Assembly: GCF_025128055.1 (NCBI RefSeq)
Contig: NZ_JAHLYS010000022.1
Span: 1-64,000, forward strand
Direction of reading: 5' to 3'
DNA from: Synechococcus sp. CS-1329
GTDB lineage: Bacteria > Cyanobacteriota > Cyanobacteriia > PCC-6307 > Cyanobiaceae
DNA length: 64,000 nucleotides
Shown here one piece after another: positions 1 through 64,000 of the stretch (position 1 is the first letter of the stretch; each line of letters begins with the position of its first letter). The notes below the pieces were generated by a model. It ran no database searches. It saw only the letters and a list, made by a program, of their open reading frames with translations, and was not told the origin of the DNA. A program made the translations under genes and the position numbers.

Positions 1-75
1 ATGTCTTGCAGAGAGGCCAACGATGCCGAAATCGGGCAGTTTGCGGCTCTGATAGCCGCCGATCCGACTTTTTGA
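1..75 (+). CDS. possible 3' end of an upstream gene (partial)
   Basis: The first 24 codons of the window read open in frame 1 to a TGA at 73-75. They encode a short, mixed-charge stretch (NDAEIGQFAALIAADPTF) that looks like the C-terminus of a protein rather than noise. The rest would lie before the window. With so little sequence no family can be named, and it may be chance. Confidence 0.25.
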   Translation: MSCREANDAEIGQFAALIAADPTF

Positions 76-106
76 GCCGGAAATCCACTGATGCCTGTGG
101 AAAACT

Positions 107-150
107 GGCTCGTGGGCTCGTTTTTCAGCAAACTCCTAAGCCCGCGAGCC
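107..150 (-). terminator. hairpin terminator of bicA
   Basis: A 12-bp inverted repeat (107-118 with 139-150, one G-U pair, 20-nt loop) spans the bicA stop codon at 136-138. Read on the minus strand, the stem is followed by AGTTTTCC, a short U-rich run. This fits a rho-independent terminator whose upstream arm is the last coding bases of bicA. Confidence 0.5.
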
Positions 151-1803
151 CACCGCATCTGCCAGGGCTTGCGCCCGGCTCATCTCCACATGCTCAGGGG
201 GCAGCAGGCTGTACACCTTCAGGCTCCTGAGCCGCTTGAGAGTGCCACCGCGGGCGCCCACCACGTAAACCTTGCGCTCTTTCTCCAGAGCTTCTTTCAC
301 GGCATTCTCCAGGGCCAGAGACGCCGTCACCCCCAGGTGAGAAACCTCACTGAGATCAAACACAATCGATTCACACTCCTGAATGGCATTGTGCTCACGG
401 GAGATGGTCTTGGCCAGGCCAAAGATCATCGGGCCAATCAACTGAAACAGCAGCACCTTGCCTCCTCCTTGATCCAGCAGGTCCTTTTCGTTCTCCGGCA
501 GGTTGAGATCATCGTCTGCGGTGCTGATCGCCTTCACCGACTTGGTCTCAAGGGTGCTCATCTTCTCGATCGTGAGGATATTGGCCACGAAGATGCCCAC
601 TCCCACCGCCGCGATCAGATCCACCAGCACGGTGAGCAGGATCACGCCGTACATGATCACCGCCCCTTTGATCGAAACATGGTGGGCGCGGAGCAGGAAG
701 CTCCAGTCGATGATGTCGATGCCCACCTTGAGGGCAATGCCGGCCAGCACCGCCATCGGGATCGAGGCCGCCAGGCCCGAGGCCCCCAGAATCACCACCA
801 TCAGCACCAGGGCTCGTGTGATCCCGGAGAGGGCCGATCGCGCTCCCGCCTGGATGTTGACCACGGTGCCCATGGTGGCGCCGGCGCCGGCGATCCCACC
901 GAACAGGCCGGAAATGATGTTGCCCAGTCCCTGGCCGATGAGCTCCTTGTCGGAGTTGTGCTCCGTGCGGGTGATGCTGTCCGCCACCACGGCGGTGAGC
1001 AGGGCATCGATGCAACCCAGCAGACCCAGCACCAGGGCATCAACCACCATCAGCTGGAAGAGGCCGGGCTCGAAGTGGGGAACCACCAGCTGGGGAAATC
1101 CGCTCGGAATCTCGCCGATGCGGCGGATGCCCTCCACCTCAGGGCCGGCATCGGCATTGAGCAGGGTGAGCGAGAGCACGGTACCGATCACCAGGGCCAC
1201 CAGCTGGGGCGGGGCAAAGCGCTTCACCTGGGCCGGCGTGAACCAAATGACCGCCACGGTGACCACGGCCAATATCACCTCCGGCAGCCTCGCGGCGGCG
1301 ATCAGTTGCGGCAGGGCCGTGAGCGTTCCCATCACCCCGCCCCTGGGGATGGCCTGACCGAGGAAGGGACCGAACTGAAGAATGATCAGGATGAAACCGA
1401 TGCCGGACATGAAGCCCGAGATCACCGTGTAGGGCATCATCGTGATGTAGCGGCCCAGCTTCAGATAGCCGAACAGAATCTGCATCGCCCCGGCCATCAT
1501 CACCACCGTGAAGGCCATGGCCATGCCCTGTTCAGGGGTGGAGGCTTTCGCCGTCAGGCTGGCGATCACGGCCGTCATCACCACCGTCATCGGTCCGGTG
1601 GGCTCCGAGATCAGGGTGGGGGTGCCGCCGAACAGGGCGGCGAACAGTCCCACCAGCACGGCGCCCCACAGCCCCGACACCGCGCCGGCGCCGGACGCCA
1701 CACCAAAGGCGAGGGCCATGGGCAGGGCCACCACCGCCGCCGTGAGACCACCGAAGACATCACCTTTGATGTGCTGAGAACTGATCTGGTTCAACCAGCT
1801 CAT
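136..1803 (-). CDS. bicA: SulP-family Na+-dependent bicarbonate transporter BicA
   Basis: This 555-aa polytopic inner-membrane permease has a SulP transmembrane core: an N-terminal block with GGLTAAVVALPMALAFG near residue 20, and a long run of hydrophobic segments to about residue 420. A cytosolic STAS domain follows (about 440-550, with VFDLSEVSHLGVTAS). Length and architecture match cyanobacterial BicA, the low-affinity, high-flux HCO3- importer of the CO2-concentrating mechanism. I chose the ATG at 1803; a GTG six codons upstream (1821) is also open. It is divergent from the cation exchanger gene and lies 30 kb from the cso operon it would feed. A sulfate or other anion SulP transporter cannot be excluded from sequence alone, but the cyanobacterial context favours BicA. 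Confidence 0.82.
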   Translation of the reverse strand: MSWLNQISSQHIKGDVFGGLTAAVVALPMALAFGVASGAGAVSGLWGAVLVGLFAALFGGTPTLISEPTGPMTVVMTAVIASLTAKASTPEQGMAMAFTVVMMAGAMQILFGYLKLGRYITMMPYTVISGFMSGIGFILIILQFGPFLGQAIPRGGVMGTLTALPQLIAAARLPEVILAVVTVAVIWFTPAQVKRFAPPQLVALVIGTVLSLTLLNADAGPEVEGIRRIGEIPSGFPQLVVPHFEPGLFQLMVVDALVLGLLGCIDALLTAVVADSITRTEHNSDKELIGQGLGNIISGLFGGIAGAGATMGTVVNIQAGARSALSGITRALVLMVVILGASGLAASIPMAVLAGIALKVGIDIIDWSFLLRAHHVSIKGAVIMYGVILLTVLVDLIAAVGVGIFVANILTIEKMSTLETKSVKAISTADDDLNLPENEKDLLDQGGGKVLLFQLIGPMIFGLAKTISREHNAIQECESIVFDLSEVSHLGVTASLALENAVKEALEKERKVYVVGARGGTLKRLRSLKVYSLLPPEHVEMSRAQALADAVGSRA

Positions 1804-2023
1804 GGGGCGGGCTACAGCCACACAATCCCTACTAATGGTGGGGCGAACCTTAAGGGAGGGTTCTGTCTCAGATCAGGACCTGAGGGCGAATAGGCCCAGG
1901 CTGTGACAATCGATCCAGCCGGTAGCAGCGCTGCCGGCCAAGATCATGGGCCCCCCGCAGGCAGGGCCTGATTCGGCAGGCTTGCAATCACAAGGCAGAA
2001 TCGGAGTCCCTGGGGAGCCCACC

Positions 2024-3106
2024 TTGCTGAGTGTGATCGAGGTGGTGGTGGGCATCCTCCTGCTCTTCGGAGGCGGCGAGCTGTTCGTCCAGGGATCGGT
2101 GGCCCTGGCCTTGCTGCTGGGGGTCCCCCAACTCGTGATCGGTCTCACCGTGGTGGCCCTGGGTACCAGCGCCCCCGAACTGTTCGTCAGCCTGATCTCC
2201 ACGCTCAGGGGAGCCGATGACCTGGCGGTGGGCAACGTGGTGGGCAGCAACATCTTCAATGTGCTCGTGGTGCTGGGCATCAGCGCCGTGATCCTTCCGT
2301 TGAGGGTGCACAGCCGCCTGATCCGCCGCGATGTGCCGGTGCTGCTGGCCGTGTCGATGGCCGTCTGGGGTATGGCTTCCGCAGGCCGGGTGACCTGGCA
2401 GGCCGGCCTGGCCCTGCTCACCGCCGTGGTGATCAACACGGTCTGGGAAACCCGCACGGCCCGCGAGGAAGGTGAATCCACCGGCGACGAGATCGATCCA
2501 GCCGACGCGGAAGGGGGCTACGGACCGGCCCTGATCAGGCTGGCGGCCGGCCTTGGCCTGCTGGTCTGGGGCTCGCAGATCCTGGTGAAGGGGGCTACCG
2601 CCATCGCCATGAGCCTGGGGGTGAGTGAAACCCTGATCGGCCTCACGATCGTGGCGGCCGGCACCTCGATGCCTGAACTGGTCACTTCGATCATGGCGGC
2701 CCTGAAGGGCAAGGCTGATCTGGCCATCGGCAACGTGGTGGGCAGCAACCTGCTCAACCAGTTGTTGATCCTGGGAGGCTGTGCCTTCATCTCAGGATCC
2801 CGCGGTCTGAATGTCGACCCGGCCATGATCCAACGCGATCTGCCGATCATGGTGGCCACCACGCTGGCCCTGCTTCCCATCTTCTGGACAGGCGGGGTGA
2901 TTTCCCGGAGAGAGGGGGTACTGCTTGTGGGCCTCTACGGGCTCTACCTGGTGGAGCAGATTCTTCCCCTCACCATTCCAGCCCTGGCCTCACCCCTGCG
3001 CAGCTTCAGCCTGCTGGTGGTCATTCCCGCCCTGGTGCTGCTGCTGGCCGTGCAGGTCTGGCGGCACTGGCGACAGACCACCGTTCAGGCCAGGGCGGGC
3101 AATTGA
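2024..3106 (+). CDS. Ca2+/Na+ (CaCA family) antiporter
   Basis: This is a 360-aa membrane protein with the two inverted alpha repeats of K+-independent CaCA exchangers. The first repeat has LTVVALGTSAPELFVS and GNVVGSNIFNVL (residues about 45-85). The second has LTIVAAGTSMPELVTS and GNVVGSNLLNQL (about 205-250). A hydrophilic acidic loop near residues 150-165 separates them. It should exchange Ca2+ for Na+ or H+ across the plasma membrane. I place the start at the TTG at 2024 (LSVIEVVVG...), because the in-frame ATG at 1946 would add 26 polar residues unlike the family. It is divergent from bicA across roughly 220 bp, which must hold both promoters. Confidence 0.85.
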   Translation: MLSVIEVVVGILLLFGGGELFVQGSVALALLLGVPQLVIGLTVVALGTSAPELFVSLISTLRGADDLAVGNVVGSNIFNVLVVLGISAVILPLRVHSRLIRRDVPVLLAVSMAVWGMASAGRVTWQAGLALLTAVVINTVWETRTAREEGESTGDEIDPADAEGGYGPALIRLAAGLGLLVWGSQILVKGATAIAMSLGVSETLIGLTIVAAGTSMPELVTSIMAALKGKADLAIGNVVGSNLLNQLLILGGCAFISGSRGLNVDPAMIQRDLPIMVATTLALLPIFWTGGVISRREGVLLVGLYGLYLVEQILPLTIPALASPLRSFSLLVVIPALVLLLAVQVWRHWRQTTVQARAGN

Positions 3107-3154
3107 TCTTCACCGCCTGAGGGTGCGAGGGTGCCCGAAAGTCCTGAGTCGTTG

Positions 3155-4141
3155 ATGGCGTCGATTTTTGCTGACAGCAGCCTGAGCATCGGCCGCACCC
3201 CCCTGGTGAAGCTGAACCGGGTGGTCGGTGACAGCCGCGCCACCGTTCTGGCCAAAATCGAAGGCCGCAACCCCGCCTATTCAGTCAAGTGCCGGATCGG
3301 CGCCGCCATGATCTGGCAGGCCGAGAAGGATGGATTGCTCGGTCCTGGCAAGGAGCTGATCGAGCCCACCAGCGGCAACACCGGCATCGCCCTGGCCTTC
3401 GTGGCCGCCTCCAGGGGGATCCCCCTCACCCTGACGATGCCGGAGTCGATGAGCCTGGAGCGGCGCAAGCTGCTCACCGCCTATGGAGCCAGGCTGGAGC
3501 TCACCGAAAGCAAACTCGGCATGACCGGTGCCGTGGGCCGGGCCCATGAGATCGCCGCCTCCGATCCCGAGCGCTACGTGCTGCTGCAGCAGTTCGCCAA
3601 CCCGGCCAACCCCCAGATCCACCACGACACCACCGGCCCGGAAATCTGGGATGACACCGATGGCCAGGTGGATGTGCTGGTGGCTGGGGTGGGCACCGGC
3701 GGCACCATCAGCGGGGTCAGCCGTTACTTCAAGACCACCCGGGGCCAGGCGCTGGTCTCGGTGGCGGTGGAGCCGCTGAACAGCCCGGTGATCGCCCAGG
3801 CCAGGGCCGGTGAGCCGCCCCAGCCAGGGCCCCACAAGATCCAGGGGATCGGTGCCGGATTCGTACCCCAGAACCTCGATCTCGCCCTCGTCGACCGGGT
3901 GGAAGCCGTGAGCGACCAGGAGGCCGTGGCCATGGCCAGGCGGCTGATGCGTGAGGAGGGAATCCTGGCGGGCATCTCCTGCGGGGCCGCCACCGTGGCC
4001 GCCCTGAGGCTGGCGGCCGAGGAGGCCTTCGCCGGCAAGACGATCGTGGTGGTCCTGCCCGACTCCGGAGAGCGTTACCTCAGCTCGGTGCTGTTCGAGG
4101 GGGTCTTTGATGCCGCCGGCCTGGCCCCGGTCGAGCGGTAG
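3155..4141 (+). CDS. cysK: cysteine synthase (O-acetylserine sulfhydrylase)
   Basis: This 328-aa PLP enzyme joins O-acetylserine and sulfide to make cysteine. The PLP-binding lysine lies in SVKCRIG (about residue 42). The substrate loop TSGNTGIAL is near residue 72, the phosphate-binding glycine loop [10 protein letters not shown] near 180, and PDSGERYLS sits at the C-terminus. Length is normal for CysK/CysM. I prefer the ATG at 3155; a GTG at 3131 is also in frame. It ends 67 bp inside the convergent membrane-protein gene. The CysK versus CysM choice is not certain: the first residues ([20 protein letters not shown]) favour the CysK type. Confidence 0.88.
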
Positions 4142-4458
4142 TCGCGCCACCAGCGCCAGGCCTCCCAGTTGATCAGCAGCCCGATCAGCCAGAAATGCAG
4201 CCGCCGCCAGCCCTGCCAGCGCTGGGGATCACTGGCGCTGTAGGCCAGCAACACCAAGGCCGCCACCGGCACCAGGAAGTCGATCAGCATTCCGCTGAAC
4301 AGCAGCGGCAGCTGCTCCCGGCCCACATGGCTCTCGATCTCCGGTGAGAGACCGTGGAAGAGGGGCATCAGGCCCGGATCCACGTGAAAGAGCATGCAGA
4401 GCAGCCAGGCCAGCCACAGGGTCCGCAGGCGCAGGGCGCGATCGATGGATACGGTCAT
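4075..4458 (-). CDS. hypothetical small membrane protein
   Basis: I do not recognise this 127-aa protein. It has three or so hydrophobic segments: [14 protein letters not shown] near residues 13-27, [20 protein letters not shown] near 55-75, and [13 protein letters not shown] near 90. Basic flanks and a polar tail follow. Its last 67 bp overlap the 3' end of the cysteine synthase gene on the other strand. Codon choice in the non-overlapping part is normal for the window. A TTG three codons upstream of the chosen ATG is an alternative start. Confidence 0.6.
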
Positions 4459-4554
4459 GGCAAGCAACGGCTGCTCTGGGTGCCGCGCCAGAGCTGGTTC
4501 CGGCAGCGCGACTGACTGCCCCTAAGGTCTGGTCACGCTTAAAAAACCACTTCC

Positions 4555-5385
4555 ATGACACTAGGCCCAAGCGCGGGCCCTGAACCCGGGGCCGAGCGGG
4601 ATCCGCGGGTGATCCAGCGGCTGATGCCGCTCTGGGACTGGCTCTACCGCCACTATTTTCGGGTGAGCACCAGTGGCTGGGAGCAGATCCCAGGCGAAGG
4701 TCAGATGCTGCTGGTGGGATCCCACAACGGCGGGCTGGCCAGCCCTGATCTGCCGATGCTGATGCTCGATTGGTTCCGGCGCATCGGTCTGGAGCGGCGG
4801 GTGTATGGCCTGGCCCATCCCAAGGTGTGGCAGGTGTTTCCCCAGGTGGCGCACCTGGCAGCCCAGACGGGAGCGATCCCCTACTACCCGAGGGGGGCCA
4901 TGGCTGTGCTGGAGCGGGGCGACAGCCTGCTGGTGTTCCCCGGCGGCGGCCAGGATGCCTTCCGGCCGCATCGCCTGCGCCAGAGCATCCAGTTCAGGGG
5001 GCGCACCGGCTTCATCCGGCTGGCCCTCTGGCATGGCGTGCCGATCGTGCCGCTGATCTCCTGGGGCAGCCACGACACCCTGATCGTGCTCGAAGACTGC
5101 TACGAACCGATGCAGCGCTGGCATGAGCGCGGCCTGCCCTGGCTGTTCGGCATCGACCCGGAGGTGTTTCCCCTCTATCTCGGCCTGCCCTGGGGTCTGG
5201 GCGTGGGCCCGCTGCCCAACCTGCCCCTGCCGGCTCGAATCCACACCCGTGTCTGCCGGCCGATCCGCTTCGAGCGCAGCGGCCATGCCGCCAGCCGCGA
5301 CCGCGACTACGTGCAGAGCTGCTACGCCCGGGTGGTGGCGGAGATGCAGGAGCAGCTCGATGAGCTGGCCCGCAGCAGCCGCTGA
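4555..5385 (+). CDS. lysophospholipid acyltransferase family protein (PlsC-like)
   Basis: This 276-aa protein carries the acyltransferase block I motif as SHNGGLASPD (about residues 60-70, the catalytic H...D spacing). Block II/III-like elements follow: FPGGGQDAFRPHRLRQSI (about 125) and GFIRLALWHGVPIVPL (about 150). It probably transfers an acyl group to a glycerolipid or related acceptor at the membrane. The family also includes diacylglycerol and hopanoid-type acyltransferases, so the acceptor is unknown. Its TGA abuts the stop codon of the convergent quinone reductase gene. Confidence 0.8.
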   Translation: MTLGPSAGPEPGAERDPRVIQRLMPLWDWLYRHYFRVSTSGWEQIPGEGQMLLVGSHNGGLASPDLPMLMLDWFRRIGLERRVYGLAHPKVWQVFPQVAHLAAQTGAIPYYPRGAMAVLERGDSLLVFPGGGQDAFRPHRLRQSIQFRGRTGFIRLALWHGVPIVPLISWGSHDTLIVLEDCYEPMQRWHERGLPWLFGIDPEVFPLYLGLPWGLGVGPLPNLPLPARIHTRVCRPIRFERSGHAASRDRDYVQSCYARVVAEMQEQLDELARSSR

Positions 5386-6687
5386 TCAGCCGGCGACCGC
5401 TTCGCCCTTGTAGGCCAACCCGAGGGCCTTGGCCAGCGGCTTGAAGGGCTTGAGATAACGGCTCTCGTGGGGTTGCCCCTTGAGCATCCGGTTCCAGTAG
5501 ATCCAGGGCAGGCCCCTGGTCTTCATCAGCCACATGCTCCAGCGCTCGCGGGTGGGGTCGATCTGGAACGAGCTCACGGGCTGGAGGTCGTAGTCGAACT
5601 CAGCCATCACCACCCTGTCGTAGCCGGTGATCAGCGGGCAGACGCTGTAGCCGTCGTAGCGGGCCTGCAGCGGCTTGCCATCCAGCTGGGCCAGCAGGTT
5701 GGCCACCAGCACCGGTGCCTCACCCCGCACCGCACCGGCGGTCTTGGAGGTGGGCAGCGACGACACATCTCCGAGGGAGAAGACATTGGGATAACGCACG
5801 TGCTGGGTGCTGTATTTGTCGACCTCCACCCAACCCCCGGGGGCGCTGGTGGCCAGCGGGCTCTGGGCGATCAGCTCCGGCGCCGACATCGGCGGCACCG
5901 CATGGATCATCGAGAAGGGAATCTCCTTGCAGGAGGTGTTGCCCTCAGCATCACTGACCTCGAAAACCGCCACCTGCTCCTCGGCCCTGATCTCCCTGAG
6001 GTTGTGGCGCAGCAGCACCTGAATGCCCCGCTGCTCCACCACCTTCTTCAGCACCCGGGCATAGACCGGAACACCGAAGAGGCCGGGACCGGCGGTGGCG
6101 AAGATCACCTGGGTGTTCACGCCCACGCCGCTGGTGGCCTTGAAGATGTCGTCGGCCATGTACATGATCTTCTGCGGGGCCCCAGCGCACTTGATCGGCG
6201 TTTCGGGGAAGGTGAAGATCGCGGTGCCGCCCTTGAACCCTCGGATCGTCTCCCAGGTGTAGGGGAGGTGCTCCTTGGAGTAGTTGCTGGTGACCCCATG
6301 GCGGCCGAGGGCTTTCTCGAGCCCCTTCACCCGCTCCCAGCGCAGCTGTAGGCCGGTGGCCACCACCAGGGTGTCGTAGCTGATGGCCTCGCCGGTGCTG
6401 GTGATCACCCGGTTGGCCTCCGGCTCAAACGAAGCCGCGGCGGCGCGGATCCAGGTGCAGCCGGCAGGAATCAGATCTGCCTCATCGCGGCGGGTCTGCT
6501 CCTTTGTCATCACCCCACCACCCACCAGGGTCCAGCCGGGTTGGTAGTAGTGATCGCTGCTGGGCTCCAGAATGGCCACGTCAAGGCCGCTGCGGGCCAG
6601 CAGCAACTGGCTGGCCACCGTGATCCCCGCTGCGCCGCCGCCGACGATCAGGATCTGGTGGTGCTGCGCCGGGCTCGAGGAACTCAT
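5386..6687 (-). CDS. sqr: sulfide:quinone oxidoreductase, type II-like FAD enzyme
   Basis: A 433-aa flavoprotein. The N-terminal Rossmann motif VGGGAAGITVASQLL binds FAD. One redox cysteine lies in IKCAGAPQKIMYMADD and the second in YSVCPLITGYDRVVMAEFDY, the arrangement seen in type II SQRs (the mitochondrial SQOR-like group). It would oxidise sulfide at the membrane and pass electrons to quinone. I use the ATG at 6687; a GTG at 6702 is upstream. In a cyanobacterium this enzyme is more likely for sulfide tolerance and persulfide handling than for anoxygenic photosynthesis. No persulfide dioxygenase or rhodanese is adjacent. Confidence 0.82.
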   Translation of the reverse strand: MSSSSPAQHHQILIVGGGAAGITVASQLLLARSGLDVAILEPSSDHYYQPGWTLVGGGVMTKEQTRRDEADLIPAGCTWIRAAAASFEPEANRVITSTGEAISYDTLVVATGLQLRWERVKGLEKALGRHGVTSNYSKEHLPYTWETIRGFKGGTAIFTFPETPIKCAGAPQKIMYMADDIFKATSGVGVNTQVIFATAGPGLFGVPVYARVLKKVVEQRGIQVLLRHNLREIRAEEQVAVFEVSDAEGNTSCKEIPFSMIHAVPPMSAPELIAQSPLATSAPGGWVEVDKYSTQHVRYPNVFSLGDVSSLPTSKTAGAVRGEAPVLVANLLAQLDGKPLQARYDGYSVCPLITGYDRVVMAEFDYDLQPVSSFQIDPTRERWSMWLMKTRGLPWIYWNRMLKGQPHESRYLKPFKPLAKALGLAYKGEAVAG

Positions 6688-6779
6688 GACATCTGATCGC
6701 ACCTGTCCTGTCTAGGGCCCGCCGGGGCCCATCGACAATGGCTGTGGGCGTCCTCCCACGGCCTTGGTTGGCCAGGAAC

Positions 6780-7097
6780 TCAGCTGATCGCCGAAACACC
6801 GAACAGGCGCTGATTGCGGTGGATCAGCTCACGCAGCAACTCCACCTGCCAGTGGAGCGGATCCAGCGGTTCCGCCATCGTTTCGACATGGCGGCTGATG
6901 CTGTCGGCCTGCAGACGCAGATGCAGCAGATCGTGCTCCAGCCTGGCCCTCAGCTGAGGGTTGGAGCAACTCCTGAGGGCCTGGAGCCCTTGGCGGCTGC
7001 GCACCCCAAGGCACCAGCACAGGCGGGTGAGGGAAGTCAGATCCGTTGGCATGCGGCCAGTGGAGCAGCAGTTCTCAGACATGTGCTGGAACAGCAT
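6780..7097 (-). CDS. hypothetical protein
   Basis: An unrecognised 105-aa ORF. The second half is Leu/His/Glu-rich and predicted helical (LRARLEHDLLHLRLQADSI ... LHWQVELLRELIHRNQRL). The first half has five cysteines (ENCC, CWC, SCS). It sits alone between the quinone reductase and ferritin genes and is divergent from ferritin. A plus-strand ORF over the same bases is Gln/His/Gly-rich, as antisense shadows are here, which favours the minus strand. The start is uncertain; an internal ATG at MPTDL would give about 90 aa. Confidence 0.45.
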   Translation of the reverse strand: MLFQHMSENCCSTGRMPTDLTSLTRLCWCLGVRSRQGLQALRSCSNPQLRARLEHDLLHLRLQADSISRHVETMAEPLDPLHWQVELLRELIHRNQRLFGVSAIS

Positions 7098-7212
7098 CAC
7101 GACGCGATGGCAGAGAGCCTACGGGGTCTCGGTGGCGGCGCTGGGAGGGGGTCTGGGGCCACTGGTGCCCGTTCAGAAAACACAGCTGCCTTTGTAGGCT
7201 GAAGCCAACGTG

Positions 7213-7800
7213 ATGAGCCCCATGGTGATCAGCAATCCGACCAGCGCCACCAGTCTGAACGCAGCCCCGCTGCTGCCGCGGCGGCCAGTGGCCCAGGAGA
7301 TGGAGGCTGAACTGCACCAGGGCCTCTGCAACCACCTGCAGATGGAGCTGATGGCCAGCTACACCTACCTCTCCCTGGCGGTGTGGTTCACCCAGCGGGA
7401 ACTGAATGGATTCGCCGCCTTCGCCACGGCTGAGTCCGATGGGGAACGAGCCCATGCTCGCCTTTTCGTGGATTACCTGGTGGCCCGCTCCCAGCCGGTG
7501 GAGCTCTCGGCCCTGCCCCAGCCCCGGCAGACCTGGACCCATGTGGAGGATGTGCTGATGTCCGCCTTCGAGATGGAGGCCGAGGTCACCACGTCGTTGC
7601 AGCAGCTCTACAGCCTGGCGGAGCGCTGTGGCGATTACCGCAGTTCCATCTTTCTCGATCCCATGATCAAGAGCCAGGTGGACGCCGAGAGTGAAGTGGC
7701 CCATCTGCTGGCCCAGGTGCGTCACTGCGGCCCCGACTTCGGCGCCTTGATGATTCTTGACCAATCCCTGAGCGCCGCAGCAACGCCGGCGGCAGGGTGA
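7213..7800 (+). CDS. ferritin
   Basis: This 195-aa non-haem ferritin has a four-helix bundle with ferroxidase ligands: QMELMASYTYLSLAVWF (E and Y of helix A), ATAESDGERAHARLFVDYL (E..ExxH of helix B), an acidic helix C (FEMEAEVTTSLQQLYSLAE), and SQVDAESEVAHLLAQVRHCG in helix D. It oxidises and stores iron in a 24-mer. About 26 extra N-terminal residues precede the bundle. A GTG immediately upstream (7210) is also possible. A perfect hairpin follows the stop codon. A tiny Cys/Lys-rich ORF is convergent downstream. Confidence 0.88.
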   Translation: MSPMVISNPTSATSLNAAPLLPRRPVAQEMEAELHQGLCNHLQMELMASYTYLSLAVWFTQRELNGFAAFATAESDGERAHARLFVDYLVARSQPVELSALPQPRQTWTHVEDVLMSAFEMEAEVTTSLQQLYSLAERCGDYRSSIFLDPMIKSQVDAESEVAHLLAQVRHCGPDFGALMILDQSLSAAATPAAG

Positions 7801-7804
7801 AGCT

Positions 7805-7835
7805 GAAGCGAGACCGGCTGTTCCGGTCTCGCTTC
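7805..7835. terminator. perfect 13-bp hairpin after ferritin
   Basis: The arms 7805-7817 and 7823-7835 are perfect inverted repeats with a 5-nt loop (CTGTT), starting 5 nt after the ferritin stop codon. There is no strong U tract on either side, so termination may be weak. It lies between convergent genes and could serve both. Confidence 0.55.
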
Positions 7836-7851
7836 GATGAGAAGGGGGAGG

Positions 7852-7941
7852 TCAGTCGCGGCCGCAGCGGCAGCGCCCTCCCTTCCAGTTGGAGCACTTC
7901 TTGGCTTTGCAGCCTTTTCCCTTCGACTTGGCCGTCGTCAT
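7852..7941 (-). CDS. 29-aa Cys/Lys-rich miniprotein
   Basis: A very short ORF with a clear composition: 7 Lys, 3 Arg and 4 Cys, ending CKAKKCSNWKGGRCRCGRD. The ORF stays open upstream to 8037, but the ATG at 7941 begins the cysteine-rich part and seems the natural start. The cysteine spacing (C-x4-C ... C-x-C) suggests metal binding, and its neighbour is ferritin; both points are inference. Nothing else codes between the ferritin and glutathione reductase genes (7801-8128), so the rest of that 330-bp gap looks non-coding. Confidence 0.45.
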   Translation of the reverse strand: MTTAKSKGKGCKAKKCSNWKGGRCRCGRD

Positions 7942-8128
7942 CACCGGGCAGGTGACCCGCTCAAGGGAGGGTTCGATCGAGGGGAAGGTGTCGTTCACAG
8001 AATTGTTGGAAGGGTGAAAAATCCTGAGACCATCCAAGCGCCTCCTGCCGGGGTTCTGGGCGTGCAGGAGAGACCAGTTGATGTGACCAATGTTACCCAG
8101 GTTCCGCGCGGTTGACGCTGGTGGTCCC

Positions 8129-9604
8129 TCAATCGGGCATTGTCACGAACTCTTCCGCCACGGTGGGATGGAGGGCCATGGTGCGATCGAAGTCGGCCTT
8201 GGTGGCCCCCATGCCGATGGCGATCGCTGCCATCTGAATGATCTCAGCTGCGTGCTCGCCCACCATGTGGCAACCCAGCACCCGGCCTGAGTTCACCTCC
8301 ACCACCAGCTTCAGCAGGCAGCGGGGGCAGCGCTGAGGCAGGGCCTGGGCCATGGAGCGAAAACGGGCCCGGTAGAGGCGCACCCCCTCAGCACCGAGGC
8401 GAGCCACGGCCTCCTCCTCGCTCAGGCCCACTGTGGCCAGCTCCGGCTGGCTGAACACGGCACTGGCCACCAGATCGTGATCCACCTGGCGGGGTCGCCC
8501 GCCGTAGACGCTGTCGGCAAAGGCCCGGCCCTCATCCACCGCCACCGGGGTGAGGTTGATGCGGTCGGTGACATCCCCCACAGCGAAGATGTGGGGAACA
8601 TTGGTGCATTGGTCGGCATCCACCGGGATGCGGCCGTCCTCCACCGCCACGCCCGCCGCCGCCGGATCGAGGCCGCCCAGGAAGGGCTGGCGGCCCGTGG
8701 CCAGCAGCACTCCGCCGCAGGGCTCCTGGCGGCCCTGGCAGGTGGTGGCGGTGAGTTGGCCGGCCTCACCGGCGATGGCAGTGAGGGTCTGGGCGAAGTG
8801 GAGGGTGATGCCGTCGGCCTCCATGCCCTCATGCACCGCCGCACTCAGTTCCCGGTCAAAGCCCCGCAGCAGGCGATCCCCGCGCACGAACTGATCCACC
8901 TCCACCCCCAGGCCGCGCAGGATGCAGGCGAATTCACAGGCAATGAAGCCGCCGCCCACGATCAGCACCCGCTGGGGCAGGCGTTCGAGCAGAAACATGT
9001 CATCGCTGACCCAGCCCAGCTCCGCACCGGGAATCGAGGGACGATGCGGGCGCCCCCCCACGCTGATCAACAGACGCTCACCGCGCAGCAGACGCCGGTG
9101 ACCATCCGCTTGGCCTGGCCCCCCGCCCACCTCCAGGTGATGGGCATCCAGAAAGCGGCCCCAGCCCCTCACCAGTTCCACCCCGGCCCGCTCGAGGAAA
9201 CCGATGTGCAGTCCATTGAGACGATCCACCTCAGCCCGCACCGCCGCCAGCAGCTGTGAGGGGTCGCAGTGGTGCTGGCCCACGCTCCAGCCGTAGCTGG
9301 CCGCATCGGCCAGCAGGTGCCGGTAGGCCGAGCCGTACACCAGCAGTTTCTTGGGCACGCAACCGCGGATCACACAGGTGCCCCCCACCCGGTCCCCTTC
9401 CACCACAGCGACCCTGGCCCCATGGCTGGCGGCGCGCTTGGCGGCGGCCAGTCCCCCGGAGCCTGCGCCGATCACCACCAGGTCGAAGCGGTCGTGATCA
9501 GCGACGGAGAGGACCGCAGAGCTGCGGGCTGGATCGGCGCTGGTGGTCAAGGCGGAAGCTGCTGCACTGTCCTCAGGATGATCGATCGGTTGCCGTGCGC
9601 GCAT
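8129..9604 (-). CDS. gor: glutathione reductase
   Basis: This 491-aa NADPH-dependent flavoprotein disulfide reductase has the FAD motif VIGAGSGGLAAAKRA (near residue 45). The redox-active GGTCVIRGCVPKK follows at about 75. The NAD(P)H fold shows VLIVGGGFIACEFA (about 200), then the second FAD contact FAVGDVTDR, and the dimer-interface catalytic pair HPTVAEEFVTMP at the C-terminus. The disulfide motif CVIRGCVPKK is the glutathione reductase form rather than the lipoamide dehydrogenase form. It keeps glutathione reduced in the cytosol. It carries a roughly 40-residue N-terminal extension before the Rossmann fold, so a later start is possible. Confidence 0.92.
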   Translation of the reverse strand: MRARQPIDHPEDSAAASALTTSADPARSSAVLSVADHDRFDLVVIGAGSGGLAAAKRAASHGARVAVVEGDRVGGTCVIRGCVPKKLLVYGSAYRHLLADAASYGWSVGQHHCDPSQLLAAVRAEVDRLNGLHIGFLERAGVELVRGWGRFLDAHHLEVGGGPGQADGHRRLLRGERLLISVGGRPHRPSIPGAELGWVSDDMFLLERLPQRVLIVGGGFIACEFACILRGLGVEVDQFVRGDRLLRGFDRELSAAVHEGMEADGITLHFAQTLTAIAGEAGQLTATTCQGRQEPCGGVLLATGRQPFLGGLDPAAAGVAVEDGRIPVDADQCTNVPHIFAVGDVTDRINLTPVAVDEGRAFADSVYGGRPRQVDHDLVASAVFSQPELATVGLSEEEAVARLGAEGVRLYRARFRSMAQALPQRCPRCLLKLVVEVNSGRVLGCHMVGEHAAEIIQMAAIAIGMGATKADFDRTMALHPTVAEEFVTMPD

Positions 9605-9727
9605 CGGCAGCCAATGAAACGATGCTGGTCAGCCTGGAGGGCCAGCCCCTGCTCTGAGCACAACAGCTGCACGAAAGGGCTGTCACTCCGGGAGGTCTGG
9701 CGGCCGTTCTCGACAGCGCAGAGCGCC

Positions 9728-10468
9728 TCAGGCTGCCAACAGCTCGTAGCTGACCCCAGGCACCGGATCAATCAGACGGGAACCAGCCGCGGCGACTCTG
9801 CCCGCCTCCTCGAGGCTGCCCTTTTGCCAGAGGATGCGGGTCAGAGCCCCCGCGTAGCTCACATCCCCACCGCTGGTGCTGGCCAGCACCACCGCAGGCT
9901 GGAAACGTTCCAGCAACTGGGGCAGCACCTGTCTCCCCTTGACGAAGGCCCCCACCAGCGGCAGGCCCAGATCCAGCACCGGAGTGATCACCGCATCCAC
10001 CGGCTGAGCCGGCAGCTCAGGGCAGAGAAAGCCATGGGGTTCCACATAGAGGCTGCCGGCAGGATGCCTGAGCAGATAGGCATTCTCCACCTGGGGCACC
10101 GGAGCGCCTGCACTGGCACTGATGATCAGGTCGCCGTGCTCAAAGCGCTCGCCAGGGGCAAGGCTGTGCACAGTTTCAAAGCCCAGGTCACGGGCCTTGC
10201 TGGCCGCCCCCGCTGAACCCAGCACCGGCAAGCTGGGGTCCAGCAGCGCCAGCGTGGCTGGATGGCAATGGTCGGGAAGTCCCTGGGTGAGCAGGAGCAG
10301 ATCGAGCCCCTCGGGCACCGGCCAGGGCTGGTTCAGCTCGGCGCGAAAGAACCAGGGGCCAGGAGGGAACTCCAGGGGGCCGCTCAGCCAGGGATCGAGC
10401 AGAACGCGGCAGCCGCCGAAATCAAGCAGCCAGCCATTGGCGCCGAAATAGGTGGCTTGCAATGCCAT
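9728..10468 (-). CDS. MBL-fold metallo-hydrolase-like protein
   Basis: A 246-aa protein of the UlaG-like metallo-beta-lactamase-fold group. It starts ATYFGANGWLLDFGGCRVLLDPWLSG, the typical substrate-edge strand pair. It then has LLLTQGLPDHCHPATL where the family has HxHxDH; here the first His positions are Thr-Gln-Gly, so one metal site may be degraded. VEPHGFLCPEL and later Asp/His positions follow. Its substrate is unknown. I use the ATG at 10468; another start lies five codons upstream. Confidence 0.65.
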   Translation of the reverse strand: MALQATYFGANGWLLDFGGCRVLLDPWLSGPLEFPPGPWFFRAELNQPWPVPEGLDLLLLTQGLPDHCHPATLALLDPSLPVLGSAGAASKARDLGFETVHSLAPGERFEHGDLIISASAGAPVPQVENAYLLRHPAGSLYVEPHGFLCPELPAQPVDAVITPVLDLGLPLVGAFVKGRQVLPQLLERFQPAVVLASTSGGDVSYAGALTRILWQKGSLEEAGRVAAAGSRLIDPVPGVSYELLAA

Positions 10469-10504
10469 GGCTTGTGGGCTCAAAACCGGCTGTGAGGCCA
10501 GACC

Positions 10505-10639
10505 CTAGGCCGTGTTGAGACGGAGCCGTGGCTGGCTTTCGCTGCTGCAGAGCCGCCAGAGCAGCAACCCCATCGAGCCGGCCCGGACCAGGCTGACCAC
10601 AGCCAGAGCAACGCAGAGCGGGCAGTGGGCAAGACCCAT
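10505..10639 (-). CDS. 44-aa putative single-pass membrane miniprotein
   Basis: A small ORF in the roughly 290-bp gap between two divergent genes. It begins MGLAHCPLCVALAVVSLV and continues with GLLLWRL, then a polar tail ending RLRLNTA. The hydrophobic stretch, positive tail and CPLC motif resemble a real membrane peptide. No strong Shine-Dalgarno precedes the ATG. I do not know a family for it. Confidence 0.35.
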   Translation of the reverse strand: MGLAHCPLCVALAVVSLVRAGSMGLLLWRLCSSESQPRLRLNTA

Positions 10640-10761
10640 GGACAACGATCACTCAGACAGATGGTTCGTGGCTCCAGCCTGACAGTCCTGAGGCACCTGT
10701 GGGGGCGGGCTGCTGGAATGCAGGCAGAAGTGACACTCCCACCAGGGACCAGGCAGGCTCC

Positions 10762-12438
10762 GTGCTGCGGCTGAGCGAACTCAAGCTCCCCCTCGACCAC
10801 ACCGACGACGAGCTGCGCCAGGCGGTGCTGAAGCGGCTCGCGCTTCCGCCCCAGGCTCTGCGGGGCCTGAAGCTGGTGAGGCGCAGCGTTGATGCCCGTC
10901 ACAAGGACGCCATCCGCTTCAGCTACAGCCTCGATCTTGACGTGGCCGATCCCAAGGGACTGCTGCAGCGCTGGCGCCGGGACCCCCACCTGCGGCCATC
11001 CCCCGACACCACCTATCGCTTCGTGGCCCAACTGGAGCCCGGAGCGGTGCGGCGACCGGAGCGCCCGATCGTGATCGGCGCCGGCCCCTGTGGCTATTTC
11101 GCCGCACTCGTGCTCGCCCAGATGGGGCTGCGGCCCCTGCTGCTGGAGCGGGGCAAACCGATCAAGGAGCGCACGGCCGACACCTTCGGCTTCTGGAAGG
11201 GCCAGCGGCCTTTCGATCCCCACTCCAACGTGCAATTCGGCGAGGGCGGAGCCGGCACCTTCTCCGACGGCAAGCTCTACAGCCAGGTGCGGGACCCCCG
11301 CCACCTGGGCCGCAAGGTGCTGGAGGAGCTGGTGGCCTGCGGGGCCAATCCCGAGATCCTCACCCTGCACCACCCCCACATCGGCACCTTCAAGCTGGCC
11401 ACGGTGGTGCGGGGGCTGCGCAGCCGCATCGAAGCCCTCGGCGGGGAGATCCGCTTCCGCAGCGAGGTGGTGCGCCTGGACACCGAGGCCGACCCTGACG
11501 GGCAGAGGATCTGCGGCGTGGTGCTCGCCGATGGCTCCTGCCTGGCGGCCCGCCATGTGGTGCTGGCGGTGGGCCACAGCGCCCGCGACACCTTCGAGAG
11601 CCTGCAGCGCGACGGGGTGCGCCTGGAGCCCAAACCCTTCTCGATCGGCGTGCGGCTGGAGCATCCCCAGTCCTTGATCGATGCGGCCCGCTGGGGGGCC
11701 TGCGCCGGCCATCCCCGGCTGGGGGCGGCGGAATACAAGCTGGTGCATCACCTGGGCGATGGCCGCAGCGTCTACAGCTTCTGCATGTGCCCCGGCGGCC
11801 TGGTGGTGGCCGCCGCCTCCGAGCCCGGCCACCTGGTCACCAACGGCATGAGCCAGCACTCCCGCAACGAGCGCAATGCCAACAGCGGCATCGTCGTGGG
11901 TCTGGAGCTGGAGGACCTGCTCTCCTACGGCCAGGGCCCGGATGATCCCCTCGCCGGCGTGGCCTTCCAGCGCCACTGGGAAGCCAAGGCCTTTGCCCTG
12001 GGCGGTGGCAGCTACCGGGCGCCCGTCCAGCGGCTGGATGATTTTCTCTCGGGCCAGGGACTGAGCCGACCGCCGGGCTCGATCCAGCCCTCCTACGCCC
12101 CCGGCACCACCCCGGCTGATCTGAGCGCCTGCCTGCCGGAGTTCGCCGTGCTGGCCCTGCGCGAGGCGATCCCGGCCTTCGAGCGCAGCATTCCCGGCTA
12201 CGCCATGGCCGAGGCCCTGCTCACCGGCGTCGAGACACGCACCTCCTCACCCGTGCGGATCCCGCGGGGGCCTGACCTGCAGAGCGTGAACACCCGTGGC
12301 CTTTACCCGGCCGGAGAAGGAGCTGGCTATGCCGGTGGCATCCTCTCGGCAGGCATCGATGGCATCCGGGTGGCGGAGGCGGTGGCCTGCAGCCTGCTCA
12401 GCCCTGGGCCACAATCCCGCTCCACTGCACCGCCTTGA
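10762..12438 (+). CDS. uncharacterised NAD(P)/FAD-dependent dehydrogenase (COG2509 type)
   Basis: This 558-aa flavoprotein has a small N-terminal domain (residues 1-95) followed by the FAD-binding motif VIGAGPCGYFAALVLAQMG at about 100. NVQFGEGGAGTFSDGKLY (about 160) and a C-terminal GEGAGYAGGILSAGIDG that closes the FAD site follow. This is the family of large FAD-dependent dehydrogenases found across cyanobacteria and plastids; the physiological substrate is unknown. I chose the GTG at 10762 because translation upstream to the ATG at 10699 is low-complexity and unlike the family. The 3' end overlaps the convergent pgeF gene by 41 bp. Confidence 0.8.
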   Translation: MLRLSELKLPLDHTDDELRQAVLKRLALPPQALRGLKLVRRSVDARHKDAIRFSYSLDLDVADPKGLLQRWRRDPHLRPSPDTTYRFVAQLEPGAVRRPERPIVIGAGPCGYFAALVLAQMGLRPLLLERGKPIKERTADTFGFWKGQRPFDPHSNVQFGEGGAGTFSDGKLYSQVRDPRHLGRKVLEELVACGANPEILTLHHPHIGTFKLATVVRGLRSRIEALGGEIRFRSEVVRLDTEADPDGQRICGVVLADGSCLAARHVVLAVGHSARDTFESLQRDGVRLEPKPFSIGVRLEHPQSLIDAARWGACAGHPRLGAAEYKLVHHLGDGRSVYSFCMCPGGLVVAAASEPGHLVTNGMSQHSRNERNANSGIVVGLELEDLLSYGQGPDDPLAGVAFQRHWEAKAFALGGGSYRAPVQRLDDFLSGQGLSRPPGSIQPSYAPGTTPADLSACLPEFAVLALREAIPAFERSIPGYAMAEALLTGVETRTSSPVRIPRGPDLQSVNTRGLYPAGEGAGYAGGILSAGIDGIRVAEAVACSLLSPGPQSRSTAPP

Positions 12439-13210
12439 CCTGATCGCGGCGCCAGGAGTGAAACAGCAGCGGCTCCGCCACCGTGCACAGAGGGCAGAGG
12501 CTGAGCTGCTCGGGCCCCAGTCCGGCGTTGAGCAGCTGGGTACGGGCGGCCTGGCGAATATCGAGGCGATAACGATCCCCTGGGGAGCCGGGCGAACCAT
12601 CGGGCTTCAGGGCTCCGGCCGCCATCAGACTCTGGGCAGGGTCTTCCCCCGGAACGCAGCAGGCGTTGCCCACCTGCAGGGCCACATCCAACTGCACCTT
12701 ATAGGCCTCACCACCCACGGCAGGACCGAGGGCCACCAGCAGGTCGCGGCGCTGGCTGCCTGAGCGCTCCAGCGCTTCGATTGCAGCCGGCAGGATGCGG
12801 CCCGCCACTCCCCGCCAGCCGGCATGGCAGGCCGCCACCGAGCCCCGGGCCCGATCGGCGATCAGCACCGGAGTGCAATCGGCACCACACACCCACAGCG
12901 ACTGACCGGCGCCATCGCTCACCAGCCCATCACCCTCCGGCCAGGGTTCAACGGCCGCTTCGCTGGCAGCCAGCACGAGGGGACTGTGGATCTGACGGGT
13001 GCGGTGCACCGAGACACCGGCACTGAGGGCAGCGGCCAGCTCCTGGGGACCGCGCCCACTCCACTGGCGGGTGAAAAACCCGTGCTCGAACTCCGAGAGC
13101 CGATCGCACTGGAGGAAGTAGCCGCCATAGGTCCCCACCCAGGTCCAGCCGTCGAGGGCGTTGAAACCCTGATCAGGGCGATCGAAGGGCGGATCGACGG
13201 CTTCAGCCAC
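12398..13210 (-). CDS. pgeF: peptidoglycan editing factor PgeF (YfiH/laccase-domain)
   Basis: A 270-aa cytosolic protein of the multicopper-oxidase-like YfiH family. It shows HGFFTRQWSGRG near residue 44, the His site TRQIHSPLV (about 70), DGLVSDGAG, WVCGADCTPVLIAD (Cys ligand), and CHAGWRGVAGRIL (His ligand). These are the family's metal and active-site positions. In other bacteria it removes wrongly incorporated residues from peptidoglycan precursors. It starts with GTG at 13210, 12 nt downstream of the tab2 gene on the same strand, so the two are probably co-transcribed. Confidence 0.85.
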   Translation of the reverse strand: MAEAVDPPFDRPDQGFNALDGWTWVGTYGGYFLQCDRLSEFEHGFFTRQWSGRGPQELAAALSAGVSVHRTRQIHSPLVLAASEAAVEPWPEGDGLVSDGAGQSLWVCGADCTPVLIADRARGSVAACHAGWRGVAGRILPAAIEALERSGSQRRDLLVALGPAVGGEAYKVQLDVALQVGNACCVPGEDPAQSLMAAGALKPDGSPGSPGDRYRLDIRQAARTQLLNAGLGPEQLSLCPLCTVAEPLLFHSWRRDQVKAVQWSGIVAQG

Positions 13211-13222
13211 GGGACAGCGTCC

Positions 13223-14122
13223 TCAGCAATCGGGCATGTCGCGCATCAGCCAGAAGCCATCGAAGCGCTCGGTTTGCGCCTCGCTCTGCACGGCGATGAA
13301 CTGCAGACCAGCGGCGGCCGTGCGGGCGGCCGCGAAAGCTTCGGCCACCTCGCTGGCCTCTGTCTCGGCCAGGGTCGCCAGCCGCCAGCGGTCCTCCAGA
13401 CCCGCTTCGAGCACCAGGTTGCTGCCCTCCATCTCCAGACGGGCCGGCTCAAGGCCGGCGATCCACCCGGCGATCGCCAGGGAGCGGGTGCGGCTGAACA
13501 GGCGCAGACCGGGCACCACCAGATCATCAGGCAGATCATCGGGGAGGGGGAACAGCCCTTCAAAGCCGATCTCCCACTCGGAGGCTTCCCGCAGGGCGCC
13601 GAGGGGCAGGGAGGCCCAGTCCCAGGAATCGCCCCGGGCAGCCTCGGGCAGCGGCAGGGGCAGGGAGCGCATCGGCTGGGGCGGTGGCGCCAGGGGGCCG
13701 GTCATGTACCCCTCCTCGGCGGGGTACACGTCCCGTTCCCGCTCACTCAGCCACTCGACCAGGGCGTAGCAGCGGCGGCTGGGAACCACCTCAAGGCCGA
13801 TGGCTTCAGCAGCCCGCTGCACCATGGTGCGCATCGTCGCCCGCCAGCAGCGCAGCCGCCGTGGGCTCCCCAGGCCCTGTTCCGCCGCCGCCGCCAGCGC
13901 CTCGTTGAGGGCGCCTTGCAGCCAGACCGAATTGACCGTGCTGGCCGGACAGTTCTTCACCCAACGGAAGCGGGACAGGCTTCCCTCAGCGACGGGGGTG
14001 GCTGTGATCAACAGATCCCAGCGCTTCTTGCCGCCGGGATCGAGCACCGGGCGGGAGAAGAAATCCAGTTCCCAGTCGAGGCTGAGCTGGCTGCCAGGGG
14101 CTGTGGGAGCGGCCTGATTCAT
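13223..14122 (-). CDS. Tab2/Atab2-family RNA-binding protein
   Basis: A 299-aa protein starting LSLDWELDFFSRPVLD. It carries the family's KNCPASTVNSVWL and a C-terminal AAGLQFIAVQSEAQTERFDGFWLMRD. The central part has RRLRCWRATMRTMVQRAAEAIG and YPAEEGYM. These are hallmarks of the cyanobacterial and plastid Tab2 family, known in algae and plants as an A/U-rich RNA-binding factor for translation of photosystem I (psaB) mRNA. Its start overlaps the stop of the upstream S1-domain gene by 4 nt (ATGA type), implying translational coupling of two translation-related proteins. Confidence 0.85.
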   Translation of the reverse strand: MNQAAPTAPGSQLSLDWELDFFSRPVLDPGGKKRWDLLITATPVAEGSLSRFRWVKNCPASTVNSVWLQGALNEALAAAAEQGLGSPRRLRCWRATMRTMVQRAAEAIGLEVVPSRRCYALVEWLSERERDVYPAEEGYMTGPLAPPPQPMRSLPLPLPEAARGDSWDWASLPLGALREASEWEIGFEGLFPLPDDLPDDLVVPGLRLFSRTRSLAIAGWIAGLEPARLEMEGSNLVLEAGLEDRWRLATLAETEASEVAEAFAAARTAAAGLQFIAVQSEAQTERFDGFWLMRDMPDC

Positions 14123-15405
14123 CCCGCCTCCTGCTCGTGTTGACGCAGCAGCAGGCGAGCCCGGTTGGCCCGATCCTCGGCCTCGGCCATCACGGTCTCC
14201 TTGGCCGTGAGCAGCTCACCGGGCTGGGTCTCGAGCAGGGCGGTGTTGAGGGCGATCCGGCCACGGGAGGGATCGATCTGGGTGACCAGGGCCCTGAGTC
14301 GCTCCCCCTGAGTGAAGGCCTGGCGGATGTCCCGCAGATGAACACCGGTGATCGACGACTGGTGCAGCAGACCGCTCACCCCGCCCAGGTCCACAAAGAA
14401 GCCGTAGGGCTTGACCGAGACCACCTGACCGTCGACCAGCTGACCCACCTCCAGCTGCGCCAGCAGGGAGGCACTGGCGGCCCGTTTCTCGGAGAGCACC
14501 AGCTTGCGCGTGTCGACATTGACCTCCAGGAAGGCCACAGCAAAGGAGGTGCCCACCAGCTGCTCGTGATTCTCGCCGTTCTGGAGCTGGGAGCGGGGAA
14601 TGAATCCCCTGAGGCCCTCCAGATCGCAGGTGACGCCACCGCGATTGAAGCCACTCACCTTGACCTGCACCACCTTGCCATCGGCCTCCAGCTGTTTCAC
14701 CCTCTCCCAGCTGTGGCGCAGGGCCAGGGCCCGGGCGCTGATCGTGACCATGCCATCGGCGTTCTGCTCGCGGGTGACCAGTACCTCCACCGGCTGACCC
14801 TTGGGGAAGCGTTCCTTGAGGTTGCCGATCACCCCGAGGCCTGCCTCGGCCTTGGGCATGAAACCCGGCGCCTTGCCGCCGATGTCGACGTACACCCCAT
14901 CGCTCTCGGCGCTGATCACCGTGCCGGTGACCACGTCACCGGTGGCCCCCACCGGCTCATTCTCATCGAGCGCAGCGAGGAAGGCCTCCTCGTCGAAGTC
15001 GAAGTCGTCGACGGTGCGGGCCGGCCTCGAGGAGGAGGCGGCGGCAGGGGCGCTGCCGGCGGAGCGGCTGGAGCGACCCTGGCGGGAGGGGCCATCGGCC
15101 GCCCCCATCAGGTCAGCCATGGTCAGGCCCTCCAGGCTGGCCGTTTCGAAGCGCTCGTCATCGCTGCGGCTCACAGCAGCGGCCTGGGGAGCCGAAACTG
15201 GCCTGGTCGCTGCCGGAGCCGGAGTGGCCAGGCTCAGCGTTGTTTCGTTTTGATCAGCGGCGGAAGTCTGGGAACCCTCCTCCTCCTCCTTGCGACTGAG
15301 GTACATCAGCTGCGGAGGCTTGCGTAGGGGTGGCTCCACCCGGGTGGGAGCCGCCGGCTTGGAGCGGGGGCCAACAGGAGGAACGGGACGCTGCGATCCA
15401 GCCAT
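14119..15405 (-). CDS. S1 RNA-binding domain protein (ribosomal protein S1-like)
   Basis: A 428-aa protein. Residues 1-130 are low-complexity and rich in Pro, Ala, Ser and acidic clusters (KEEEEGS; DDFDFDEEAF). Three S1 domains follow: GDVVTGTVISAESDGVYVDIGG (about 155-220), VKVSGFNRGGVTCDLEGLRG (about 240-305), and GQLVDGQVVSVKPYGFFVDLGG (about 320-385). This matches cyanobacterial S1 paralogues (Rps1-type), which are shorter than the six-domain proteobacterial S1. It would bind mRNA on the 30S subunit. The long disordered N-terminus is notable. It is the first gene of a three-gene set with tab2 and pgeF. Confidence 0.82.
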   Translation of the reverse strand: MAGSQRPVPPVGPRSKPAAPTRVEPPLRKPPQLMYLSRKEEEEGSQTSAADQNETTLSLATPAPAATRPVSAPQAAAVSRSDDERFETASLEGLTMADLMGAADGPSRQGRSSRSAGSAPAAASSSRPARTVDDFDFDEEAFLAALDENEPVGATGDVVTGTVISAESDGVYVDIGGKAPGFMPKAEAGLGVIGNLKERFPKGQPVEVLVTREQNADGMVTISARALALRHSWERVKQLEADGKVVQVKVSGFNRGGVTCDLEGLRGFIPRSQLQNGENHEQLVGTSFAVAFLEVNVDTRKLVLSEKRAASASLLAQLEVGQLVDGQVVSVKPYGFFVDLGGVSGLLHQSSITGVHLRDIRQAFTQGERLRALVTQIDPSRGRIALNTALLETQPGELLTAKETVMAEAEDRANRARLLLRQHEQEAG

Positions 15406-15457
15406 GGCCCAGGGTGATCTGACAGCAGCACACTGTAAGGATCAGCCCGTGGAGCGG

Positions 15458-16252
15458 ATGGAAGCACCTGGCATGCATGCCCTTGAAGGGCTCAGTTGGA
15501 TGGCGGCCCAGGAGGCCGCGTCCCAGCCGGGAAGCACGGTGATCTGGCCGTTCGGGGCCGTGGAGCAGCACGGCCCGCATCTGCCCCTGGGCACCGATGC
15601 GATTTTTGCCGAACGGGTGCTGCAGGCCGTGCTGGAGCGATTGCCTGCGGAGTTGCCGATCTGGCGGCTGCCGCTGTTCCAGCTGGGCTTTTCCCCCGAG
15701 CACGGCGCCTTCCCCGGCACCCTCAGCCTGCCGGCCGAGGTGCTGCTGCAGGTGGTGATGGCCGTGGGGTCTGACCTGGCCCGGGCCGGGTTCCAGCGCC
15801 TGGTGCTCTTCAACGCCCACGGTGGTCAGATCGCACTGCTGCAGGTGGCGGCGCGGCAGCTGCGGGCCGCCCACCCCCGCCTGGCGGTGATGCCCTGCTT
15901 CCTCTGGAGCGGTCCGCCGGGGGTGGCGGCACTGTTGCCCGAGCCGGAACGCCGGGAGGGCCTGCACGCGGCCCTGGCCGAAACGAGCCTGATGCTGCAT
16001 CTGGCCCCGGAGCTGGTGGGACCCCAGCGACCCCGGGAAGGCCAACCCGATCCAGCCCCGCCAGCGGGCTGGAGCCTGGAGGGGGCCGTCCCCACGGCCT
16101 GGCTGACCGCCGATCTCTCCGCCAGTGGTGTGGTGGGAGATGCCAGGGGCGCCGATGCCGCCCTGGGCGAGGCCCTGCATACAGCCCTGGTGGATGGCTG
16201 GGTGACGCTGCTGGAGGACCTGCTCAAGAGCAGCTGGCCGCCAGGCCCCTGA
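15458..16252 (+). CDS. creatininase-family amidohydrolase
   Basis: A 264-aa metal-dependent amidohydrolase. It shows the family's metal motif [21 protein letters not shown] (Glu, His, Asp ligands) near residue 30, and [21 protein letters not shown] (NxHGG) near 125. [22 protein letters not shown] is at the C-terminus. Creatininase homologues hydrolyse cyclic or linear amides, including steps in riboflavin, F420 and mycofactocin-like pathways; the substrate here is unknown. The ORF stays open to 15290, but that part runs through the divergent S1-gene start, so I place the start at the ATG at 15458 (15473 is possible). Confidence 0.8.
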
Positions 16253-16310
16253 ACCAATTCCGGCCAGCCTGGTTACAGTCACCGACACTGATCCCCATGC
16301 CGGCAATCCC

Positions 16311-17072
16311 ATGCCCAGCCTCGAGACCACCATCGTCGCCAGCACAGCCGTTTCCGCTGCCGCCACCACTGCTGTGGGCAACAGCGCTGAGCAGGATGTC
16401 GGGCTGCCTGATTTCAGCAGCTCCACCTACAAGGATGCTTACAGCCGCATCAACGCGATCGTGATCGAGGGCGAGCAGGAAGCCCATGACAACTACATCT
16501 CCCTCGGCAGCCTCATCCCCGACCAGGCTGAAGAGCTGGCGCGGCTCGCCCGCATGGAGCTGAAGCACAAGAAAGGATTCACGGCCTGCGCCAACAACCT
16601 GTCGGTGACTGCCGACATGGACTTCGCCAAGGAGTTCTTCTCCCCCCTGCACGGCAACTTCCAGGCGGCCCTGGCCGAAGGGAAAGTGGTGACCTGCCTG
16701 CTGATTCAGGCCATCTTGATCGAGGCTTTCGCCATCTCGGCTTACCACATCTATATCCCCGTCGCCGATCCCTTCGCCCGCAAGATCACCGAAGGTGTGG
16801 TCAAAGATGAATACACGCACCTGAATTACGGCCAGGAATGGCTGAAAGCCAACCTGGAGGCCTCCCGCGCCGAACTGGAGCAGGCCAACCGGGTGAACCT
16901 GCCGCTGGTGCGCAAGATGCTGGAGCAGGTGGCTGGTGATGCCGCCGTGCTGCACATGGATCAGGAAGATCTGATGGCCGATTTCATGACCTCCTATCAG
17001 GAGGCTCTCACCGACATCGGTTTCACCACCCGGGAGATCGCCCGGATGGCCACCGCCGCGCTGCTGGGCTGA
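16311..17072 (+). CDS. ado: aldehyde deformylating oxygenase
   Basis: A 253-aa ferritin-like di-iron enzyme that converts fatty aldehydes to n-alkanes plus formate, using O2 and reduced ferredoxin. Iron ligands are visible in [13 protein letters not shown] (Glu), [11 protein letters not shown] (Glu, His), [13 protein letters not shown] (Glu) and [16 protein letters not shown] (Glu, His). The first 45 residues are a variable Ala/Thr-rich lead. It lies 70 nt upstream of aar, the usual cyanobacterial pair, and products probably go to the membranes. Confidence 0.95.
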
Positions 17073-17142
17073 GTCGCCTCTTCAGCCATGGCAGGATGGG
17101 TCGTCGGCCCCGGCCGCGCCCATTCCGCCTCGCCCCAGCTGC

Positions 17143-18189
17143 ATGTTCGGTCTGATTGGTCACTCAACCAGCCTGGAGCAGGCTCGGAGCAAGGCTCTGG
17201 AGCTGGGCTTTCCCGAATACGCCGAGGGCGACCTTGACCTCTGGTGCGTGGCTCCTCCGCAACTGGTGGAGCAGGTCAGCGTTACCAGTCTGACCGGAAA
17301 AACCATTGAGGGCGCCTACATCGATTCGGTGTTCGTGCCCGAGATGCTCAGTCGTTTCAAGACAGCCCGGCGCAAAGTACTCAACGCCATGGAGCTGGCC
17401 CAGAAGAGCGGGATCGACATCACCGCCCTGGGTGGCTTCACCTCGATCATCTTCGAGAATTTCAACCTGCTGAAGGCCCAGCAGATCCGCAGCACCGCCC
17501 TGGAGTGGGAGCGTTTCACCACCGGCAACACCCACACCGCCTGGGTGATTGCCCAGCAGGTTGAAACCAATGCCCCGGCCCTCGGCATCGATCTGAGCAG
17601 GGCGAAGGTGGCAGTGGTGGGAGCCACCGGCGACATCGGCAGCGCCGTCTGCCGCTGGCTCAGCCAGAAGACAGGCGTGGCTGAGCTGCTGTTGGTGGCC
17701 CGCCAGCCCCAGCCGCTGCTGGATCTGCAGGCCGAGCTGGGTGGCGGCCGCATCCTCAGCCTGGAGGAGGCCCTGCCTGAAGCCGACGTGGTGGTCTGGG
17801 TGGCCAGCCTGCCCCAGGGCCTGAGCATCGATGCAGCCAGCCTCAGGTCTCCCTGCCTGATGATTGATGGGGGTTACCCCAAGAATCTCGACACCAAGGT
17901 GGCCGGTGGCGGTGTGCACGTGATCAAGGGCGGCATCGTTGAGTTCTGGCAGGACATCGGCTGGCAGATGATGGAAGTGGCCGAGATGGACAATCCAAAG
18001 CGCCAGCTCTTCGCCTGCTTCGCCGAAGCGATGCTGCTGGAGTTTGAAGACCTGCACACCAATTTCAGCTGGGGTCGCAACAACATCACCCTCGCCAAGA
18101 TGGAGTTGATCGGGGCCGCTTCCCTGCGCCACGGCTTCCGCTCGATCGGCCTCAATCAGGTGCCACAGCCCCAGCTGGCGGCCGTGTGA
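17143..18189 (+). CDS. aar: long-chain acyl-ACP reductase
   Basis: A 348-aa NADPH-dependent enzyme that reduces acyl-ACP to fatty aldehyde for Ado. It begins [16 protein letters not shown], as the family does. It carries a Rossmann motif [18 protein letters not shown] (about residue 150) and the catalytic-cysteine region [13 protein letters not shown] (about 240). Length is as expected (about 340 aa). accA follows after 24 nt, which suggests co-expression of aldehyde production with malonyl-CoA supply. Confidence 0.94.
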
Positions 18190-18213
18190 TCCACCCACCC
18201 TCCCTTCCTCACC

Positions 18214-19203
18214 ATGGCCCGTCGCCCACTGCTTGAATTCGAAAAGCCTCTGGTGGAACTGGAGGATCAGATCGATCAGATCCGCCAGCTGGCCAGGGAT
18301 TCGGAAGTGGATGTCAGCCAGCAGCTGCTGCAGCTGGAAACCCTGGCGGCCCGGCGGCGGGAGGAGATCTTCCAGTCGCTCACCCCGGCGCAGAAGATTC
18401 AGGTGGCCCGCCACCCCCAGCGCCCCAGCACCCTGGATTACATCCAGGTGATCACCGATGAATGGTTTGAGCTGCATGGAGATCGCCGCAGCTCCGATGA
18501 CCAGGCCCTGGTGGGTGGCGTCGGCCGCATCGGTGACCAGGGGGTGGTGTTGATCGGCCACCAGAAGGGCCGCGACACCAAGGAGAATGTGGCCAGAAAT
18601 TTCGGCATGGCCTCGCCGGGGGGGTATCGCAAGGCCCTGAGGCTGATGGAGCACGCCGATCGGTTTCGCCTGCCCATCCTCTGCTTCATCGACACCCCCG
18701 GTGCCTACGCCGGTGTGCTCGCGGAAGAGCAGGGACAGGGTGAGGCGATTGCCGTGAACCTGCGCGAGATGTTTCGCCTGCGGGTCCCGGTGATTGCCAC
18801 GGTGATCGGTGAAGGGGGCTCCGGCGGTGCCCTCGGCATCGGTGTCGCCGACCGCCTGCTGATGTTCGAGCACAGCGTCTACACCGTGGCCAGTCCTGAA
18901 GCCTGCGCCTCCATTCTCTGGCGGGATGCGGCCAAGGCCCCGGCCGCTGCGGCTGCCCTGCGCATCACCGCCAACGACCTGCTGCAACTGGGTGTGATCG
19001 ATGCAGTGCTGAGCGAGCCCTCCGGCGGGAACCACTGGGCGCCGCTCCAGGCCGCCGAAACCCTGCGCGCCGCCCTGGTGCAGAACCTGCAGGACCTGGG
19101 CCAGCTCAGTGAAGCCGACCTGCTGGAGCAGCGTTATGCCAAGTTCCGGCGCATGGGGCGAATTCTCGATCCAGAGGCCACAGAATCTGTGGCCAACCCT
19201 TAA
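18214..19203 (+). CDS. accA: acetyl-CoA carboxylase carboxyltransferase subunit alpha
   Basis: A 329-aa subunit of the heteromeric carboxyltransferase, which with AccD transfers CO2 from carboxybiotin to acetyl-CoA to make malonyl-CoA. It starts [18 protein letters not shown], then has the crotonase-fold core with [43 protein letters not shown] and [16 protein letters not shown]. The length is normal. The last codons contain a perfect 8-bp hairpin (19176-19183/19187-19194, 3-nt loop) of unknown effect. Confidence 0.96.
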
Positions 19204-19227
19204 GGTTCGTATCGAGACGCGATCAGT

Positions 19228-19938
19228 TTGCCTTCTGTATTCATCACCGGTGCCTCCAGGGGCCTAGGAGCCGCCGCCGCCAGCCGTTTTGCGGCTGCTG
19301 GCTGGGACCTTCTGCTCCTGGCACGCACCGGAGCTGATCTGGAGGCTGTTGCAGCTCCCCTGCGGGCCGGCGGCAGACAAGTGGAATGGGTGGTGGCGGA
19401 TCTCACCGATCCCCAGAGCCTTCCAGCCCAGTTGAGTGAACTGTTGGGCCGTGGATTGCAGCCCTCCGTGGTGATCAACAACGCCGGAGCCGCTTACACC
19501 GGTGCCCTGGCCACCATGGAGCTCAACTCATGGCAATGGTTGCTTCAACTCAACCTCACCAGTGTCTTCCAGGTCTGTCAGGCGGTGCTGCCTGGATTAC
19601 GGCAACAGGACTCCAGCCTGATCATCAACGTCAGCAGCCACGCCGCCCGGAATGCCTTCCCCGAATGGGGGGCCTACTGCACCACCAAAGCGGCCTTGGA
19701 GTCGTTCAGCCGCTGCCTGGCCGCTGAGGAACGCAGCCATGGCATTCGCGTCTCCACCCTCACCCTCGGCGCGGTTGACACCCCCCTGTGGGTGACGGAA
19801 ACCGTCCACAGTTCCTTCGATCGCCGTGCCATGCTTGATGTTGATCAAGCCGCGGAAGCCTTGCTGTTCTTAGCTCAGCAGCCTCCGTCCCAGGTGGTGG
19901 AGGACCTGACCCTCATGCCCGCCTCTGGCGCTTTCTGA
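19228..19938 (+). CDS. short-chain dehydrogenase/reductase
   Basis: A 236-aa SDR starting at a TTG (19228), 24 nt after accA. The NADP-binding TGASRGLGAAAASRFA is at residue 8. INNAGAAYTGAL is near 85, the catalytic Ser in IINVSSHAARNAFPEWG near 130, and YCTTKAALESF (YxxxK) near 148. Substrate is not evident. Placement directly after ado-aar-accA is common in cyanobacterial alkane clusters and hints at a role in fatty aldehyde, alcohol or acyl metabolism, but 3-oxoacyl or other substrates are equally possible. Confidence 0.82.
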   Translation: MPSVFITGASRGLGAAAASRFAAAGWDLLLLARTGADLEAVAAPLRAGGRQVEWVVADLTDPQSLPAQLSELLGRGLQPSVVINNAGAAYTGALATMELNSWQWLLQLNLTSVFQVCQAVLPGLRQQDSSLIINVSSHAARNAFPEWGAYCTTKAALESFSRCLAAEERSHGIRVSTLTLGAVDTPLWVTETVHSSFDRRAMLDVDQAAEALLFLAQQPPSQVVEDLTLMPASGAF

Positions 19939-19945
19939 GTCTTTC

Positions 19946-20689
19946 ATGACATCCACCATCCCCTCCAACCCCAGCTCCAGGTCGGTCACTCCCGACGCGG
20001 CCCCAAGCCCTGTCAGCGGGCGCATTCGCGAGCGACTGATGCAGGCTGGCGTTCCCTACTTCGCCAACGACAACCTTGCTGATCACCTGCTCGAGGGAGA
20101 ACTCGACCAGTTGGAAGTTGAGGTGGCCGGGAAAGTGCGGGAGATGCTGCGCAGCCTCGTCATCGATATCGATAACGATCACAACACCGAAGAAACCGCC
20201 GAGCGCGTCGCTCGGATGTACCTCCACGAGGTCTTCAAGGGTCGCTATCACAAGCAGCCGAAGATCGCCAGCTTCCCCAACGTCAAGCATCTGGACGAGA
20301 TCTACACGGTGGGGCCGATCAGCATTCGCTCGGCCTGCTCCCACCATTTGGTGCCGATCCTGGGCAACTGCTGGATCGGGATCAAGCCCGGCGATCGCGT
20401 GATCGGCCTCTCCAAATTCGCTCGGGTGGCTGATTGGGTCTTCTCCCGTCCGCACATCCAGGAAGAGGCCGTGATGATCCTCGCCGATGAAATTGAGCGG
20501 CTCTGCAAGCCCCAGGGTCTGGCAATCCTGGTCAAAGCACAGCACTACTGCATGAAGTGGCGCGGGGTCAAAGAACCTCAGACCAGCATGGTCAACTCTG
20601 TAGTCCGGGGCGACTTCCGCCACGACCCCAGCCTCAAGCATGAGTTCTTTGAGCTGGTGAAGCAGCAGCAGGCCGTCCTCAGCACCTGA
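19946..20689 (+). CDS. folE: GTP cyclohydrolase I
   Basis: A 247-aa enzyme that opens GTP to dihydroneopterin triphosphate, the first step to folate and pterins. The catalytic zinc/His segment IRSACSHHLVPILGNCWIG is near residue 130. IGLSKFARV and the C-terminal VLVKAQHYCMKWRGVKEP follow. A roughly 30-residue variable N-terminus precedes the core. It is the last gene of the ado-aar-accA-SDR run, 7 nt after the SDR, and converges on trpF with a 2-nt gap. Confidence 0.93.
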   Translation: MTSTIPSNPSSRSVTPDAAPSPVSGRIRERLMQAGVPYFANDNLADHLLEGELDQLEVEVAGKVREMLRSLVIDIDNDHNTEETAERVARMYLHEVFKGRYHKQPKIASFPNVKHLDEIYTVGPISIRSACSHHLVPILGNCWIGIKPGDRVIGLSKFARVADWVFSRPHIQEEAVMILADEIERLCKPQGLAILVKAQHYCMKWRGVKEPQTSMVNSVVRGDFRHDPSLKHEFFELVKQQQAVLST

Positions 20690-20691
20690 GT

Positions 20692-21354
20692 TCAGTTCGC
20701 CCCTGCGGCGGCTCCTCTCACCACAGTCACAAGAGCGCGCACCAAGTCGAGATCCTTCTCACCTGGGGCGCGCTCCACGCTGCTGGAGACATCCAGTCCA
20801 TCGGGATGAAAGGCCGCCACCAGCTCGGCCGCGTTGCTGGGCCCAACGCCCCCGGCCAGCCACCAGGGCAGGCGGGGCCTGAACCCCTGCAGCCAAGCGC
20901 CCGGGATCTGCCGACCGCTGCCTCCCAGCTGGTCCGGCACCCAGGCGTCCAGCAACAGAGCCTCCACCACATCTCCGTAGTCGGCGGCCCGCTCAAGATC
21001 GTCGGGGGAGCGAATCCGCAGCGCCTTCCAGATCGCGCAGCCAGTGCGTTCCGCCAGCTCCCGACAGCGGCCTGGGGATTCCCTCCCATGCAGCTGAAGC
21101 ACTTGATGACCCTGGGATGGCTCCAGCTGGGCGCCCAGCTCATCGCCCGGGTCCGCCAGCACCAGCACCCCCCGGCAACGGCGGCCGCCGGCGCTCATGG
21201 CCTGGAACAGCTCCAGTCGCTGCTCGGGGGCCAGCCAGCGGGGTGACGAGGGCACAGCAATGACCCCCAGCGCATCCACCCCCATCTGGGCCACCGCCCT
21301 GGCCTGGGCTGGCTGGCGCAGGCCGCAGATCTTCAACAGGGGGGAGAGCAACAC
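20692..21354 (-). CDS. trpF: phosphoribosylanthranilate isomerase
   Basis: A 220-aa TIM-barrel enzyme of tryptophan biosynthesis. The N-terminal LLKICGLRQPAQARAVAQMGVDALGVI (catalytic Cys in KICG) and the C-terminal WWLAGGVGPSNAAELVAAFHPDGLDVSSSVE (phosphate-binding GGVGP) are diagnostic. I choose the GTG at 21354. The frame is open to 21519, but that extension overlaps the divergent protease gene and is not family-like. It stands alone, away from other trp genes. Confidence 0.92.
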   Translation of the reverse strand: MLLSPLLKICGLRQPAQARAVAQMGVDALGVIAVPSSPRWLAPEQRLELFQAMSAGGRRCRGVLVLADPGDELGAQLEPSQGHQVLQLHGRESPGRCRELAERTGCAIWKALRIRSPDDLERAADYGDVVEALLLDAWVPDQLGGSGRQIPGAWLQGFRPRLPWWLAGGVGPSNAAELVAAFHPDGLDVSSSVERAPGEKDLDLVRALVTVVRGAAAGAN

Positions 21355-21433
21355 TGGAGGGTCAGGTCTGCCCTTTCTAGGATCGATCAAAGAACGTCCA
21401 GGACCTGCCTGGACATCGGCAGGACAGCAGAGC

Positions 21434-22660
21434 GTGGGTGAAGGTTGGCAGCTCCTCAAGATCCGCGGCATCCCGCTGCGCATCCACCCGAGCTGGTTCG
21501 TGATCCTGGTGCTCGCCACCCTGGGCTTTCATCAGCAATATGGCGCCCAGCTGGCTGGACAGACCTCCAGCCTCGGCCTCTGGCTGCTGGCCCTGGCAAC
21601 GGCCTTGATGCTGTTTGTTTCGGTGCTGCTGCACGAGCTGGGTCACTCGCTGGTGGCCATGGCCCATGGAGTGAAAGTGCGCAGCATCACCCTCTTCATG
21701 CTGGGGGGGGTGGCCAGCGTCGAGAAGGAATGCGCCACGGCGATGGCAGCCCTGCAGGTGGCCGCCGCAGGTCCCCTGGTGAGCCTGCTGCTGGCCGGGC
21801 TGTTCCTGGGCAGCAGCCACACAGTGGCCCATGCCTCACCGCTGCTGGGTGAAATGGTCAGCCAGCTGGGGGCCCTCAACCTGGTGCTGGCCCTGTTCAA
21901 CCTCTTGCCCGGCCTGCCTCTGGATGGGGGCCTGATCGTCAAGGCGCTGGTCTGGCAGTGGACCGGCAGCCAGAGGCGGGGCGTGCAGGTGGCTGCCGCC
22001 ATGGGCCGTTTTCTTTCGCTGATGGCCGTGGCCATGGGCACCCTGCTGCTGCTGCGGGGCGGCGGTCTGGGGGCTTTCTGGCTGATCATGCTCGGCTGGT
22101 TCGGGCTGGGGACCTCCAGAAATCAGGTCCAGCTGCTGGCTCTGCAGAAAGCCCTCAAGGACCTCAAGGTGGCTGAGGCCTCCCGCCGAAGGTTCCGGGT
22201 GCTGGAGGGCGATGCACCTCTGCGCGAGCTGTCCCGGATGCGTCAGGACGACAGCGACGGCCATCCCGACTGGGTCCTGGTCTGCGAACGGGGGCGCTGG
22301 AAAGGGGTGATCGGCGATGACCCCCTGCAGACCTTGCCTGTTCAACGCTGGGATCAGGAGCGGGTGCTGGACCACATCGAGCCCCTCGACACCCTGCCGA
22401 GCATTCAGCACGACGCGCCGCTGTGGCAGGCCGCCCTGCAGCTCGATGAGCCCGGCGTCGATCGCCTGCTGGTGCTGGGTTCAGCGGGCCTTCCGAGTGG
22501 CACCCTGGAACGCCCCGAACTCTCGGAGGTGGTCTTAGCCCGCCTGGGGCTGAAGCTGCCGCCGCCGCTGCTGGAGGCCGCCCGGCGCCAGGGCACCTAT
22601 CCCCTCGGCCTGGCCCTGGCCCAGGTGGCAAGGGGGATTGCCGAGAGCGGTGAGGGCTGA
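21434..22660 (+). CDS. site-2 protease family (M50) zinc metalloprotease
   Basis: A 408-aa polytopic intramembrane protease. It starts VGEGWQLLKIRGIPLRIHPSWF at a GTG (21434). The zinc motif HELGHSLVAMAHG is near residue 70 and the third ligand in LLPGLPLDGGLIVKAL near 160. A cytosolic C-terminal part (about 240-400) resembles paired CBS-like modules. This is the cyanobacterial Rip/SpoIVFB-like group that cleaves membrane-anchored substrates such as anti-sigma factors; the substrate here is unknown. The 80 bp between its start and trpF must hold the divergent promoters. Confidence 0.85.
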   Translation: MGEGWQLLKIRGIPLRIHPSWFVILVLATLGFHQQYGAQLAGQTSSLGLWLLALATALMLFVSVLLHELGHSLVAMAHGVKVRSITLFMLGGVASVEKECATAMAALQVAAAGPLVSLLLAGLFLGSSHTVAHASPLLGEMVSQLGALNLVLALFNLLPGLPLDGGLIVKALVWQWTGSQRRGVQVAAAMGRFLSLMAVAMGTLLLLRGGGLGAFWLIMLGWFGLGTSRNQVQLLALQKALKDLKVAEASRRRFRVLEGDAPLRELSRMRQDDSDGHPDWVLVCERGRWKGVIGDDPLQTLPVQRWDQERVLDHIEPLDTLPSIQHDAPLWQAALQLDEPGVDRLLVLGSAGLPSGTLERPELSEVVLARLGLKLPPPLLEAARRQGTYPLGLALAQVARGIAESGEG

Positions 22661-22684
22661 GCCCGCCCGCCCCCCCGCCAGCGC

Positions 22685-23470
22685 TCAGGTGAGGAGAAAG
22701 CGGTGGCGACGGCGGTCGATCGCCGCCCACTCCCAAGTTCTCAGGGGCTGATCCACCAGCGCTCCACCCCCCAGGGCACTGATGGCCCGGCAGCCCAGCT
22801 GCTGCTGCAATGCTGTCGCTGAAAGATCCGCAGTTGCCGTTTTTGGCGCTGCCGGTGGAGGCTCTGCAAACAGCTCCTGCCACAACAGAGCCGGCGGGTC
22901 GAGCAGCACGCTGCCGTGCTGCAGCAGCTGGCGCCGGCGCCAGAGCTGGGCGCTGCCCACCCGCTTCTGGTGGTCGCGTCCCACCAGATCAGCCACCGTG
23001 CTGCTGGCGAAGCAGTGGGCGGGTGCAACCGTGGCCTCCTCCTGGCCCGGCGTGAGGATCAGACCCAGGGGCGCCAGGGCCTGCGCCAACCAGGCGGAGA
23101 CCAGGCCGTAGGCCCGCTGGCCCTGACGGGGGGCCTCGGGCCAATGCAGGGCGTAGGTGAGGCTGCCGCCATGGAGTACGGCTCCACCGCCGCTGGGCCG
23201 TCGCACCAGGGTCAGGCGTCCCTGCCGCGCCGCCCTGCGCCAGGCCGGCGCGATCAGCCGCTGATGGTGGCCGAGCGAAAGGGTCGGAGTGCTCCAGGTG
23301 TAGAGGCGCAACACCCCCTGCCCGGGCTGGTCCAGCAGCTGGTCCAGCAGCCAGTCGTCGATGGCCATCTGCCAGTCGCCGCGCAGGCAGAGGGGTGGGA
23401 TCCAGCGCCAGCTCGACGGAAACAGGGTGTCAGCGGGGGATGCTGGTGCCACCGGAGGGCTGCCATTCAA
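22685..23470 (-). CDS. lipoate-protein ligase-like (BPL/LplA family) protein
   Basis: A 261-aa protein with the family's RRPSGGGAVLHGGSLTYAL (substrate loop, near residue 90), TPTLSLGHHQ upstream, and GSAQLWRRRQLLQHGSVLLD (about 180), the Lys/Gln variant of the ligase signature. It would attach or transfer lipoate or octanoate to apo-domains. A TTG at 23470 gives the longest form; a GTG at 23452 is equally plausible. It is 8 nt from the divergent permease start, so start assignments on both sides are soft. Confidence 0.78.
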   Translation of the reverse strand: MNGSPPVAPASPADTLFPSSWRWIPPLCLRGDWQMAIDDWLLDQLLDQPGQGVLRLYTWSTPTLSLGHHQRLIAPAWRRAARQGRLTLVRRPSGGGAVLHGGSLTYALHWPEAPRQGQRAYGLVSAWLAQALAPLGLILTPGQEEATVAPAHCFASSTVADLVGRDHQKRVGSAQLWRRRQLLQHGSVLLDPPALLWQELFAEPPPAAPKTATADLSATALQQQLGCRAISALGGGALVDQPLRTWEWAAIDRRRHRFLLT

Positions 23471-23478
23471 CCCCGATC

Positions 23479-24243
23479 ATGCTGAGCGACCTCCTGGTGC
23501 TGGTTCCCCTTGGAGTGGTGGCCGGACTGCTTTCAGGTCTGCTGGGGATCGGCGGTGGTCTGGTGTTCTCACCGATGCTGCTGATGGTGGGCCTTCCCCC
23601 CCATCAGGCCCTGGCCACCAGCACCCTGGCCATCGTGCCCACCACCCTGGGGGGAACCTGGGTGCACCTGCGCCAGGGTCGGGTGCGGCCGGCGGCGGGC
23701 CTGGCCATCGGCGTGAGTGCGGCCCTGAGCGGACTGCTGTTCAGCCAGCTGGGGGGGCTGCTCAGTGGCTGGCAGCTGCTGGCCCTGCAGGCCCTGATGT
23801 ACACAACATTGACCCTCACCATCTCGCCTCGCCGCGAGCTGGAGACAGGCGAATCTGTGGTTGCGGCACCGCCATGGCCGGCCCTGGCCCTGGTGGGCAG
23901 CGTGGCGGGCCTGGCCGGAGGGCTGCTGGGGGTGGGGGGCGGTCTGCTGATGGTGCCCCTGATGATCAACGGCCTGCGCCTGCCGGTGCGCGAGGCGATC
24001 CGTCTCAGCACCCTGGCGGTGCTCTGCTCCGCCTCGGCCGCGTCGGTGACCTTCCTGGCCCTGGCCAAGGCCCAGGGGGCCATGGCCTTGACCCTCGGGG
24101 GAGCGGCCGCGGTGGCGGCCCGCTGGTCGGCAGCGCGGCTGGATCGGGTACCGGAGACCCTGCTGGTGCAGCTGCTGCGAGGCCTCACCGCGCTGCTGGC
24201 CCTCGACAGCGGTCGCCGCGCCCTCAGCCTGCTGCTGGGCTGA
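23479..24243 (+). CDS. sulfite exporter TauE/SafE family permease
   Basis: A 254-aa membrane protein with about eight hydrophobic segments. Two duplicated family motifs are present: GLLSGLLGIGGGLVFSPML near residue 18 and GLAGGLLGVGGGLLMVPLM near 155. PPHQALATSTLAIVP and LPVREAIRLSTLAVL follow each. Members export sulfite, sulfoacetate or other organosulfur anions; the substrate is not inferable here. Its last 20 bp overlap the convergent crr6-like gene. Confidence 0.85.
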   Translation: MLSDLLVLVPLGVVAGLLSGLLGIGGGLVFSPMLLMVGLPPHQALATSTLAIVPTTLGGTWVHLRQGRVRPAAGLAIGVSAALSGLLFSQLGGLLSGWQLLALQALMYTTLTLTISPRRELETGESVVAAPPWPALALVGSVAGLAGGLLGVGGGLLMVPLMINGLRLPVREAIRLSTLAVLCSASAASVTFLALAKAQGAMALTLGGAAAVAARWSAARLDRVPETLLVQLLRGLTALLALDSGRRALSLLLG

Positions 24244-24715
24244 TCGGCTCCCAGAAACCGGGATCGAGCTCGAAACCCAGCACCGCAGCCATCTGAGCGA
24301 GCCCCTGACGGCAATTCAGTCCTCGCTCCTGGCTCCAGTGATCCAACAGAAAAAAGCGATGGGTGATCCAGAGCTCAAGGCTTTCGGGCGCGAAACGGAT
24401 CCCCTCATTGCGGCTGAAACCATGGGGCAGCAGCATGGCCACGTGGCGACAGAGCTGGCCGCTGCTGCGGTCGAGCACCAGGGGCAGCCAGGGATGGAGG
24501 GCATCCGCCCTCAGACTCCAGAGACGCAGTTCGGGCAGTTCAGAGAGCTCGCGGGGATCCTCCGGCTGGCGAGGCCAGTCGAACGTGAGGTCCAGGGCTC
24601 CGGCGGCAGCGAGCAGATCGGCTGGTGCACAGGTGCTCCAGGGATGCAGCGGTGAGAGGTCGAGGGTGCGGACACTCTCGGCGGAAATGGAGAGGCTGGA
24701 GGGAGGTTGGGCCAT
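24224..24715 (-). CDS. CRR6-family NdhI maturation factor
   Basis: A 163-aa soluble protein. The core WSLRADALHPWLPLVLDR followed by GQLCRHVAMLLPHGFSRNEGI and LELWITHRFFLLDHW matches the CRR6 (DUF1817) family, needed in plants and cyanobacteria to assemble NdhI of the NDH-1 complex. I use the ATG at 24715 (MAQPPSSL); the frame runs open to 24796. It shares its upstream region with a divergent 34-aa membrane peptide. Confidence 0.8.
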   Translation of the reverse strand: MAQPPSSLSISAESVRTLDLSPLHPWSTCAPADLLAAAGALDLTFDWPRQPEDPRELSELPELRLWSLRADALHPWLPLVLDRSSGQLCRHVAMLLPHGFSRNEGIRFAPESLELWITHRFFLLDHWSQERGLNCRQGLAQMAAVLGFELDPGFWEPISPAAG

Positions 24716-24804
24716 CAAGAGCTGTGACAGCCCGAAGCCATCACGTGACTGCGGGCGGAGCGGAGCCGAACAATGGTGGCGACATCTGTTTCCCATCGTT
24801 GGCC

Positions 24805-24909
24805 ATGGTCACAACACTCAGCCAGGCAGAGGTTCTGATCGCCCTGGTGGTCGCCGCCCATGCCGGCATTCTGGCGATTCGTCTCTGCGTCAGCCTCTAC
24901 CGGGCCTGA
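24805..24909 (+). CDS. 34-aa single-pass membrane protein
   Basis: A short ORF beginning MVTTLSQAEVLIALVVAAHA and ending RLCVSLYRA. It has one clean hydrophobic helix, with the size and make-up of the low-molecular-weight subunits of photosystem II, cytochrome b6f or NDH-1. I cannot match it to a named subunit. It is divergent from the crr6-like NDH-1 maturation gene, which makes an NDH-1 link possible but unproven. Confidence 0.55.
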   Translation: MVTTLSQAEVLIALVVAAHAGILAIRLCVSLYRA

Positions 24910-24979
24910 ATCGAGGGCTCGCCCTTGGCAGGTCATCCATGACCTGCTACAAGCGAGCCATAACTTCTCCTTCTCCGCC

Positions 24980-25477
24980 TTGTCCGCCGCGCAGCAGCTC
25001 AGCCCCGGCTCCGCCCCAAGGCGCCAGACGGCCTCCAAGCGACGGGCAGCCTCTCGGTCCGTCGCATCGGCTCCTGTCAGTGCGGCTGAGGCGGTGGCCT
25101 TTCACCAGGGTTCAACCGACCGCCAGGAGCTGCTTTGCAGCGTGATCGGCCTCAGCGTCAAGTTGGGCATGACCCTGCTGGCCGGCCTCAGTTTGTTCCA
25201 CCTGGCTGGCGCTTACCAGCAACGGCTCAACCAGCACGAGGAACTGAGCGCCATTCTTCAGATTGAGCAAGCCAAACTGCAGAAAGCCCAGAAGCGTTTC
25301 GATCAACTCTTCGTCACCTCTGGTGAACAACGGCTGATCCGCGAACAGGATCAGTGGATTGCCCCGAACCGGCTGCGGGTCGTCTGGAACGAACCGGCCG
25401 AAGCCAAACCCTCCCAGGCCCCAGCCACGAGGCCCCTGGTCAGCACTCAGGCCGTTCCTGCCCAGGTTCAGCGCTGA
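24980..25477 (+). CDS. hypothetical protein with one TM helix and coiled coil
   Basis: Not recognised. The predicted protein has a basic, Ala/Ser-rich N-terminus. One hydrophobic helix follows (VIGLSVKLGMTLLAGLSLFHLAG), then a predicted coiled coil (YQQRLNQHEELSAILQIEQ onward) and a Pro/Ala tail. This is the layout of small membrane-anchored coiled-coil proteins common in cyanobacteria. The start is uncertain: no ATG lies near the hydrophobic part, the TTG at 24980 gives 165 aa, and the frame is open back to 24860 but would overlap the 34-aa gene. Confidence 0.6.
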   Translation: MSAAQQLSPGSAPRRQTASKRRAASRSVASAPVSAAEAVAFHQGSTDRQELLCSVIGLSVKLGMTLLAGLSLFHLAGAYQQRLNQHEELSAILQIEQAKLQKAQKRFDQLFVTSGEQRLIREQDQWIAPNRLRVVWNEPAEAKPSQAPATRPLVSTQAVPAQVQR

Positions 25478-25637
25478 ATTCTGAAGGCTCAGGATTTCGA
25501 CCAGTTTGGCGTTGCGCGCCACGCAGGCCTGTGGAAACTGGCCGGATCAGAACCCCGCTGGTCAGGCTTGAAGTTGAACATGACCTTGTGTTGACCTTCG
25601 GCCAGCTCCCGGCACTGATTGCTGGCCATGTCCGTAG

Positions 25638-26690
<1,053 letters not shown>

Positions 26691-26700
26691 GGGCCGTGTG

Positions 26701-27216
26701 ATGGTGATGCCCCGTCCGCTTCGCTGGGTTCTCGCTCTGGTGCTCGCCGGTGGATTGCTGCTGGGGGGGGCGTTGCTGTTGCCCTTCAGCGAGTGGTTGC
26801 CCGGTGGAACAGTCGGCGATGTGCCGCTGCAGCAGGTGGTGAACGGCAGCACGTTCAACCAGTTGTTTCCAGCTTTGGATCCCGTATTCCGCGTGACGAT
26901 GTCGCAGGAGAAGCGGGGGTTCAGCGAGGCTCGCCTGAAACAGGGAGATCAGCTGATTGCCCTGCTGGCCATCTCCGACACGATCACTGCACCGGAAGCC
27001 CTGGCCAAGTTCGAGCAGGCCAGGGAGCAGCTCAAGGGTTGGCCACTGGTGGAGCAGGGGCCCCATGCCAGCGCGCTGCTGGTGGCTGATCGCTTTCAGG
27101 TGAAGGTGATCGAGCAGGGCAACTCCCTGGATGCCGCCCATCGCCACGATGTGCTGGAGGAATTTGATCTTCAGGGGCTGGCCTCCTTGGCCACTCCAGT
27201 CCTCCCCCGCAGCTGA
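26701..27216 (+). CDS. hypothetical membrane-anchored protein
   Basis: An unrecognised 171-aa protein. It has an N-terminal signal-anchor (RPLRWVLALVLAGGLLLGGALLLPF, residues 4-28), then a soluble 140-residue domain with no motif I know (RVTMSQEKRGFSEARLKQGD; EQAREQLKGWPLVEQGPHAS). It lies 10 nt after por and 4 nt before the next gene, so the three form a likely operon. A GTG one codon earlier is also available. Confidence 0.7.
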   Translation: MVMPRPLRWVLALVLAGGLLLGGALLLPFSEWLPGGTVGDVPLQQVVNGSTFNQLFPALDPVFRVTMSQEKRGFSEARLKQGDQLIALLAISDTITAPEALAKFEQAREQLKGWPLVEQGPHASALLVADRFQVKVIEQGNSLDAAHRHDVLEEFDLQGLASLATPVLPRS

Positions 27217-27220
27217 GGCC

Positions 27221-28108
27221 ATGGGCACCCCCGTTCTCACCCGCCTGGAGCGCCTGCCGCGGCGGGGCTTGACCGTGCTCTCTCTCCAGGGCCTGAGCCT
27301 GCTGGTTCCCGGTGGCTGGAGCAACGTCACCAGCGCCGAGGCCCTGATCGAATCCGTGATCGGCAGCAACGATCCAACCCTGATTGCCCAGGTGCGGGCC
27401 CGGGCCGATCTGCTCAGCCGTGCACGCCATGAGGGCTATGGCCGGGCCCTGAGCGTCTACGACGCCGTCAATCGCTCCCAGCACGCCACGGCTGGATTGC
27501 GGGTGCTGGCTGGAGTGAGTGCCGGCGTGCCGCTGCTGAAACGCATGGCCGATCTCACGCCGCCAGGGGACACATTGCAGGCGGTGGACCTGGGTCTGAA
27601 GGTGTCGGCAGAGTTGCTGGCCTTCACCCAGGTGAATGGACTACCTGGCGACAGCTTCGCTGACTTCGCCGCCGCCCTGGCCGATTACGGCTCGGAGGCA
27701 CGGCTGCGCATGGCCGCCCTGGTCACGTTTGATGGTCTGCTGCCCCTCGGAGATCAGGCGCTGCAGCGCCTGGATGGGCTGCTGGGCCAGGCCAGCGCGA
27801 GCCAGCTGCGCCAGTTGCCGGCCTACGGACGCATGGCCGGTCTGATGCCGGGCCGCGGCGACCAGGCCCACATGGGTTTCGTGCGCCGGGGAGTGGAGCA
27901 ATGGGTGGGCTGGGCCGATGGACTGGTGTCTCAGCTGGGGCTCAGCGGCCAGCGGGCTGTGCAGGCCCTGGAAACCACCCTGGGTCCGTGGCAGGGTCGC
28001 ATGAATCAGCTGGCGGTGTTTCTCGATGCCTTCACCGACACCTACGCCCACACAGGCGTTCAGGCGGTGGCCCGTCGCCTGGTGGAGCGGGCCGCCGCCG
28101 AGATCTGA
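27221..28108 (+). CDS. hypothetical protein
   Basis: I do not recognise this 295-aa protein. It is largely helical with no obvious signal peptide, and shows ESVIGSNDPTLIAQVRARADLL and the repeated motif GxxxQALQRLDGLLGQ. The ATG at 27221 lies 4 nt after the preceding stop, while the frame is open further upstream inside that gene. It follows por and its neighbour in a tight series and converges on chlL with a strong hairpin between, so a role linked to pigment or membrane metabolism is only a guess from context. Confidence 0.65.
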   Translation: MGTPVLTRLERLPRRGLTVLSLQGLSLLVPGGWSNVTSAEALIESVIGSNDPTLIAQVRARADLLSRARHEGYGRALSVYDAVNRSQHATAGLRVLAGVSAGVPLLKRMADLTPPGDTLQAVDLGLKVSAELLAFTQVNGLPGDSFADFAAALADYGSEARLRMAALVTFDGLLPLGDQALQRLDGLLGQASASQLRQLPAYGRMAGLMPGRGDQAHMGFVRRGVEQWVGWADGLVSQLGLSGQRAVQALETTLGPWQGRMNQLAVFLDAFTDTYAHTGVQAVARRLVERAAAEI

Positions 28109-28112
28109 ACCC

Positions 28113-28135
28113 AGCCGGCCTCACGCAGGCCGGCT
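28113..28135. terminator. bidirectional terminator between por operon and chlL
   Basis: A perfect 9-bp stem (28113-28121 with 28127-28135) with a 5-nt loop (CACGC) sits in the 32-bp gap between convergent genes. It has only a weak T stretch but the right place to end both transcripts. Confidence 0.6.
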
Positions 28136-28140
28136 TGTGA

Positions 28141-29103
<963 letters not shown>

Positions 29104-29205
29104 TCATCAAAGTGCAGCCAGGCAGGCAGATGCTGGCTCTGGCTCAAACCGAAACATCACGACAATCGGGATCTTGAAATGCTCACCCGCATCGCCTAGG
29201 CCCGC

Positions 29206-32081
<2,876 letters not shown>

Positions 32082-32233
32082 TTAGCCAACCAGGCTGCGG
32101 AAACCATCGGCTGTTGACAAGTCTTCGGGATCAGGTCGAAACCAGGCGGCCGCCGCCTGCCGGCGCCACTTCGTTACAGGTCTTCATAACCAAGGCGTGC
32201 TTGTTGGTCCGCAGCCGTACATGAGCAGGCCTT

Positions 32234-32271
32234 ATCAAAGCCCCCACAAACCGTGATCGATCAAAGCCCCC
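32234..32271. repeat. 12-bp direct repeat in the chlN/csoS1 intergenic region
   Basis: The sequence ATCAAAGCCCCC occurs at 32234-32245 and again at 32260-32271, 26 bp apart (about 2.5 helical turns), within the divergent promoter region and about 75-110 bp upstream of csoS1. Its place and spacing suit a regulator-binding site. Which regulator (CbbR/CmpR-type or other) cannot be told from sequence. Confidence 0.5.
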
Positions 32272-32344
32272 GAATCGCTTGACGGCGGGGTATGCCGCCG
32301 AGCATGGTCCTTATCGAACCTCCCCCCCTTTTCCGGAGTAGGCA

Positions 32345-32656
32345 ATGGCGAATGAAACCATGGGCATCGCCCTCGGCATGATCGAGACGCGCGGTCTGGT
32401 GCCGGCCATCGAAGCGGCCGACGCCATGACCAAAGCTGCCGAAGTGCGTCTGATCGGCCGCGAGTTCGTGGGTGGCGGTTACGTGACCGTCCTCGTGCGA
32501 GGCGAAACCGGCGCTGTGAACGCGGCTGTGCGCGCCGGTGCCGATGCCTGTGAGCGCGTGGGTGACGGCCTTGTGGCTGCCCACATCATCGCCCGCCCCC
32601 ACCGTGAAGTCGAGCCGGCACTGAACAGCAGTTTCGGTCTGGGTTCCAAGGACTGA
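32345..32656 (+). CDS. csoS1: carboxysome shell protein CsoS1 (BMC-H)
   Basis: A 103-aa single-domain bacterial microcompartment hexamer protein forming the facets of the carboxysome shell. It begins with GIALGMIETRGLVPAIEAAD and includes KAAEVRLIGREFVGGGYVTV and the pore-flanking RGETGAVNAAVRAGADACERVGDGLVAAHIIARPH, typical of alpha-carboxysome CsoS1. A GGAG Shine-Dalgarno at 32335-32338 precedes the ATG. It is the first gene of the cso operon; csoS1D, often upstream in related genomes, is not here. Confidence 0.97.
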   Translation: MANETMGIALGMIETRGLVPAIEAADAMTKAAEVRLIGREFVGGGYVTVLVRGETGAVNAAVRAGADACERVGDGLVAAHIIARPHREVEPALNSSFGLGSKD

Positions 32657-32726
32657 TGCCTGACGCGCCCCTGAAGGAGCGCAGCACTCTCATCATTCCC
32701 ACCCGACCAACAAGGAGATTTTCCCC

Positions 32727-34139
32727 ATGAGCAAGAAGTACGACGCTGGGGTCAAGGAGTACAGAGACACGTACTGGACTCCCGACTACGTCCCCCTGGA
32801 CACCGACCTGCTGGCCTGTTTCAAGGTCACCGGCCAGGATGGCGTTCCCAAGGAAGAAGTGGCCGCTGCCGTGGCTGCCGAATCCTCGACCGGCACCTGG
32901 TCCACCGTGTGGTCCGAGCTCCTCACCGACCTCGACTTCTACAAAGGCCGTTGCTACCGCATCGAAGACGTTCCCGGTGACAAGGAGTCGTTCTACGCCT
33001 TCATCGCCTACCCGCTGGATCTGTTCGAGGAAGGTTCGATCACCAACGTGCTCACCTCCCTGGTGGGCAACGTGTTCGGCTTCAAGGCCCTGCGTCATCT
33101 CCGTCTGGAAGACATCCGCTTCCCGATGGCCTTCATCAAGACCTGCCCCGGCCCGCCGAACGGCATCTGCGTCGAGCGCGACCGGATGAACAAGTACGGC
33201 CGTCCTCTGCTGGGCTGCACGATCAAGCCGAAGCTGGGTCTGTCCGGCAAGAACTACGGCCGGGTGGTGTACGAATGCCTCCGCGGTGGCCTCGACTTCA
33301 CCAAGGACGACGAGAACATCAACTCCCAGCCGTTCCAGCGCTGGCAGAACCGCTTCGAGTTCGTGGCCGAAGCCACTCAGCTGGCCCAGGAGGAGACCGG
33401 CGAGAAGAAGGGGCACTACCTCAACTGCACCGCTTCCACTCCCGAAGAGATGTATGAGCGGGCTGAGTTCGCCAAGGAACTGGGCCAGCCCATCATCATG
33501 CACGACTACATCACCGGTGGCTTCACCGCCAACACCGGTCTGTCGAAGTGGTGCCGCAAGAACGGCATGCTGCTGCACATCCACCGCGCCATGCACGCGG
33601 TGATCGACCGTCACCCCAAGCACGGCATCCACTTCCGGGTGCTGGCCAAGTGCCTGCGCCTCTCCGGTGGTGACCAGCTGCACACCGGCACCGTGGTGGG
33701 CAAGCTCGAAGGTGATCGCCAGACCACCCTGGGCTTCATCGACCAGCTGCGTGAATCCTTCGTTCCCGAAGACCGCAGCCGCGGCAACTTCTTCGACCAG
33801 GACTGGGGCTCCATGCCCGGCGTCTTCGCCGTGGCCTCCGGCGGTATCCACGTGTGGCACATGCCCGCGCTGGTGGCGATCTTCGGCGACGACTCCGTGC
33901 TGCAGTTCGGTGGTGGCACCCACGGCCACCCCTGGGGCTCCGCCGCCGGCGCGGCTGCCAACCGCGTGGCCCTCGAAGCCTGCGTCAAGGCCCGCAATGC
34001 CGGTCGTGAGATCGAGAAGGAGAGCCGCGACATCCTCATGGAAGCCGCCAAGCACAGCCCCGAGCTGGCCATCGCTCTCGAGACCTGGAAGGAGATCAAG
34101 TTCGAGTTCGACACCGTCGACAAACTTGACGTCAACTGA
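32727..34139 (+). CDS. cbbL: Rubisco large subunit, form IA
   Basis: A 470-aa catalytic subunit of ribulose-1,5-bisphosphate carboxylase/oxygenase. The active site is complete: [17 protein letters not shown], the carbamylated Lys with Asp/Glu in [45 protein letters not shown] and [18 protein letters not shown]. It starts [18 protein letters not shown], as form IA enzymes of alpha-carboxysomes do. A strong AAGGAG (32712-32717) lies 9 nt before the ATG. A G-rich/C-rich imperfect hairpin (about 34157-34183) sits in the 105-bp gap before cbbS. Confidence 0.98.
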
Positions 34140-34244
34140 TCGGCGCTGACGACTTTGGGGGGAGGGACTTTCTCTCTCCCCTCTGTCACCACCAAGCCAT
34201 CCGATTCGCCTCTTCCATTCACCTGATTCCCCACAAGGATCCCC

Positions 34245-34586
34245 ATGCCCTTCAAGAGCACCGTGGGTGACTACCAAACAGTCGCCACCCTGGAGACTTT
34301 CGGCTTCCTCCCGCCGATGTCTCAGGACGAAATCTACGATCAGATTGCTTACATCATTGCCCAGGGATGGAGCCCGCTGATCGAGCACGTCCACCCCAGC
34401 CGTTCGATGTCGACCTACTGGTCGTATTGGAAACTTCCCTTCTTCGGTGAGAAGGACCTGGGCGTGATCGTCAGTGAACTCGAGGGCTGCCACCGCGCTT
34501 ACCCCGACCATCACGTGCGTCTGGTGGGCTACGACGCCTACACCCAGAGCCAGGGTTCCTGCTTCGTGGTCTTCGAAGCACGCTGA
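34245..34586 (+). CDS. cbbS: Rubisco small subunit, form IA
   Basis: A 113-aa small subunit that caps the L8S8 holoenzyme. It shows LETFGFLPPMSQDEIYDQI, WSPLIEHVHPSRSMSTYW and the C-terminal GYDAYTQSQGSCFVVFEAR. AAGGA (34235-34239) lies 5 nt before the ATG. An 11-bp hairpin follows the stop codon and separates the abundant Rubisco mRNA from csoS2. Confidence 0.97.
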   Translation: MPFKSTVGDYQTVATLETFGFLPPMSQDEIYDQIAYIIAQGWSPLIEHVHPSRSMSTYWSYWKLPFFGEKDLGVIVSELEGCHRAYPDHHVRLVGYDAYTQSQGSCFVVFEAR

Positions 34587-34594
34587 TCGCAGCG

Positions 34595-34622
34595 GCAGGT
34601 TCCGGCCAGTTCCGGAACCTGC
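34595..34622 (+). terminator. hairpin after cbbS (partial terminator or processing site)
   Basis: A perfect 11-bp stem (34595-34605 with 34612-34622) and 6-nt loop (CCAGTT) starts 8 nt after the cbbS stop and is followed by a pyrimidine-rich, T-containing run. Because the operon continues, this is most likely a leaky terminator or an RNA-stabilising structure that lets Rubisco exceed CsoS2 in amount. Confidence 0.6.
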
Positions 34623-34745
34623 TAGCTGCCTCTTTCATTTCATCCGACGGCTCGTGAAGGGCTCATGAAATGGCAGGCCCAAGGCCTTCCTTTCTTCAGT
34701 TCTGCGCAGCTGTCCCCTCTCAGGTTGTTTCTTCATAGGGCGGAC

Positions 34746-37157
34746 ATGGCATCTCAATCCAGTCGCGAAGCGGCCCTTGCGCGCCGGATGGCGCTCTCCA
34801 CGGCCGGAAAAACGGCGGAGAAGAGGTATGCCAACAGTGCCAACCGCACCCGCAGCGCCGCTGAGGCCCGCCCCACTCGCTCGATCACCCCGGTGGCCGC
34901 AGCCGTCAGCCGTGAGGCCGACGCGCCCACCAAGCCCCTGTTCAGCGGCAGTGCTGGCCACGGACACTCCAGCTCGCCCCAACAGGTCAGTCGGGCCCCC
35001 ATCAGCAATCCCAGCCGGGATCTGGTGCTGGCCCGGCGTGAAGCCCTGAGCAAGCGCGGCAAGCGTGCCGACACCAGCAAGGACCGCAGCCGCGACAGCA
35101 GCGCCCTGCGCGCCGTCGCCACGCCAGCTCCAGCACCGGTAAGCGCACCGCCTTCCGCCGCCAGCCGTCCCGCTCTCTCCCTGAGCGCCCCTTCGTCCGC
35201 TTCCCTCAGCGATCGCCGCAGCAACGGCAACCGGGCCACGACCAAGCGCTCCGCCCAGTTCAACCCCAGCCGCGCCATCGTCATGGCCCGCCGCGAAGCC
35301 CTCTCCAAGCGCGGCAAGTCGGCGTCCACCAACAGCTCCAGCGGCACCGCCGCCGTGGTGCGCCAATCGAACCCCGACATCAGCAGCCGGGAGCTGGCCC
35401 ATCGCATCCGCGATCTCAAGAGCAAGAACGGCGCCGGAGCCATCAGCCGCGGCACCGGCGTGACCCGTCCCACTGGTCCCCGGCGCGGGCCCGACAGGAT
35501 GGCCGCCGCCGCCCAGGACGCCAGCTGGAAGGTGGGGGCCAGTGAAACGGTGCGCGGTCAGGTGGTGACCGGCACCCAGGCCAATCGTTCCGAGAAGACC
35601 ACCGGCAACGAGGCCAGCACCTGCCGCCCGATCACCGGCACCGAATACATGGGTGCGGATATCTTCCGCACGTTCTGCCAGAGCGAGCCCGAGGCGTTGC
35701 AGCCCGCCAAGGTGCGCGTCACCGCCACCAGCCACGGCAACCGCGTCACCGGCAATGAGGTGGGCCGTTCGGAGAAGGTCACCGGCGATGAGCCCGGCAC
35801 CTGCAAGTCCGTCACCGGCACCGAGTACATCTCGGCGAACCAGGCGGCCGCCTATTGCGGCACCACCTCCGTCAGCCCCCGCAAGGTGGGCCACAGCCAG
35901 ACCGTGGCCGGCAGACCTGTATCGGGTGTGATGGTGGGTCGCTCCGAGCGGGTCACCGGCGACGAGCACGGAGCCGGCATCCAACCCACCGGCACCCAAT
36001 ACGTGGGCTCCGATTCGATCAGCACCCCCGGCATGGCCCCGCCGAAGGTGGCCAGCGTCCAGACCCTGAGGGGCACCGGCATCACCGGAACGCTGGTGGG
36101 CCGCAGCGACAAGGTCACCGGCGATGAGCCCGGCTCTTGCCGTCGCGTCACCGGCGATGAGTACATCGGCAGTCAGCAGTACCAGAACTTCTGCGGCGGC
36201 CGCCCGGAGCCCGAAGCGGCCAAGGTGGGCTTCAGCCTCACCAACAAGCAGTTGATCGTCTCGGGCACCAACACCGGCCGCTCCTCCAAGGTCACCGGCG
36301 ATGAGCCCGGCACCTGCAAAGCCGTCACCGGCACGCCCTACGCCGGCCTTGAGCAGGCCAGCGCCTGGTGCGATTCCTCGGCTGTGCGCGGCATCCGCCA
36401 ACGCACTCCGGCCCGCGCCGGTACCCCCGGGCCGCGCATGAGCGGTCTGCAACCGGGCATCGGTGGGGTGATGACCGGCGCCTCCAAGGGAGCCTGCGAA
36501 CCCGTATCAGGCACCCCCTATGTGGGCGTCGATCAGTACAACGAAGCCTGCAGTGCCGCCCAGGGTCACGAAGCCGATTTTCCCCAGCCGCTGGAGACCC
36601 AGCCCTGGCAGGAGTTCAGCGTGCAGTCACCGGCACGGGCCGCCCATCAGCAACGGGAGCGCAGCTCAGCGGTCACCGGTACCCGCTACGAAACCAGCGC
36701 CAGGATTACCGGCCCTTTTGATCTGGCCGGTGGCAAGGTCACCGGCACCGAGCACGCCCGCTTCGACAAGCGCGGCCCCGAGCCCCAGCCGCTGCCTGCC
36801 GTGCGGCGCCAGACCTCCGTGCTGCCCCCCCGCCCCCAGGCGGCAGCCCCCATGCCCATGGCCCCGATCAGCGTCGATGAAGAGGCGCGGCCCACCAGTC
36901 GCGTCACCGGCGAAGGCATCTCCGCTGGCCTGAACATCACCGGCGACGACTGGGACCGGGGCAAGCGCGTCACCGGTACGGAGGGGGCCTCGGCCCGCCG
37001 CCGCAACCCCACCCGCACCGGGCCGATGACGGCAATGGCCACCATCCCGCTCAAGCGCAATGAAGAGGTGATGCAACCGATCAGCCGTGTCACCGGCTCG
37101 AGCGGCAACACCGACAGGGGCTCATTGATCACCGTCTCCGGCGGCGCTCGAGGCTGA
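34746..37157 (+). CDS. csoS2: carboxysome scaffold protein CsoS2
   Basis: An 803-aa intrinsically disordered scaffold linking Rubisco to the shell. The N-domain repeats lie near residues 5, 88, 173 and 215 (NPSRDLVLARREALSKRGK type), the Rubisco-binding motifs. The M-domain has six repeats from 35529 on (KVGxSxTVxG...RSEKVTGDEPGTC..VTGTEY). The third (35883-36044) lacks both cysteines found in the others. The C-domain (from about residue 645) anchors to shell. The ATG at 34746 gives the family N-terminus ASQSSREAALARR; the frame is open to 34665. A possible -1 frameshift site occurs at codons 656-658 and would yield a 658-aa short form. Confidence 0.96.
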   Translation: MASQSSREAALARRMALSTAGKTAEKRYANSANRTRSAAEARPTRSITPVAAAVSREADAPTKPLFSGSAGHGHSSSPQQVSRAPISNPSRDLVLARREALSKRGKRADTSKDRSRDSSALRAVATPAPAPVSAPPSAASRPALSLSAPSSASLSDRRSNGNRATTKRSAQFNPSRAIVMARREALSKRGKSASTNSSSGTAAVVRQSNPDISSRELAHRIRDLKSKNGAGAISRGTGVTRPTGPRRGPDRMAAAAQDASWKVGASETVRGQVVTGTQANRSEKTTGNEASTCRPITGTEYMGADIFRTFCQSEPEALQPAKVRVTATSHGNRVTGNEVGRSEKVTGDEPGTCKSVTGTEYISANQAAAYCGTTSVSPRKVGHSQTVAGRPVSGVMVGRSERVTGDEHGAGIQPTGTQYVGSDSISTPGMAPPKVASVQTLRGTGITGTLVGRSDKVTGDEPGSCRRVTGDEYIGSQQYQNFCGGRPEPEAAKVGFSLTNKQLIVSGTNTGRSSKVTGDEPGTCKAVTGTPYAGLEQASAWCDSSAVRGIRQRTPARAGTPGPRMSGLQPGIGGVMTGASKGACEPVSGTPYVGVDQYNEACSAAQGHEADFPQPLETQPWQEFSVQSPARAAHQQRERSSAVTGTRYETSARITGPFDLAGGKVTGTEHARFDKRGPEPQPLPAVRRQTSVLPPRPQAAAPMPMAPISVDEEARPTSRVTGEGISAGLNITGDDWDRGKRVTGTEGASARRRNPTRTGPMTAMATIPLKRNEEVMQPISRVTGSSGNTDRGSLITVSGGARG
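36713..36746 (+). promoter_or_regulatory. candidate -1 programmed ribosomal frameshift signal in csoS2
   Basis: In the csoS2 frame the bases read GGC CCT TTT GAT, which contains the canonical slippery heptamer C CCT TTT (36713-36719). A slip by -1 makes the next codon TGA, ending translation at once. Six bases later a perfect 7-bp stem (36726-36732 with 36740-36746, 7-nt loop) could stall the ribosome. Slippery site, spacer and hairpin are all within usual limits. A csoS2 frameshift producing CsoS2A and CsoS2B is known from Halothiobacillus neapolitanus. Confidence 0.55.
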
Positions 37158-37195
37158 TGTTCTCCTTCCCCTCCACCCTGTCGCAGCACTGAACC

Positions 37196-38758
37196 TTGCC
37201 CCGCCCCCGCCGCTACGGCTCCGCCGAGAGGCCCCTGGCTCCCACGGCCCCAGCCCGCCGCCCACCCTCCAGCCTCTCCCTCTCCGGCTCAGCGCCGGGG
37301 AGAGCCGGACGTTTCCCTGCTGCCGTGGAGCCTCACCCGCTCAGCGATCCAGCGGCGAATGAACGCCTGCAGGCCTACGAAAGCGAGGTGAAGCGCTCGT
37401 TCGATCGCATCGTGCCGGTGCTCAAGCAGCTCTCGGCCCTGCAACACGATGACGACTTTGTCGAGCAGGCCCAGCGCCATGCCCTCAAGGAGCTCGGCCA
37501 TGGCTTGCCGCCCACCATCCTCGAGTCGGCCTGGGTGAGCCAGCTCGACATGCGCAGCCTCTTCGCCTGGTGCCTGTTCGAGGCCTACGAGCAGGTCAGC
37601 GCCGGTTTCTTCCGCGACGATCCGCTCCAGGGCCAGGAGGGCAGCGAGAGCGCCGAGGCCTTCAACGCCTTCCTGCTCTCCTGTGGCTTTCATCTGCTGG
37701 ATGTCAGCCCCTGCGCGGATGGCCGTCTGGCCCACGCCATCGCCTACGCCCTGCGTCTTCCTTTCGGCTCCGTGCGCCGCCGGCCCCACGCCGGCGCGAT
37801 GTTCGATGTGGAGAACACGGTGGATCGCTGGGTGCGCACCGAGCATCTGCGCTACCGGGAAGCACGGCCCAACAGCGCCCATGAACCCACCCGCTACCTC
37901 AAGGTGGTGGTGTATCACTTCAGTTCCCGCGACCCCGGCCACGAGGGCTGCGCCGCCCATGGCTCCAATGACGCCGCCGCCGCCGCCGGCGGCCTGCGCC
38001 GCCTGCAGGAGTTCCAGCAGGCCGTGGAGAACAGCTTCTGCTGTGGAGCTTCCGTTGACCTGCTGCTGATCGGGCTCGACACCGACACCGACGCCATCCG
38101 CGTTCACGTGCCCGATGTCAACGGCCACACCGATCTGGACCGCTGGCTCGATGCCCTCGAGGCCTATGCCGCCACCCAGGATCTGCCCGCTGAGGCCGCC
38201 CGCGACCGGCTGCTGGCACTGGTGCTCTCGGCCCGCTCAGGCAACGGCGACACGATCGCCGATGGGGCTGTTGACCCCGGAATGGCGCGGCTCATCACGC
38301 GTCTGATCGAGCACAACATCTCCCAGATCGATTTTGTGCGCGCTTATCACGATGGCGCCTATGCCGATGCAGGCCACGCCGAGCGTTTCATCGGTGTGGG
38401 CATCGGCTTCAAGGAGATTCACCTGCGCAATCTCACCTATTTCGCCCACATGGACACGGTCGAGGAAGGGGCCGCTGATCTCGACGTGGGCGTCAAGATC
38501 TTCAAGGGTCTGAACGTATCCCGCGGGCTGCCGATCCCCGTGGTGATTCGTTTCGATTACCACGGCAGTGTGCCGGGGGCGCGCGAGCGGGCCGTGCTCT
38601 ATTGCCAGCGCACCGAAGACGCCATCTGCAACCGCTATCCCGACCTGGTGGACAGCGGTCTGCTGCACACGCTGCTGAGCGTGCGCGATCGCGACCGCCA
38701 CGTTCCAGCTGAAACGGTCGGCTCATCGATCAAGCTGCACACCAGCGGAGGCCATTGA
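37196..38758 (+). CDS. csoSCA: carboxysomal carbonic anhydrase CsoSCA
   Basis: A 520-aa epsilon-type (beta-derived) carbonic anhydrase that turns HCO3- into CO2 inside the carboxysome. A disordered basic, Pro-rich N-terminus (residues 1-45), the Rubisco-binding part, precedes a helical domain. The catalytic domain follows with the zinc-site pieces VDLLLIGLDTDTDAIRVHVPD and KVVVYHFSSRDPGHEGCAAHG, and the degenerate repeat ends in VPAETVGSSIKLHTSGGH. Translation starts at a TTG (37196), which may keep its level low. The next gene starts 1 nt after its stop. Confidence 0.95.
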   Translation: MPRPRRYGSAERPLAPTAPARRPPSSLSLSGSAPGRAGRFPAAVEPHPLSDPAANERLQAYESEVKRSFDRIVPVLKQLSALQHDDDFVEQAQRHALKELGHGLPPTILESAWVSQLDMRSLFAWCLFEAYEQVSAGFFRDDPLQGQEGSESAEAFNAFLLSCGFHLLDVSPCADGRLAHAIAYALRLPFGSVRRRPHAGAMFDVENTVDRWVRTEHLRYREARPNSAHEPTRYLKVVVYHFSSRDPGHEGCAAHGSNDAAAAAGGLRRLQEFQQAVENSFCCGASVDLLLIGLDTDTDAIRVHVPDVNGHTDLDRWLDALEAYAATQDLPAEAARDRLLALVLSARSGNGDTIADGAVDPGMARLITRLIEHNISQIDFVRAYHDGAYADAGHAERFIGVGIGFKEIHLRNLTYFAHMDTVEEGAADLDVGVKIFKGLNVSRGLPIPVVIRFDYHGSVPGARERAVLYCQRTEDAICNRYPDLVDSGLLHTLLSVRDRDRHVPAETVGSSIKLHTSGGH

Positions 38759-38759
38759 G

Positions 38760-39044
38760 ATGCTGATCTGCCGAGTTCTCAAACCCCTGGTGTCCACCAA
38801 CCGGATCCCCGAATTCGAGCACAAGCACCTGCAGGTGGTGCTGGATGGCAGTTCCCAGAAGGTGGCTGTCGACGCTGTGGGCTGCATCCCCGGCGACTGG
38901 GTGATCTGTGTGGGCAGCTCCGCCGCCCGTGAAGCCGCCGGCAGCAAGTCGTACCCCAGCGATCTCACGATCGTGGGGATCATCGACCACTGGGATCCGG
39001 AGGCGGGCAAACCCAATCCGCCGTCACCCGCAGGTGCTGCCTGA
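38760..39044 (+). CDS. csoS4A: carboxysome shell vertex protein CsoS4A (BMC-P)
   Basis: A 94-aa pentamer-forming shell protein that caps icosahedral vertices. It shows the EutN/CcmL fold: MLICRVLKPLVSTNRIPEF, LQVVLDGSSQKVAVDAVGC, PGDWVICVGSSAAREAAGS and SDLTIVGIIDHWDPE. The last base of its TGA is the first base of the csoS4B ATG (TGATG), so the pair is translationally coupled. Confidence 0.95.
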   Translation: MLICRVLKPLVSTNRIPEFEHKHLQVVLDGSSQKVAVDAVGCIPGDWVICVGSSAAREAAGSKSYPSDLTIVGIIDHWDPEAGKPNPPSPAGAA

Positions 39045-39295
39045 TGGAAATCATGGAAGTCACCGGCTCCCTGGTCTGCAGCCAACGGGTGGAAGGTCTG
39101 CTCCATTGGCAGCTGCGCATCCTGCGCTCCACCAAAGGCAAGTTGATGGTGGCCGTTGACCCGGTGGGTGCCGCCCCGGGCAACTGGGTGTTCACCGCCA
39201 GCGGCTCAGCCGCCCGTTTCGCCACCGGCCAGCCCGACACCCAGACCGACCTGACGATTGCTGGGATCATTGATCTCTGGGATCCAGACGATTGA
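39044..39295 (+). CDS. csoS4B: carboxysome shell vertex protein CsoS4B (BMC-P)
   Basis: An 83-aa second pentameric vertex protein. It begins MEIMEVTGSLVCSQRVEGL and carries LMVAVDPVGAAPGNWVFTASGSAARFA and DLTIAGIIDLWDPD, closely parallel to CsoS4A. Its start overlaps the csoS4A stop by 1 nt. Confidence 0.95.
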   Translation: MEIMEVTGSLVCSQRVEGLLHWQLRILRSTKGKLMVAVDPVGAAPGNWVFTASGSAARFATGQPDTQTDLTIAGIIDLWDPDD

Positions 39296-39341
39296 TCCTC
39301 CCTCCCTCCCCCTCCTCTCTGCCGTCCGCCCAGCTCGATCC

Positions 39342-39917
39342 ATGGCCACACCCTCCTCCCGCCAACCCACCTCCCGGCGCAGCAGCGCCAGCAGTGGTGT
39401 GAGCCAAGCTGCCGGCACCAAGGCACTTCCTGCCTCGGCCACCACCCCAACCCCCTCCCCTGCGGACAAACCCGTGGACCCCCCTCCAGCCTCAGGTCCA
39501 TCCGCCACCGGTGGCAGCAAGCCTGCCTCCACCACAGCGGTGGCCGCCAGCCGCGGCCGCTCCGGTGGCACCACCCCTCCCTCCAAGTCCCCCTCTTCTT
39601 CCCAAGCCATGGCTTCGACTCCGCACGGCATCGCTCTCGGCATGATCGAAACCCGTGGTCTCGTGCCCGCCATCGAGGCGGCTGACGCCATGACCAAGGC
39701 CGCCGAAGTCACGATGATCTCCCGTGAATTCGTGGGCGGCGGCTATGTGACCGTGATGGTGCGCGGCGAAACCGGCGCCGTCAACGCCGCGGTGCGCGCC
39801 GGCGCCGATGCCTGCGAGCGCGTGGGCGACGGACTGGTGGCCGCTCACATCATTGCCCGCCCCCACAGTGAGCTGGAGCCGGTGCTGGCCTTCAGCGGCG
39901 CTGAGCGCAGGAGCTGA
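39342..39917 (+). CDS. csoS1E: carboxysome shell protein CsoS1E (BMC-H with N-terminal extension)
   Basis: A 191-aa protein. The C-terminal 100 residues are a BMC-H domain almost identical in pattern to CsoS1 (HGIALGMIETRGLVPAIEA ... DACERVGDGLVAAHIIARPH). The N-terminal 90 residues are low-complexity Ser, Pro, Ala, Thr and Arg. It starts at the ATG at 39342; the frame is open to 39258. CsoS1E homologues occur in alpha-cyanobacteria; the role of the tail is unknown. The near-identity of the domain to CsoS1 at protein level implies it can co-assemble in facets. Confidence 0.9.
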   Translation: MATPSSRQPTSRRSSASSGVSQAAGTKALPASATTPTPSPADKPVDPPPASGPSATGGSKPASTTAVAASRGRSGGTTPPSKSPSSSQAMASTPHGIALGMIETRGLVPAIEAADAMTKAAEVTMISREFVGGGYVTVMVRGETGAVNAAVRAGADACERVGDGLVAAHIIARPHSELEPVLAFSGAERRS

Positions 39918-39922
39918 GGGCC

Positions 39923-40393
39923 ATGGAGACCGTTCACCCTCGGGTGCTGGGCTACCTGGGTCGGGCTCTGAGCCTGGAACTCTCCGCGGTTCAGCAGTAC
40001 ATGACCCAGGCCTCCCTGCTCGCCCTCTGGGGCGATGGCGGATCCGCCGAGCGGTTCCGCCAGGAAACGGTCGAGGAGATGCAGCATGCCGAGCGCCTGG
40101 TGCAGCAGATGCTGCGTCTCGGCGTGGCGCCGGCGGCCTCCCAGCTCAAGCCCGTGAGCGCCGCCCGCGACCTGATCGGACTGCTGCGCCTGAACATCGT
40201 GCAGGAGGACGAACTGATCCAGCACTACGCCGAGGCCAATCGCTTCTGCCTGCTGGTGAGCGACCTGGGCAATGCCCAGTTCTTTCACGACCTCTGGCAG
40301 GAGGAATCTCAGCATGGCGATGAGCTGGAGGCCTGGGTGCAGGATCTGGCCGGGCTGGAGCGTTCGTGGGCATCTCAGCGGGTCACGTTCTGA
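39923..40393 (+). CDS. bacterioferritin-like protein of the cso operon
   Basis: A 156-aa ferritin-superfamily protein. Four helices carry LGRALSLELSAVQQYMTQASLLA (Glu ligand, residue about 18), VEEMQHAERLVQQML (ExxH, about 49), LNIVQEDELIQHYAEA (Glu, about 92) and LWQEESQHGDELEAW (ExxH, about 127), so the di-iron site looks intact. A bacterioferritin-like gene is a recurrent neighbour of alpha-carboxysome genes; its function there is not settled. It follows csoS1E after 5 nt. The gap to ndhF4 is about 85 bp. Confidence 0.88.
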   Translation: METVHPRVLGYLGRALSLELSAVQQYMTQASLLALWGDGGSAERFRQETVEEMQHAERLVQQMLRLGVAPAASQLKPVSAARDLIGLLRLNIVQEDELIQHYAEANRFCLLVSDLGNAQFFHDLWQEESQHGDELEAWVQDLAGLERSWASQRVTF

Positions 40394-40478
40394 GCATTGG
40401 CTGAGTTTGGGGTGCGGGAGTTGGATTCGGCCCGCTCCCTGCCTTTGAATTGATCGCCAGCTGTTCGGCCTGTTCTCC

Positions 40479-42323
40479 TTGTCCGCGGCCCTTCCCCTGC
40501 CTGTTCAGCTGGCCTGGCTGATTCCGATCTACGGCTTCTGTGGGGTAGGCCTGTCGTTGCCCTGGGCCTGTGGCTGGTTTCGCCTCAGCGGACCGCGGCC
40601 AGCCGCCTATCTCAACATCCTGGTGACGCTGCTGGCGTTTCTGCATGGCAGCTTGCTGATGCTGATCGTGCTGCGCGATGGCAGTTACAGCCTCAGCCAC
40701 GACTGGTTCCAGACGGCTGATCTACAGCTGCAGCTGAGTTTCGAGCTCTCCAGCACCAGCCTGGCCAGCCTGGAGCTGGTGACAGGGCTGAGCCTGCTGG
40801 CGCAGGTGTTTGCCCTGGGCTATCTCGACAAGGAGTGGTCGCTGGCGCGTTTCTACGGACTGGTGGGCTTCTTTGAGGGGGCCATGGCCGGGGTGGTGCT
40901 CTCCAGCTCCCTCTTCCTCACCTACTTCCTGCTGGAGATGCTCACCCTCTCCACCTATCTGCTGGTGGGGTTCTGGTACGGGCAGCCCCTGGTGGTCACA
41001 GCAGCCCGTGATGCCTTCCTCACCAAGCGGGTGGGCGACGTGCTGCTGCTGATGGGCGTGGTGGCCCTCTCGGCCTGGGCCGGGGTGATGAGCTTCGAAG
41101 ACCTCTACCGCTGGGTGCCCACGGCCGACCTCACGCCCCTGGCCGGCAACCTGCTGGGCCTTGGTCTGATCGCCGGACCCCTGGGGAAATGCGCCCAGTT
41201 CCCGATGCACCTCTGGCTGGATGAGGCGATGGAGGGGCCGAACCCCGCCTCGATCCTGCGCAATTCGGTGGTGGTCACCTGCGGTGCTCTGGTGCTGCTG
41301 CGGCTGATGCCGATCCTGCAGCTCTCGCCGCTGAGCCTGGCGGTGCTGGTGGCGCTGGGGTCGATCACGGCCGTGGGCGGATCCCTGGTGGCGATCGCCC
41401 AGGTGGACATCAAGCGCACCCTCTCGTACACCACCAGCGCCTACATGGGCCTGGTGTTCGTGGCCATCGCCCTGCAGCTGCCGGCCATCGCCCTGCTGCT
41501 GCTCTTCGCCCATGCGGTGGCCAAGGCACTGCTGTTCATGAGCGTGGGCAGTGTGATCGCCACCACCAACTGCCAGGACCTCTCGGAACTCGGTGGCATG
41601 GGCAGCCGCATGCCCGCCACCACGCTGGCCTTCCTGGTGGGTGCTGCCGGCAGCACCGCCCTGCTGCCCCTGGGCTGTTTCTGGGCCTTTGCCCTCAACG
41701 TGGAGGCCCTGGGCCAGAGCGCCCCGGCCCTGGCGGCCATCGTGCTGGTCACCAACACCCTCACTCTGGTGAACCTGACCCGGGTGTACAGGCTGGTGTT
41801 CCTGGGGGCGCCCCAGCCCAAGACGCGGCGCACCCCGGAAGCCAACTGGTCGATGGCGGTGCCGATGGTGGCCCTCAGCGTGCTGGTGCTGGTGACGCCC
41901 TGGATCATGGCCCGGATCGATCCAGTGCCGGGCCTGGCCTCCTTCTCCCCCCAGGTGCTGGCCTGGCTGATCCTCAGCAGCGTGCTGGGGCTGGTGATCG
42001 GCAGCCGGATCCCTCTGCACAAGGCCTGGTCGCGGCCGATCCTGCCCCTCTGGCGGGTGCTGCAGGACCTGCTGGCCTTCGATCTCTACACCGATCGCAT
42101 CTACCGGGTCACGGTCGTGGCCCTGGTGGCTCGGCTGGCCTGGTGGGTCGACTGGTTCGATCGCCGCGTGGTGGATGGTCTGGTGAACCGGCTGGGGAGG
42201 CTGTCGCTGGCCAGTGCCGAGGGAATGCGCCTGGGCGTGAGCGGCCAGATGCAGACCTACGTGCTCACCGGAGTGGTGGCGATCGTGCTGCTGCTCACCT
42301 CCCTCTCCTGGGTGGTGCGATGA
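40479..42323 (+). CDS. ndhF4: NDH-1 subunit F4 (CO2 uptake complex)
   Basis: A 614-aa polytopic proton-pumping subunit (NuoL/MrpA-like). It starts at a TTG (40479) with SAALPLPVQLAWLIPIYGF. The antiporter-like core has GPLGKCAQFPMHLWLDEAMEGPNP and STTSAYM-type helices with the conserved Lys and Glu. With NdhD4 and ChpX it forms the low-affinity, constitutive CO2-hydrating NDH-1 complex of the thylakoid. Its presence inside the cso cluster, rather than at the main ndh loci, supports the F4 over the F1 assignment. Confidence 0.88.
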   Translation: MSAALPLPVQLAWLIPIYGFCGVGLSLPWACGWFRLSGPRPAAYLNILVTLLAFLHGSLLMLIVLRDGSYSLSHDWFQTADLQLQLSFELSSTSLASLELVTGLSLLAQVFALGYLDKEWSLARFYGLVGFFEGAMAGVVLSSSLFLTYFLLEMLTLSTYLLVGFWYGQPLVVTAARDAFLTKRVGDVLLLMGVVALSAWAGVMSFEDLYRWVPTADLTPLAGNLLGLGLIAGPLGKCAQFPMHLWLDEAMEGPNPASILRNSVVVTCGALVLLRLMPILQLSPLSLAVLVALGSITAVGGSLVAIAQVDIKRTLSYTTSAYMGLVFVAIALQLPAIALLLLFAHAVAKALLFMSVGSVIATTNCQDLSELGGMGSRMPATTLAFLVGAAGSTALLPLGCFWAFALNVEALGQSAPALAAIVLVTNTLTLVNLTRVYRLVFLGAPQPKTRRTPEANWSMAVPMVALSVLVLVTPWIMARIDPVPGLASFSPQVLAWLILSSVLGLVIGSRIPLHKAWSRPILPLWRVLQDLLAFDLYTDRIYRVTVVALVARLAWWVDWFDRRVVDGLVNRLGRLSLASAEGMRLGVSGQMQTYVLTGVVAIVLLLTSLSWVVR

Positions 42324-42348
42324 CGGCCACGATCAGCGGAGCTCGCCG

Positions 42349-43866
42349 ATGCTGAGCGCCCTGCTGCTGATCCCCTTGCTGGGGGCCCTGCTGCTGCTGA
42401 TCTGGCCAGGGGAGCCCAGCGTTGGTCGCTGCAGGGCACTGGCCCTGAGCCTGCTGGGGCTGCAACTGCTGATGACGCTGGCGGTGCTGCTGCGCTTCGA
42501 TCCTGCGATCAGCGGCCCGCAACTGCTGGAGGTGGCTCCCTGGGTGGGCAGCCTGGGCCTCGAGTACCGCCTCGGGGTGGATGGCCTCTCGCTGCCGCTG
42601 GTGCTGATCAATGGTCTGCTGAGCTTTGTGGCCGTGGCGGTGACGGCCAGCGACACCAGCCGTCCGCGGCTGTACCACGCCCTGCTGCTGTTGATCAGCG
42701 CAGCGGTGAACGGGGCCTTCCTGGCCCAGAACACGCTACTGTTCTTCCTGTTCTATGAGCTGGAGCTGATTCCGCTCTGGCTGCTGATCGCCATCTGGGG
42801 CGGGAGCAACCGGGCCTACGCCGCCACCAAGTTTCTGATCTTCACGGCCGTGTCGGGGATGTTGATCCTTGGAGCCTTCTTCGGCCTGGCCCTGGCCAGC
42901 GGCAGCGCCGATTTCAGCTTCAACCCACGGCTGGCCAACGATCTGGATCTGGGGGTCCAGCTGCTGCTGCTGGGCGCTCTGCTGGTGGGCTTCGGCATCA
43001 AGATTCCGCTGGTGCCCTTTCACACCTGGCTGCCGGATGCCCACACCGAAGCGTCCACGCCGGTGTCGGTGCTGCTGGCCGGAGTGCTGCTGAAGCTGGG
43101 CACCTATGGCCTGCTGCGCTTCTGCCTCGGTCTCTTCCCCGCGGCCTGGGAGCTGCTGGCCCCATGGCTGGCCAGCTGGGCGGCGCTCTCGGTGCTGTTC
43201 GGCTCGCTGGCGGCGATTCAGCAGCAGGACATGAAGCGGATGGTGGCCTACAGCTCCGTGGGCCACATGGGCTACGTGCTGCTGGCGGCGGCGGCGGCCA
43301 CGCCGGTGAGCCTGCAGGGGGCCCTGTTCCAGATGATCAGCCATGGCCTGATCTCGGCGCTGCTGTTCCTGCTGGTGGGCGTGGTCTACAGCGCCACCGG
43401 CAGCCGCGACATGTCGGTGCTGCGGGGGCTGCTCAATCCCCAGCGGGGGCTTCCCCTCACCGGCTCGCTGATGGTGGTGGGCGTGATGGCCAGCGCCGGC
43501 ATTCCCGGCATGGCCGGTTTTGTGGCTGAGTTTCTGGTGTTCCGCGGCAGCCTGGTGGCCTTCCCCCTGCAGACGCTGCTCTGCATGGTGGGCTCAGGCC
43601 TGACGGCGGTGTACTTCCTGTTGCTGGTGAACCGGGCCTTCTTCGGCCGTCTCGACACACCGCTAGCCGCTTCTCGGCAGCTGCTGCCGGCCATTCCCCT
43701 GGCCCGTCAGATTCCGGCCCTGGCCCTGACCGTGGCGATCCTGGCGATCGGCCTGCTGCCCCAGGGGCTGGGCACGTTGATGGAGCGCAGCACTGCCGCC
43801 CTGAGCGCCACAACCCTGGGCGCACCGCCCCAGCTGATCGCCAGCGCCCGCCAGGAGCAGGGATGA
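42349..43866 (+). CDS. ndhD4: NDH-1 subunit D4 (CO2 uptake complex)
   Basis: A 505-aa polytopic NuoM-like subunit. It shows LGLEYRLGVDGLSLPLVLING, LFFLFYELELIPLWLLI, IKIPLVPFHTWLPDAHTEAST and QQQDMKRMVAYSSVGHMGYVLL, the conserved proton-channel segments. It partners NdhF4 and ChpX. Its 3' end overlaps chpX by 4 nt (ATGA). Confidence 0.9.
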   Translation: MLSALLLIPLLGALLLLIWPGEPSVGRCRALALSLLGLQLLMTLAVLLRFDPAISGPQLLEVAPWVGSLGLEYRLGVDGLSLPLVLINGLLSFVAVAVTASDTSRPRLYHALLLLISAAVNGAFLAQNTLLFFLFYELELIPLWLLIAIWGGSNRAYAATKFLIFTAVSGMLILGAFFGLALASGSADFSFNPRLANDLDLGVQLLLLGALLVGFGIKIPLVPFHTWLPDAHTEASTPVSVLLAGVLLKLGTYGLLRFCLGLFPAAWELLAPWLASWAALSVLFGSLAAIQQQDMKRMVAYSSVGHMGYVLLAAAAATPVSLQGALFQMISHGLISALLFLLVGVVYSATGSRDMSVLRGLLNPQRGLPLTGSLMVVGVMASAGIPGMAGFVAEFLVFRGSLVAFPLQTLLCMVGSGLTAVYFLLLVNRAFFGRLDTPLAASRQLLPAIPLARQIPALALTVAILAIGLLPQGLGTLMERSTAALSATTLGAPPQLIASARQEQG

Positions 43867-45059
43867 ACCAGCCCAACAGCAGCGGAGTCGATCCGGGGCA
43901 GGTGCTGCGCGAGCGCCTGCTGGGTGGTGTCACCCTGCTGGAGGAGTCGAGCGAGCATCTGCTCGAGGTGGTGGCCGTGCTCGAGAGCTACGGCCATGTC
44001 CTCGATGCCTACAGCCTCAACCTGGTCCATCAGGCCCAGAGGGAATTCCTCAATCCGCTGCCGGTGTTCCGCTTCTTCAATGGCGCCATCACCCCGGCGC
44101 GGCTGTGGCGCCACCTGCGCCATGACCGGATCAACTACGAGTACGCCGAGTACTGCCAGCGCTCGATGCTCTGGCATGGCACCGGCGGGCTCGACACCTA
44201 TCTCGATGGCGAAGCCTTCCTGGCCAGCTGCGAGCGGGTGATCCAGCAGCGCTGCCGCCATGACCCGTTGCTGGCGCTGCTGCAGCGGCTCTTCCCGGGG
44301 TTCCTGCCGGAGCAGATCCGCTCCGCCGCCACCGCCAGCGCCCTGGCCCAGTTCTGGCGGGTGATGAGTGATCTGTTCCTGGATCTGGCCGCCGCCAGGC
44401 GCAGTGGTGAGGTGAGCTCCATCGCCATGGTGGTGCGCTTCATCCAGGACGGCCTGGTGGCGGCCGCCGCCGCTCCGATCACCTACGCCGTGGAGCTGGG
44501 GGGAACCAGCTTTGAGATCCTTCCCCCCGAGGCCGGCCTCACCTTCCTGGTGGATGTGGCCGTGCCCTATGTGGAGGCGGTGTTTCTGCGGGGCACCCCC
44601 TTTCTGGGCACGGTGTCATTCAACGCCCAGGCACGCCAGATCCCCCACGATCAGAGCCAGTTCACCTACGGCGCCCTCTACGCCGACCCGCTGCCCACCA
44701 TGGGAGCCGGCATTCCCCCCAGCCTGCTGATGCAGGACATGCGCCGCCACCTGCCGCCGGAGCTGGAGCGCCACTACGCCGGAGTGGGCCGGGGCCTGGG
44801 CGATCTCTACGTGAAACTCTGCACCAGTTTCCAGAAGGCGATGTTCTGCGTCACCAATGCGGCCATCGCCGGCACCTTCCCCCATCCCCTCAGCACCCGG
44901 GACCCCGGCGAGCGCGAATCCAACGGCGCCTACGCCGCCGCCTGGGTGGAGCGCCTCAGGATCGCCCGCATCGACTGCCTTCCCGCCGGCGAATCCCTGG
45001 TTTCGCAGCCGATCCCCGACGAGCGGATCCAGCCTGGAGCCAGCGGCAGGCTGGGCTAA
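43863..45059 (+). CDS. chpX: CO2 hydration protein ChpX/CupB
   Basis: A 398-aa protein of the CO2-hydration (Chp/Cup) family, unique to cyanobacterial NDH-1 CO2-uptake complexes, where it converts CO2 to HCO3- at the cytosolic face using redox energy. It shows LNPLPVFRFFNGAITPARLWRH, HDRINYEYAEYCQRSM and LYVKLCTSFQKAMFCVTNAAI. Which paralogue (CupA or CupB) is inferred from the ndhF4-ndhD4 partners. It sits between the NDH genes and the Rubisco factors. Confidence 0.92.
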   Translation: MNQPNSSGVDPGQVLRERLLGGVTLLEESSEHLLEVVAVLESYGHVLDAYSLNLVHQAQREFLNPLPVFRFFNGAITPARLWRHLRHDRINYEYAEYCQRSMLWHGTGGLDTYLDGEAFLASCERVIQQRCRHDPLLALLQRLFPGFLPEQIRSAATASALAQFWRVMSDLFLDLAAARRSGEVSSIAMVVRFIQDGLVAAAAAPITYAVELGGTSFEILPPEAGLTFLVDVAVPYVEAVFLRGTPFLGTVSFNAQARQIPHDQSQFTYGALYADPLPTMGAGIPPSLLMQDMRRHLPPELERHYAGVGRGLGDLYVKLCTSFQKAMFCVTNAAIAGTFPHPLSTRDPGERESNGAYAAAWVERLRIARIDCLPAGESLVSQPIPDERIQPGASGRLG

Positions 45060-45068
45060 GTTTCGGCC

Positions 45069-45317
45069 ATGGATCAGCCCTGGACCCACCGGCAGCGTCC
45101 CGAGCGGCTGGAGCGCCGCATCGAGTTCGCCGACTACGAAACCACCCGAGCCTTCCTCGAGCGGCTCAATGAGTGGTCTGAGCAGGAGAAGCGCTATCCG
45201 GACATCAGCTTCGGGCGCACCTACGTGAACCTGACCCTGCGGCCCCAGCAGGAAGATGGTCCGATCGAGGAGCTCGACCACGCTCTGGCCACAGCCATCG
45301 ATGCCCTGCTGCCATGA
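45069..45317 (+). CDS. acRAF: alpha-carboxysome Rubisco assembly factor (acRAF, PCD-like)
   Basis: An 82-aa protein with the pterin-4a-carbinolamine dehydratase-like fold ([37 protein letters not shown]). The His triad of a true dehydratase is not evident, as in acRAF, which binds Rubisco large subunits during assembly. Position between chpX and cbbX in a cso cluster is typical. It overlaps cbbX by 4 nt. Confidence 0.85.
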
Positions 45318-46237
45318 CCGGGGTGAGCGCCGATGACACCCCCGTCGATCTGCGCGCCGCCTACGACGGCACCGGGGTGAGTGAGGTGCTCGACCAGCTC
45401 GATCGCGAGTTGATCGGCCTGCGCCCGGTGAAGACCAGAATCCGTGAGATCGCCGCACTGCTGGTGGTGGAGCGGGCCCGCAAGCAGGTGGGCCTCACCA
45501 CCGCGGCCCCGAGCCTGCACATGTCGTTCACGGGCAGGCCTGGCACCGGCAAGACCACGGTGGCCGAGCGCATCTCCGAGATCCTGCACCGGCTGGGCTA
45601 CGTGCGCAAGGGCCACCTGGTGACCGCGACCCGGGATGATCTGGTGGGTCAGTACATCGGCCACACGGCACCCAAAACCCGCGACATGCTCAAAAAAGCA
45701 ATGGGCGGGGTGCTGTTCATCGATGAGGCCTACTACCTCTACAAGCCTGAAAATGAGCGTGATTATGGCGCTGAAGCGATTGAGATTCTGCTGCAGGTGA
45801 TGGAGAACAACCGCGATGATCTGGTGGTGATCTTCGCTGGTTACAAGGACAAGATGGATATCTTCTACCAATCCAATCCAGGCCTCTCCTCCCGGGTGGC
45901 GAACCACATCGATTTCCCTGATTACACGGCCGTGGAGCTGCTGGCCATTGCCCAGCTGATCCTGGCCGCCGAGAGCTACCGCTTCGGTGATGAGGCCAAG
46001 GCCGCCTTCTACGACTACATCCAGCGGCGCATGCAGCTGCCCTTCTTCGCCAATGCCCGCTCGATCCGCAATGCCATCGACCGGGCGCGCATGCGTCAGG
46101 CCAACCGGCTCTTCAACCACATGGGCCGGGGTCTGACCAAGCTGGATCTGATCACGATCCAGGCCGAGGACATCACCGCCAGCCGCGTCTTCCATGGCGA
46201 AGTGGAGGGTCTCGACCCCAGCCTGCCGCTCACCTGA
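45314..46237 (+). CDS. cbbX: Rubisco activase CbbX (AAA+)
   Basis: A 307-aa AAA+ ATPase that removes inhibitory sugar phosphates from Rubisco. The Walker A is [17 protein letters not shown] (about residue 75), Walker [16 protein letters not shown], sensor region [24 protein letters not shown] and a C-terminal RMRQANRLF. It ends the plus-strand cso/CCM block and faces dnaA across 29 bp. Confidence 0.95.
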
Positions 46238-46266
46238 AGCTCAACGCCACCGATCAGAACGCAGGC

Positions 46267-47700
46267 TCAGCGGCGCCGGCGTGAATCGATCTGCAGCAGG
46301 TCACGCACCTGCTGCAACTGGCGGGCGAGGGAGGGATCAATCGCCAGCTTCTTCTCGATCTGCTCCACCGCGTACATCACTGTGCTGTGGTCCTTGCCGC
46401 CGAAGACATCGCCGATGCGGGGCAGGCTCAGATCGGTGCTCTGGCGCAGCAGGTACATGCCCACCTGACGGGCCTGGCTCACCGCCCGCTTGCGGCTGCT
46501 GCTGCGCATCTCCTCGCCGCTGACCCCGAACACCTCCGCCACCTTCTCCACCACCTGCTGGGGGGTGACCGGCACCTCGTTGCCCACCGGATCGAGCATC
46601 GGCGCCACCGACTCCACCGTCATCGGCAGACCGGTGATTGAGGCGAAGGCCACCGCCCGGGTCAGGGCCCCCTCCAGTTCACGGATGTTGGAGGTGAAGC
46701 GGCCGGCCAGGTACTGGATCAGGTCGCGGGGCAGGGCCATGCGTTCCTGCTCGGCCTTCTTGTGCAGGATCGCCATGCGGGTTTCCAGATCCGGCGCCTG
46801 GATGTCGGCGATCAGGCCCATGGAGAAACGGGAGATCAGCCGCTCCTGCAGCCGTGGAATCTGGCTGGGAGGGCGATCGCTGGCAATCACGATCTGACGG
46901 CCGGCCTCATGCAGGGCATTGAAGGTGTGGAAGAACTCCTCCTGGGTGTATTCCTTGCCCTCGATGAACTGGATGTCATCCACCAGGATCAGATCGGCGG
47001 CGCGGTAGCGGTCGCGGAACTTCTGCATGCCGTCCTTGCGGATGGCCTGGATCAGGTCGTTGGTGAAGGTTTCGGTTGAGACATAAAAGACCCGCGCCTC
47101 CGGATCGATCTCCAGGCGGTAGTGGCCGATCGCCTGCATCAGGTGGGTCTTGCCCAGCCCGACACCACCGCAGAGAAAGAGCGGGTTGAATTCACGGCCG
47201 GGGGCCTCGGCCACCGCCAGGGCCGCCGCATGGGCCATGCGGCTGTTGGGCCCCACCACGAAGCGGTTGAAGACATAGCGCGGGTTGAGCCCCGGAGCCG
47301 GGCGGCGGGGTGTCTCGCCGCTGGCGGTGGGGCCTGTGGGACCCGCTGCCGCCCGCAGCACCGCCCCCGGCGAGGCCCCGGGCCCACTCTGCTGGGCGGC
47401 GCCGGGGCGCTCGGCCGGAGTGGAGCCGTTCATGGCGCCGTCCAGCTCCTGGACAGCGGCGGTGCCCACCTCCACCGCGATGGCGTGGCCGGCCAGATCG
47501 GTGGCCACCGCGGCGATCATCACCAGGTAATTCTTGCGCAGCCAGCCGCTGGCGAAGCTGTTGGGGGCCTCCAGCTGCAGCTGACCGTCGGCGTAACCGG
47601 TGCAGCGGGCCGGCCGGATCCAGGTCTCGAAGGTGGGCTTGCTGAGGTTGGCCTGCAGTGCCTCCTGGACCCGGTGCCACAGCTCCTGACCCTGCTGCAC
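46267..47700 (-). CDS. dnaA: chromosomal replication initiator protein DnaA
   Basis: A 477-aa initiator with domain I ([22 protein letters not shown]), a Pro/Gly/Ala-rich linker (about residues 95-150), the AAA+ domain III ([32 protein letters not shown]) and the DNA-binding domain IV with [21 protein letters not shown]. Starts and length are normal. I see no cluster of DnaA boxes upstream, and no dnaN, so this is probably not the replication origin. Confidence 0.97.
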
Positions 47701-47799
47701 CGTCCAGTCCCCACTCAGCCAGTGGCCGAATATAGGCAGCCCCCCCGACCGGCACCGTCTTTAATGAAGCGCTTCGCGGCTCCGCTCGGCTCCCCCGTC

Positions 47800-48960
47800 A
47801 TGACTCCCCACCGTGCCCCTGGCCTCCCGTCGCTCCGCCGCCGGGCCCTGGCCGCCGTCGGCCTCTGTGGGCTGCTGCTGGGTGGTTGCACGGTGCCGCT
47901 GCCCAACCTGCCGGGGATGCCCGGGCGTGCACCCGCCGCGCCCGGCCCCAGGGTCAGTGACGCCCCCCCCGCCGCGCCGCTGCAGGCGGGAAACAATTTC
48001 ATCGTCAACGCGGCCCAGAAGGTGGGGCCCGCCGTGGTGCGCATCGACACGGTCAAACGGGTGATCAATCCGCTCGGGGGCCTGTTCGGTGGTGGGCCAT
48101 CGATCCAGCAGCAGCAGGGCCAGGGGTCGGGCTTCATCACCCGCTCCGATGGGGTGATTCTCACCAACGCCCATGTGGTGGAGGGCACCGCCGAGGTGTC
48201 GGTGACCCTGCCGGATGGCCGCAGCTTCAACGGCAAGGTGCTCGGCGCCGATCCCCTCACCGACATCGCCGTGGTGCGGGTGGTGGCCCAGAAGCTGCCG
48301 GTGGCACCCCTGGGGGATTCCTCCCAGGTGCGACCCGGTGAATGGGCGATCGCCATTGGCAATCCCCTCGGCCTCGACAACACCGTGACGGCGGGCATCA
48401 TCAGCGCCATCCAGCGCACCAACGCCATCGGCGAAGGCCAGCGGGTGCCGTACATCCAGACCGATGCGGCGGTGAACCCCGGCAACAGCGGCGGTCCCCT
48501 GATCAATGACCGTGGTCAGGTGATCGGCGTGAACACCGCCATCCGCCAGGCGCCTGGGGCGGGTCTGAGCTTTGCGATCCCGATCAACCTGGCCAAGCAG
48601 ATCGCCGCCCAGATCCTGGAGAAGGGACGCGCCTCCCACCCCTACATCGGTGTGCGCCTGCAGGCCCTCACTCCCCAACTGGCCCGGGAAATCAATGCCA
48701 CCTCCAGCGAATGCCGCCTGCCTGAGGTCGAGGGGGTGGTGGTGGTGGAAGTGCTCAAGGGCAGCCCCGCAGCCAAGGCGGGCCTGAAGCCCTGCGACCT
48801 GATCGAAAACGTGGGCGGCAAGGCGGTGAAGAACCCCTCTGAAGTGCAGGTGGCCGTCGATCAGGGCAAGGTGGGCCAGCCGCTGGCGATCAGCATCAGG
48901 CGGGGCAGCGACAGCAGCACCGTCACCCTTGAGCCGGCGGAACTGCGCTCCGGCGAGTGA
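47800..48960 (+). CDS. HtrA/Deg-family serine protease (HhoA-like), probable lipoprotein
   Basis: A trypsin-like Deg protease of about 386 aa with a signal sequence ending LLLGGC (a lipobox, predicted lipidation), a protease domain and one PDZ domain. The catalytic triad is ILTNAHVVEG (His), DPLTDIAVVRV (Asp) and NPGNSGGPLINDRG (Ser). The PDZ has VVVEVLKGSPAAKAGLKPCDLIE. I place the start at the ATG at 47800; 47764 is also in frame. It would degrade or refold damaged periplasmic or lumenal proteins. The next gene overlaps it by 4 nt. Confidence 0.88.
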   Translation: MTPHRAPGLPSLRRRALAAVGLCGLLLGGCTVPLPNLPGMPGRAPAAPGPRVSDAPPAAPLQAGNNFIVNAAQKVGPAVVRIDTVKRVINPLGGLFGGGPSIQQQQGQGSGFITRSDGVILTNAHVVEGTAEVSVTLPDGRSFNGKVLGADPLTDIAVVRVVAQKLPVAPLGDSSQVRPGEWAIAIGNPLGLDNTVTAGIISAIQRTNAIGEGQRVPYIQTDAAVNPGNSGGPLINDRGQVIGVNTAIRQAPGAGLSFAIPINLAKQIAAQILEKGRASHPYIGVRLQALTPQLAREINATSSECRLPEVEGVVVVEVLKGSPAAKAGLKPCDLIENVGGKAVKNPSEVQVAVDQGKVGQPLAISIRRGSDSSTVTLEPAELRSGE

Positions 48961-49580
48961 GCCCGCAGGCGTTGAAGCGCTGCAGCCGGCAGCTGGTGGT
49001 GATGGCCCGCTGGCCGGCCACGGGCCGCTGCAAGAGTCGGCTGGGGGCCGGCATCGGCCTGGCGGCCGCCGCCCGGATCCAGCGGCGGCTGAGCGAGCAC
49101 ACCCTGGCGACAGCACGGCAGCTGGATGGCACGGAGCTGGTGCTGGCGGTGAGCGGCCTGGGGCCCTGCGGGGCTCAGCGCTGGGGCCACAGCCTCGGAG
49201 CCCACCGGGCCGTGCTGCAGGGGGACGGCGGTCTGGGCAGCCGCATGGCCCGGCAACTGGCGCGGGCCTGCCGCGAAGGAGCTCAGCAGGTGCTGCTGAT
49301 CGGCACCGACCTGCCCCAGCTGGCCCAAGGCGATCTGGAGGCGGCGTCTGCAGCCTTGGCCGAACGGCCGCTGGTGCTCGGGCCGGCCAGCGATGGGGGC
49401 TACTGGCTGATCGGGCTGAGGAGGCCCCAGCCCAGCCTGCTCAGCGGCATCCCCTGGGGCAGCGCCGCTGTGCTGCGCCGCACCCTGGAGCGGGCCGCCG
49501 CTCTGGGCCTTGAGCCAGCCCTGCTGGCCCAGCGCAGCGACCTCGATCGGCCCATGGACCTGGAGCCCTGGCTGGGGTGA
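48957..49580 (+). CDS. TIGR04282-family (DUF2064) glycosyltransferase
   Basis: A 207-aa protein of the GT-A-like DUF2064 family, annotated elsewhere as arsenosugar biosynthesis glycosyltransferase. It shows LVVMARWPATGRCKSRLGAGIG near residue 14, LLIGTDLPQLAQGDLEAAS near 105 and GPASDGGYWLIGLRRP near 135. It starts at a GTG within the protease stop and overlaps the next transferase by 4 nt. The arsenosugar role is a family-level label; no arsM or arsenosugar radical SAM gene is adjacent here. Confidence 0.8.
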   Translation: MSPQALKRCSRQLVVMARWPATGRCKSRLGAGIGLAAAARIQRRLSEHTLATARQLDGTELVLAVSGLGPCGAQRWGHSLGAHRAVLQGDGGLGSRMARQLARACREGAQQVLLIGTDLPQLAQGDLEAASAALAERPLVLGPASDGGYWLIGLRRPQPSLLSGIPWGSAAVLRRTLERAAALGLEPALLAQRSDLDRPMDLEPWLG

Positions 49581-50290
49581 AGGCCATGACTGCACCACCC
49601 ACCGCCAGCGCCCCCCTGGCGGTGGTGATCCCGGCCCTGAACGAGGCGGGACACCTGCCGGCCCTGCTGGCGGATCTGGCGACGGCTCCTTCCGCTCTGA
49701 TCGAGAGCTGCCTGGTGGTGGATGGCGGCAGCAGCGACGGCAGCGCCCAGCTCTCGGCCCTGGCAGGCGCACGGGTGCTGCAGGTGGGCGGAGGCCGGGG
49801 CTGCCAGCTGGCGGCGGGGGTGAACCACAGCAGCGCCCCCTGGCTGCTGCTGCTCCATGCCGACCTGCGCCTGGCACAGGGGTGGTGGTCGGCGGTGCAG
49901 CGGGCCATGGCCGCCCCGGAGGCCCCCTGGTGTTTCCGCCTGGGAATCGAGGGGGCAGACCTCGCCCTGCGCCTGGTGGAGTGGGGCGTGCGCCTGCGCA
50001 GTGGGCCCGGCCAGCTGCCCTATGGCGACCAGGGACTGCTGCTGCCGCGGCGCCTGCTGGAGCGGGCCGGCGGCCTGCGGGCCATGCCCCTAATGGAGGA
50101 TCTCGATCTGGTGCTGCGCCTGCGCCAGCTGGGCCCGATCCATGACCTGGGACTGCCGGTGCGGGTGGATGGGCGCCGCTGGCGGCGCCTGGGGGTGTGG
50201 GGAACGGCCTGGCGCAATGCCCAGCTGCGCCAGGCCTGGCGCCGGGGCACCGATCCAGCGGCCCTGGCGGCGCGTTATTACCAACCCTGA
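49577..50290 (+). CDS. TIGR04283-family glycosyltransferase (GT2)
   Basis: A 237-aa GT2 enzyme. It has AVVIPALNEAGHLPALLADL (UDP-sugar-binding strand), CLVVDGGSSDGSAQL (DxD-like), WLLLLHADLRLAQGWW, and GDQGLLLPRRLLERAGG followed by LMEDLDLVLRLRQLG. The TIGR04283 family usually pairs with the TIGR04282 gene, as here, in a proposed arsenosugar pathway. The start could be four codons later. Confidence 0.82.
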   Translation: MKAMTAPPTASAPLAVVIPALNEAGHLPALLADLATAPSALIESCLVVDGGSSDGSAQLSALAGARVLQVGGGRGCQLAAGVNHSSAPWLLLLHADLRLAQGWWSAVQRAMAAPEAPWCFRLGIEGADLALRLVEWGVRLRSGPGQLPYGDQGLLLPRRLLERAGGLRAMPLMEDLDLVLRLRQLGPIHDLGLPVRVDGRRWRRLGVWGTAWRNAQLRQAWRRGTDPAALAARYYQP

Positions 50291-50329
50291 ACGCCCCTGA
50301 GGATCCCTGAGGATCCCCACCAGGGGCGT
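50291..50329. terminator. terminator between the glycosyltransferase and acetyltransferase genes
   Basis: A 9-bp perfect inverted repeat (50291-50299 with 50321-50329) encloses a 21-nt loop made partly of a tandem CTGAGGATCC duplication. It lies in the 38-bp convergent gap. No T run follows it, so it is a modest candidate. Confidence 0.4.
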
Positions 50330-50835
50330 CAGGGGGAATACCAGAAGGCGCAGCGCCGCTGCTGCGGCTCCAGCTCCCAGCCCTGCGACTGATAGAAACC
50401 CACCACCTCGGGATCGGCGAACAGGCTGACCCGGTCCACCTCCATCAGCCTGAGCTGCTCCAGCACGTAGTCCATCAGCTGACGCCCCAGCCCGGCCCCC
50501 TGGTAGAGGGGATGCACGGCCACATCCCAGACCGTGGCCTCCATCACCCCATCGCCGGTGCAGCGGGCGAAGCCCACCAGGCGCGGCACCCGCGGGTCAT
50601 GGCGCCAGAGGCCCACCCGCAACAGGCTGTGCTGCAGGGCCTTGCGCACCCGCCGGATCGGCCGGCGGCTCCAGCCGACGGCATCACAGAGCTGCTCCAG
50701 TTCCACCAGATCGATCTCCCGCTCCAGGCTGAGCACCAGCTCCAGCTGGGGGTTCGGGCTGGGACAATGGCGCCAGCCGGGGCCGTAGAAGCTGGAGAAA
50801 AGCGGGTCTGTATCCAAACCAGACGGCCGAGGCAA
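50329..50835 (-). CDS. GNAT-family N-acetyltransferase
   Basis: A 168-aa acetyltransferase. The acetyl-CoA loop is WDVAVHPLYQGAGLGRQLMDYVLEQL (Q/RxxGxG/A, near residue 112). ADPEVVGFYQSQGWELEP lies at the C-terminus. It is close to the GNAT group encoded in plastids and cyanobacteria; substrate unknown. It is divergent from the hydrolase gene by 47 bp. Confidence 0.82.
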   Translation of the reverse strand: MPRPSGLDTDPLFSSFYGPGWRHCPSPNPQLELVLSLEREIDLVELEQLCDAVGWSRRPIRRVRKALQHSLLRVGLWRHDPRVPRLVGFARCTGDGVMEATVWDVAVHPLYQGAGLGRQLMDYVLEQLRLMEVDRVSLFADPEVVGFYQSQGWELEPQQRRCAFWYSP

Positions 50836-50882
50836 CGGATGGGCACGATCCTGCCCGATCGGCGGCGTTTAGTGGAACTCTG

Positions 50883-51674
50883 ATGGCAGACCCTGTGAAG
50901 GGATTGGCTGGACTCCCCCAGGCCCTGGAACCCGACTCGAGCGGGATGTTGCTGGTGGCGCTGCATGGCTGGATGCTCTCCAGCCGGCTGTGGCAACCGC
51001 TGAACGCCGAACTGCAGCAGCGCTGGCGGCTGTGGTGCCCTGATCTGCCCGGCTTCGGCGCGGAACCGCGCCCGGTGGGGCTGCAGCCGAGCCTGGCCAG
51101 CTACGGGCGCTGGGTGAGCGAGGCCTGCCGCCGGATCGCTCCCCACGCCCCCGTGGTGCTGATGGGCCACTCCCTGGGGGGGAGCATCGCCCTGCATGCG
51201 GCCACCAGCCTGGGGCCCCAGCTGCGGGGGGTGATCCAGATCGCCGCCGGCGGCGGGGTGTACCAGCCCCGGGCCTTCGCCCGGGTGAGACGCGGCGGTT
51301 CCCTGTTCCTGCGTTTCCGTCCAGGCTGGCTGGCGGAACTGCCGGGCACCGAGGCGATCCGCAGCCCGCTGCTGGCCGAAGCGCGGGCGGCCCGGGGCCT
51401 GCTGGCCTGCAGCACCAACCGCGGCGCCGTCAGCCAGCTGCCCGCGCTCACCGCCGCCCTGCGGGTGCCCAGCCTCTGGATCGCCGGCAGCCAGGACCAG
51501 GTGATGGCCCCCCGCTATGTGCGTCACCTGGCCGGCTATGCCCCAGACCATGAGCTGGCCGTGATCCCCGACTGCGGTCACCTGCCGATGCGGCAGTGTC
51601 CCCGCCAGCTGGCCGCCCTGATCGATGCCTGGCTGGAGCGGCTGCCCTTGCAGCTGCCTTCTCCTGATCCCTAG
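50883..51674 (+). CDS. alpha/beta hydrolase fold protein
   Basis: A 263-aa esterase-like hydrolase. It shows LLVALHGWMLSSRLW (oxyanion HG), LPGFGAEPRP, the nucleophile elbow LMGHSLGGSIALHAA (Ser near residue 99), the acid in WIAGSQDQVMAP and the His in VIPDCGHLPM. Substrate unknown. The last 4 bp overlap the stop of the convergent ABC transporter gene. Confidence 0.85.
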   Translation: MADPVKGLAGLPQALEPDSSGMLLVALHGWMLSSRLWQPLNAELQQRWRLWCPDLPGFGAEPRPVGLQPSLASYGRWVSEACRRIAPHAPVVLMGHSLGGSIALHAATSLGPQLRGVIQIAAGGGVYQPRAFARVRRGGSLFLRFRPGWLAELPGTEAIRSPLLAEARAARGLLACSTNRGAVSQLPALTAALRVPSLWIAGSQDQVMAPRYVRHLAGYAPDHELAVIPDCGHLPMRQCPRQLAALIDAWLERLPLQLPSPDP

Positions 51675-53470
51675 AGCCGGGCCAGACCCCGTTCCTGCAG
51701 ATCGGCCAGCTCGGCGTAAAGACCGCCGGCGGCCCGCAGTTCCCGGTGGGTGCCCTGCTCGATCAGCCGGCCCCGGCGCAGCACCAGGATGCGATCGGCC
51801 GCCTCGACGGTGGCCAGGCGGTGGGCGATCACGATGGCGGTGCGGCCGCTGAGCAACCGCTCCAGATCACGCTGCAGGGTGGCCTCGGTGGAGGGATCCA
51901 TGAAGGCCGTGGCCTCATCCATCACCAGCACCGAGGGATCGCGCATCGCCACCCGCGCCACCGACAGCAGCTGGCGCTCACCCGAGGAGAGGTTGCCGCC
52001 CCGCTCGCGCAGTTCGGTGGCCAGGCCATCGGGCAGCCGGCGCAGCAGGGGGTCAAGACCCAGCTCGGCGCAGATGCGCTCCAGGTCGTGCTGGGTGATC
52101 GGCGCATCCAGGCGCAGGTTGTCGGCCACGTTGCCGCTGAACAGGAAGGTGTCCTGGAGGACCACCCCCAGCCGCTGGCGCAGGGTGGCGCTGGGCAGCT
52201 CGCGGATGTCGATGCCATCGAGCAGGATGCGGCCGCTCTGGGGTTCGTAGAGCCGGCAGAGCAGGCGGATAATCGTGGTCTTGCCGGAGCCGGTGGGACC
52301 CACCAGGGCCACCTGCTCCCCCGGGGCGATGCGGAAGCTCAGCTCGCTGAGGATCGGGTCGTCGGGGCGGTAGGCGAAGCTCACCCGCTCGAAGATCACC
52401 TCACCGGCACTGGCGCGCAGCAGCCCCGAGCGCTGGGCGGCACTGCTGCGCAGGCCATGGTCGAGGTCGGAGATCTCGATCGGCTGCTCCATCAGTTCAC
52501 CGATGCGCTCCACCGCCGTGAGCCCGCCCTGGATCTGGGTGAAGCGCTCCGCCAGCTGGCGCAGGGGATCGAACAGGCGCTGGGAAAAGAGGATGAAGGT
52601 GGTGAGAGTGCCGAGGCCGATGCTGCCGGCGATCACCATCCAGCCCCCCAGGGCCAGCACCACCGCCACGGCGGTGAGGGCCACCCATTCGATGAAGGCC
52701 GAGACGGCACTTTCGTAGAAGATCGTGCCGGTGACGGCGCGGCGGTAGGCGTTGGTGGTGACCGAGAAGCGGGAGCTGTTGGTGGCCTCCCGCCGGAACA
52801 TCTGCACCACCTCCAGGCCCTGGAGGTTCTCCTGCAGATCGGCGTTGAGCTGGCTGAGTTCCTCGCGCACCCGGTAATTGGCCTTGCGGTAGTGGCCCTG
52901 CAGCCAGAGGATCACCAGGGTGGCCGGCACCTGGCTGGCCAGCAGCAGCGCACCGAGGCGCGGCTCGATGCTCACCATCGTCACGCCGATCACGATCAGG
53001 GTGACCAGATCGGCCAGCACCCCCACAGCGCCGCTACCGAAGACTTCGGCCAGGGCATCCACATCGCTGGTGAGGCGGGTGAGCAGCTTGCCCACAGGGG
53101 TGCGGTCGTGGAAGCGCAGGGAGAGGGCGAGGGCGTGGCGAAAGAGGTCGTCGCGGATGCGGGCCGTCAGCCGCTGCCCCACCGCCTGAACGCTGTACGA
53201 CTGGACCCCCTGCAGGGCCAGCCGCAGCAGCACCGCGCTGAACAGGATCAGCACCAGGGTGCGCATCGCCTGGGACACGCTCTGCCCCGCCAGCCAGGCA
53301 GCGGTGGGCTCCCCGCGCAGCACAGCAATCGCTTGTCCGATCAACAGCGGCTGAATCGCAGCAGCCAGGGCCAGAGGGATCAGCAGAATCACCACCAGGA
53401 TCAGGCGGCGGCGGTCGTAGCGGAGGTAGGGCAGCAGGCGCTTGAGCCGCTGGCGGTCGAGGGCAGCCAT
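51671..53470 (-). CDS. ABC exporter, fused permease and ATPase (MsbA/MdlB type)
   Basis: A 599-aa half-transporter. A six-helix exporter domain (residues 20-320) precedes the nucleotide-binding domain with ALVGPTGSGKTTIIRLLCRL (Walker A), the signature NLSSGERQLLSVARVA, Walker B VLVMDEATAFMD and IVIAHRLATV. The substrate (lipid, peptide or drug) is not inferable. Its first base overlaps the hisG stop (ATGA type), so the two are co-transcribed. Confidence 0.88.
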   Translation of the reverse strand: MAALDRQRLKRLLPYLRYDRRRLILVVILLIPLALAAAIQPLLIGQAIAVLRGEPTAAWLAGQSVSQAMRTLVLILFSAVLLRLALQGVQSYSVQAVGQRLTARIRDDLFRHALALSLRFHDRTPVGKLLTRLTSDVDALAEVFGSGAVGVLADLVTLIVIGVTMVSIEPRLGALLLASQVPATLVILWLQGHYRKANYRVREELSQLNADLQENLQGLEVVQMFRREATNSSRFSVTTNAYRRAVTGTIFYESAVSAFIEWVALTAVAVVLALGGWMVIAGSIGLGTLTTFILFSQRLFDPLRQLAERFTQIQGGLTAVERIGELMEQPIEISDLDHGLRSSAAQRSGLLRASAGEVIFERVSFAYRPDDPILSELSFRIAPGEQVALVGPTGSGKTTIIRLLCRLYEPQSGRILLDGIDIRELPSATLRQRLGVVLQDTFLFSGNVADNLRLDAPITQHDLERICAELGLDPLLRRLPDGLATELRERGGNLSSGERQLLSVARVAMRDPSVLVMDEATAFMDPSTEATLQRDLERLLSGRTAIVIAHRLATVEAADRILVLRRGRLIEQGTHRELRAAGGLYAELADLQERGLARL

Positions 53471-54153
53471 CAGCGCTGGAGCGCGGCAGCCGATGGGCCG
53501 GCAGCGGCGGAGGTGGCGGTGGCAGTGGCGGTGGCGACCCGGTCGACGATGTCCTGCAGCTCGCCGAGATCAAAGCGCAGGGCCAGGGGATTGCCGATCA
53601 GACGGGCCGTGCTGTGGAAGAGTTCATCGAGGGCCACCAGGCCGTTCTCGCGCAGGGTGCGGCCGGTGGCCACCAGGTCGACGATCGCCTCGGACATGCC
53701 GGTGATCGGACCGAGCTCCACCGAGCCGGTGAGATGGATCAGCTCCACGGGCAGGTCCAGTCCGGCAAAAAAGGTTTCGGCACAGCGCACAAACTTGCTG
53801 GCCACGCGGCAGTGGGCCGGCAGCTCCGCCGCCCGGCTGTAGCCACTGTTTTCCTTCACCGCCACGGCCATGCGGCAGCCACCGAAGCCCAGATCCAGCA
53901 GCGGCGCCACCGGCAGCTGGTGCTCCCGCAGCACGTCGTCGCCCACCACGCCCAGCTGGGCCTGGCCATAGGCCACATAGACAGGCACATCGCCATTGCG
54001 CACCAGTAGGGCCCGGGCCCGGCCGCAGGGGCTGGGCACCATCAGCTGGCGATTGTCGGCATCGAGCAGGGCACTGAAATCAAGGCCGGCGGCGGCGAAG
54101 CAGCGCACCGAATCTTTCAGCAGGGCCCCTTTGGCCAGAGCGACGGTGATCAT
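53470..54153 (-). CDS. hisG: ATP phosphoribosyltransferase (short form)
   Basis: A 227-aa enzyme for the first step of histidine synthesis. It starts [20 protein letters not shown] and shows [38 protein letters not shown] and the phosphate-binding [25 protein letters not shown]. It lacks the C-terminal regulatory domain of long HisG, so it is the short form that works with HisZ. I use the ATG at 54153; 54168 is also open. It ends in an Ala/Thr-rich tail. Confidence 0.92.
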
Positions 54154-54182
54154 GGACTTGCACCGCAACCTGGACTGTACCG

Positions 54183-54944
54183 ATGGACGCGAGCCACAGC
54201 GAGGTGGAGCTGATCCCGGTGCTGCGCGACAACTACGTGATGGTGCTCCACGACGGAGCCCGGGCGGTGGTGGTGGATCCCGGCGTGGCGGAGCCGGTGG
54301 TCAGCTGGTTGGAGCGGCGCGGGCTGGAGCTGGTGGCGGTGCTGCAGACCCATCACCACTGGGACCACATCGATGGCACGCCGGGGCTGCTGAGCCGCTG
54401 GCCCGCGGCGGCGGTGCTGGCCTCGGGCGACGACCGCCAGCGCATCCCGCTGCAGACCGTGGCCCTGCGGGACGGGGACCAGCTGGAGCTGCTGGGGCGC
54501 GTTGTGCAGGTGCTGGCGGTGCCCGGGCACACCCGCTGGCACCTGGCCTTCCATCTGCCGCCCCGGGCCGGCGGCCAGGGCGAGCTGTTCTGCGGCGACA
54601 CCCTGTTCGCCGGCGGCTGCGGCCGCCTGTTTGAAGGCAGCCCCGCACAGATGCACCAGTCGCTGCAGCGGCTGGGGGCCCTGCCGGGACCCACCCGCGT
54701 CTGGTGCGCCCATGAGTACACCCTCGCCAACCTGCGCTGGGCGGCGGCGAACAGCCCGGAGCAGGGGGAGGAGCGGCAGGCGATCCAGGAGCGGCTGGCG
54801 GCAGTGCAGGAGCTGCGGCGGGCGGATCAACCGACCATCCCCAGCACCATCGCCCTGGAGTGGGCCACGAACCTGATGCTCAGGGCCGGCGATGCAGAAA
54901 CCTTCGCCAGCCGTCGCCTCAGCAAGGACCACTGGCAGGGCTGA
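54183..54944 (+). CDS. gloB: hydroxyacylglutathione hydrolase (glyoxalase II)
   Basis: A 253-aa metallo-beta-lactamase-fold enzyme that cleaves S-lactoylglutathione to lactate. The metal motif [10 protein letters not shown] is near residue 57. [15 protein letters not shown] supplies the third ligand and [22 protein letters not shown] the bridging Asp. C-terminal helices bind glutathione. It is divergent from hisG with about 30 bp between starts. Together with gor it marks an active glutathione system. Confidence 0.9.
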
Positions 54945-54956
54945 CCAACGAGCGGA

Positions 54957-56081
54957 TCAGGCCGCTGCGGGGCTGGGGGCCTCCGGAGGCCGGAGCGTCT
55001 GGCCCGTGGGGAAGAGCCGGGCGGGCTCACCGGGCCGTAACCAGGGGCGGCAGCGCAGACCGAGGGGATAGTCGCGCTCGAGGGGCAGGCGAAAGCGCAG
55101 ATCCACCGGAGCAGCGGCGCCCTCGGCGTCAAGCCGCACCTGATAGAGCCATTCGCGCCCCAGAAACTCCCGCGCCACCACCTCGCCGGGGCCGCTGGGA
55201 TCGACGCTCAGATCAAAGGCCGACGGGCTCAGCAGCACCTGCCAGGGGCCCGGGCCCTCGCCATGGGGAGCTGATCCATTCGGCTCCGGGCGCAGGGGGC
55301 CGAGGGGCGTGAGCAGCTGACCGCCGCTCCAGTGGGCCTCCAGCAGATTGCCCTGCAGCACGAAGCGGCCCACGAAGGCGGAGGCGGGGGCCCGCACCAT
55401 CTCGCGCGGACTGCTGCACTGATGCAGGTGTCCGCCCTGCAGCACCGCGACCCGATCGCAGATGGCCAGGGCCTCCTCCGGGTCGTGGGTGACGATCAGA
55501 CCGCTGGCCTGGCAGCGGCTGAGTACCCCCGGCAGCTCCGCCCGCAGCCGCAGCCGCACCTCCACATCCAGGTTGGAGAAGGGTTCATCCAGCAGCAGCA
55601 GCGTTGGCCCCGGGGCGAGGGCCCGCGCCAGGGCCAGGCGCTGACGCTGGCCACCCGAGAGTTCATGGGGGTAGCGGCGCTCCAGGCCGTTGAGCCCCAG
55701 CAGCTCCAGCAGCCAGGCGGCACGGCTGCGGTCCTGGCGGGGCTTGAGCCCGAAACAGACGTTGCTCCAGGCATCGAGATGGGGGAAAAGGGCGTAGTCC
55801 TGGAAGACCATGCCCACCCCCCGGCGCTCGGGCGCCAGCCAGCCGTGGGGGCCGGCCACTTCCTGGCCATGGATCAACACCCGGCCGCGCTCCGGCCGCT
55901 CGAAGCCGGCGATCAGACGCAGCAGGGTGGTCTTGCCGCAGCCGGAGGGACCCAGCAGCCCCACCAGTTCCCCCTGGTGCAGCTCCAGGTTCAGCCCCTG
56001 CAGCGTCCAGTTCGGCGACTCCTCGCCATGGCTGAGCCCACGGGCCCTCGGGTAGCGGTGCCAGACGTTCTCCAGCCGCAC
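54957..56081 (-). CDS. futC: iron(III)-type ABC transporter ATP-binding protein (FutC/FbpC-like)
   Basis: An ABC ATPase of about 374 aa. It shows LLGPSGCGKTTLLRLIAGFE, the Q-loop MVFQDYALFPHLDAWSN, the signature LSGGQRQRLALARALA, Walker B LLLLDEPFSNLD and a TOBE-like C-terminal domain. This fits importers of ferric iron (FutC/FbpC) but sulfate, molybdate or polyamine ATPases look similar. I start at the GTG at 56081 (VRLENVWHRY). The frame continues to 56246 through the 15-bp repeats, which would add an LTPAP x5 leader. No permease or binding-protein gene is adjacent. Confidence 0.75.
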   Translation of the reverse strand: MRLENVWHRYPRARGLSHGEESPNWTLQGLNLELHQGELVGLLGPSGCGKTTLLRLIAGFERPERGRVLIHGQEVAGPHGWLAPERRGVGMVFQDYALFPHLDAWSNVCFGLKPRQDRSRAAWLLELLGLNGLERRYPHELSGGQRQRLALARALAPGPTLLLLDEPFSNLDVEVRLRLRAELPGVLSRCQASGLIVTHDPEEALAICDRVAVLQGGHLHQCSSPREMVRAPASAFVGRFVLQGNLLEAHWSGGQLLTPLGPLRPEPNGSAPHGEGPGPWQVLLSPSAFDLSVDPSGPGEVVAREFLGREWLYQVRLDAEGAAAPVDLRFRLPLERDYPLGLRCRPWLRPGEPARLFPTGQTLRPPEAPSPAAA

Positions 56082-56130
56082 CGGATCCGGCCGCCCCTCC
56101 AGCTGAGGAGCGATGGGCAGAGCCAACGGG

Positions 56131-56205
56131 GCTGGGGTCAAGGGTGCAGGAGTCAGTGGAGCTGGAGTCAGTGGAGCTGGAGTCAGTGGAGCAGGGGTCA
56201 GTGGA
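56131..56205. repeat. five tandem 15-bp repeats between futC and ridA
   Basis: Five head-to-tail 15-bp units (consensus GCTGGAGTCAGTGGA) fill 56131-56205; units 3 and 4 are identical and the first is the most diverged. They lie in the 170-bp divergent gap between the likely futC start (56081) and ridA (56252). Because 15 is a multiple of 3, both strands stay open through them. They may be a regulator array, a transcription-start spacer, or a coding leader of futC. Confidence 0.75.
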
Positions 56206-56251
56206 GCGATGGAGCCTGATCCGTAGAGTCGAATCTTCATTTTCACCTGCC

Positions 56252-56653
56252 ATGGGCTCGGGCACTTCCGCCGAGGCGATCACCACGGCCGCTGCGCCGG
56301 CACCGGTGGGTCCCTACAACCAGGCGGTCAAGGCGGGAGGGCTGCTCTTCTGCTCCGGCCAGATCGCCCTCGATCCCGCCAGCGGCGTTCTGGTGGGGGG
56401 CGGGGATGTGGAAGCCGAGACCAGACAGGTGCTCACCAACCTGCAGGCGGTGCTGAGCGCGGCGGGCTGCACGGCCCAGCAGGTGGTGCGCACCACGGTG
56501 TTCCTCACCGACCTGGCCGATTTCGCCAAGGTCAACGCTCTTTATGCAGAGGTGTTCTCGGCCGGGGTCTCGCCCGCCCGGGCCTGCGTGCAGGTGGCGG
56601 CGCTGCCCAAAGGAGCCCTCGTGGAAATCGACTGCATCGCCCTGCTGGGCTGA
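56252..56653 (+). CDS. ridA: RidA family reactive-intermediate deaminase
   Basis: A 133-aa YjgF/YER057c/UK114 protein that hydrolyses reactive enamines/imines made by PLP enzymes. It shows APAPVGPYNQAVKAGGLLFCSGQIALDP, the conserved Arg and hydrophobic core VVRTTVFLTDLADFAKVNALYAEVF, and PARACVQVAALPKGALVEIDCIAL. It starts at the ATG at 56252. The frame is open to 56144 through the repeats but that part is repeat-encoded. Confidence 0.92.
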   Translation: MGSGTSAEAITTAAAPAPVGPYNQAVKAGGLLFCSGQIALDPASGVLVGGGDVEAETRQVLTNLQAVLSAAGCTAQQVVRTTVFLTDLADFAKVNALYAEVFSAGVSPARACVQVAALPKGALVEIDCIALLG

Positions 56654-56794
56654 GGGCCGGTGGCCAACGCCCCAGCCGTCCCCCTTGTGCTCTGAACTAC
56701 AGCACGCAACCTTTGGGATGCGTGACTTGTGATGAAGGTGACAGTCAACAGCTGTCACAGCCGCCAGCATGGTGGGGTTGTTGATGTGCGGGCC

Positions 56795-57064
56795 ATGGCG
56801 TTCTCTTCCTTCCGTACGGTTCCCGCGGGCCAACAACCCAACGGGGTGCGTCTGTACCGCCTGGTGGACCAGGGCTGCTGCCCCCATCCCGTGCTCGACG
56901 ACCACTTCGATTCAATGGATGCCGCCTGGGACGCCGCCCAGGAGTGGTGGCAGCAGCACAGCAACGGCCGTGAGGATCCGATCGGCATCGGTGTCGAGGT
57001 GAGCACTCCCGGTGGCGACTGGCGCACCCTGCGCTACCCCGGCAACCACTGCGGCATGGCCTGA
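56795..57064 (+). CDS. hypothetical conserved-type small protein
   Basis: An unrecognised 89-aa soluble protein (FSSFRTVPAGQQPNGVRLYR ... GIGVEVSTPGGDWRTLRYPG). It has a Trp-rich middle (AAWDAAQEWWQQH) and one CC pair. The ATG at 56795 is chosen over two upstream starts because the extension contains no family-like sequence. The 140-bp gap before it holds a short GTGACAG/CTGTCAC inverted repeat. Confidence 0.65.
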   Translation: MAFSSFRTVPAGQQPNGVRLYRLVDQGCCPHPVLDDHFDSMDAAWDAAQEWWQQHSNGREDPIGIGVEVSTPGGDWRTLRYPGNHCGMA

Positions 57065-57120
57065 CGCCCCTGCCCACCTAGCGTCAGCCGCACCTAGGCC
57101 CTGAGGGCGAGCTGCCGCCG

Positions 57121-58305
57121 ATGCGCCTGCTTCACACCTCCGACTGGCACCTGGGCAGAACGTTCCATGGCGCTTCGCTGCTGGAGGAGCAGGCGGCAGC
57201 GCTGACACGGATCGTGGACCTGGCCAGGGATGGAGCTGTCGATGCGGTCCTGATCGCCGGTGACCTCTACGACCGGGCGATCCCGCCGGCGGAGGCGGTG
57301 CAGCTGTTCAACGACACCCTGGCCCAGCTGCGCGACGGCGGTGCGGCGGTGGTGGCGATCGCCGGCAACCACGATTCCCATGTGCGCGTGTCGGTGTACG
57401 ACCCGCTGCTGGCCCGCTTCGGGGTGACGATCCGCGGCGATGTGCGCCGGGCCCATGAGCCGGTGCTGGTGAGCCCGCGGCTGGGCGGCCGACCCGTGGC
57501 GATCTATCCACTCCCCTACCTGGAGCCGGCCGTGGATGGACCGGGCCTGGCGGGGGAGCTGGAGGAAGGGGCACCGCCTCCGGCCCGTCTGCGCCATGAG
57601 GAGGTGACGCGGTTGGCGCTGGCACGGATTCGCCGGGACCTGCGGGGGCGGCCGCAGCAGCGCTCGGTGCTGGTGGCCCACACCTTCGTGACGGGTGGGG
57701 CCAGCTCGGAGTCGGAGCGGGAGCTGACGGTGGGCAATGTGGATCGGGTCAGTGTCGAGACCTTTGCCGGCTTTGACTACGTGGCCCTGGGCCATCTGCA
57801 TGGCTCCCAGCAGCTGGATGGCCCACGGTTGGCCTACTCCGGCACCCCTCTGCCCTATTCCTTCTCCGAGCAGCACCACACCAAGTCGGTGCGGATCGTG
57901 GAGCTCGACGCAGCGGGCCAGCCCGAGCTGGAGATCGTGCCGCTGCAGGTGGGGCGATCGCTGGCCACAGTCGAGGGGGGGATCGAGCAGCTCTGCTGTG
58001 ATCCGCAGTTCGAGCCGGCCGTTGAAGCGCGGCTGCGGGTGATCCTCACCGACGAAACCCTGCCGCTGCAAGCCATGGCGCGTTTGCGGCGGCGCTTTCC
58101 CCATGTGGCCGAGCTGCGCCATCGCCCACCGGAGCTGCTGCGCACAACGGCCAGCGAACGCCACCAGCAGGTGCGCCAGGCCACCTCCCCGTTTGAGCTC
58201 ACCTCGGCATTCTTCGCCGATCAGCAGGGGCGCAGCGCCAGCGCAGCCGAGACGGCACTGCTGCGGCAGGCGCTGGAGGCCGCCGCCAGGGGAGGGCAGC
58301 GGTGA
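57121..58305 (+). CDS. sbcD: exonuclease subunit SbcD (Mre11-like)
   Basis: A 394-aa metallophosphoesterase nuclease. It shows LLHTSDWHLGRTFHGASL (first metal site), VLIAGDLYDRAIPPAEAV, VVAIAGNHDSHVRVSVY and the His motif VALGHLHGSQQLD. A C-terminal domain contacts SbcC. Together they process DNA ends and hairpins. The stop overlaps the sbcC GTG by 4 nt. Confidence 0.93.
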   Translation: MRLLHTSDWHLGRTFHGASLLEEQAAALTRIVDLARDGAVDAVLIAGDLYDRAIPPAEAVQLFNDTLAQLRDGGAAVVAIAGNHDSHVRVSVYDPLLARFGVTIRGDVRRAHEPVLVSPRLGGRPVAIYPLPYLEPAVDGPGLAGELEEGAPPPARLRHEEVTRLALARIRRDLRGRPQQRSVLVAHTFVTGGASSESERELTVGNVDRVSVETFAGFDYVALGHLHGSQQLDGPRLAYSGTPLPYSFSEQHHTKSVRIVELDAAGQPELEIVPLQVGRSLATVEGGIEQLCCDPQFEPAVEARLRVILTDETLPLQAMARLRRRFPHVAELRHRPPELLRTTASERHQQVRQATSPFELTSAFFADQQGRSASAAETALLRQALEAAARGGQR

Positions 58306-61300
58306 GGCCCCACCAGCTGCGGATCGAAGCCTTCGGGCCCTATGCCGAGCCGGTGGAGATCGGCTTCGATGAGCTCAGCCAGGAGGGGCTGTTCCTGATC
58401 CACGGCAGCACCGGCTCCGGCAAGACCTTCCTGCTCGATGCCCTCTGCTTCGCCCTCTACGGCGAGGTATCGGGGGATCGCAGCGTCAAGGCGCTGAAAT
58501 CCGATCACGCCGAGCCCGCAGCGGTGCCCCGGGTGAGCCTGGAGTTCTCCAGTGGCGGCGGCCGCTACCGGGTGGAGCGATCCCCCGCCTACACCGCCCC
58601 CAAGACCAGGGGCGAGGGCACCACCGAGAAGGCGCCGCAGGCGGTGCTGTTCCGGCTGCTCGGCGCTGGCTGGGAGCCGATCGCCAGCCGCAGCACGGAG
58701 GTCAGCCGCGAGGTGCAGGCTCTGGTGGGTCTCGATGCCGCCCAGTTCCGCCAGGTGATCCTGCTGCCCCAGGGCAAGTTCGCTGAGGTGCTGCGCGCCA
58801 GGGCCGAGGAGCGCGAAGCCCTGCTCAAAACCCTCTTCGACACGGTGATCTACGAGCAAGTGGGCAGCTGGCTGGAGGACCGCGCCAAGGCGGCTCGCAT
58901 CGAGGTGGCCGAGCAGAACCGGGCCCTGGAGGTGCTGCGCAGCCAGGCCGCCCACGAGTGGAGCCCCTATGCAGCCCACCCTCCCGAGCCCGTGGATCCA
59001 CCCAATCCCGTCAATCCGTTGGAGCCACCCAGCGATCAACAGGGCCTCGATCGGCTGGTGGAGCAGATCGCCGCGGTGGTGACCGCCAGCCAAAGCAACC
59101 TGCATCAGGCCAGCGCCGCCCTGCTCTCAGCCCAGAAGGCCAGGGATGCGATCGAAAAGCAGGCCGACCGCTGGGATCGCCGCGCCAGGGCCCTCACCAG
59201 GCTTGCGGACCTGGAGGGGAAGCAGGAGGCCGTGGCCGACTTTCGCCAGCGGCTGAGCCGGGCGGAGCGAGCCGAGGCCCTGCGGCCCTGCGTGGAGGCC
59301 GAGCAGGCGGCCCGTACCGCCCTGGGCAGCCTGGAGGCCGGCACCCGAGCCGAGCTGCAGAGCGCGATCCGGGCCCGGGACGCCGCCCAGGCCCTGCCGC
59401 TCTCCCTGGTGCTGCTGGATCTGATGGCGGCCCCCAGCCTTGAGGAGCTCAGCGCTGCACGCCACGACCTGGCGGTCCGTGGCGCGCAGCTCAGCGCCCT
59501 GGCCGCGCAGTCTCTGGAGGCGGGCCAGGCGCGGGCCAGGGCGGCGGCCGCCACCAAGCGAGCCCAGGCCGCTGAGCAGCAGCTGAGCAGCAGCAGCGCC
59601 GCCAGAGAGACTCGCCGGCAGGCGCGCCAGAGCGCAGGCGCAGCCTTGGTCGCAGCCTGCTCAGCCCGCGACCAGCTGGGCGGGTTGCAGCGGGCGGCGC
59701 AGGACGCCCAGGATCAGGCCCTGGCCGTGGCGGCCATCGCCCCTGCCCTGCAGCAGGAACAGGCCGCCATGGCGGCGCACACCAAGGCCGAGGCCCGGCT
59801 GCAGCAGGCGCAGGTGGCCCTGAACGAGCGGCAGCGGCGTCAGATCGCCGGGATGGCCGCCCGGCTCGCCGGGGGCCTGGAGCCCGACGCCCCCTGCCCG
59901 GTCTGCGGTTCAGCGCAACACCCGGCACCCGCCCAGCCCTCGCAGGACGCCGTCAGTGATGGGGCGATCACAGCGGCCCAGGCCGAGCTGAGCGCCGCCA
60001 CCGCTGCGGCCCAGCAGGCGGCGGTGGCGCTGGCGAAGGTCCAGGGGGAGCGCAAGGCGGTGCTGGAGAAGGCCGGCCCTGCCGCCAGCGATCCCCAGGC
60101 GGCAATCACAGCGGCCCTGCAGGCCAACGAAGCCCTGGCCGCTGCCCAGGCCCTGGCCAGGACGGTGCCCAGCCTGGAGCAGGAGATCAGCGCCCATGAG
60201 CGCGAGCTGGAGGCGCTGCAGACCACGATTCAGGCGGCCAGCACGGAGCTGGCCCTGCAGGCCAAGGCCGCTGCCGACGACAGCCAACGGGCGGAGACCC
60301 TCGCTGCCGCCATCGGCAGGGAGCTGGGGCAGGGCGTCGATCCACAGCAGGCGCTCAACAGCTTCGAGCCCCTGGAGGCAACACTGAAAGCCCTGGCGGC
60401 CCGCTGCCAGGCCAGTGCCAGCGCCGCAACCCGGCTGGAGCTGGCCGCTGCGCGCCTGGCCATCGATCTGGCCGGATCCGAGTTCAGCGATGGTCGGGCT
60501 GTGGAGGCCGCCCTCAAGGAGGAGAGCGTGCGCCAGCACTGGGCGCAGCGGATCAAGGCCTTCGAAACCGAAGTGATTGAGCTGAAGGGAGCTCTGGCCT
60601 CGGCGGAGCTGGCCGACCTGCCCCGGGAGCGACCCGACAGCGCGGCGGCCGCGGAGGCAGTGCACGCCACAGACGGCGCCCGCACCGCAGCCGTGGAGCG
60701 CCACAGCGAAGCGCGCGGAGCCCAGCTGGAGATCCAGCGCCTCAGCTCGGAGCACCGCAGCGGCTCCAGCGAGCTGGCGTCCCGCCAGGAGCGGGCGCAG
60801 TTGCTCAGTGCCGTGGCCGATCGCTGCTCAGGCAGGGCCGCCCCCTACATCTCCCTGCAACGCTGGGTGCTCTCGGCCTACCTGGGCGACATCTGCCGCT
60901 ATGCCAACCAGCGGCTGGAGCTGATGACCTCCGGCCGCTACCAGCTGCGGCTCAGCGATGAGGGGGGCCGCGGCGGCCGCCAGGCGGGTCTGGGTCTGAA
61001 GGTGCTCGATGCCTACACCGGTGAGGAGCGCGAGGTGAGCAGCCTCTCGGGCGGTGAGACCTTCCAGGCCTCCCTGGCCCTGGCCCTGGGCGTGGCCGAC
61101 ACCGTCGAGGCCCATTCAGGCGGCGTGCAACTGGAGGCCCTGTTCATCGACGAAGGCTTCGGCAGCCTCGATCCCGACAACCTCCAGCTGGCGATGGACG
61201 AACTCGACCGGCTGCGCGAAGGCGGCCGCATGGTCGGACTGATCAGCCACGTCGGAGCCCTCAAGGAACGCATCCGCTACGGCATCGAGGTGCTCTCCAG

Positions 61301-61346
61301 CGACCAGGGCTCACGGGTGCAGGTGGGCACCAACCCCCTGGCCTGA
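58302..61346 (+). CDS. sbcC: exonuclease subunit SbcC (Rad50-like)
   Basis: A 1014-aa SMC-like ATPase. It starts with GTG, and Walker A is IHGSTGSGKTFLLDALCFAL. Long Ala/Gln/Glu-rich coiled coils (about 190-500 and 560-840) flank the zinc hook CPVCGSAQHP (near residue 530). The C-terminus carries the signature SLSGGETFQASLALALGV and Walker B LEALFIDEGFGSLDPDNL. Length and hook are normal. It is the last core gene before the tRNA. Confidence 0.94.
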   Translation: MRPHQLRIEAFGPYAEPVEIGFDELSQEGLFLIHGSTGSGKTFLLDALCFALYGEVSGDRSVKALKSDHAEPAAVPRVSLEFSSGGGRYRVERSPAYTAPKTRGEGTTEKAPQAVLFRLLGAGWEPIASRSTEVSREVQALVGLDAAQFRQVILLPQGKFAEVLRARAEEREALLKTLFDTVIYEQVGSWLEDRAKAARIEVAEQNRALEVLRSQAAHEWSPYAAHPPEPVDPPNPVNPLEPPSDQQGLDRLVEQIAAVVTASQSNLHQASAALLSAQKARDAIEKQADRWDRRARALTRLADLEGKQEAVADFRQRLSRAERAEALRPCVEAEQAARTALGSLEAGTRAELQSAIRARDAAQALPLSLVLLDLMAAPSLEELSAARHDLAVRGAQLSALAAQSLEAGQARARAAAATKRAQAAEQQLSSSSAARETRRQARQSAGAALVAACSARDQLGGLQRAAQDAQDQALAVAAIAPALQQEQAAMAAHTKAEARLQQAQVALNERQRRQIAGMAARLAGGLEPDAPCPVCGSAQHPAPAQPSQDAVSDGAITAAQAELSAATAAAQQAAVALAKVQGERKAVLEKAGPAASDPQAAITAALQANEALAAAQALARTVPSLEQEISAHERELEALQTTIQAASTELALQAKAAADDSQRAETLAAAIGRELGQGVDPQQALNSFEPLEATLKALAARCQASASAATRLELAAARLAIDLAGSEFSDGRAVEAALKEESVRQHWAQRIKAFETEVIELKGALASAELADLPRERPDSAAAAEAVHATDGARTAAVERHSEARGAQLEIQRLSSEHRSGSSELASRQERAQLLSAVADRCSGRAAPYISLQRWVLSAYLGDICRYANQRLELMTSGRYQLRLSDEGGRGGRQAGLGLKVLDAYTGEEREVSSLSGGETFQASLALALGVADTVEAHSGGVQLEALFIDEGFGSLDPDNLQLAMDELDRLREGGRMVGLISHVGALKERIRYGIEVLSSDQGSRVQVGTNPLA

Positions 61347-61413
61347 CCCATCCCGAGCCCCCCCCCAGATCTGGCGGGATCCCCGGGAGGCCGACAGTTA
61401 GATTTCCCACCAG

Positions 61414-61487
61414 CGGGGTGTGGCGCAGCTTGGTAGCGCGGGTGCTTTGGGAGCACTAGGTCGCAGGTTCGAATCCTGTCGCCCCGA
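61414..61487 (+). tRNA. tRNA-Pro(TGG)
   Basis: A full cloverleaf is visible. The acceptor stem CGGGGTG pairs with CGCCCCG plus discriminator A. D-arm residues follow, and the anticodon loop TTTGGGA carries TGG at 61448-61450. The T-arm is GGTTCGAATCC. CCA is not encoded. Its 3' end is the boundary where the tightly packed core stops and island sequence begins. Confidence 0.95.
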
Positions 61488-61495
61488 TTGACTTT

Positions 61496-61738
61496 TCACC
61501 GATAGGCAAATTTCGCGGGAGCTGAGCGGGAGCTGGGAGGACTCCTGCGGGCTCTGAAAACAGCGGCTCGACCATCGGCTTTCTTCAGCCCCAGCCTTTG
61601 GGGTAATGAGATCCCCAGGCGGATGAGTGGCTCTAGAGCCCTCCAGTGAGCTTTTGGGCCGTCCTCGGGGAGGTTGGTGTCCATTTGCCCGGTGGCTGCG
61701 TTTAGCTCATCCTGTTTGGTGCTCAGGGCAAGGCGCAC
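61496..61738 (-). CDS. questionable hypothetical ORF next to tRNA-Pro
   Basis: An 80-aa open frame from a GTG, reading protein-like in the middle (PEDGPKAHWRALEPLIRLG) and low-complexity basic at the end. No family is recognised. It sits between the tRNA and the broken recombinase, where little else codes (61488-61880), and may be a remnant. Confidence 0.25.
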   Translation of the reverse strand: MRLALSTKQDELNAATGQMDTNLPEDGPKAHWRALEPLIRLGISLPQRLGLKKADGRAAVFRARRSPPSSRSAPAKFAYR

Positions 61739-61887
61739 CCCCGAGTCGTCTGCGTAGTCACCCGGTTAGTCCTCCGCTTTTCAGCAGGGCGGCACCTCCT
61801 CGATCCTTTCGCACGCGCAAGGCGGAATGGCTTAGCTGGCTTTCCCCTCCCTAACGCAGTTCTCTTGCCCCTCTCCATAGGCCGCCC

Positions 61888-62536
61888 TCCTCGACCTTCC
61901 TTAGGTACGAGGTTGAGCGCCATGGGGTGAGCTCACGCACCTGGGAGCCACCACACAGCCTGGCAAACGTCGTTGGGCGATGCGCACCTATTCGCGAACA
62001 GTTCGCCCTCAGTGACGCCCAAGTAATCCGATTGGTGGAGAGGCTCCAGGCGATTGACAGCGAGGAGGCATCAAGTCGGGCGTTTGCGCTCACGTTTTGC
62101 GCTGAGTAAGGGTACGTTCCACGGATCTATTTCACCTTCAGTTCAAGGGTGAGCAGCTCTGGTGCATGTATTGCAAAAAGTCCGGAGGGGGCACTACAAA
62201 GCCGCGACAACTCTTGGCAGCTCCAGTGCTGGCTTCGGACGGGTCGCCACGGATTGGCGGCTGGAGAAGTGGCTTCGAGCTGGAGAGCCTCTACCGCAGG
62301 TTATTTAGCCAATGCTGGCCGGCGACCACATGGAGCGCTTCCTGAGACGTCAGGTGATCTGGCAGCAGCTGAGCACCGAAGCGCAGCAGTTTGGGGAAGA
62401 GCTGGTGCCCTATTCCCAGCGCCCCCGCTACTCCGCCACCTGTCATCGCAACAACGTTCCACCGGAGTTCATCGCAGAAGCCATGGGCCATAGCGGTCGC
62501 TGCGTTCGAAGAGGCGTTCGGTGGCGCGAAAACTGA
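61888..62536 (+). pseudogene. degraded tyrosine recombinase/integrase
   Basis: Pieces of one phage-type integrase lie in order in three frames. Frame 1 (to the TAA at 62107) has RYEVERHG, WEPPHSLANVVG and LSDAQVIRLVERL. After a shift, a second frame (about 62112-62250) has TDLFHLQFKGEQLWC, then KKSGGGTTKPRQLL. A third (from 62252) has DWRLEKWLRAGEPLPQV, a TAG at 62306, then YSATCHRNNVPPEFIAEAMGHS, the C-terminal catalytic region. The usual R-x-x-R motif is reduced (SQRPRYSAT), the ORF is broken by two shifts and a stop, and the final tyrosine is not seen. It is not functional. Confidence 0.75.
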
Positions 62537-62544
62537 ACAAACCG

Positions 62545-62573
62545 CTAACACTTGTTGAGAAGTGCCCTATACT
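62545..62573 (+). promoter_or_regulatory. candidate promoter downstream of the integrase remnant
   Basis: CTAACA and TATACT are separated by 17 bp, a fair sigma-70-type match, in the 250-bp gap between the broken integrase and the HTH gene. A small hairpin (GGACG/CGTCC, near 62580-62602) follows. This gap otherwise holds no convincing gene. Confidence 0.3.
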
Positions 62574-62725
62574 TCCTTTGGACGGCGTTCGCTGGTCGTC
62601 CGGGTCTGTTATGGCGTGTGGAAGCTCGCTCGACAGTCTTGCCACCTACCAATCCTGCCTCGAAACGGAGCCTCACCGCGTTGAGGCCGGTCTTCCAGCC
62701 GAGCAACTAACCCCAGGCCTTTAGC

Positions 62726-62773
62726 GAGATCACTTGACAACCACCACAGACCAATGGGTCTGAGGGTGATCTC
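62726..62773 (+). promoter_or_regulatory. nested inverted repeats before the excisionase-like gene
   Basis: An outer palindrome (GAGATCAC at 62726-62733 with GTGATCTC at 62766-62773) encloses an inner one (CAGACC at 62747-62752 with GGTCTG at 62757-62762). A TTGACA (62734-62739) lies just inside the outer left arm. It ends 11 nt before the ATG and could be an operator or a leader hairpin. Confidence 0.4.
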
Positions 62774-62784
62774 CTGACTTCACC

Positions 62785-63021
62785 ATGACTACCACTCTCG
62801 AGTGGCTGACCTCGACCGAGATTGCTCGGCGATTCAGGATCAGCCGTAACCGTCTAATTGAGCTGCGCCAAACCGGTGTGCTTGTTCCCGGCAAGCACTA
62901 CATCACACAGGGCCGAAGGACCGTTTGGGATCCTGCGGCAACTGAGGATGCGTTCCGTGTGTACGCACGGCATCTATCTCAAGTCCAAGCTCCTGAAACC
63001 TACGCAGAGGTAGTGCAATGA
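62785..63021 (+). CDS. excisionase-like helix-turn-helix protein
   Basis: A 78-aa protein with a winged HTH of the MerR/Xis type: WLTSTEIARRFRISRNRLIELRQTGVL then KHYITQGRRTVWDP, where the wing would form. Such proteins control excision or transcription in integrated elements. It lies 250 bp after the integrase remnant and overlaps the next gene by 4 nt. Confidence 0.65.
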   Translation: MTTTLEWLTSTEIARRFRISRNRLIELRQTGVLVPGKHYITQGRRTVWDPAATEDAFRVYARHLSQVQAPETYAEVVQ

Positions 63022-63440
63022 CCTTTCTCACCGACAGCCAAGTAAATAGCCTCAGCAAGAGCGGAGACACAACCGAAAAGGATCTGTCCCCTGTCTCAAA
63101 AGTGAAGGAAGACTCTTTTAGGCCATGCAGGCTCAGCGAAGGGGAACTTCGTCGATACATCAAGCACGATTGTGAATCCGGTATTCATGGAGATGATGGC
63201 GAAATGTTTATTTATGAAGATTATGTAATGGAAGCTTATGATGGATATTTCTTTGCTGGAATAGATCTTATGCTTGAATTTGAGGAGGCCTTGAACAGGG
63301 TCGCGGACCTTGCCGTGCAAATGGCTTACCATAATGCAGTGCATGGGAATACTCCCATCCTGGGCGAGTTGAGTGGGGTTGAAGAAATGAGTAATGCAGC
63401 AATGAAGGCAGAAGAGTATATCCGCGAGAGATTAATGTAA
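63018..63440 (+). CDS. hypothetical AT-rich island protein
   Basis: An unrecognised 140-aa acidic protein (FIYEDYVMEAYDGYFFAGIDLMLEFEEALNRVAD ...). No transmembrane segment or motif is evident. Its base composition is clearly more AT-rich than the core genes (many ATA, TTA, AAT codons), consistent with recent transfer. It shares an ATGA overlap with the HTH gene, so the two are likely co-expressed. Confidence 0.55.
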   Translation: MTFLTDSQVNSLSKSGDTTEKDLSPVSKVKEDSFRPCRLSEGELRRYIKHDCESGIHGDDGEMFIYEDYVMEAYDGYFFAGIDLMLEFEEALNRVADLAVQMAYHNAVHGNTPILGELSGVEEMSNAAMKAEEYIRERLM

Positions 63441-63531
63441 GTATAGCACTGCAAGATGTTGGCGGAAGATGCGATGCGGGTCGCAGTTTTGCTTTGCATA
63501 AGGCTTTATAATTAAGCAAGTATTCATCAAC

Positions 63532-63560
63532 GGGGCTGGCACACTGTGTTGGCCCCTTTT
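63532..63560 (+). terminator. rho-independent terminator in the island
   Basis: A strong stem (GGGGCTGGCACA pairing back to GTGTTGGCCCC, with three G-U pairs, about 63532-63556) is followed at once by TTTT (63557-63560). It ends transcription 90 bp after the AT-rich gene. The stretch 63441-63738 contains no other gene I can support. Confidence 0.6.
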
Positions 63561-63739
63561 AATGAGCCAGGGGACCCAAGAGGCTTCAGACAGGCAGCCG
63601 CGAATCGTTAAGTGCACACACATAACAAGATTCATTCACGGCACTCAGAAGAGCCCCGAAGGGCCGGAGAGTGAGTCGCAAGGGCGATGACTCGTGGCCA
63701 CGTGCGCGGGCCCATCCGTGGATGCTTCCGCTCTTTAGT

Positions 63740-63766
63740 GAGAATGACTATCATTCCCATATAGAT
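63740..63766 (+). promoter_or_regulatory. Fur-box-like site with overlapping -10
   Basis: The 19 bp at 63740-63758 (GAGAATGACTATCATTCCC) match 14 of 19 positions of the classic Fur box. A TATAGAT, which resembles a -10 element, follows at 63760-63766. No good -35 is visible. The site lies 35 nt upstream of the next ATG. Confidence 0.45.
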
Positions 63767-63800
63767 AGGTCTCCCGCTTGGCTGACCGCCAAGTCCTGGC

Positions 63801-64000
63801 ATGCAGAAGTCAGTAAATCTGAGCAATTCGATCACCTACCGCTGCAGGCCTCTCCGGTGCCGCACGGTCCTTGATGCCGTCATTTACGACCTCGAGGGGA
63901 TGGCTGAATCTGCCGGCCATCAGCAGGTCGAATGGATGACCCTCACTCCTTACACCACGCGGGTGGGCACACCGCGGCAAACACTGATTGGCCGGCTATC
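63801..64000 (+). CDS. hypothetical ORF running off the window (partial)
   Basis: An ATG at 63801, 15 nt after an in-frame stop, opens a frame that remains open to the last base (66 codons). The product contains CRTVLDAVIYDLEGMAESAG and VEWMTLTPYTTRVGTPRQ. I recognise no family. The Fur-like site upstream suggests iron-responsive control. The 3' end is outside the window. Confidence 0.5.
   Translation, partial: MQKSVNLSNSITYRCRPLRCRTVLDAVIYDLEGMAESAGHQQVEWMTLTPYTTRVGTPRQTLIGRL

Follow-up and report, generated by a model that had tools for sequence, protein, structure and literature searches.

A putative programmed -1 frameshift element in the carboxysome scaffold gene csoS2 of Synechococcus and Cyanobium

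The -1 frameshift of Escherichia coli dnaX (tau/gamma) combines the slippery heptamer A_AAA_AAG with a 3' stem-loop, a near-immediate stop and a proven upstream Shine-Dalgarno sequence, and in beta-carboxysomes the short form of CcmM arises by an internal start. For the carboxysome scaffold gene csoS2, a -1 frameshift producing CsoS2A and CsoS2B has been described in Halothiobacillus neapolitanus (Chaijarasphong et al. 2016). As reported for that organism, the slip is located in M-repeat 6 and is followed by a 3' stem, CsoS2A comprises 570 residues of which three come from the -1 frame, and the short form is present in carboxysomes at about 1:1 with the long form. The 2016 survey predicted frameshifting in 79 of 162 species, and the signal is described as occurring in most proteobacterial csoS2 genes and as missing from many alpha-cyanobacterial ones. 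Alpha-cyanobacteria have been portrayed, by way of Cyanobium PCC 7001 and Prochlorococcus, as organisms with one CsoS2, a picture on which accounts of their differing carboxysome size and Rubisco packing have been built. In the accessible texts of the open-licence literature we found no description of a cyanobacterial C_CCT_TTT site in csoS2, and the 2016 survey may include some such genes. Frameshifting in csoS2 is already known; the C_CCT_TTT site of Synechococcus and Cyanobium presented here is a predicted new site.

The window, a stretch of 64,000 nucleotides from Synechococcus sp. CS-1329, encodes an 803-residue CsoS2 running from ATG to TGA on the plus strand (34746..37157). A profile search matched CsoS2_M (PF12288) over residues 174-602 (E 1.7e-198, 660.7 bits against a cut-off of 22), and the domain lies inside a cso operon, as expected of the scaffold gene: its neighbours on the plus strand are cbbL, encoding the Rubisco large subunit (32727..34139; PF00016, PF02788), and, directly 3' of csoS2, csoSCA (37196..38758; PF20686, PF08936, PF20687). 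Genes for EutN/CcmL and BMC proteins, two of each, and a ferritin-like gene also lie nearby, and an ORF at 34245-34586 occupies the place of cbbS, an assignment made from position. The gap between csoS2 and csoSCA is 38 nt, taking the TTG start of csoSCA from the ORF list. The genome of the window holds one copy of csoS2.

Codons 656-659 of this gene read GGC CCT TTT GAT (GGC at 36711, CCT at 36714, TTT at 36717 as codon 658, GAT at 36720), and the heptamer C_CCT_TTT at 36713..36719 on the plus strand, the sole X_XXY_YYZ heptamer of the gene, fits that pattern exactly in the zero frame. If zero-frame CCT TTT were to re-pair as CCC TTT, the first codon of the -1 frame would be TGA (36719..36721, plus strand). 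Our re-reading of the sequence agreed with the initial annotation on the coordinates, the frame, the exact fit and the immediate stop, and products of 803 and 658 residues follow directly, the predicted short CsoS2 consisting of residues 1-658, ending in ITGPF and containing no residue from the -1 frame. The short form had been said to lack the C-domain; most of the C-region would indeed be missing, but the cut falls inside that region, after ITGPF, and not at its start. As had likewise been noted, CCT and TTT are minority codons, used elsewhere in the gene for 4 of 59 prolines and 1 of 9 phenylalanines.

Behind the heptamer, and separated from it by the 6-nt spacer GATCTG (36720..36725), lies a putative stimulatory hairpin, which like the spacer is read on the plus strand. 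It had been proposed as a 7-bp stem with a 7-nt loop; its start 6 nt past the heptamer is correct, but its extent is larger, since the 5' arm GCCGGTGGC (36726..36734) and the 3' arm GTCACCGGC (36738..36746) form 9 bp, including one G.U, around the 3-nt loop AAG (36735..36737). On the other side, 7 nt 5' of the heptamer, a Shine-Dalgarno-like AGGA (36702..36705, plus strand) that contains the rare Arg codon AGG is a possible stimulator. An upstream ACCGGC (36708-36713) is also complementary to GCCGGT of the 5' arm (36726-36731), and this competing ACCGGC/GCCGGT hairpin could loop out the heptamer when no ribosome is present.

Synonymous shuffling of the window csoS2 (20,000 shuffles) recreated the heptamer in 1.2%, a 7-bp core stem in 2.6% and both in 0.04% of cases, and in 3.1% of 1,500 synonymous shuffles the gene contained, at any position, some A/T-type heptamer whose -1 frame is stopped within three codons. 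The 54 window genes called with a simple script contain 43 X_XXY_YYZ heptamers in frame, ten of them with Y = A or T; three of the 43 are followed by an immediate -1 stop, and among the ten this holds only for the csoS2 site. The same site provides the one instance of CCT TTT among the 25 Pro-Phe pairs of these genes. Judged by dinucleotide shuffles, the hairpin of the single gene is modest (z -1.39, with equal stability in 18 of 200), and it reaches z -2.18 against synonymous shuffles. Since the window hairpin alone is only modest, relatives were compared, and it is from this comparison that the case draws its strength. Transcriptional slippage usually requires a longer run than the four T present here, and was rejected as an explanation.

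The comparison drew on 191 loci, in each of which a single TGPF is found at the site, so that no locus was dropped for want of it; they reduce to 165 distinct csoS2 genes (judged by the last 900 nt), 142 cyanobacterial and 23 proteobacterial. A family search matched csoS2 in 363 of 400 genomes, with only the better places listed; its loci, 21 of them new, and 80 places of our own choosing were taken. A set of 113 Synechococcus/Cyanobium rows was defined by gene G+C above 0.53, a cut that agrees with a supported split in a CsoS2 protein tree built without the columns of the site. Carriers are genes with CCCTTTT; a wider definition, CCCTTTN (74/113), was tried after a flat pair test, which makes the results obtained with it post hoc.

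GGC CCT TTT is present in 71 of the 142 distinct cyanobacterial genes, and the 68 carriers among the 113 Synechococcus/Cyanobium rows are not an unbiased frequency, because places were partly hand-chosen from better matches. WH 5701 (L007) is one of the strains with the heptamer. The remaining three carriers (L029, L041 and L051) stand among Prochlorococcus-labelled rows with a gene G+C of 0.36-0.51. Conservation among close relatives was one measure by which the initial annotation had proposed to judge the site, and besides these wider-clade rows the heptamer is kept in all nine sampled genomes of the window's genus, J7-Johnson differing in one spacer codon. An Asp codon GAY directly follows the heptamer in 71 of 71 carrier rows. 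An exact 17-base core, a pattern that misses J7-Johnson because of its spacer codon, was found in 123 of 400 family genomes and in 88 of the 251 that reach 90% completeness without exceeding 5% contamination; the reversed control gave one match, and all seven places compared fell inside csoS2 places. On the tree, the distribution of carriers amounts to 13 changes, 12 of them forced by starred branches. Repeated losses of an old element would fit this pattern, although gains and losses are not distinguishable by counts of this kind.

Within the 113 rows, nucleotides at the site are conserved beyond what the protein needs. GGC CCT TTT is expected 1.49 times from the codon usage of each row's own gene and observed 68 times, a contrast to be read as an effect size and not as a p-value, the rows being related. 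CCT makes up 68% of codons at its column against 15% gene-wide and TTT 66% against 21%, ranking fourth and seventh among the codon outliers of 344 conserved columns. Rows with GGC and TTT write the intervening proline as CCT in 68 cases and CCC in two; rows with GGC CCT write phenylalanine as TTT in 68 cases and TTC in six; and the glycine before CCT TTT is GGC in 68 of 68, although GGC supplies 57% of Gly codons elsewhere in carriers. TTT, not TTC, makes the next -1 codon TGA. These choices bear on the idea that rare codons and a hairpin merely slow the ribosome between the M- and C-regions and thereby aid co-translational assembly, with no slip at all. Rare codons and a strong hairpin are both present, and the published description of CsoS2 as disordered would suit such a pause; a pause, however, has no need of the C before CCT or of TTT over TTC, whereas a slip ending immediately at TGA needs both. 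The invariant GGC favours a slip, and we regard a pause alone as distinctly unlikely.

The second mark of selection lies downstream. In a synonymous-shuffle scan of all 68 carriers, none of the other positions among 761 is as structured as the 36 nt after the heptamer, whose mean z of -2.25 ranks first (elsewhere z goes no lower than -1.3); the same stretch ranks 231st of 771 in all 45 non-carriers. Genome by genome, a stem z of -1.5 or below was reached by 52/68 carriers and 4/45 non-carriers, or by 55/74 and 1/39 when, post hoc, CCCTTTC is counted as slippery. Stem pair 6 is paired in 53/68 carriers and 5/45 others, and pair 7 in 55/68 and 18/45. The stem codons Gly GGT and Val GTC co-vary in carriers (46/2/2/10, Fisher p 5e-8, with relatedness not removed), an association absent in non-carriers. 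Selection on a 3' structure is indicated for the carriers, the 6-nt distance in the window gene lying in the range of about 5-9 nt expected of -1 frameshift signals, with 13 of the 68 showing no sign of it (z above -0.5); nine of those 13 belong to one 21-row clade.

Synonymous change points the same way. In carriers the window from -2 to +8 codons, in which the heptamer is fixed by definition, has the second lowest rate of 403 (O/E 0.41), after the gene start; the nearest such window in non-carriers (-2 to +10) ranks 256/433 (O/E 1.03), and over all 113 rows the window from -2 to +9 ranks 22/401. For windows confined to the stem, where no column is fixed by definition, the ranks are 13-17 of 403 among carriers, 98-109 of 433 among non-carriers and 28-34 of 401 over all rows. 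Comparisons between branch-disjoint sister pairs were not significant: the carrier stem was the more structured in 5/10 pairs, or, with CCCTTTC counted as slippery post hoc, in 6/9, where randomised pairings mostly gave 7 or 8 of 9. A tree-based sign test for the 7-bp stem was not significant either (median p 0.375).

The flat pair tests, together with a nearly invariant peptide, are what one would expect if GPFD and AGxKVTG were fixed by protein function and ancestral codons had simply persisted through chance and shared ancestry. Synonymous sites elsewhere in the carriers nevertheless turn over, with a median of 14 changes per conserved column against 3-6 at stem codons +3, +4, +8 and +9, and the stretch is ordinary in non-carriers, so that we find this account very unlikely. 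A conserved hairpin within a coding region could also reflect another overlapping DNA or RNA function, such as a small RNA, an antisense gene or a promoter for csoSCA. Rfam gave no match within 36400-37200, the -1 frame is closed by TGA, and the three heptamer codons are sensible only in the register of the reading frame; we give such a function next to no credence.

The upstream Shine-Dalgarno-like stretch is a weak element. Among the 68 carriers, Arg is written AGG in 40% of cases at its column against 3.3% gene-wide, the largest codon outlier there, and over all 113 rows the column falls outside the top 25. The best anti-Shine-Dalgarno energies differ weakly between carriers and non-carriers (means -5.35 and -4.71, p 0.0096, with relatedness not removed). 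In bacterial -1 frameshift signals an upstream stimulator of this kind is optional, and a stimulating role of AGGA in the slip is suggestive only.

Two further features were observed in individual genes. Among 16 genes listed, a T_TTC_CCC heptamer precedes the main heptamer by 45 codons in L001, L005, L007 and L008 and by 46 codons in L096 and L104, and its -1 frame is open exactly to the TGA that follows the main site; at this position the window csoS2 has TTT CCC and no heptamer. In L006 (Synechococcus sp. RedBA-s), whose csoS2 is also that of L089/L090, the reading frame is lost past the heptamer region and the protein ends early, at 729 residues; the normal C-terminal frame continues separately, reflecting an indel or an assembly error.

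A further comparison is provided by Cyanobium PCC 7001, whose carboxysomes are reported to contain one CsoS2 form and whose gene is said, in the accessible part of the published account, to be without a frameshift motif. Genome G126 encodes a CsoSCA identical to PDB 8THM, the CsoSCA of Cyanobium PCC 7001, over 461 aligned residues bar the first. Its csoS2 reads GGC CCT TTC (CCCTTTC), followed by a stem with one mismatch (z -1.72) and by a -1 stop only after four codons, and to judge by these letters it is a decayed version of the element. The single PCC 7001 isoform fits a function lost through synonymous change. The PCC 7001-like gene is at the same time a caution that a nearly complete signal may fail to function, and we hold the frameshift reading slightly less firmly because its stem scores as selected despite the one isoform. 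A strong Shine-Dalgarno-like GGGGGGGAGGA stretch was observed 5' of the decayed CCCTTTC in the PCC 7001-matching genome (L262:7018-7041).

Taken together, we consider it likely, and hold with good confidence, that the csoS2 site is a selected programmed -1 frameshift element, putatively acting as a conditional stop. A ribosome at C CCT TTT would hold Pro-tRNA in the P site and Phe-tRNA in the A site, and the hairpin 6 nt ahead would detain it, perhaps aided by the upstream Shine-Dalgarno-like stretch. A fraction of ribosomes would then slip one base back to CCC TTT, meet TGA as the next codon and release a CsoS2 of 658 residues, with the whole N- and M-regions and without most of the shell-anchoring C-region, while the remaining ribosomes would continue to the 803-residue protein. 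What was directly observed is the sequence, the extent to which it is conserved and the signs of selection on heptamer and stem; we infer a rate of slipping high enough to be useful and a short form that would be stable and have a role. The short form may act as CsoS2A does in Halothiobacillus, organising Rubisco with no anchor in the shell.

The same slip could serve another end, compatible with this mechanism. Early termination within csoS2 could alter translation of csoSCA, and by lowering the flow of ribosomes into that gene it would set the ratio of scaffold to carbonic anhydrase, the short protein being a by-product. The position of csoSCA directly after csoS2, 38 nt away, and a stop that follows the slip immediately and adds no residues accord with such a use. 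It leaves unexplained why the product would comprise the N- and M-regions so neatly, a parallel to Halothiobacillus, whose short form is reported from carboxysomes, and we think such a use rather unlikely to be the main purpose of the frameshift element.

The initial annotation had presented the site as an extension of the Halothiobacillus frameshift to this lineage. A predicted signal in an alpha-cyanobacterium does stand, but it is another heptamer in another place. Of the 70 proteobacterial loci L192-L261, which partly repeat genomes already sampled, 11 have C_CCA_AAR at Pro-Lys, with a stem behind it and a -1 stop after three codons. In the 869-residue CsoS2B of PDB 9ly8, taken as Halothiobacillus by length and name, Pro-Lys stands at 566-567, and three added residues give exactly 570. 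This site aligns in MAFFT to window residue 574, with the M-repeats allowing other registers further upstream, and lies at least 83 residues upstream of P657-F658 of the window gene. No site of that type (C_CCA_AAR in the M-region, its Pro-Lys preceding x(T/S)GD) was found in the window csoS2; among the 165 genes there are ten PKx(T/S)GD occurrences, all proteobacterial and none written CCCAAAR. Conversely, GGC CCT TTT was found in none of the 29 TGPF-bearing genes among the 70 proteobacterial loci (four have GGT CCT TTT) and in none of the 23 other proteobacterial genes. Homology between the two sites was rejected on positions and codons, with the caveat that M-repeats align in more than one register. 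Because both position and codons differ from the proteobacterial C_CCA_AAR, the cyanobacterial site is a separate element, for which a separate origin is the simplest account. A_AAT_TTT occurs at an NFC motif of the M-region in L075 (codon 530), L202, L204, L205 and L213, which are gammaproteobacterial, and its -1 frame closes after three codons. The structure behind it is weak and it was set aside as a further candidate; it is possibly a third csoS2 slip site.

We lean, with moderate confidence, towards the broader view that csoS2 frameshifting arose at least twice, in proteobacteria as C_CCA_AAR in the M-region and in an ancestor of Synechococcus and Cyanobium as C_CCT_TTT in the C-region. 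Much of the alpha-cyanobacterial lineage would thus make a short CsoS2, and the single-isoform picture would reflect loss of the element, as in PCC 7001 with its decayed copy, or its absence, as in most Prochlorococcus rows. Through the element, one csoS2 gene would yield two scaffolds, long and short, in a lineage for which the long form alone is usually described. If many Synechococcus and Cyanobium strains make two forms, carboxysome models, and the use of PCC 7001 as a stand-in for Synechococcus, will need revision. Convergence of a second, separately placed site on a like product would suggest that carboxysomes benefit from a scaffold free of the shell, and the natural synonymous variants (carrier, decayed and lost) offer a ready series for probing the role of the short form.

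Compared with known systems, the site shares with that of Halothiobacillus the csoS2 gene, the -1 direction, a slippery sequence beginning C-CC, a GC-rich 3' stem formed from TGD/VTG codons and a product, predicted here, without the shell-anchoring end. It differs in that Halothiobacillus slips on C_CCA_AAR at P566-K567 and adds three residues, whereas the window gene would slip on C_CCT_TTT at P657-F658, in the C-region, and add none before its immediate TGA; no Shine-Dalgarno stimulator is noted in the accessible part of the Halothiobacillus account, and the AGGA stretch of the window is suggestive of one. CcmM of beta-carboxysomes, which is reported in long and short forms (PMC4499774), is likewise a carboxysome scaffold whose short form misses one end, as the short CsoS2 is predicted to do, but it is an unrelated protein, and the missing part is the gamma-CA domain. 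With E. coli dnaX, the csoS2 site has in common an X_XXY_YYZ heptamer, a 3' stem-loop, a stop at or close to the slip and a shorter product, here predicted, with a common N-terminus; the upstream Shine-Dalgarno part, proven in dnaX, is suggestive in csoS2.
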